Positions 1-25,787 of a DNA stretch of 25,787 bases are shown piece after piece. The DNA lies in IMG/VR virus record IMGVR_UViG_3300037882_002501, positions 1 to 25,787 of that record; one strand, written 5' to 3'. The notes below the pieces were generated by a model. That model was not told where the DNA came from. It searched no databases and worked only from the letters and a program-made list of their open reading frames with translations. Each line of letters starts with the position of its first letter. Positions within the stretch are counted from its first letter, which is position 1. Both the position numbers and the translations under genes were made by a program. This DNA is from a virus.

Positions 1-99
1 CCAGCTTTCAAGGTTCCTGAGCCAGCTCCCAAGGTTATCGAGCCAGCTTTCAAGGTTCCTGAGCCAGCTCCCAAGGTTATCGAGCCAGCTTTCAAGGTT
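1..99 (+). repeat. 42-bp direct repeat, two full copies plus a partial third
   Basis: Bases 1-42 and 43-84 are identical and a third copy begins at 85 and runs to about 99. Each 42-base unit is made of two similar 21-base halves. In the reading frame of the overlapping gene it encodes the 14-residue unit PAFKVPEPAPKVIE, so the repeat is coding. The array may continue to the left of the window. Confidence 0.95.
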
Positions 100-474
100 A
101 TTGGCTGGTTGCCAGTGGCGGCATTCCAAACGGTGCCAGTAGCGGCGAAATCTTTTGGTGTTGCGCCGCTTGTTGCCCTGACGATTCAAAAAAAGGGGTG
201 TGTATCAATTGCAAACGAGTTGGTTAAGCGCATTGGCAACCCAACACACGTCACTGTGTCGCTCGGTACTGGGGCACATGAGGGTGTGGTGTTGGTGCAA
301 GCGGCAACACCAACGACACGCTCGGCGCGGTCGCTGCGGCGTGTCAAAAACAACAGACCATTCGTGGCGTGTCGTCCCCTTCTGGCAGTATGGGGACTTG
401 GCTATGAGGTGATGCTGGCTGATGTGCTGGTAGATGAGCAGCTTGGGGCAATGCAATTTCAGGTGGCGCGATGA
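1..474 (+). CDS. C-terminal part of a protein with Pro/Ala/Lys repeats (5' end outside the window)
   Basis: The frame is open from base 1 to the TGA at 472-474, so the gene starts before the window. A TTG at 109 is in frame but is not a convincing start, because the repeat upstream is in the same frame. The visible 157 residues begin with the PAFKVPEPAPKVIE repeats, which look like a flexible or extended linker. They continue into a compact segment around LVALTIQKKGCVSIANELVK and NPTHVTVSLGTGAHEGVVLV. That segment resembles small beta-rich domains of the form 'KG.ISL...a...lG.p..V.l' seen in many uncharacterised bacterial and phage proteins; this is a remembered likeness, not a match. The stop overlaps the next start (ATGA at 471). 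Function unknown. Confidence 0.7.
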   Translation, partial: PAFKVPEPAPKVIEPAFKVPEPAPKVIEPAFKVIGWLPVAAFQTVPVAAKSFGVAPLVALTIQKKGCVSIANELVKRIGNPTHVTVSLGTGAHEGVVLVQAATPTTRSARSLRRVKNNRPFVACRPLLAVWGLGYEVMLADVLVDEQLGAMQFQVAR

Positions 475-494
475 ATGAAGTTGCAGAACAGCAC
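469..494 (+). repeat. 26-bp repeat over a start codon, copy 1 (partner 860-885)
   Basis: These 26 bases cover the ATG and first eight codons of the gene at 471. They are identical to 860-885, which cover the same part of the gene at 862. After three differing bases, another eight bases match (498-505 and 889-896). Confidence 0.95.
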
Positions 495-869
495 GCTCGT
501 GAGCAGTTTGCTGCTTTAAAGGTTGATCGGCTGACTGTCCTATCAGTTGCTATGGGGAATGCTCTAAAGGTTGATCGGCTGACTGCTAAGGTACTAAATA
601 AGGCACCTGCGGTGGTTCATAATCGGGTGGCATTCCATACTATTAAAATGCTAGCCGCCCTGGTAACTGCTGTTGCAGTTGATGTGATTGCGACAAAAGC
701 GGAGAGGGCTGGACTTGAGATCAGTGATTCTCAACTTGAAGAAACGGTTTTAAGTTTGGGGATTGAGCATGTGGCAGTCGCCCTGACATATGCGTTGCTT
801 GATAGGTTTGAAGAGTTGATGCTGGGGATGCGAATTCCAGGATCAAAAAAAGGGGGTCACGATGAATGA
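471..869 (+). CDS. Small helical protein of unknown function
   Basis: This 132-residue protein starts at ATG 471 with AGGTGG at 461-466 as ribosome binding site, and overlaps the previous stop. I do not recognise a family. The first residues, MNEVAEQH.REQ.AAL, are shared with the next gene (see the 26-base repeat), after which the two proteins diverge. The segment ALKVDRLT occurs twice, 16 residues apart. The rest is rich in Ala, Val and Leu and looks mostly helical. The stretch near MLAALVTAVAVDVIA is hydrophobic but contains an Asp and is short for a membrane segment. The C-terminal part contains LEISDSQLEETVLSLGIEH. The 3' end overlaps the nuclease gene by 8 bases. The shared leader suggests the gene arose or was extended by local duplication. 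Confidence 0.7.
   Translation: MNEVAEQHAREQFAALKVDRLTVLSVAMGNALKVDRLTAKVLNKAPAVVHNRVAFHTIKMLAALVTAVAVDVIATKAERAGLEISDSQLEETVLSLGIEHVAVALTYALLDRFEELMLGMRIPGSKKGGHDE
513..585 (+). repeat. Pair of 25-bp direct repeats, 48 bp apart
   Basis: Bases 513-537 and 561-585 match at 24 of 25 positions. The 48-base offset keeps frame, and both copies encode ALKVDRLT in the gene at 471. Confidence 0.9.
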
Positions 870-885
870 AGTTGCAGAACAGCAC
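860..885 (+). repeat. 26-bp repeat over a start codon, copy 2 (partner 469-494)
   Basis: Identical to 469-494. It covers the last codons and stop of the upstream gene and the start of the VRR-NUC nuclease gene. Confidence 0.95.
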
Positions 886-1323
886 AAGCGTGAGCAATGG
901 GCGGCGCTTTATACGCTCTGCGGTGGCAATTACGATAAAGCTGCGGCTGCCTGGCGTGCCAATAACGATAATGCCGACCCGCCCTGTGAACACGGGCGGC
1001 AAGAGGCGCTGCCAGAGAAAGACCTGATGTGGGAGATCGTGAAAGCCATTCGGCAAATGGGTTGGCTGTGCTTTCACCTGGACGCTGGCAGCTTGGCCCA
1101 AACACAGCGGGCCAAAGCTGGGCGGCCACCCCCAGGGTGGCCAGACTTGGCTTGCTACGGCCATTGTGGTGAGCATGTGCTGCTTGAGGTCAAGACGGCC
1201 AGCGGCGTGGTCTCAGAGGCACAGCACGAGATGCACGAGCTGCTGCACAGGCGGGGCTTTAAGGTGGCGGTGGTGCGCTCGGTGACTGAGGCGCTGGAGG
1301 CGCTGGAGGTGGTGCGAAAATGA
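862..1323 (+). CDS. VRR-NUC domain nuclease
   Basis: This 153-residue protein has the layout of the VRR-NUC family, small PD-(D/E)XK-type nucleases common in phages. After a variable N terminus (1-50), a helix (EKDLMWEIVKAIRQMGW, from about residue 52) leads to a Gly/Pro turn and then to the catalytic core. The core comprises PDL with Asp95, the EVK motif with Glu109 and Lys111, and the conserved Gln121 in SEAQ. The C-terminal part (GFKVAVVRSVTEALEAL) fits the end of the fold. The family's roles include Holliday-junction or flap cleavage and DNA repair; the substrate here is unknown. The start at 862 has AGGGGG at 851-856. The first eight codons duplicate those of the preceding gene. Its place just before the terminase module hints at a role in preparing replicated DNA for packaging, which is inference. 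Confidence 0.82.
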   Translation: MNEVAEQHKREQWAALYTLCGGNYDKAAAAWRANNDNADPPCEHGRQEALPEKDLMWEIVKAIRQMGWLCFHLDAGSLAQTQRAKAGRPPPGWPDLACYGHCGEHVLLEVKTASGVVSEAQHEMHELLHRRGFKVAVVRSVTEALEALEVVRK

Positions 1324-1670
1324 TCAGCGATACTGAGACATTCCCTCTCCCACCTGGCTATGGTTGGTCACCAGATGTGGCTGGGATTCGTTTTTACCGT
1401 GATTTTTCATTCCCATCACCAAAAAAACAGATTCTTTACCTTCGGTTCCAACTGCAAGACAGGGTATATGAGGGGGATGTGCTGTATTACATGGGGTTCC
1501 TTGCCACCACTTCAGTCCTCCCACGGCGACAACAGGACAGGAGCTGGTACATTGTTGTGATTGTTGAGAAAGAAGGGGAGAATGTGCCCTTTAAAATACT
1601 CCTCCCATTGCGCGATGTTTTGGCGTATGGCGTGAAGGGGTATGAGGTCAAGGGCGGTGAGGCAGTGTGA
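1320..1670 (+). CDS. Unknown protein, first of two tandem paralogs
   Basis: This 116-residue protein starts at ATG 1320 within an ATGA overlap, with a perfect GGAGGT at 1305-1310. No known family is recognised. It aligns along its whole length with the product of the next gene. PLPPGYGWSPDVA matches ALPEGCTWSSSPA near the N terminus, both have Y.R.Q....YE in the middle, both have a hydrophobic strand YIVVI / LYVVI, and LLPLRDVLAYGV matches LLPMKDILAVGV at the C terminus. The many aromatic residues and alternating hydrophobics suggest a small beta-rich fold. No signal peptide or membrane segment is seen. The position before the late promoter places it among regulatory or early/middle genes rather than virion genes, but this is only context. 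Confidence 0.75.
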   Translation: MISDTETFPLPPGYGWSPDVAGIRFYRDFSFPSPKKQILYLRFQLQDRVYEGDVLYYMGFLATTSVLPRRQQDRSWYIVVIVEKEGENVPFKILLPLRDVLAYGVKGYEVKGGEAV

Positions 1671-2044
1671 CGAAGACGGGGGACGCATTGCCAGAGGGCT
1701 GCACATGGTCAAGTTCGCCCGCTGATTTTTGGGCACTAAAGTATTTCCCTGACATTTTGAAGTTTTTCAAGCTGTATGACCTCGACACCTGGGATTGGAA
1801 TACCTTTGCAAAGCGTTTTTGTGGGGGTGAGGTGTCGTGGGAGACGCACACTGTCTATATTCGGTATCAAGATGACGGGCAAATCTATGAGGCTCCGGTT
1901 AAGGTTCTCGGTTCCATTTTTGCTGCCCCTTCTGGGTTTTCTAACAGGGTGCATTACCTTTATGTGGTGATTGATACCCCTCTCCCCTTTTTTAGGTTGC
2001 TTCTGCCTATGAAAGATATTCTCGCTGTTGGGGTGTATGACTGA
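1667..2044 (+). CDS. Unknown protein, second of two tandem paralogs
   Basis: This 125-residue protein starts at GTG 1667, which overlaps the previous stop (GTGA). GAGG at 1659-1662 can serve as ribosome binding site. It is the diverged sister of the gene at 1320, with the same N-terminal LP.G..WS.....A motif and the same C-terminal LLP..D.LA.GV motif. It has about 15 extra residues near DILKFFKLYDLDTWDWNTFAKRF, rich in Phe, Trp and Asp. The divergence shows that the duplication is old. The gene ends 8 bases after the start of the next one. Function unknown. Confidence 0.75.
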   Translation: MTKTGDALPEGCTWSSSPADFWALKYFPDILKFFKLYDLDTWDWNTFAKRFCGGEVSWETHTVYIRYQDDGQIYEAPVKVLGSIFAAPSGFSNRVHYLYVVIDTPLPFFRLLLPMKDILAVGVYD

Positions 2045-2441
2045 AACCCCGTCAGCATTCACCCGATCGATGGCTGAGTTAGACCGTTGGTACATCGCGC
2101 TGCGCACACCGACCTTTAGGGTCGTGCGCAAGCTGCCGCCCTTGACTGTCAGCCCCGCAGTGCGCAGTGCCAGCGGCAAGCGCAAAGGCCATGCGGTGTA
2201 CTGGACGTTCCCCTGCGGCTTGATCTCTACGGCAATGCTGGCCGATAGTATCCGCCGTGCTCCTGCCCATCACGCGGCCCACTTGGCGGCGCTGCGTGAT
2301 GGGTGCCCAAGCAGCGGGCCACGGGCTTACCCTTATACGCTAACTTTTTCGCGCAAGTGGTCAGAGGGGCGTACACGTACTTTAGACATAATGGAGGCAG
2401 TGGCTTGGTTGGCAGACGATTTAGATGATCGGGGGGCTTGA
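2037..2441 (+). CDS. Unknown basic protein just upstream of the late promoter
   Basis: The frame allows a TTG start at 2028, but ATG 2037 is preferred because it gives the same 8-base overlap with the upstream gene as at 862. This yields 134 residues. No family is recognised. The middle is basic (TFRVVRKLPPL, RSASGKRKGHAVYW), followed by a helical stretch (MLADSIRRAPAHHAAHLAAL) and an acidic C terminus (WLADDLDDRGA). The TGA stop at 2439-2441 lies inside the -35 hexamer of the following promoter. This is the position of the antiterminator gene Q relative to pR' in lambda, and a basic protein would suit nucleic-acid binding, but no sequence likeness to Q is claimed. Confidence 0.7.
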   Translation: MTETPSAFTRSMAELDRWYIALRTPTFRVVRKLPPLTVSPAVRSASGKRKGHAVYWTFPCGLISTAMLADSIRRAPAHHAAHLAALRDGCPSSGPRAYPYTLTFSRKWSEGRTRTLDIMEAVAWLADDLDDRGA

Positions 2442-2466
2442 CATTTGATGGGTGAATCCCTACACT
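2438..2466 (+). promoter_or_regulatory. Sigma-70 type promoter for the structural (late) operon
   Basis: A perfect -35 box TTGACA (2438-2443) is followed by exactly 17 bases and the -10 box TACACT (2461-2466, 4 of 6 consensus bases). It lies in the largest intergenic gap of the window (2442-2527), directly before the terminase genes. Transcription should start near 2473. The -35 box overlaps the stop codon of the upstream gene. Confidence 0.8.
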
Positions 2467-2492
2467 TTTTGATACAGTCCCAACGATTTTGC

Positions 2493-2519
2493 AAAGCCCT
2501 CCTCGCCGGGGGCTTTTTT
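2493..2519 (+). terminator. Intrinsic (rho-independent) terminator between late promoter and terminase
   Basis: AAAGCCC (2493-2499) pairs with GGGCTTT (2510-2516). The stem extends inward by a T-G and a C-G pair, leaving a loop of six bases (2502-2507). Six T's (2514-2519) follow the GC-rich part. It ends both upstream transcription and transcripts from the promoter at 2438, which would be only about 47 bases long. Late expression therefore needs readthrough or antitermination. Confidence 0.85.
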
Positions 2520-2527
2520 GTTGCCCC

Positions 2528-3322
2528 ATGCCAGACCCAACCACCTTCCGAGAAGCGCTCGAAGCGCTGACCACCACACGCCAAAAGCAGTTTGTCCAGT
2601 TCTATTTGGGGCTTATTTGCTCACGCGATGGTGAATACACAACGTTTAATGCGTTGCGGTCGGCGTTGGCTGCTGGGTATTCGGCACGCTCGGCGCACGC
2701 TACCGGGGCTGAGGTCTTGAAAAACCCTGGAATCAAGCTCGCTATCTCATTTGGGCTTGGTTGGTTAGCGATGAAAAGCGATGAGGTTGTAGCACGGCTT
2801 GGCGACCAAGCGCGTGCGAGCCTTGAGGACTTCACATCTGTTGAGATTATTGAGCAAAAAGAAGCGCTATTCATAACAGTAGCTAAACGGCGGGCTGACT
2901 TGGTGCTGCTTATTGCTGATGCTGAGGCACAGGAACGCGCTATGGTAGGGTCAAAAGCCGATGCTAATGCTTGGGCAGAGGTGGCAATGGGGTACAAAGC
3001 AGAATTAGCGGGCTTGCCAGAGCATCCAGACCAACAAGTCCTTGTCCTTGGGCGTAAGGCCAATGCAATGCAAGTACGTATTGATCTAATAAAAGCCCAA
3101 CGGCTTGGCAAAATGCACTTAATTAAAAAGCTCAAGCAGACTGATAGCGGGTCACTTGAGATTGAATTGCATAATGCACAGACAGCACTCGAATCAATCG
3201 GCAAGATGCACGGGCTGTACACCGACAGGGTACAGCACTCCGGCGAGGTAACTACGAAGCACTGGGTCTTTGGCCCAGCCAATCCGTTTAACGCCCAAGA
3301 AGTGGATGATGATACGGTCTAA
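2528..3322 (+). CDS. terS: Terminase small subunit (Terminase_2 type)
   Basis: The small terminase recognises phage DNA and regulates the large subunit during packaging. Counting from ATG 2528 (264 residues), residues 15-27 (LTTTRQKQFVQFY), 41-53 (NALRSALAAGYS) and 58-73 (ATGAEVLKNPGIKLAI) form the helix-turn-helix region typical of this family. The C terminus has the usual ending pattern, ALESIGKMHGLYTDR. Between these lies a helical segment rich in Ala, Glu and Lys that makes the protein longer than the roughly 150-180 residues usual for the family. An in-frame TTG at 2489 would place the terminator inside the coding region, so ATG 2528 is preferred, although no good ribosome binding site precedes it. 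It is the first gene of the late operon and overlaps terL. Confidence 0.87.
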   Translation: MPDPTTFREALEALTTTRQKQFVQFYLGLICSRDGEYTTFNALRSALAAGYSARSAHATGAEVLKNPGIKLAISFGLGWLAMKSDEVVARLGDQARASLEDFTSVEIIEQKEALFITVAKRRADLVLLIADAEAQERAMVGSKADANAWAEVAMGYKAELAGLPEHPDQQVLVLGRKANAMQVRIDLIKAQRLGKMHLIKKLKQTDSGSLEIELHNAQTALESIGKMHGLYTDRVQHSGEVTTKHWVFGPANPFNAQEVDDDTV

Positions 3323-4685
3323 CGTCGCGCCCCTCACGTTACCGCGTGGGCCAGTGCAGCAAACCTACCAAGATTTCGTCACTGACAAGCAGCATCTTGA
3401 ACTGATGTGGGTTGGTGGCGTAGGCTGTGGCAAGAGCGACGCGCTGGTTACTAGGGCTGGGCTGCTGGCTGGTGCGCACCCTGGCCTGCGCAGTGTGATA
3501 GCGCGTAGCGATAGCGTCAAACTTGCCAGCACAACACTGCCAAAGTTCTTAGAGAAATGGAATGATGGCGTAAGTGGCAAGTTTCACCAACGCCATGGCA
3601 CGTATAAACTGACAGCTTTTGTATGGACAAATGGGCACATCACCTATTTCATCGGCCTAGGTGACACTCAGGCAAAAGAGCGCCTCAAATCCATGGAAGT
3701 GGTCTTCATCGGTATGGATGAGGCCAACGAGATAGACGAAGAAACATGGAAAATGGCACTCGCCAGGCTTAGGCAGCAGCGCGATGATGGCGGGCCGGTG
3801 CTGTATTCACTGTTCGGCGTGGCGAATTTTGAGGGGCGCAACTGGATTTATAAACGCTTTAAGGCTGATGAGACTAATAACTACAGTGTTAACCGTCGGT
3901 TGTTCGAGGCAAGCACTACCGATAACCACAGCCTGCCTATTGATTATATTAAGAATATCAGCAATGACCCGCTTTGGAAGCGCAAGTATGTTGATGGCTC
4001 ATGGGAGAGCAGCACCGGTCTAGTGTTCCCTGAGTTTAGCGAAACCAAACATATTCGACCAACACAAAATATACTGCAAGAAACCCCAGTAACCTACGTT
4101 GTTGCCATTGACCACGGGCTGAAAAGCCCAACGGCTGCGACGCTGTGGGGTATTGATGGCGCTGGTCGGTGGTATGGCATTCGTGAATACTATGAATCCC
4201 TGTTATCGAGCCATCAAAACGCCGAGAACATTAGGCTGTGGGCCAATGATGTGCGGGTATCGGTGTGGGTGATTGACCCTAGCACCTTTAACGAAGACCC
4301 TCGTCAACCAGGCCAATCTATTGCAATGGACTACCAGGTTAAAGGCATTCCGGTGGTACGTGGCAACAACAGCCTGAGCGTAGGCATCGCCCGACTGCGT
4401 TGGATGCTACAAACCCCTGGCATGTTTGCTGTAAACCCTAGCATGACCAACTTCATCCGCGAGATACAGACTTGGAGCTGGAAAGATAACGCTGCTGGCA
4501 AGGACAAGCCGCAAGACGGCGGTGACCACGCGCTTGATACTGCAAGGTATGCCGTGATGGGGATACCTTTGGGCTTCAAAGCGGCGCTCTCGCCAGTAGA
4601 AGCGTTTAACTCTCCCTTTGAATGGCCTAGTGATGATGATGATGACAGGCCAGCGCGTGCGCGCAAGACACGAGGGGGCTACTGA
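3306..4685 (+). CDS. terL: Terminase large subunit
   Basis: This is the packaging motor ATPase and genome-cutting nuclease. The frame extends upstream to a TTG at 3270, but ATG 3306 (459 residues) has a weak AAGAAG ahead of it and gives a short overlap with terS; ATG 3309 is equally possible. Walker A is GGVGCGKS (residues 37-44, Lys43). Walker B is VVFIGMDE with Asp138 and catalytic Glu139. The RNase H-like nuclease part shows VVAIDHG (Asp269), VWVIDPS (Asp324) and GGDHALDTARY (Asp407, Asp411), so all expected metal-binding acids appear present. An acidic run of Asp near the C terminus (SDDDDDRP) is followed by a basic tail. The stop overlaps the portal start. Confidence 0.96.
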   Translation: MMIRSNVAPLTLPRGPVQQTYQDFVTDKQHLELMWVGGVGCGKSDALVTRAGLLAGAHPGLRSVIARSDSVKLASTTLPKFLEKWNDGVSGKFHQRHGTYKLTAFVWTNGHITYFIGLGDTQAKERLKSMEVVFIGMDEANEIDEETWKMALARLRQQRDDGGPVLYSLFGVANFEGRNWIYKRFKADETNNYSVNRRLFEASTTDNHSLPIDYIKNISNDPLWKRKYVDGSWESSTGLVFPEFSETKHIRPTQNILQETPVTYVVAIDHGLKSPTAATLWGIDGAGRWYGIREYYESLLSSHQNAENIRLWANDVRVSVWVIDPSTFNEDPRQPGQSIAMDYQVKGIPVVRGNNSLSVGIARLRWMLQTPGMFAVNPSMTNFIREIQTWSWKDNAAGKDKPQDGGDHALDTARYAVMGIPLGFKAALSPVEAFNSPFEWPSDDDDDRPARARKTRGGY

Positions 4686-6499
4686 TGATGATGCAAGACG
4701 AGTTTGGCTTGCTTGATGGCCTTGGAATGGATGATGAGCTAGGCTACATGCCTGGCTTTTTTGATTGGCAGCGTGACCGGCAAGAAGTTGAGGGCTTATT
4801 GCAGATAGAGCTACAGTCAGCGATTACTGGTATGGCTGAACATGTAACAAAGCTGGCAATATGGCGCAGGGCATATGATTTAAAGCCCGATCCAGAGCGT
4901 GAACCGCCATTCCCAGGTGCAGCCAACTACGTAAAACCTATGACGCGCTCGAAGATTGACGGTGCGGCTGCCTATTTGGGCGTGGCACTCGACGAAGACC
5001 CGTTCTTTACTGTCCGCGCACGTACAGCGCAGCTTGAGCCGGTGCGGGCAGCGTTAGAAGAGTATATGGATTTGCGCATGGATCACCTGGAAACCGGCAT
5101 GGGCCAGGGGATTCGCACGTTTGTACACCAGTCGGTGCGGGAAAGTCTGGTGGTTGGTGTGTGCGTGGCGCGGTGTATTTGGGAAGAGGTGGTAGGAGCG
5201 CGTGGCCAGCGCGTGCGGGGGCGCAACAAACTTGATCTGGTGCCCCTAGAAGACTTTTTGGTCTCGCCCGTCACGGTCACGCGGCTTGAGGATGCTTTTA
5301 TGGTGGCCCATCGGTTCTGGTTGCCCTATTGGCGACTCGACCAAATGGCTGACAGTGGGGTACTGAACGCCGATTATGTAGAGAAACTGCGCGGCCAAGG
5401 TGATGAGGGCGGGCCAAACCAAACTTATAACGAAGACCAAGGGCATCATGGGTATAACAGCGGTAGTCCTGAGAGCCGCATGGTTGAGATTTACGAGTGT
5501 TGGGTACAGTGGCGGGGGCAGATGTGGCGGTTCTGGTTTCATAAGGGCAGCAACTGCTTGCTTCGGGCCGAACCAAACCAGTACAACCACGGGCGTGCCC
5601 CGTTTGCATTGATTCGCCATGACCCTAAGCCAAACTATTTGTTTGGCAGTTCCTTTAGTGAATTGCTTGAACAGACACAGATCGAATTGGATACGCTCAC
5701 AAACCAGCGCATTGATACCAACAGCTATGCCATTAGTCCACTGGTTGGTGTGCGTCCTGGCTCGCTGATGGCCAGGTGGTTGCGCAAGAATGCGATCACA
5801 CCGGGGGCTGTGGTTGAGGGTGATCCGAATGACTTCTTTCAAATACAAATAGCACCAGCCAGCCAGGCATCTATGCAAGATGAGCAAGTTTTGTGGAACA
5901 TGGCTGATAAAACAACGCTGCCAGACATAGCCATGTCGCAACCACTAACAAAACGCGACCCAACAGCCACAGAAGTGAACCGCGATCAAAGCTTTGTCCA
6001 AGCGAAAAGCGCCAATTGGTTGCGGAATTTGCATGGTGGCTTGCGTGATCTGGCGTGGCTGATGTATTACAACCTGCACCAGTATGAAGTCTCGCAAAGC
6101 AGCGTTCAAGTCAATGTAGAAACCCAAATGGGGCCAATGCCAATGCCAATGGCAGGGCTGACCATACAGACTGGCGACAGCAGTAAAGACATTATTGCCA
6201 GTGAGATGTTTCTCGACGGCATTGATATTGAGGTAAACGGGCGTGAAACGCAAACGGCCAAGGCCGAACGCGCTACGTTGGCTGGGATGCTCTTGCAGCA
6301 GGTGGTGCCAGCGATTTTACAGGGCACCACTAAAAACCCACAGGTGTGGACAGTGCTAAAGATGCTATTGGATGCCAACAACGTTAAAAATTGGCGTGAG
6401 ATTTTGGGCGATAAACCGACTGAGGAACAGATGCAGGCCGAGCAAATGATGGCACAGATGCAACAGGGCGGGCCTGCCCCACCCGGAGGCATGGCATGA
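4685..6499 (+). CDS. Portal protein
   Basis: The portal forms the dodecameric ring at one capsid vertex, through which DNA enters and leaves. The 604-residue product has hallmarks of podovirus-type portals. These include PPFPGAANYVKPMTRSKID at about residues 74-92, followed by LDEDPFFTV, a long helical region that includes a QSVRESLVVGVC segment, and a later NQRIDTNSYAISPLVGV stretch. The length suits this class. The C terminus is rich in Met and Gln and probably disordered. Three ATG codons lie in a row at 4685, 4688 and 4691; GAGGGGG at 4672-4678 suits any of them. It lies directly after terL and overlaps its stop, the classic order. Confidence 0.92.
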   Translation: MMMQDEFGLLDGLGMDDELGYMPGFFDWQRDRQEVEGLLQIELQSAITGMAEHVTKLAIWRRAYDLKPDPEREPPFPGAANYVKPMTRSKIDGAAAYLGVALDEDPFFTVRARTAQLEPVRAALEEYMDLRMDHLETGMGQGIRTFVHQSVRESLVVGVCVARCIWEEVVGARGQRVRGRNKLDLVPLEDFLVSPVTVTRLEDAFMVAHRFWLPYWRLDQMADSGVLNADYVEKLRGQGDEGGPNQTYNEDQGHHGYNSGSPESRMVEIYECWVQWRGQMWRFWFHKGSNCLLRAEPNQYNHGRAPFALIRHDPKPNYLFGSSFSELLEQTQIELDTLTNQRIDTNSYAISPLVGVRPGSLMARWLRKNAITPGAVVEGDPNDFFQIQIAPASQASMQDEQVLWNMADKTTLPDIAMSQPLTKRDPTATEVNRDQSFVQAKSANWLRNLHGGLRDLAWLMYYNLHQYEVSQSSVQVNVETQMGPMPMPMAGLTIQTGDSSKDIIASEMFLDGIDIEVNGRETQTAKAERATLAGMLLQQVVPAILQGTTKNPQVWTVLKMLLDANNVKNWREILGDKPTEEQMQAEQMMAQMQQGGPAPPGGMA

Positions 6500-6786
6500 A
6501 GTGGCTTTGGCAACGTAACCCCTCACCCGCGCCCACTGAGGCGCTACCAGCACCGGCAACCCCGACAATCCGCATGGCCAGCGTGGAAATGGCACGCGAT
6601 GAGTTTGACCAAGCGCTTAGAGCGCTTAGAAATGGCGACAGCAGTCGGAAAAACCTAGAGACCATCGCGGCATTGTTTGAGACATATCAGATGCTCGCGG
6701 CTTGGACTGGCAAATACAGCGTAGATGAGGCCAAAGCCCGCGCCGCTGGCGCACAAGAGTTGCTACAAAATCTATTGGGAGAGTAA
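6496..6786 (+). CDS. Small helical protein between portal and scaffold genes
   Basis: This 96-residue protein starts at ATG 6496 in an ATGA overlap, with GGAGG at 6485-6489. The first 28 residues are Pro/Ala-rich (PSPAPTEALPAPATPT). The remainder looks like two or three helices, including MARDEFDQALRALRNG and DEAKARAAGAQELLQNLL. No family is recognised. Small proteins at this position in podovirus head modules are often of unknown role or assist assembly; that is context only. Confidence 0.75.
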   Translation: MKWLWQRNPSPAPTEALPAPATPTIRMASVEMARDEFDQALRALRNGDSSRKNLETIAALFETYQMLAAWTGKYSVDEAKARAAGAQELLQNLLGE

Positions 6787-7553
6787 TGGACGAAGATTTT
6801 AATATAAACGAAGACCTTAGCGCTGATGACCTTGGGCTTGATGATGGCCAGAGTTATCAGGAACCCCAGCAGCCACAATACAGCGCTGATGACGCGGCAC
6901 TAGGCGCGGCATTGCGCGGCAACCCAGCGGCAATGCAAGCGTTGGCCAGTTTTTACGCTGGCAACAACCAACCGCAACCGGCGCAACAGCAGCCAGCCAC
7001 GCCACAGATGACCGATGCCGAACTGGCTGAGTTGCAGATCACCGACCCTGTCGCGTTTACCCGCGAGCTGCGGCGGCTGGCCACCAACGACGCACGGGCT
7101 GAGTTGCTGCCACAGGTTCAAGCCAGCACGTTGCTGCCGCAGTACAGCCAGGCAGTGCGTAGCAACCTGGGCAACTACTACCCCCAAGAGTTGCACCAGG
7201 CGCTTGGCAATGCTGCAGATCAGTTTCTGCACAGTGTGGCGGCCAACAACCCGGCCATGCTGGCAGACAGCAACACCCTGCAAAGCCTCTTGCAAAACCA
7301 CCTCAACGCCCATGCGTACCAGCTCAGTCGCCAGGGCGCACCACGCCAGCCCGTGCGCTCGGTTGGGCAACAGCAAGCCAGCAGCAATAACCCGCCAGTA
7401 GCTGGGCAACCCCAGCGGCCACAAGTAGCTGTGCCCAACCAATTGGCAGCGATTGCTAAAAAGATGGGTATCCCTCCCCAGGATTACATGCAGTTTTATA
7501 ACCAAGTCCAACGCGAGCGGCGACAAGACCAGCAACTTGGGCGGTATGTATGA
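6786..7553 (+). CDS. Probable capsid scaffolding protein
   Basis: This 255-residue protein starts at ATG 6786 (TAATG overlap) with GGGAGAG upstream. It has the build expected of an assembly scaffold: a very acidic N terminus (MDEDFNINEDLSADDLGLDD), a Gln/Pro/Ala-rich helical middle, and a basic, amphipathic C terminus (LAAIAKKMGIPPQDYMQFYNQ followed by an Arg-rich end). Scaffolds guide capsid assembly and then leave or are degraded; the basic C-terminal helix usually binds the capsid protein. It lies between portal and major capsid genes, where scaffolds are normally found. Scaffold sequences diverge quickly, so the call rests on composition and position rather than on a motif. Confidence 0.62.
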   Translation: MDEDFNINEDLSADDLGLDDGQSYQEPQQPQYSADDAALGAALRGNPAAMQALASFYAGNNQPQPAQQQPATPQMTDAELAELQITDPVAFTRELRRLATNDARAELLPQVQASTLLPQYSQAVRSNLGNYYPQELHQALGNAADQFLHSVAANNPAMLADSNTLQSLLQNHLNAHAYQLSRQGAPRQPVRSVGQQQASSNNPPVAGQPQRPQVAVPNQLAAIAKKMGIPPQDYMQFYNQVQRERRQDQQLGRYV

Positions 7554-8128
7554 CCATGCCAGCAGCACAAACATCTGTTAAATCCAAGGGGTTGTTAGAC
7601 CCAACACCAACACCGCCACCTACCCCAGTATCACAGTCCTATTCTGCGCGTGATGTTGACCCTGCCAAAATTGACCTTAGTCAGTTTGATGTTGTCTATG
7701 ACCCAAATGCTGACCCTATTGTGGACGGGCATGTTGAGCACAATGGCGAATGGGTAGCACGCTGGAGCAATGAAAAATTGCTATCACACCGCATTCAACG
7801 GCTGGGCTATCGCTTTGTTACCAGTGACATGGTGGTTCATCACAGTGATGTGCTGACTAAACACGAGTTCCGTATTATCGGGACATTTCGTGTCGATGTT
7901 GCGGATCGGGTGATGCGGGGGCAGGATTATTTGATTGTCATTCCGCGTGTTGCACACGACTACCAACAAGCAAAAAAAGCCGGGCGCAGCAATGAATGGG
8001 CCAATGCACTGGCTACACCTGACCCGCGCACTGAAAACCCCAAACTTCACCCTGATGCTGTCGAAAAAATCAAAAAGGGCACGGGGATTAGTGTCGATGC
8101 CAATTGGCGCGACGGCTTTAACCAATAG
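7550..8128 (+). CDS. Unknown protein of the head module
   Basis: This 192-residue protein starts at ATG 7550 (ATGA overlap); ATG 7556 is an alternative. After a Pro/Thr-rich N terminus (PTPTPPPTPVS) comes a folded part with a strand-rich look. It includes DVVYDPNADPIVDGHVEHNG, WSNEKLLSHRIQRLGYRFV, and a hydrophobic strand DYLIVIPRVAHDYQ. The C terminus is Lys-rich and polar. I do not recognise it. Its codon use (more A/T at third positions) differs somewhat from the scaffold gene before it. Its place between scaffold and decoration genes suggests a virion or assembly protein. Confidence 0.75.
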   Translation: MTMPAAQTSVKSKGLLDPTPTPPPTPVSQSYSARDVDPAKIDLSQFDVVYDPNADPIVDGHVEHNGEWVARWSNEKLLSHRIQRLGYRFVTSDMVVHHSDVLTKHEFRIIGTFRVDVADRVMRGQDYLIVIPRVAHDYQQAKKAGRSNEWANALATPDPRTENPKLHPDAVEKIKKGTGISVDANWRDGFNQ

Positions 8129-8131
8129 GAG
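8126..8131 (+). promoter_or_regulatory. Ribosome binding site that sets the start at 8140
   Basis: TAGGAG lies 8 bases before ATG 8140. An in-frame TTG at 8134 would be only 2 bases away and is too close, so ATG 8140 is the start. Confidence 0.8.
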
Positions 8132-8139
8132 ATTTGACT

Positions 8140-8595
8140 ATGCCTACTCAATCAACCCGCCCCTTTGTCCATACCTCACGAGAGGTTGACCACTACCCCG
8201 AAGCTGCTGGCCAGTCGTTTAAAGTCGGGGACTTGCTGACGCTGGCCAGTGGTCAGATTGCTGCTAGTGCTGGTGGGGCAGCAACAAACTTACTGATTGC
8301 AGCCAGCGACGCGACCGGCACCACAAACAACCTGACCGCTTGCTACCGGCTCGACGAAGACAGCCGAATCGAGCTGAATTTGGTCGGCACGTTGGCGGCT
8401 ACAGATGTTGGTGTGGGCTATGGCGTGAGCAATGGTTCTGGCAACATTCTGCAAATTTTGAAGAGCGATACGACCAATGTACGGTTAAGGGTTGTGCGTG
8501 TCAACCTCGAACCGACCATTATCAATGGTTTGGTGGGGCAAACCTTCGTGCGGGTGCTGGCTGCGCCCGTCGGCATCGGCACCAACTGGGCGTAA
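8140..8595 (+). CDS. Probable capsid decoration (head-stabilising) protein
   Basis: The 151-residue protein begins with a polar arm (MPTQSTRPFVHTSREVDHY). A beta-rich domain follows, containing FKVGDLLTLASGQIAASAGG at about residues 27-46 and many short Val/Leu strands separated by Gly, Asn and Ser. An extended N-terminal arm plus a small beta-barrel, encoded directly before the major capsid gene with its own strong ribosome binding site, is the usual form of phage cement proteins that sit on capsid trimers. Its start-site signal resembles that of the capsid gene, which fits high expression. No exact family is recognised. Confidence 0.55.
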   Translation: MPTQSTRPFVHTSREVDHYPEAAGQSFKVGDLLTLASGQIAASAGGAATNLLIAASDATGTTNNLTACYRLDEDSRIELNLVGTLAATDVGVGYGVSNGSGNILQILKSDTTNVRLRVVRVNLEPTIINGLVGQTFVRVLAAPVGIGTNWA

Positions 8596-8596
8596 T

Positions 8597-8602
8597 AGGA
8601 GA
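8597..8602 (+). promoter_or_regulatory. Strong ribosome binding site of the capsid gene
   Basis: AGGAGA lies 5 bases before ATG 8608 in a short A-rich gap. This is one of the few junctions in the late operon without gene overlap, which fits independent and strong translation of the major capsid protein. Confidence 0.8.
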
Positions 8603-8607
8603 ACAAC

Positions 8608-9540
8608 ATGGCATTTCAAACGAATTGGAACCAAAATCTACTCGAACCTGGCATTCGATACTACTTCATGCTGGGCCGCAAAGCCGCGATGGGCGAGGCG
8701 ATTTATACGCGCTTGCTCAACACTGAAAACAGCGAAAAGGCCAAAGAGACCATGCGCTCGTACGCCAATCTTGGGCCGATGGTCGGCATGAGTCACGGCG
8801 GCACCATCCCAGCCGATACCATGTTGGATGGTTTTCCCATGATTTTTCAGCATGTTAAATATGGCAAAATCATTGGCATTGATGCTGAGTCTATTGCCGA
8901 CGATCAGTATGGCATTGTCAAGAAGATGGCGGGCTTATTGCCGCGTAGTGTGCAAGTGACCAAGGAAATCCTCGGCCATACACCCTATAACAACGCTTTT
9001 ACCACCAATTTGAGTGATGGTGTGCCGCTGATTGCCAACAATCACCCGCTGATTAAAGCCGGAGGCACAGCCAGCAACATTCTGCCGACGGCATTTGACC
9101 CCAGTTATAGCTGTTTCTCGGCGCTTGCTACCATGCTACAAACCCAACGCGATGCCGCCGGACAGCCGCTGATGTACGCTGATCAGCAAAAAATCTGGTT
9201 GGTTCATCCGGATTTTTACGCCCCTGCGATCCAAGCGGTTGACTCGACCAGCACGGCAATTGTCGAAGGGTCTGGTACAGCCAATGCAAACAGCGCACTG
9301 GTTAACCCCTGGAAGGGCAAAACCACTGTTATTTCTAGCCCGTATCTTACTGACAATGATGCCAGCTTTATGATTGTAGTTGGTGGGCATGAAGGTTACT
9401 TCTTTACCCGCAGTGAATCAGGTACGCCTGAGACTTGGATGGAACGTAACCCGGAAGTGCAATATTCGAAGGTCACGGGCCGCTATAGCATGGGATTCGC
9501 TGATTGGCGCGGCATTGCAGGAAGTGCTGGGGCGGTTTAA
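8608..9540 (+). CDS. Major capsid protein (Mu gpT-like, HK97 fold)
   Basis: This 310-residue protein builds the icosahedral shell. It resembles the Mu gpT family of HK97-fold capsid proteins. The signature region is PLIANNHPLIKAGGTASNIL (residues about 138-157), followed by a helix with a QRDAAGQPLMYADQQKIWLV strand, a VNPWKGKTTVISSPYL segment and a C-terminal strand region ending ADWRGIAGSAGAV. The length agrees with gpT-like proteins, and there is no large N-terminal delta domain, consistent with a separate scaffold gene. The start at 8608 is set by AGGAGA at 8597-8602. The next gene starts one base after its stop codon. Confidence 0.9.
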   Translation: MAFQTNWNQNLLEPGIRYYFMLGRKAAMGEAIYTRLLNTENSEKAKETMRSYANLGPMVGMSHGGTIPADTMLDGFPMIFQHVKYGKIIGIDAESIADDQYGIVKKMAGLLPRSVQVTKEILGHTPYNNAFTTNLSDGVPLIANNHPLIKAGGTASNILPTAFDPSYSCFSALATMLQTQRDAAGQPLMYADQQKIWLVHPDFYAPAIQAVDSTSTAIVEGSGTANANSALVNPWKGKTTVISSPYLTDNDASFMIVVGGHEGYFFTRSESGTPETWMERNPEVQYSKVTGRYSMGFADWRGIAGSAGAV

Positions 9541-10221
9541 ATGGATGTTGCGGCGTTGCGTTTACGGCTGGCCAATAGTTTAGGGGAAAGCAACCTGGAC
9601 TATTGGTCTGCTGCTGAACGCTTGCAGTATTTAAATGATGCCTATATTGATATTAATACAATGGTGAGGCCATTAACGGATTATGTCAGTGACCTCACCG
9701 GTCTAGGCGCGGTGCCGTTTATGCTCCCAGCCGATTTTATGGAGTTGATCGAAGACACTATTAGCTGGCGCAAAACTGGCACTGTCGAAGAAATATCACT
9801 CAGGCGAGCAGGTATTCCAGAGTTAAACAAACTTTATAATGACGACTGGAAAGTTAATCCTTTAATGCTTGACCCGGCTTATTACTACTTTGATAACACC
9901 GATGGCTTTAACCCGTTCTTGATGCTGGCACCGGGGCCGGTGGCTGTAGGCACGTTGGCGTTTCAGTACCGCGTCACCGTGGCTCCGATGGTGCTAGAGA
10001 CGGATACCCCGTGGGGCAACAAGCTTGCTGAGCATCACATGGCTATTGTTTATGGTGCTGAGGTATATGCACGGCAAAAAGAACAAAATGAACAAGCCGA
10101 AGCTCGCGCTAAACAACGCTATCAGGAAGCGGTTGGGCAAATGCGTGTGAGTTTGATTTATCGACCAGGCGAACAGGAGTTCACGCGGCTGCAAACCAGC
10201 CCGTACCGGAGGGGCCGATGA
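9541..10221 (+). CDS. Head-to-tail adaptor protein
   Basis: The 226-residue product has the form of podovirus adaptor (gatekeeper) proteins that form a ring below the portal. The N terminus has the typical W...(E)RLQYLNDAYIDI helix (residues about 22-40). It is followed by an AVPFMLPADFMELIEDTISWR segment, a beta-rich middle (FQYRVTVAPMVLE), and a long charged C-terminal helix (EVYARQKEQNEQAEARAKQRYQ) as in proteins that insert between portal subunits. It is close in style to the phage adaptor group annotated as DUF6682, a likeness recalled rather than searched. It begins immediately after the capsid stop codon. Confidence 0.72.
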   Translation: MDVAALRLRLANSLGESNLDYWSAAERLQYLNDAYIDINTMVRPLTDYVSDLTGLGAVPFMLPADFMELIEDTISWRKTGTVEEISLRRAGIPELNKLYNDDWKVNPLMLDPAYYYFDNTDGFNPFLMLAPGPVAVGTLAFQYRVTVAPMVLETDTPWGNKLAEHHMAIVYGAEVYARQKEQNEQAEARAKQRYQEAVGQMRVSLIYRPGEQEFTRLQTSPYRRGR

Positions 10222-10541
10222 ATGGACTATTAGGTGGCCAAATGCCTCAAGGTGGCGGGGTGCCCCCCCAGTTGATGCAGCAGTTGATGCAGTGGGGCGG
10301 TGGTGGCGGGCAGATGCCTCAAGGTGGTGGCGCACCTGACCAAACCAATGTGCTGCCATTTGGTACTGCACCCCAGGGGCAGCAAGGCGGCGGTGGGCAG
10401 ATACCGCCCCAGCTCCTCATGGCCCTGCTGGCGATGTTGCAACAGCAAGGCGGCGGCGGGCAGATGCCACAACAGGGTGGCATGGGGCCACAGGCCATGC
10501 CACAGCAGCAAATGGGGCCACCCCAAGGAATGATGATGTGA
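10218..10541 (+). CDS. Gly/Gln/Met/Pro-rich low-complexity protein
   Basis: This 107-residue product starts at ATG 10218 (ATGA overlap) with GGAGGGG just upstream. Units of the type GGGGQMPQGG alternate with short hydrophobic helices (PPQLMQQLMQW, PPQLLMALLAMLQQQ). It is probably flexible. The overlap-type junctions at both ends, the good ribosome binding site and the lack of any other frame covering the interval argue that it is a real gene. It lies between adaptor and nozzle genes, so a linker, plug or assembly role in the tail is possible, but no function can be assigned. The opposite strand is also open here, as expected from base composition. Confidence 0.65.
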   Translation: MNGLLGGQMPQGGGVPPQLMQQLMQWGGGGGQMPQGGGAPDQTNVLPFGTAPQGQQGGGGQIPPQLLMALLAMLQQQGGGGQMPQQGGMGPQAMPQQQMGPPQGMMM

Positions 10542-12319
10542 GCGAGCAAACCTTCAGCGTGACTGAATTTGGGGGGCTTGTCACCAGTGTGCCAGCCGGG
10601 GCAAAGACGCTGCGGTTCCGGCGGGCTGAGGGGTTCGCATTTAGGCCAAAGCTGGGCGGGCTGACCACCGTCAATGCCCCAGCGCAACGCGGCGTAGCCA
10701 CGGCCAACAACATTGACAGCGTGTTTAATCCAAGCGGTGAGGCGCTATACATCCGCGACACTGCTGGCACTACGCTGTTTAGGGCTTTAGATGCGAATGC
10801 TTGGAGCAGTTTAGGGACTGCGTACGGCCAATTTCTACAGCTAGACCGTGGCGTGGGCGTGCAGTTCCTCCCCACTGTTACTGCTGCGGGATTTGATGTT
10901 AAGCACCTCGTGCCTACCACGCAAGTATCAACTATTTACACGCCAAGTCCGGCATTGGCGATCACTTGGACGGCCACGGCTGATGCCACCAGCGGGCTAC
11001 CTGCTGGGAACTATCGCGTGGAATGTGTGGCGTTTCGTAAAGTGACCTATGGTCAGCGCTTTTATTATGTTCGTTGTGATAATGCCAGCGGTAAAGCGAT
11101 TGTAAATGCCAGTGGCACCATTGCCATTACTGCTGGCCAAGCGCTCTATGCCAGTGCCGTAACCATTGACAGCACTGTGGCCTATGGTATTTTCCTTTTC
11201 TACGCTGCAACTGGTACGCTAAACGGCCCATTTTTTTATGGCATTGTCGATGCTGCCTCTATGGCTACGGCCAAGCTAAAATTTTTGCCCACTACTGTTA
11301 CCAGTGCTGCGCGTGATAGCTATTACAGTTATTTCTCTGCGCGTGTTCGCGGTGACACTGTTGTTAGTCGCCAACAACGGACATGGGTTGCGGTGAATGC
11401 AGCGCGTGATTACACAGATGACGATTTAATTAGCGGCATTGTTACAGTGCCACCCCCACAAAATAAGACATTATTTTACAGTAACCTGGATAATCCGTGG
11501 CAATTTGCGCCAGAGAACTATCTAACCCTGTCGATTGAGGGCGATATTACTGCACTGGCTCCGCTTGGTGATGCGCTGGCGGTGTTTTCGCGCACTGAAA
11601 TTTGGGCCGTTACCGGCAACAGCCCCGCCGATTTTAGGTCATTGCGCCTAGACCAAGTGCAAAAAGGCGCAGTCAGTCGCGTTGTTGTGCCTTATCGCGG
11701 CGATGTGTACTATTTAGCCGATGATGGGCTGTATAAGCTAACCAGCAGTGGTAGCACCGAGCGTTTAAGCGACGCGATTTATAATGTTTTTGTAGCGGCA
11801 TTGCCGACCAACATATCAATGTCGCTGGATGTTGCGGCCAATGTATTAAACCTCTGCCTCGGTGGCGTAATGTATAGCCTTGACCTCGAACGCGGCGAGT
11901 GGCTGCGGGCACAAGAGACGATTCGGGCGGTTGATAACGACAGGCTGGCCATTGGCAATGGCATCTTTAGCCGCACAGCTACAGTGTCTGTGGTAACGCG
12001 CTATCTCCAAACACAAGCGTTAGACCTCGGTAAGCCCGAAATGGATAAAACTTTCAGGCGGGCACGCTGGAATTACGAGAATATAGGGGTGGCAGGCACG
12101 GCAACACTGCGGGCAGTCGATTGGGACGGCACAGTGTTGTGGAGCAGCAGCAGCCAAGCGGTCAATACAGGGCGTGGCCGGTTAAGTTTTCCGATTGATG
12201 GCACTAGATTTGTCAATCGTGGCGCGGCATTGCTGCTAGAGTTGTTGTGCCCTAGCGGTGTGACGATTGTTGGGCCATTAGAGATTGATTTTGATCTAAA
12301 AGGGAGGCGCAACCGATGA
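10538..12319 (+). CDS. Tail nozzle / tail tubular protein B-like (beta-propeller)
   Basis: This 593-residue protein starts at GTG 10538 (GTGA overlap) with AAGGAA at 10525-10530. It resembles the nozzle class (T7 gp12, P22 gp10), which forms the short tail tube below the adaptor. The diagnostic stretch runs from about residue 280 to 440. It contains QRTWVAVN, TLFYSNLDNPWQF, GDITALAPLGDALAVFSRTE, IWAVTGNSPADF and YRGDVYYLADDGLYKLTSSG, the repeated beta-strand pattern of the propeller. The C-terminal part (RARWNYENIGVAGTATLRAV) looks like an additional beta domain. The place after the adaptor gene is the normal one. Confidence 0.68.
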   Translation: MSEQTFSVTEFGGLVTSVPAGAKTLRFRRAEGFAFRPKLGGLTTVNAPAQRGVATANNIDSVFNPSGEALYIRDTAGTTLFRALDANAWSSLGTAYGQFLQLDRGVGVQFLPTVTAAGFDVKHLVPTTQVSTIYTPSPALAITWTATADATSGLPAGNYRVECVAFRKVTYGQRFYYVRCDNASGKAIVNASGTIAITAGQALYASAVTIDSTVAYGIFLFYAATGTLNGPFFYGIVDAASMATAKLKFLPTTVTSAARDSYYSYFSARVRGDTVVSRQQRTWVAVNAARDYTDDDLISGIVTVPPPQNKTLFYSNLDNPWQFAPENYLTLSIEGDITALAPLGDALAVFSRTEIWAVTGNSPADFRSLRLDQVQKGAVSRVVVPYRGDVYYLADDGLYKLTSSGSTERLSDAIYNVFVAALPTNISMSLDVAANVLNLCLGGVMYSLDLERGEWLRAQETIRAVDNDRLAIGNGIFSRTATVSVVTRYLQTQALDLGKPEMDKTFRRARWNYENIGVAGTATLRAVDWDGTVLWSSSSQAVNTGRGRLSFPIDGTRFVNRGAALLLELLCPSGVTIVGPLEIDFDLKGRRNR

Positions 12320-12573
12320 CAGAGACCGAGTTATTGATGGCTGTACCAAAGATATTTAAACAATTCTATGCCATTGGTGGGCGCTACCCTGACCAACCGA
12401 ATCGAATCGAGTCATTTCTTAAGCGTGTGCAAAATCAACCGGCTGTAGCGATTGTTTTACCAACCACCATCACCAATCCTCCGACGCAAGTGGAAGTACA
12501 ACAGCTTCGGGATGCAATACAAACACTGTCTAACACATTAAACAACCTGATTGCTGCAACAAAGGAGACATAA
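12316..12573 (+). CDS. Small coiled-coil protein of the tail module
   Basis: This 85-residue protein starts at ATG 12316 (ATGA overlap) with GGGAGG at 12302-12307. The first half (MAVPKIFKQFYAIGGRYPDQPNRIESFLKR contains the main features) is a short amphipathic region. The last 30 residues (VEVQQLRDAIQTLSNTLNNLI) have heptad-like spacing of Leu/Ile and suggest a coiled coil. No family is recognised. It may be a tail needle-like or ejection-accessory protein, but this is only inferred from context. Confidence 0.68.
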   Translation: MTETELLMAVPKIFKQFYAIGGRYPDQPNRIESFLKRVQNQPAVAIVLPTTITNPPTQVEVQQLRDAIQTLSNTLNNLIAATKET

Positions 12574-15044
12574 TGCCGAGTTATTTTCAGGGGGGGGCGG
12601 GGGGATACGGGGGCCAGCAGTCGATCTTTGGCAGCCCCAACGCTCGCCGCCGCCAAGCGGGGCTGCTGGGGCAGCCGCAAGCAGGGAGTGGCGGCTATGG
12701 TGGCCAGGGGTCAATCCTCGGCACCCCGACCTATGGTCGTGGCCAGCCAGCCCAACCTGCGCAAGGTGGCCTACTGAGTCCAGCGCAAAGCGGAAGCGGT
12801 GGTTATGGCGGTCAAGGGTCAATTCTTGGCAACCCCAGCTATGGGCGGGGTGGGCCTGCTGTAATGCCAAGCCAGCCGCGCCCTTACGGCGCGTACAACA
12901 GTGATCCGGGGGTGGGGCAGCCGCTCTATGGCCAAACACCTGGCCGCCCACAGCAGACCAAGTCCGACCCCTACACCACCCAGCAGCAGGGGCCTAGCCT
13001 CTACACCACCCAGTCAGTCGGCTCACCGACGGGCGAATTCGGCCCAGCACCGACCACTGGGCCAAGTGTGACGACACCCTATGCGCCACCACCAGGCGGC
13101 TACCAGGGCAACTACGGGCCACCCCCAGTCACCAGCCAGCCAGCCCCAAGCGGCGGGCCACCAGCGTTTGGGATTCCGCCGGACAAATGGGCGACTATGT
13201 CGCCCAACGAACAGGCTGCCTATCGGGCAATGGAACAGCAACGCGACCCGCTGGGCATTGCGCGGTGGCTGAGTGGCAGCAGCGATGAGGGCCGTGACCA
13301 GCAAATGGACGCGACCAACGGCATCGCTGGGCGGTTGCAGCAACCTGGGCCGTTTAACCAGGCCGTGACCGACATCGCCAATGGGCTGCTCCAGCCTGGC
13401 CGGTTTGACCAACAGCAACAGAACACCATCGCCAACATGGCCAACAACCCCTATGAAGCCGGGGTACAAAGCCGCGCCGACGCACTCGGCAACCCCACGG
13501 CCAACGCGGGCACCATCACCGGCTACGGCAACGAGTTGGCGCAGGCGGGGCCATATGAGGCCAGCCGCAACACCCTGGCTGGGCTGTTAAGCCAAGGCCC
13601 GGCCAATGGGGGGCGAATCAATGACCTGGCGGGGCAGCTCGCCGGAACCAACCCCTACACCAGCCAGCAGCAGGGGCTACTTGACCGGGTGCTTCAGCCT
13701 GGTGGCGGCAACATTGATATGAAGACCTTGGGCGGCATGATGGCCAGTGCAGGCACTGCCAGTGCCGGAACTGCCAGTGCTGCGCAAGCGGCTGCCACTT
13801 TGGCGCAGGCAATTGCTGGCGGGGCCAATGGCGACATCAGCGGCATTCGGGGCGTGGCCGATGGCTATGCCAACTTCGACGCGGGCACGGCTGAAACGCT
13901 GGGCCAAAATGGCTTGGCCAGCCAACGGCTGACCGGTGTGGCTGACGGGCTGCTGGCTGGCGGCAAAACGTCACGAGAAGACGCGCTGATGAGCTTGGGC
14001 CTTGAGGGCAATGCTGCAAATGACCAGCTCGCGGCACAGTTGGCAGCCCGTGGGCTGTCGAACAGCGGCGCTGCTGCTAGTCAATATGGCAGCTTGACCG
14101 GCAACCTGATAGGGCAACGTGCCCAACTCCAGCGCCAGCTCGACCAAGAGGATATTCAGCGGGCGCAAACGGCTGGGGGGCTGTTATCGAGTGCTGACAG
14201 CCTAAACCTGCAACGCATTGGGCAAAATAACAGCAGCATTGCCCAGCGTTTGGGCCTTGATTTGCAAAGCCGAGGCCAGCAAGTCGATGCCTACGGGCGT
14301 AGTGGTCAGCTTGCTCAGGCCGATGACCAATTGCGCACCAATGTAGAGCTAGCCAATGCCAACGCTCAAACCAGTGTCAGCCAGGGCAATGCTCAAATGG
14401 CAACACAAGCCAGTATTAGTAACGCTGGCAACCAAACACAGGCTAGCATCGCTAATGCTGGCAACCGAACACAGGTTAGTTTGGCCAATAGTGATCAGGG
14501 CTTGCGTGCTATGTTGGCAAACCAACAAAACGAGATGGCCCGTTATGGCCTTGGTGCTAACATGCTCAGCACCATGTCAGATGACCGTTACCGTAGCCTC
14601 ACGGGCGCAGGTCAGATGTATGGCAATGTTGACCAAAGCACGCTTGCGTACCAAGGCACTGCCTTGGATGCTTACGGCAATCTCGAAGGCCAGCGCCAAA
14701 GCCGCTTAAACGGGGCTGCTGGCATATTACAGGGTGTAGATGGCCTACAAACACAGCGCGATATGGGCGCGTTAGGCGCATACGACAACATGGCAGGGCG
14801 CTACGACAACCGCCAGCAAGGCATCTTTGGCGCACAAAACACCATGCAGCAGAATGATTGGATGCGTCAGATGCAAGCAGCCGGGTTGTTTAACGGCATG
14901 AATGAACAGTGGTTCCGTAATCTGCTAGGGGCAGGTGGTCTAACCAGCGGGTTAGCCAATATGGGCAGCACGCCTAGCAATGGGGCCAACCTTTTCAACG
15001 GTTTAATAAGCCTCGCCCCAGCGATTATTGGGGCGGTTACGTGA
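12573..15044 (+). CDS. Large Gly/Gln/Ala-rich virion protein, candidate first ejection protein
   Basis: This 823-residue protein starts at ATG 12573 (TAATG overlap) with AAAGGAG at 12561-12567. Residues 8-95 contain three copies of GGYGGQ(Q/G)SI(F/L)G in a glycine-rich segment. A Pro/Gln/Thr-rich linker follows, then helical Ala/Gln/Gly-rich sequence with LQPG.F units (about residues 250-275). From about residue 611 there are 11-residue units of the form TQ(A/V)S(I/L)(S/A)NA(G)N. The C terminus is hydrophobic (LISLAPAIIGAVT). No enzyme motif is seen. Its size, composition and place before two still larger proteins match the trio of internal ejection proteins of podoviruses (compare T7 gp14-gp15-gp16), which leave the capsid with the DNA and form a channel. 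That role is inferred. Confidence 0.6.
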   Translation: MPSYFQGGAGGYGGQQSIFGSPNARRRQAGLLGQPQAGSGGYGGQGSILGTPTYGRGQPAQPAQGGLLSPAQSGSGGYGGQGSILGNPSYGRGGPAVMPSQPRPYGAYNSDPGVGQPLYGQTPGRPQQTKSDPYTTQQQGPSLYTTQSVGSPTGEFGPAPTTGPSVTTPYAPPPGGYQGNYGPPPVTSQPAPSGGPPAFGIPPDKWATMSPNEQAAYRAMEQQRDPLGIARWLSGSSDEGRDQQMDATNGIAGRLQQPGPFNQAVTDIANGLLQPGRFDQQQQNTIANMANNPYEAGVQSRADALGNPTANAGTITGYGNELAQAGPYEASRNTLAGLLSQGPANGGRINDLAGQLAGTNPYTSQQQGLLDRVLQPGGGNIDMKTLGGMMASAGTASAGTASAAQAAATLAQAIAGGANGDISGIRGVADGYANFDAGTAETLGQNGLASQRLTGVADGLLAGGKTSREDALMSLGLEGNAANDQLAAQLAARGLSNSGAAASQYGSLTGNLIGQRAQLQRQLDQEDIQRAQTAGGLLSSADSLNLQRIGQNNSSIAQRLGLDLQSRGQQVDAYGRSGQLAQADDQLRTNVELANANAQTSVSQGNAQMATQASISNAGNQTQASIANAGNRTQVSLANSDQGLRAMLANQQNEMARYGLGANMLSTMSDDRYRSLTGAGQMYGNVDQSTLAYQGTALDAYGNLEGQRQSRLNGAAGILQGVDGLQTQRDMGALGAYDNMAGRYDNRQQGIFGAQNTMQQNDWMRQMQAAGLFNGMNEQWFRNLLGAGGLTSGLANMGSTPSNGANLFNGLISLAPAIIGAVT
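12597..12868 (+). repeat. Three coding repeats of the GGYGGQ-SI-G unit
   Basis: The unit occurs near 12602, 12690 and 12800 in the gene at 12573. The second and third copies share GGYGGQGSILG followed by P(T/S)YGRG. The first is diverged (QQSIFG). Confidence 0.85.
15014..15035 (+). other. Stem-loop just before the start of the 1638-residue gene
   Basis: CGCCCCA (15014-15020) can pair with TGGGGCG (15029-15035) around an 8-base loop. It lies in the last codons of the upstream gene, 16 bases before the start codon at 15052. It has no proper T-run, so it is not called a terminator; it could modulate translation or mRNA processing. Confidence 0.4.
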
Positions 15045-15047
15045 GGA
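15043..15047 (+). promoter_or_regulatory. Ribosome binding site that sets the start at 15052
   Basis: GAGGA lies 4 bases before ATG 15052. The upstream in-frame TTG at 15028 lies within the stem-loop described above and has no ribosome binding site. Confidence 0.7.
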
Positions 15048-15051
15048 TTTT

Positions 15052-18000
15052 ATGGCGACGAATTTCTTTACAGGATTAAGCAAGGGCTTTGCTGAAACCG
15101 CTAAAAGCGTCGGCCCACAAATGGCCAGCGTTATTTTGCAAAAGCAGCAAATGGCTGCGCAACAAAAAGCGCAAGAGGAAGCAAACGCACGACAAGAGCG
15201 CTTTGCACAAGCACAAGCTGTGCAAGGAACAATTCAAAGCCAGATTGATGACCTAACCAAACAGTTTAACGTGCTCGCAAAAACAGATACAGCACTAGCT
15301 AATCAGGTACGCGGGCGCATTACTAAACTCGCGGCATTGAAAGTTATTGCTACGAGCAACCCTGAGCGGGCACAGCAGTTACATGATGAGTTGGCAGTGG
15401 CAGACTTCACTGCTGGCGATGAGCGCACGGCTGGCCCTGGGGCTGGCAATGCACTGAATAACAACATTGGCCAACAAACGAACATTACCCCCGATCAAAT
15501 GGGGCCTTTTGTGCCTGGCCAAGAGCCAGCGCCAATGCCAGTGCCGGAACCCCAGCAAATTGGCACACCAGTACGCACCTATGACCCGGCAACAGTGTTA
15601 GGGATGGCACAACGTGCCGAACAGGAAGACGCGCAAACACAGCAGACCAAAGCGGCTTACCGCCAAATTGCTGTGAATGTGATCAATGCCCCTGATAAAT
15701 ACAGCGCTGACAAAGTACAAAAAGCCCGTGAGTTTTTGGAAGGCAAAACAAATGACACCGATTGGGCGGGGATGCGCTCCTCTACGTTTACTGTTGATGA
15801 CCTTAAAGCCGCTTACGCCAATAAAGACTGGCGCTCGGCGCAAGCTGCCTACAGTGCGTTGTCTGCACAGGGCGCAGACCTGGCGGGATTTGACAAAAAA
15901 GTCATTGACACCAACGTTGGCCGCTTAGATCGGCGTGATAACAACGAAGAAACGCTACTTGACCTAGCGGTTAGGCAAAGTACATTTAACCTAGAGCGTG
16001 GGGGCTTTGACCTTGATGCCGATAAAACCAAACTTGGTGTAGCGCTTAAACAGGACAAACAAGCGCAACAAAAATTATTCGGGGATTGGGCCACTGTTGG
16101 TAATGTTGAGGCACTAGAGGCCAGTAAGGCCGACATTACCGCACTGGGGTTTGACTATGGCAGCCTGTTAGCGCGGGCAAAAACCAACAGGGGGGCGCTG
16201 GACGAAGAGCGCAGCAACACGCTAGAGAATCAGGGGCTAGACAATCAGCTCAAAGCAGGGCAGCTTAAACTCAACAACGCGCTCTATCAGCCTACACTCG
16301 ACAGTGCCAACCTAAAAAATGACCTTGACCGCGCTGGATTGGCGCAGGCGGGCATTAACCTAGAGCAATCACGCGAGAATCTGGCGTTTTTTAAGGATAC
16401 TAAAAACGCTAACGTACAACTGCTGAATACTCAACTGTCAGCAGCACAGCAGGAACTGTCAGAAAACAAAGCCCTCTCACCATATCGAGTACAACAACTA
16501 CAAGAAGCAGTCAAAGCATTGGCGCTGGATAACACGCTAAAGGAAAAATATGGCGCGGCTGAACTTGATGCCCGCATTAACAGCATTCTGGCCAGCACTG
16601 GCTATACAAAAGTACAAACTGAGCAAGCACAGCTAGAGTTAAAGTTTGGCCAAGACACTTACAGCAATAGGATTACCCTATCTGCCAATCAAGCGGCACT
16701 CTCTGGTGTGCAGCTAGAAGAGGCTGGTGTCAATCTCGATCAAGCTAAAGCCAGCTTGGCACAGTTTAAAAAGATTGCGCCATTGCAAGCAAAACAGTTG
16801 GAAGCAACCATTGCTAGCATGGAATACAGCTTAGAAAAAGACAAGCAAATCACTCCGTTACAAATCAAAACCTTGCAAGAGCAGGTGGCCGCTCTTGTCC
16901 GAGACAATAAGATTGGCGACTTATTTGCCGAACCTACCGCTAAAGCGCAGCTAGAGCTGCTTTTTGGGTCTGTTGGATTGCAAAAAACCCAGCAAAAAAC
17001 CGCAGACCTAGAGCTAAAGTTTGGAGAGGATACTTACAACAGCCGTGTTACCTTGGTGAGTAACCAAGCGGCACTCTCTGGTGTGCAGCTAGAAGAAGCT
17101 GGTGTCAATCTCGACCAAGCTAAAGCCAACCTAGCGCAGTTTAAGCAGATCGCACCATTGCAAGCAAAACAGTTGGAAGCAACCATTGCTAGCATGGAGT
17201 ATGACCTAGAGAAAAACAAGCAGCTTACTCCATTACAGGTCAAAACCTTGCAAGAGCAGGTGGCTGCCCTTGTCCGAGACAATAAGATCGGTGACTTATT
17301 TGCTGAACCTACCGCTAAAGCGCAGCTAGAAGGGCTGTTGACCTCGGTGGGGTTGCAGAAAACCCAAGCCGCAGTGGCTGCTGCCACTGCACCAGGGCAA
17401 ATTGCTGCGACTGATGCGCAAAATAAGGTTGCCGTAGACACTGCCGAAAGCACTACAAATGCAACCAATGTCAAGAATGATGCTGTCGTAGCGACTACAC
17501 CGTTGCAAATTGCTGCGACCGACGCGCAAAATAAGGGTGTCGTAGATACTGCCCAAGGCATCACAAATGCAACCAATGCGCAAAATGCCACTGTTATTGC
17601 CCAAAGCGAGGCAGCACGTAAGCTGTTGCCGTTTGAGACTGAGAACAAACTGGATGTTTTGCAGCTGCAAAAACGCTTGTTCGCATTGAAAGAGCCAACC
17701 GCGCGGGCTGCCGAACTAAGCGACATTGCGAGCCTGGGCAATGTTGGCCTTACCGCGCTAGATCAGTTGAAAGAGAAGGGCAACATTACCCAAGCTGAGT
17801 ATAACACTGCTGCTCAGGCTGCCAAAAACAATCAAACCATCTTGGACACCAAGGTGGCGCAGGCTGACCAAACCTTGCTCCTGCTGCCGGAGCAAACCCG
17901 TACCCTACTCTCGACCTACGCCCGTACACAATCAGACAATGACCTAGCTGTGCTGACCAACCAAGTGGCAACCGACTTGGTTGGTCTTAAAGGCAGTGTT

Positions 18001-19968
18001 GAGCAGGTGGGATATTTAGCTGACCTAGCGACTACTGGTAATCTCGGCAAACCACTGCTTAAAGGGTTATTAGCCAATGGCACAATTGACCAAGAAACAT
18101 ACGACAGTGCTGTTAGGATGGCAGACGGGGGGCAGGCATTACTTGATAACAACGTGCTAAAAACCAAGCTGGATGCCACTACTTTGAAGAATGACATTGC
18201 TGCTGCGCCAATGAAAGAGGCTGCTGAGTTTATCGCGCTTGCTGACAAATACGCTAGCGCGGGAACGGCGGGGCTGCAATGGTTAAACAACCCGGCAACT
18301 GTGAAAAGGGCACGCGAATTAGGGGTTAACCTCAATTCTTTTAGGGATGATGCCAAAGACAGCCAAGTGCTGGCCGAAATGGGCCAACGCGACAGCGAAT
18401 ATAAAGGCTCACAGACTGCATTGGCACAGCTGTTGGCAGTTGATACCGACCCCAGCAAAAACCTTAGCGCACTGCGTGAGGTTGCTATTGGACTAGGTTT
18501 TTCTGACACGGTGCAGGGGCGGCGCGACGCACGGCAATACGTGCTAGACCAGCGTGCTGCTGCTGCTGCTGCGCGTAAAAATGCAGCGATGATGGCGCAG
18601 CTTGAGGTTGACGAGAAAATAGCCAAAGTCAATCAAATCGAGCAGACCACTGCTAACAGCATTGTGACTACTAACGCAACCGTGGCCGATACTAACTCAA
18701 AAATCAATGAGCGTGCCAACGACTACATTATTAAGCGTTACAACTCAGAGACTGACCGCCAACGTGCCAACCAATCGTATGCGCTGGGTGTTGGTAATCT
18801 AAATCAGCGTGTAACTGAGGCATTTCAAAACAACCAAAACCGGCTGGCACAGCTTGCTATTAGCCAGGGCGAGCTGGATGTTAAAAAGATGAACGCTAAC
18901 ACAGCTTGGCAAACTGCTTATAACACCAATAGCAGGGCCGACCGGAATTTTGCGGCTACTCAAATGCGTGGCACGGCTACCAGTTTCCGGCAAACTGCTG
19001 CAACGCTACGCCAACAGGCTACATCCCTGCTAAAACCTGACAGTATTGGCCAAGTTAGCGACGAGAACAAAGCCCAGGCCGCTGCTTTGAATGCTCAGGC
19101 TGCACAATATGAAAGCGAAGCAAAACAATACAGCGATGCGCTCGGCTCAATGGGCGTTAGTTCTGTGCCACAAGCACCCGCGACCAGCACCACAGCAATC
19201 CCGACCAATGCGCTGACCACCATGTCTAATGGGGCACGAGTGACTGTTTCATTTGGGTTAGGCGCAAAGTATAGCCCTGAGCTAAAAAAGATGACGGGCC
19301 TTTCGTATCACCAGGGCATGGATTTTGTGGTTGGCGGCAATGGCGCAGTGCATAATCCATTTGAAGGCGCGACAGTGATGCGGGTCGGTAATGATTTTGC
19401 TGGCTGGGGTGGGGCTGAGGTGATTCAATTAAGGTTGGCAAACGGAAACACGGCGTTATTGGCGCACTTTCAAAAAGGTAGTATCGCTGTTAAGAAAGAC
19501 CAAGTGATTGGCGCGGGCACATACCTCGCAAAAATGGGAGCAACAGGCCATGCTAAAGGGGCACATGTGCATCTCCAGATTATTGGGGCTGATGGCAAAA
19601 CCGTACTTAACCCCAACGAATTCGCCAGTAATTTTGCTGGCGTAACCGCTGGCAATGGGCCATTGCCAGCACCACCCGCTGCTACTGGCAATAAACCCGC
19701 TGCTCAACCTGCTGCGCCAATCAAGAACAATGCACCGGCTACCCCTAGTGTGCGCCCATTATCAAACCCTGAGCTACAGGATTTAAAAAGCGGCGCTACT
19801 GCATTGGCAGGCATGAATGCAGTAGACCCTAAATCCGGCAAGGACAACCCCAAATGGCAGCAAACTTTTGATACACAAGTTAGTCTATTCTCAAAGCGCT
19901 GGAATTTACCACCCGCTACCGTTGCACAAATACTCTATGAGGCATGGCAAAAACAAGGGGGTAAATAA
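15052..19968 (+). CDS. Giant virion protein with 125-residue repeats and a C-terminal M23 peptidase, candidate ejection protein
   Basis: This protein has 1638 residues from ATG 15052. The N terminus (FFTGLSKGFAETAKSVGPQMAS) leads into long Ala/Gln/Glu/Lys-rich helical sequence. Residues 403-777 hold three in-register 125-residue repeats, followed by two 36-residue repeats. More helical sequence (including a run of Ala at about 1165) extends to about residue 1370. Residues about 1395-1530 form an M23 (LytM-type) peptidase with a complete zinc and catalytic set: His1420 and Asp1424 (YHQGMD), His1472 (LAHFQ), and His1505 and His1507 (AHVHLQ). Such enzymes cut peptide cross-links in peptidoglycan. 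A Pro/Ala linker and a helical C-terminal domain (NPELQDLKSGATALAG onward) follow. A virion-borne wall-cutting ejection protein is the best reading. Tape measure is the alternative, but no long-tail genes are present. Confidence 0.72.
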   Translation: MATNFFTGLSKGFAETAKSVGPQMASVILQKQQMAAQQKAQEEANARQERFAQAQAVQGTIQSQIDDLTKQFNVLAKTDTALANQVRGRITKLAALKVIATSNPERAQQLHDELAVADFTAGDERTAGPGAGNALNNNIGQQTNITPDQMGPFVPGQEPAPMPVPEPQQIGTPVRTYDPATVLGMAQRAEQEDAQTQQTKAAYRQIAVNVINAPDKYSADKVQKAREFLEGKTNDTDWAGMRSSTFTVDDLKAAYANKDWRSAQAAYSALSAQGADLAGFDKKVIDTNVGRLDRRDNNEETLLDLAVRQSTFNLERGGFDLDADKTKLGVALKQDKQAQQKLFGDWATVGNVEALEASKADITALGFDYGSLLARAKTNRGALDEERSNTLENQGLDNQLKAGQLKLNNALYQPTLDSANLKNDLDRAGLAQAGINLEQSRENLAFFKDTKNANVQLLNTQLSAAQQELSENKALSPYRVQQLQEAVKALALDNTLKEKYGAAELDARINSILASTGYTKVQTEQAQLELKFGQDTYSNRITLSANQAALSGVQLEEAGVNLDQAKASLAQFKKIAPLQAKQLEATIASMEYSLEKDKQITPLQIKTLQEQVAALVRDNKIGDLFAEPTAKAQLELLFGSVGLQKTQQKTADLELKFGEDTYNSRVTLVSNQAALSGVQLEEAGVNLDQAKANLAQFKQIAPLQAKQLEATIASMEYDLEKNKQLTPLQVKTLQEQVAALVRDNKIGDLFAEPTAKAQLEGLLTSVGLQKTQAAVAAATAPGQIAATDAQNKVAVDTAESTTNATNVKNDAVVATTPLQIAATDAQNKGVVDTAQGITNATNAQNATVIAQSEAARKLLPFETENKLDVLQLQKRLFALKEPTARAAELSDIASLGNVGLTALDQLKEKGNITQAEYNTAAQAAKNNQTILDTKVAQADQTLLLLPEQTRTLLSTYARTQSDNDLAVLTNQVATDLVGLKGSVEQVGYLADLATTGNLGKPLLKGLLANGTIDQETYDSAVRMADGGQALLDNNVLKTKLDATTLKNDIAAAPMKEAAEFIALADKYASAGTAGLQWLNNPATVKRARELGVNLNSFRDDAKDSQVLAEMGQRDSEYKGSQTALAQLLAVDTDPSKNLSALREVAIGLGFSDTVQGRRDARQYVLDQRAAAAAARKNAAMMAQLEVDEKIAKVNQIEQTTANSIVTTNATVADTNSKINERANDYIIKRYNSETDRQRANQSYALGVGNLNQRVTEAFQNNQNRLAQLAISQGELDVKKMNANTAWQTAYNTNSRADRNFAATQMRGTATSFRQTAATLRQQATSLLKPDSIGQVSDENKAQAAALNAQAAQYESEAKQYSDALGSMGVSSVPQAPATSTTAIPTNALTTMSNGARVTVSFGLGAKYSPELKKMTGLSYHQGMDFVVGGNGAVHNPFEGATVMRVGNDFAGWGGAEVIQLRLANGNTALLAHFQKGSIAVKKDQVIGAGTYLAKMGATGHAKGAHVHLQIIGADGKTVLNPNEFASNFAGVTAGNGPLPAPPAATGNKPAAQPAAPIKNNAPATPSVRPLSNPELQDLKSGATALAGMNAVDPKSGKDNPKWQQTFDTQVSLFSKRWNLPPATVAQILYEAWQKQGGK
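16258..17382 (+). repeat. Three in-register 375-bp (125-residue) coding repeats
   Basis: Copies are 16258-16632 (diverged), 16633-17007 and 17008-17382. The last two are very similar at DNA level, sharing long identical runs around the segment encoding QAALSGVQLEEAGVNLDQAK, with mostly silent differences. The first keeps only the pattern: QLKLNNALY against ELKFGQDTY, AGINLEQSRENLAFF against AGVNLDQAKASLAQF, and ALALDN against ALVRDN. Anchor codons fall exactly 375 bases apart in all three (16348, 16723 and 17098). Confidence 0.92.
17401..17598 (+). repeat. Two 108-bp (36-residue) coding repeats
   Basis: The unit at 17401-17508 is repeated from 17509. Both encode IAATDAQNK..VDTA...TNATN, with divergence toward the end of the second copy. 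Confidence 0.85.
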
Positions 19969-22900
19969 TGCCAATGCCAAGCTTTTTGTCTAAGTATGGC
20001 ATTGGGACAACCACCCCAGCACCACCTGCACCAATGCCGTCGGGGCTGGCGAAATACGGCATCGGGGCACCAGTTACCCCGCCAATGCCAAGCGGCCTGG
20101 CCAAGTACGGCATCAGTAGTGGCCAGCAGCCCAACCTGCTCGCGCAAGCCAGCCCAAACGCAACAGCGTTCCAAAATGATTTGACCAAGGGGCTGTTACA
20201 AACGGCTTCGACCATCGGCACCGTGCTGCAACCGCTCCAGGCTCCCCAGCAGGTCGTGCTGGGCGCGGTGGCTGAGGCGCAGGGCAATACTGGCGCTCTT
20301 GGTCGTGGCCTCGGTGCGGCGGCTGGATTTTTGACCTACGGCGCGGCTGAGGGCATCCCTGGGCTGGCAGATGCACGGCGGCGCTATGTGCGGGGGGCTG
20401 AGATTGCCAAGGCCATGGGGGCAGACGACCAAACTGCAACCTGGACGGGCCTAGGCATCGACATACTTGGCGACCCGGCAACGCTGCTGGGTGGCGTGGG
20501 GCTGGTGGCAAAAGGGGGCGCGGCGGCGGCAAAAGTGAGCCGCTTGGGCGGGCTGGCGGCCAAACTTGATACAGCAGGGGCGGCAATTCTGCGCACCTCG
20601 GCACAGGTTGAGCGCTCGACCAACGCGTTTAGGGGGGTGGCGCAGGGCATAACGCAAGGGGTGGGGGCGGTCACGCTGGCCAGGGCTGGGCGGCTCGGTG
20701 GGGTGCTGGCCGACGCTCGCCAGGCGGGCACGATTACCGGCGCATTGGCCGAGATTCGGCCAGCGTTCCGTGAAGCGGCACTACAAACTGCCTGGGATAA
20801 TGTCCTCGGTAAAGAGCTGGATGTATCTAAGGTTCCATTTTTTACGGGCGTAACTGGCGCAAAACGCGCAAGCGTTGCTGAATTGCTGGTGCCAGAGGAG
20901 ATTTTGCGCCGTGTTGCGCCAATTGCTGAGGTAAAAAAGCTTGAGTTTGCGCGTGAGCTACGTTTACAGGGCAATCTGCTACAAGCCGAGTTTGTTAATC
21001 GCACGAAAACCAGTCTTGATGCATTTAAAACCGCAAGCGCTGGCCTTGGGCGCAAAGAGATTGATGAACTGGACGGTATCCTCTCGCGCATTATGGATGC
21101 CCCAGACCGTGCGGCCAACCGATTGGCACGCGATGAGCTGGCGGCGTTGGGCCAACGGGTCGGCAAGCCTGACCTCGAACAGCAGGGGCTGGCAGCGCTG
21201 GCGGCGGGCATTCGGTTGGACGTGTGGGGTGGCCAGCAGTTGGCCAGAGTGGGGGTGTTCAGTAAAGAAGGGCTACTCGAAAACCTGGCCTTCGAGTCCG
21301 GCACCCGGCGCACGGTGGGCGGGGATTGGTCGGAGGTGCCGGGGAGACTCAACCCCTCCGGCAACCCTCGGCGGGGCCTCCGGCGGCTCTATGGTTTGAT
21401 GGAAGACCCCGAAGCGCACATCCAAAAAGTGCTGGCCATGCAGCGACCAAGTGTGACCACCTTCGACCCTGCCAAACTTGAGGGCGACTTAGCCACGGCG
21501 CTAAGGGACTATAAAATTACGCCAGTGCCGGGGGCTGCCCCTCGCGGTGGCGACCTGCTGCGCGGCGACCAGGGCGGTGCAGTGGATTGGGGCGCGGCTG
21601 TAGACACCACAACCTGGCGTAACCAAAAGATCAGCGTTGATTACCAGGCTGTCGATGTGGACGCGGGGGCGGGCTTCCTCGCGGGCCTAGATCGGGGCAA
21701 CCGAATGCGGCTACAAAATAGCCTGCGGGCGTTTGGCAATAAAGGCGTAATTGCCAAACGGGCCAATGGGAATTGGGGGTTAAAGCAACCAGATGGCACC
21801 TTTGCCAGCAGCATCACCATGCCACTCAATCACCCTGTGATTGGGAGTATTGTTGATGATGCGGATATTCTCTATTTTGCCGGACAGAATGCAACGCGCT
21901 CGGTAGTAACTGCTAAAGAACTGCGGGCTGTGCCTAACTGGTGGGATGAATCAAGCGGTGTAGCGCTTGATGATGCGATTGCGGCCCATCAGAATGCGAT
22001 TACACAGGCGCAAGGGGTTGCTTGGGTACACAGCGATGACATTAGCCGTGTGTTACCCAACGCTACAGCGCAGGAAAACGCTGCAATTACCGACGCGATT
22101 ACCAGCTATGGCATGGGTGGCAGCAAAGGCGATATGTTTCCTGTGCCGTTATCAGATACCAGGCTGCACCCGGCCCTGATGCGCTCGACTGACCCACAGG
22201 CTGATGTGTTACGGCGCATGGCCGAGCAACGGGCGGCGAAAGATCGCGCCTTTTTAAATAACTTCGACCCTCCAGCAATAACCGCCACTATTAAAGCCAC
22301 GTTTGACGCAAACCCCAATGTGACGTTAGGGGATATTCTGGCATCTGTGCAGCAAAAACATAACCTCGACGGCCAGCGTTTGGCTAAGGTTATGGACACA
22401 CTTAACCCAAACGGGGCACGGTTACGCACGGTGGCCGACCTGCCTGGTGTTAAACGTGTTCTTGGCAGCGATGAGCTGGCCGAAGTGTTGCGTAACCGGC
22501 TGCTTGAGCCTGGCGGTGGTGCTGGTGGCACGGGGTCTATGGCTGTAGGCGTTGGCAACTTCACAGCACGCAAAAATCTTAGCCAAGAACTGCGGGATAA
22601 TTACGGTCAGCTTGATAGTTTTCGCGCACAGATTGTTGACCAAGTGCAAACGGCTGCGCGTGGCGTTGTAAATAAAAACGCATTGCTAGAGACTCGCCAG
22701 TTCCTTGAGGCTGAGGGGCTGATTTATTCACGGCTGCCACAGCGGATTGCTGAGGGCACGGCTGATGCCAGCAAACTGCCAGCGGCTGTACTGAACCGGC
22801 CAACGGTAGCGACTGGCGTACAGAAGCCAGGCTGGCGCACCCTGACGAGTGAGGAAACATCCGGCCTTGGTGGCGTATTCCAAGCGGGCGATGTCGTCCC

Positions 22901-24467
22901 TGATTGGGCACATCGCACACTGACCGTCGGCAATAAGGCTGGCATTGATATGCCAGCTGTACTTGACTGGGGTGTGCGCAACTGGAAGGCATCTAAGCTG
23001 GGGAATTTTAGCACCATTGCTGTAAACGTGATGTCTGGTATTGTCCAGGCCGAACAATATGGGATTGGGCCAATTGACCTAGCGCGCGGGTTTATGCAGT
23101 ATCTAAACCGTGGTGCTAAAGGCGAGCGTGAACTGCTAAACGCTGGCATTGGCCTGGAAACACAACTCAGTGCCGAGTTTACCCGTGAGGCGGCGCAGAT
23201 TATTAAACGCATGGGCGGCGCAGACAAGGCTAAAAACCCTATTGAGTACATCGGGCGCGTGATTGATGAGGTAACGGGTGCTCGTGTCGGTGCCCTCGGT
23301 GATGACCCGCTGGCAAAAATATTAAAGTACAGCCCTGGCCGCAACTTGTTGCAAATCCAATCCATGAGTGAAACAGCCCTGAAAGGCGCTGTTTACTATG
23401 CCGCCAAGGGGCGTGGGGTAGAGACTGCTGCTGCTGGCCACTTGGCCCAAGAAGCTCTGTTTGACTATGCTGCTAGGCCACTGTTTGCCACCTTCCTAAG
23501 CCGTACAGGTATTCAGCCTTTCGCTACGTTTTCCACCTTTTCCTTTTGGCGAACGCTACAAAATCTCTATGAACGGCCATTTCGTACCGCTCGGCTCTAT
23601 CGTGCTGCTGACAGCTTGAAAGAAGACAGTGACAAAGTAGATAAAGAACTTGCAGTCGCCCGTGATTTTATTAAAGAGAAACTACCGGTCAGGATTTTTG
23701 AGGATGGCGAGGGACGTGGGTGGTATGTACCACTGCAAGCCCTTTTACCCGAAGGGGCCGTTACTGATCTTGTCGATGATACCAATGCACAAAATTTGTT
23801 CGGTAAAATCCCTGTACCTCCAGCATTTTCGTTGGTACAGGCACTTAGCACAGGTGTCGGCTTCCAAGGGCAAAACATCTATCAGGGATTAGGCCAGCGC
23901 GGCGGCGGGGCTAATAGTGTTGATGCGTTTAAAAACAACCCAGTCGAAGCTGGGCGGCGTGTTCTTAAACAACTCTGGCAGTTTGGTGTGTCCCCGTGGA
24001 TGCCAGGCCAGCCACAAACTGAAAGGCTGGCTCGCGCTATTGCCCAAGCCGCTGAGGCTGGCGACCAGATCGAACTAAAAAACAACCTCGCCCCTGGCAG
24101 CCTTGGAGGTGGACTACTGCGGTTCCTTGAAGATGGCCCAGCAGGAACCTATGGCGAGGGCGCTGACAGCGTGAACCCAACGGCCCGTAATGGTGAGGGT
24201 GCTACGCCATTGCCATTGGCGCTGGGGCGCTTTGCTGGCATCCGTAGTTACCAGGTGCAGGGCGATGTTAACCAGCCTGGCGCTGCCCAAAGCGCACTAC
24301 TGGCTACCAAATACCAATTTGATGATCGGCAAACCTATTGGAAGAACCGAATCCGCACAGCTAACCCTGCTGATAGACAGCGTTTAGTACAGGAAGCAAC
24401 GTTAGACCTGCGACAACTGGCACAGCAGATACAACAAAAACGCCAGCAACTGACAGGAGGACGCTAA
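19968..24467 (+). CDS. Giant virion protein with N-terminal KYGIG repeats, candidate largest ejection protein
   Basis: This 1499-residue protein starts at ATG 19968 (TAATG overlap) after a G-rich site. The N terminus has three copies of MPS(G/F)L(A/S)KYGI(G/S). An Ala/Gly-rich region with hydrophobic stretches follows (AAAGFLTYGAAEGIPGLADA, TLLGGVGLVAKGGAAAAKV, about residues 115-195), which might contact membrane. The centre is a mix of helical and folded parts without a motif I recognise. The C-terminal third contains AQIIKRMGGADKAKNPIEYI, a KGAVYYAAKGRG segment, and an aromatic segment PFATFSTFSFWRTLQNLYERPF (about residues 1180-1205). It closes with a Gln-rich helix. Size and place as last of three giants match the largest internal virion protein of podoviruses, but no lytic transglycosylase or polymerase motif is seen. 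Confidence 0.62.
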   Translation: MPMPSFLSKYGIGTTTPAPPAPMPSGLAKYGIGAPVTPPMPSGLAKYGISSGQQPNLLAQASPNATAFQNDLTKGLLQTASTIGTVLQPLQAPQQVVLGAVAEAQGNTGALGRGLGAAAGFLTYGAAEGIPGLADARRRYVRGAEIAKAMGADDQTATWTGLGIDILGDPATLLGGVGLVAKGGAAAAKVSRLGGLAAKLDTAGAAILRTSAQVERSTNAFRGVAQGITQGVGAVTLARAGRLGGVLADARQAGTITGALAEIRPAFREAALQTAWDNVLGKELDVSKVPFFTGVTGAKRASVAELLVPEEILRRVAPIAEVKKLEFARELRLQGNLLQAEFVNRTKTSLDAFKTASAGLGRKEIDELDGILSRIMDAPDRAANRLARDELAALGQRVGKPDLEQQGLAALAAGIRLDVWGGQQLARVGVFSKEGLLENLAFESGTRRTVGGDWSEVPGRLNPSGNPRRGLRRLYGLMEDPEAHIQKVLAMQRPSVTTFDPAKLEGDLATALRDYKITPVPGAAPRGGDLLRGDQGGAVDWGAAVDTTTWRNQKISVDYQAVDVDAGAGFLAGLDRGNRMRLQNSLRAFGNKGVIAKRANGNWGLKQPDGTFASSITMPLNHPVIGSIVDDADILYFAGQNATRSVVTAKELRAVPNWWDESSGVALDDAIAAHQNAITQAQGVAWVHSDDISRVLPNATAQENAAITDAITSYGMGGSKGDMFPVPLSDTRLHPALMRSTDPQADVLRRMAEQRAAKDRAFLNNFDPPAITATIKATFDANPNVTLGDILASVQQKHNLDGQRLAKVMDTLNPNGARLRTVADLPGVKRVLGSDELAEVLRNRLLEPGGGAGGTGSMAVGVGNFTARKNLSQELRDNYGQLDSFRAQIVDQVQTAARGVVNKNALLETRQFLEAEGLIYSRLPQRIAEGTADASKLPAAVLNRPTVATGVQKPGWRTLTSEETSGLGGVFQAGDVVPDWAHRTLTVGNKAGIDMPAVLDWGVRNWKASKLGNFSTIAVNVMSGIVQAEQYGIGPIDLARGFMQYLNRGAKGERELLNAGIGLETQLSAEFTREAAQIIKRMGGADKAKNPIEYIGRVIDEVTGARVGALGDDPLAKILKYSPGRNLLQIQSMSETALKGAVYYAAKGRGVETAAAGHLAQEALFDYAARPLFATFLSRTGIQPFATFSTFSFWRTLQNLYERPFRTARLYRAADSLKEDSDKVDKELAVARDFIKEKLPVRIFEDGEGRGWYVPLQALLPEGAVTDLVDDTNAQNLFGKIPVPPAFSLVQALSTGVGFQGQNIYQGLGQRGGGANSVDAFKNNPVEAGRRVLKQLWQFGVSPWMPGQPQTERLARAIAQAAEAGDQIELKNNLAPGSLGGGLLRFLEDGPAGTYGEGADSVNPTARNGEGATPLPLALGRFAGIRSYQVQGDVNQPGAAQSALLATKYQFDDRQTYWKNRIRTANPADRQRLVQEATLDLRQLAQQIQQKRQQLTGGR
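19974..20120 (+). repeat. Three coding repeats of MPS-L-KYGI
   Basis: Units start at 19974, 20034 and 20085 and encode MPSFLSKYGIG, MPSGLAKYGIG and MPSGLAKYGIS, separated by Pro/Thr/Ala-rich spacers of unequal length. Confidence 0.9.
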
Positions 24468-24469
24468 TA

Positions 24470-24847
24470 ATGGCTAACAGTTTTTTTGGGAATCCAGTCA
24501 GTGCCGGACAGCCATTTGTAACCGGGCTGACCGGGGGCAGTAGTAATAAGGTTGTGCGCATTTCTGGTGCTAACGCTGTTGTTGATGCCAGCAACACCGA
24601 TACAAATATCCAATTGCAGTTTTTGTTTTTTAAGGACAGCAACGGTATTTACTTGCGGCCAGGCGCGATTATCGAGACACTAACAGGATTAACAGCAGAG
24701 CAGATTTATTACCTGACCACAGCCGGGGCGCTCTCGCCAACAGCGCCAACGCCTAGCAACACCGTGGCGTTTATTGCTATTGGCAAAGCACTCGACACGG
24801 GCCGGTTATATTTCAATCCTGGGCCGGTTATTGGCGGGGTGCTGTAA
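24470..24847 (+). CDS. Small beta-rich tail-fibre-like protein
   Basis: This 125-residue protein starts at ATG 24470 with a perfect AGGAGG at 24455-24460. It is Ser/Thr/Asn/Gly-rich and beta-like throughout. The segment ETLTGLTAEQIYYLTTAGAL (about residues 68-87), followed by APTPSNTVAFIAIGKALDTGRLYF, matches a pattern familiar from phage tail fibres and spikes ('lt.g..YYL...G.lt...P......ig.al....l'). Its position between the ejection proteins and the adhesin supports a role at the tail tip, perhaps as a connector or small receptor-binding subunit. It has no catalytic motif and ends one base before the next gene begins. Confidence 0.6.
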   Translation: MANSFFGNPVSAGQPFVTGLTGGSSNKVVRISGANAVVDASNTDTNIQLQFLFFKDSNGIYLRPGAIIETLTGLTAEQIYYLTTAGALSPTAPTPSNTVAFIAIGKALDTGRLYFNPGPVIGGVL

Positions 24848-25787
24848 ATGCCATTGGTCGGCGCGTCTTATCAAAGCATACCCAAAACGATGGCACTGGC
24901 CGGTGGGATTGTTGGTAATTTGATTGTTGGTATGCAGTCTGGCACGGTTGCGCCTAACCTTGCGGCGGCGGGGTTTGAGGTGGTGGTAGATCGGCAAGGT
25001 GCTGGGGTGTTTTTACAGATTGGAGTAAAGACTTTAGAGCCAGCCGACCTAAGTAGCAGTGATTTTGGGGCAACAATAACGTTTTGGTGGTATGGGATTT
25101 ATAACCAAGAAGTATTTGAAATGGCTTTTGACGGGCTTTTTACGACCGATGGCAGTGCAAACTATAATCACTCACCAGACTGGGCCACTGCGGGATTGAT
25201 TGAGGCCGGGATGATTAGTGGGAGTGACGACATAGCGGGCTATGTTGTAGGTGACAGCACCTATATGAGTACCGGTGAGCGTGCCGGAAACTACACAGGA
25301 ACGTTTACATCACTACAATTAAGCGCTAGCAATGAACCGTTTTGTTGGGGCGCTGTGTATCTATTGCCCCAAAGCGGGGTACATTTGCGGAATAATGGGG
25401 GTGGCTATGGAATAGTAAACGCGGGGACTGCACCCGCGCTCAATTTGCAAAATCAGGGATTACAGCTTATAAACACGCCAGAAACTGCGGCCAGCTTGGT
25501 ATTTAATAAAGCTGGCCTAACGTTAATGCGTACAACACGGGAGCCTGAATTGAAACAAGAACTTACAAAATTTATTAGTGTCGGGACGTTTCCGATCACA
25601 GTCCCCGCCTGGGCGAAATACGCCACAGTCCATGTCTATGGCGGCGGCACCAGTGGCGCTGGTGGGCCAGCATCGACCAACCTGCCTGATGCGCTGACCT
25701 CTGGCGCTGGCGGCGCAAGCGGCAACTACAGCACGGCCAAATATCAAGCTGGCCAGCTCGCGGGTTGTGAGGCGGTGGTGGGGGCAG
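24848..25787 (+). CDS. Tail adhesin / receptor-binding protein with glycine-rich domain (3' end outside the window)
   Basis: The frame is open from ATG 24848, directly after the previous stop, to the window end (313 complete codons). Residues 1-235 are beta-rich and include a TITFWWYGIYNQEVFEMAFDG segment and many Gly, Ser and Asn residues. From about residue 238 the sequence changes to FPITVPAWAKYATVHVYGGG, then SGAGGPAS, SGAGGASGNYS and YQAGQLAG. This is the usual start of the glycine-rich domains found in phage tail tips and adhesins, in which 'tvP.w...v.v..~GGG.~G~GG' introduces a polyglycine-type fold. The codon style becomes more GC-rich at that point. It probably binds the host surface; the receptor is unknown. 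Confidence 0.72.
   Translation, partial: MPLVGASYQSIPKTMALAGGIVGNLIVGMQSGTVAPNLAAAGFEVVVDRQGAGVFLQIGVKTLEPADLSSSDFGATITFWWYGIYNQEVFEMAFDGLFTTDGSANYNHSPDWATAGLIEAGMISGSDDIAGYVVGDSTYMSTGERAGNYTGTFTSLQLSASNEPFCWGAVYLLPQSGVHLRNNGGGYGIVNAGTAPALNLQNQGLQLINTPETAASLVFNKAGLTLMRTTREPELKQELTKFISVGTFPITVPAWAKYATVHVYGGGTSGAGGPASTNLPDALTSGAGGASGNYSTAKYQAGQLAGCEAVVGA

Follow-up and report, generated by a model that had tools for sequence, protein, structure and literature searches.

The window analysed here is an entire IMG/VR virus fragment of 25,787 bases, of which only 2.4 kb lie upstream of the promoter described below. On this early side (upstream of 2441), profile searches found a VRR-nuclease/Holliday-resolvase-like gene (862-1323) and orphan genes. 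From 2528 onwards, the late side encodes the small and large terminase subunits (TerS and TerL), an SU10-type portal, the major head protein and more virion genes. The 86 bp between the two sides (2442-2527) form the sole gap of more than 12 bp between the main genes listed and, judged by gene content, this gap is the junction from genes of DNA-metabolism type to virion genes. The features of the locus are as follows:

2037..2441, + strand: 134-aa orphan gene in the "Q position", with its TGA stop (2439-2441) inside the -35 hexamer
2438..2443, + strand: -35 hexamer TTGACA (sequence match)
2444..2460, + strand: 17-bp spacer TTTGATGGGTGAATCCC, containing GGGTGAATCCC (read from the sequence)
2461..2466, + strand: -10 hexamer TACACT (sequence match)
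2472..2474, + strand: predicted transcription start, 6-8 nt past the -10 (promoter geometry)
2473..2478, + strand: -10-like TACAGT, candidate sigma-dependent pause element, 6 nt past the -10 (about +1 to +6)
2493..2516, + strand: intrinsic terminator stem-loop with a 9 bp stem and a 6-nt loop, AAAGCCCTC-CTCGCC-GGGGGCTTT
2514..2522, + strand: terminator T-run TTTTTTGTT, the first three T pairing with AAA
2528..3322, + strand: TerS, 264 aa, the first late gene (PF03592, E 6e-13; phrog_51, E 3e-20)
3309..4685, + strand: TerL, at the start of the operon behind the terminator, with the portal and further virion genes
4685-6499, + strand: portal (profile searches)

A terminase gene had been expected right behind the terminator in the original prediction, and the family matches of the ORF starting at ATG 2528 bear this out. 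No Shine-Dalgarno sequence was found at the normal distance from this ATG. A search of GTDB genomes recovered TerS relatives in Herpetosiphon genomes and in Chloroflexota MAGs; these relatives hint at a Chloroflexota-type host group for the phage and are not proof of it. Elsewhere in the window, a 21/42 bp tandem repeat occupies the contig end (1-101), two orphan genes that adjoin each other, at 1320-1670 and 1667-2044, are paralogous (30% identity across 74 aa, E 6e-8), and a 1646-aa ORF contains a 375-bp tandem repeat in 1.8 copies (16690-17366).

The promoter TTGACA-17-TACACT agrees with the consensus at 10 of 12 positions and is among the two best + strand matches in the window. About one match this good is expected per strand by chance, so that the promoter match alone proves nothing. 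The terminator (hairpin and T-run, 2493-2522) has a predicted energy of about -13 kcal/mol, and 0.17 terminators this good are expected per strand; its stem begins 26 nt past the -10. Among 400 whole-window dinucleotide shuffles, 7 contained a promoter with a terminator behind it within this range, and both elements in order were never recovered in 20,000 shuffles of the 90-bp region itself. The combination of promoter (2438-2466) and terminator, which had first been noticed from the letters alone, is thus confirmed and is not due to chance. The case is strengthened further by its lying in the one gap that separates early-type genes from virion genes.

The overall fold energy of the leader RNA was not unusual (z -0.3 and -1.2), and the signal in the leader is the specific hairpin with its T-run, not the overall fold energy. 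An Rfam search of the region gave no family at the curated cut-off. The match to asX2 on the minus strand scored 25 bits against a cut-off of 70, extended over just the terminator and the beginning of TerS, and was rejected. A second strong terminator-like hairpin, followed by TTTTTT, lies in the first codons of the portal ORF (4736..4765, + strand). If functional, it would need processive readthrough; it may also be a chance occurrence in coding sequence.

The predicted leader is about 47 nt long, the same length as had been proposed before, and the TerS ATG lies 8 nt past the six-T run. No promoter fits into these 8 nt, and late transcripts starting at this promoter or upstream must therefore cross the terminator. 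Directly at the predicted start site we noticed the -10-like TACAGT; an element of this type is expected by chance at 3% of random window places and in 13% of shuffled leaders. In known systems, a -10-like element at +1 to +6 causes a sigma-dependent pause near +16/+17. The hairpin begins at +21, so that a factor could load onto a polymerase paused at about +16 before any base of the hairpin is made. Since the hairpin starts past the pause and late transcripts must cross the terminator, factor-dependent antitermination is favoured.

Host RNA polymerase would start at about 2473 and, still containing sigma, would pause at about +16 on the -10-like element. Without a phage factor, the RNA would end at about +47. 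A factor bound at the promoter spacer or close to it would load onto the paused polymerase and keep the hairpin from forming, and the loaded polymerase would continue into the terminase, portal and other virion genes. By analogy with Q and AlpA, a binding element of the QBE/ABE type would lie in the 17-bp spacer (2444..2460). Repeats in the spacer were considered as such a binding site and dropped, as they are short and expected by chance. From this arrangement we infer that the promoter is active, that the polymerase pauses, that the factor exists and that readthrough is processive.

Several studied systems follow this scheme. For Q proteins to act, the initially transcribed region has to include a -10-like sequence, and a QBE has to lie between the -35 and -10 (PMC6606751); the three Q families have no sequence similarity and occupy equivalent genome positions (PMC7171158). 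AlpA is unrelated to Q in sequence and works by the same scheme, with a -10-like element at -1 to +5 at alpB (PMC7969949, PMC9371919); at the AlpA-controlled PA0807, the terminator begins 26 bp past the start site (PMC7969949). In the Caulobacter gene transfer agent (GTA), the GafY/GafZ antiterminator is thought to load via an element between the -35 and -10 (PMC11150451).

The Q21-type (PF06530) cassettes of Pseudomonas-type phages (e.g. L039), a known set that comes largely from one phage group, resemble the window in the TGA within the -35, in the TTGACA-17-TAnnnT promoter and in the late genes behind it. Their -10-like element lies 5-6 nt past the -10 (6 nt in the window) and their stem 28-29 nt past it (26 nt in the window). 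However, the upstream gene of the window is not PF06530 and the QBE sequence is not shared; moreover, the Q21-type cassettes lead into holin/lysin genes, whereas that of the window leads directly into the terminase. AlpA of Pseudomonas aeruginosa (alpB and PA0807) is similar in its near terminator and would be so in its factor element in the spacer and its -10-like pause element, if the candidate elements of the window act as proposed; it acts at a cellular locus linked to lysis and virulence, and the searches used found no AlpA relative in the window. The lambda pR'-tR' region with Q (PF03589) has the same order of elements in the same place before the late genes. Its leader of 194 nt is, however, much longer than the roughly 47 nt of the window, in which no lambda Q relative was found. 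The Caulobacter GTA promoter drives a virion operon, as the predicted promoter of the window would; it differs in needing IHF and GafY, in its 229-nt leader and in having the terminator behind the first gene.

For a broader comparison by layout, IMG/VR was scanned with the pattern TTGACA-17-TAnnnT-N10-40-AAAGCCC-hairpin-GGGCTTTTT, which used the window's own terminator letters and left the -10-to-stem gap free between 10 and 40. There were at least 120 matches, 120 of which are listed. The gap was 28 or 29 in 82 of the 120 matches listed, and a PF06530-type (Q21-type) gene was present within 2.5 kb upstream in 80 of the 120. The counts for these listed Q cassettes are not independent, because the pattern was built on the window's terminator letters and the matches come mainly from one related Pseudomonas-type phage group: the -10-to-stem spacing is 28-29 nt in 80/80 (window 26), the TGA stop of an upstream gene lies inside TTGACA in 47/80, as for the 134-aa gene of the window, and a TAnnnT element (TACTTT) is found 5-6 nt past the -10 in 61 of the 63 distinct cassettes (window TACAGT, at 6). 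In those cassettes with the TGA/TTGACA overlap that were examined, the overlapping gene was Q.

The original prediction had compared the locus to a Q switch and had suggested that the short leader might point to a different mechanism. The order of promoter, leader, terminator and late genes stood up; the argument from the leader did not. A leader of about 47 nt does not speak against a Q-type mechanism, since the listed Q cassettes have nearly the same spacing and the terminator of PA0807 lies at 26 bp. It would be wrong to assume that all Q cassettes have 28-nt leaders, as the spacing is 63 nt in Marinobacter AS1, and the same scan found no cassette in six other named Q phages. The compact leader is common and not universal, because phages with a more distant Q show longer leaders or no cassette.

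Spacings of 25-27 nt also occur together with other or more distant upstream genes (L072, L156, L047, L110, L137 and L144). Two cassettes have a spacing of 26 nt (L072 10765-11640 and L156 4500-4600); in L072, the upstream gene has a weak DUF6456 match below the cut-off and an HNH-like ORF lies downstream. Five matches have the TGA of an unknown protein inside the TTGACA of the cassette (L045 2604-3296, L047 8407-8928, L110 2791-3486, L137 1529-2413 and L138 7521-8054). The proteins of L110 and L137 belong to phrog_17923, and these unknown proteins may represent unrecognised Q-like families. In another three records (L055 3780-5716, L067 212-2130 and L103 917-2860), the cassette is followed by a portal-like ORF of roughly 610 aa whose ATG lies 5-7 nt past the T-run. 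These three cassettes sit downstream of a TerL gene (TerL was tested in L055). A terminator at the very start of a virion gene is thus not unique to the window.

We also looked for relatives by descent. No close relatives were found among viral contigs searched with TerL, TerS, portal, major capsid protein, VRR nuclease and the 134-aa gene, nor among GTDB genomes (TerS) or 400 Chloroflexota genomes (portal or 134-aa gene). The relatives recovered were distant and by TerS or TerL only; the same searches gave none for the portal. In three of them (L027, L029 and L031), the terminases are about 35-45% identical to those of the window, and promoter-terminator cassettes are present in all three, against 0.5 such cassettes per strand in shuffles of the set of TerS relatives. 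In most of the other TerS relatives, the TerS gene is not accompanied by such a cassette. As in the window, a promoter, a short leader and a strong terminator stand before TerS (L031), or the portal ATG stands at the T-run (L027). They differ from the window in their promoter spacers, and the leaders of L027 and L031 are longer.

The L027 cassette (6006-6121) separates TerL from portal, and its T-run is directly followed by the portal ATG (MTIPD...); the L029 cassette lies about 840 bp before TerS. L031 has two cassettes, at 2796-2890 and 3841-3965. One consists of TTGACA-17-TAGCAT and a strong terminator, with TerS 20 nt behind; the other, about 1 kb upstream of it, consists of TTGACT-17-TAGGAT and a terminator. 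A clean -10-like element is missing from the L031 cassette. The sequence TTCGTGnTAGnAT occurs around the -10 of both L031 promoters and has no other exact copy in the 31.5-kb record, which fits the expectation of one regulator for two promoters. From these shared letters, antitermination by one regulator at two promoters is possible in L031. A 290-aa ParB/HTH-like gene stops 17 bp before the cassette at 2796-2890 in this record.

Which protein might act as the factor in the window? The stop codon of the 134-aa gene (2037-2441) overlaps the TTGACA, a feature absent from the original prediction. Its protein had no match in Pfam, PHROGs, NCBIfam, PDB, phage records or viral contigs, and weak matches in 6 of 400 Chloroflexota genomes (E about 1e-3 each) were discarded as noise. 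The predicted structure was unusable (pLDDT 41). Family searches of the upstream genes within the 2.4 kb gave no match to PF06530, PF03589, PF06323 or p7; since the window begins only 2.4 kb upstream, a Q gene could lie further upstream. As for an AlpA relative, the 134-aa orphan matches no PDB chain and no entry of the family libraries; the AlpA complexes are solved structures and hence were within the PDB comparison (PMC9371919). By its position, the 134-aa gene is the best candidate for the factor, and we propose it tentatively, as neither its sequence nor its structure model points to this function. The further idea that it founds an antiterminator family of Chloroflexota-related phages, unrelated to known Q and AlpA and with its own stop in the -35 that it controls, is speculative and somewhat doubtful.

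The analysis establishes that the elements are present, how they are spaced and placed, that they are not random and that they match Q cassettes. By analogy with these systems, the phage probably makes a protein that lets RNA polymerase read through the terminator. In our interpretation, the cassette combines a tailed-phage late promoter with its control terminator and is subject to factor-dependent antitermination of the Q or AlpA type; we assign this reading a probability of roughly 0.6.

The main rival is that the hairpin mainly ends or dampens transcription of the upstream operon, with a weak or unused promoter and late genes fed by leaky readthrough. The upstream genes do immediately precede the terminator, and the 10/12 promoter match could be the one expected per strand by chance. 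However, the only gap is precisely where TTGACA-17-TAnnnT is found, with 26 nt between it and the stem, much as in Q cassettes, and it seems implausible that all virion genes depend on leakage past a good terminator. We therefore regard this rival as unlikely.

Attenuation by RNA without a loading factor appears quite improbable. GGGGGGCUU (2431-2439) would pair with AAGCCCUCC (2494-2502) as an antiterminator before the 3' arm of the terminator is made, and GGGGC (2509-2513) would then pair with GCCCC (2523-2527) just before the ATG. Upstream transcripts would thus read through; ribosomes halting at 2441 would cover the first arm, and RNA from the local promoter, made without that arm, would terminate. 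The antiterminator fold was indeed predicted for RNA 2400-2505, 2400-2512 and again 2400-2527, and the terminator fold for 2425-2520. However, equal pairing was seen in 12% of shuffled upstream sequences and in 7% of random 100-nt window stretches and is thus not significant, and the promoter would be left pointless for the late genes.

It is just as improbable that a p7-like or other small protein binds the polymerase without an element in the promoter, as p7 of XP10 does. Small orphan genes are present upstream and no Q family was found; none of these orphans has a family match, although p7 is small and a relative could have escaped the searches or be encoded beyond the window. Against this idea, the spacing of promoter, pause-like element and terminator is that of systems with a loading element. 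Finally, small-RNA genes likewise consist of a promoter plus a terminator, but an RNA of about 47 nt acting elsewhere is very improbable, as Rfam yielded only the weak asX2 match and terminase transcription would be left without explanation.

Antitermination by a loaded factor remains our preferred reading, and the locus is a real and well-placed regulatory cassette; the kind of switch is known, and the phage lineage that carries it is unusual. What had been a vague succession of promoter and terminator can now be addressed with a defined 90-bp reporter test and one named candidate gene. Q21, lambda Q and AlpA have no sequence in common and serve the same function at promoters of nearly identical layout. 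If an orphan gene does so in the same place, far from the Proteobacteria that have been studied, it would be the layout and not the protein that recurs, and new antiterminator families could then be sought by means of this layout.
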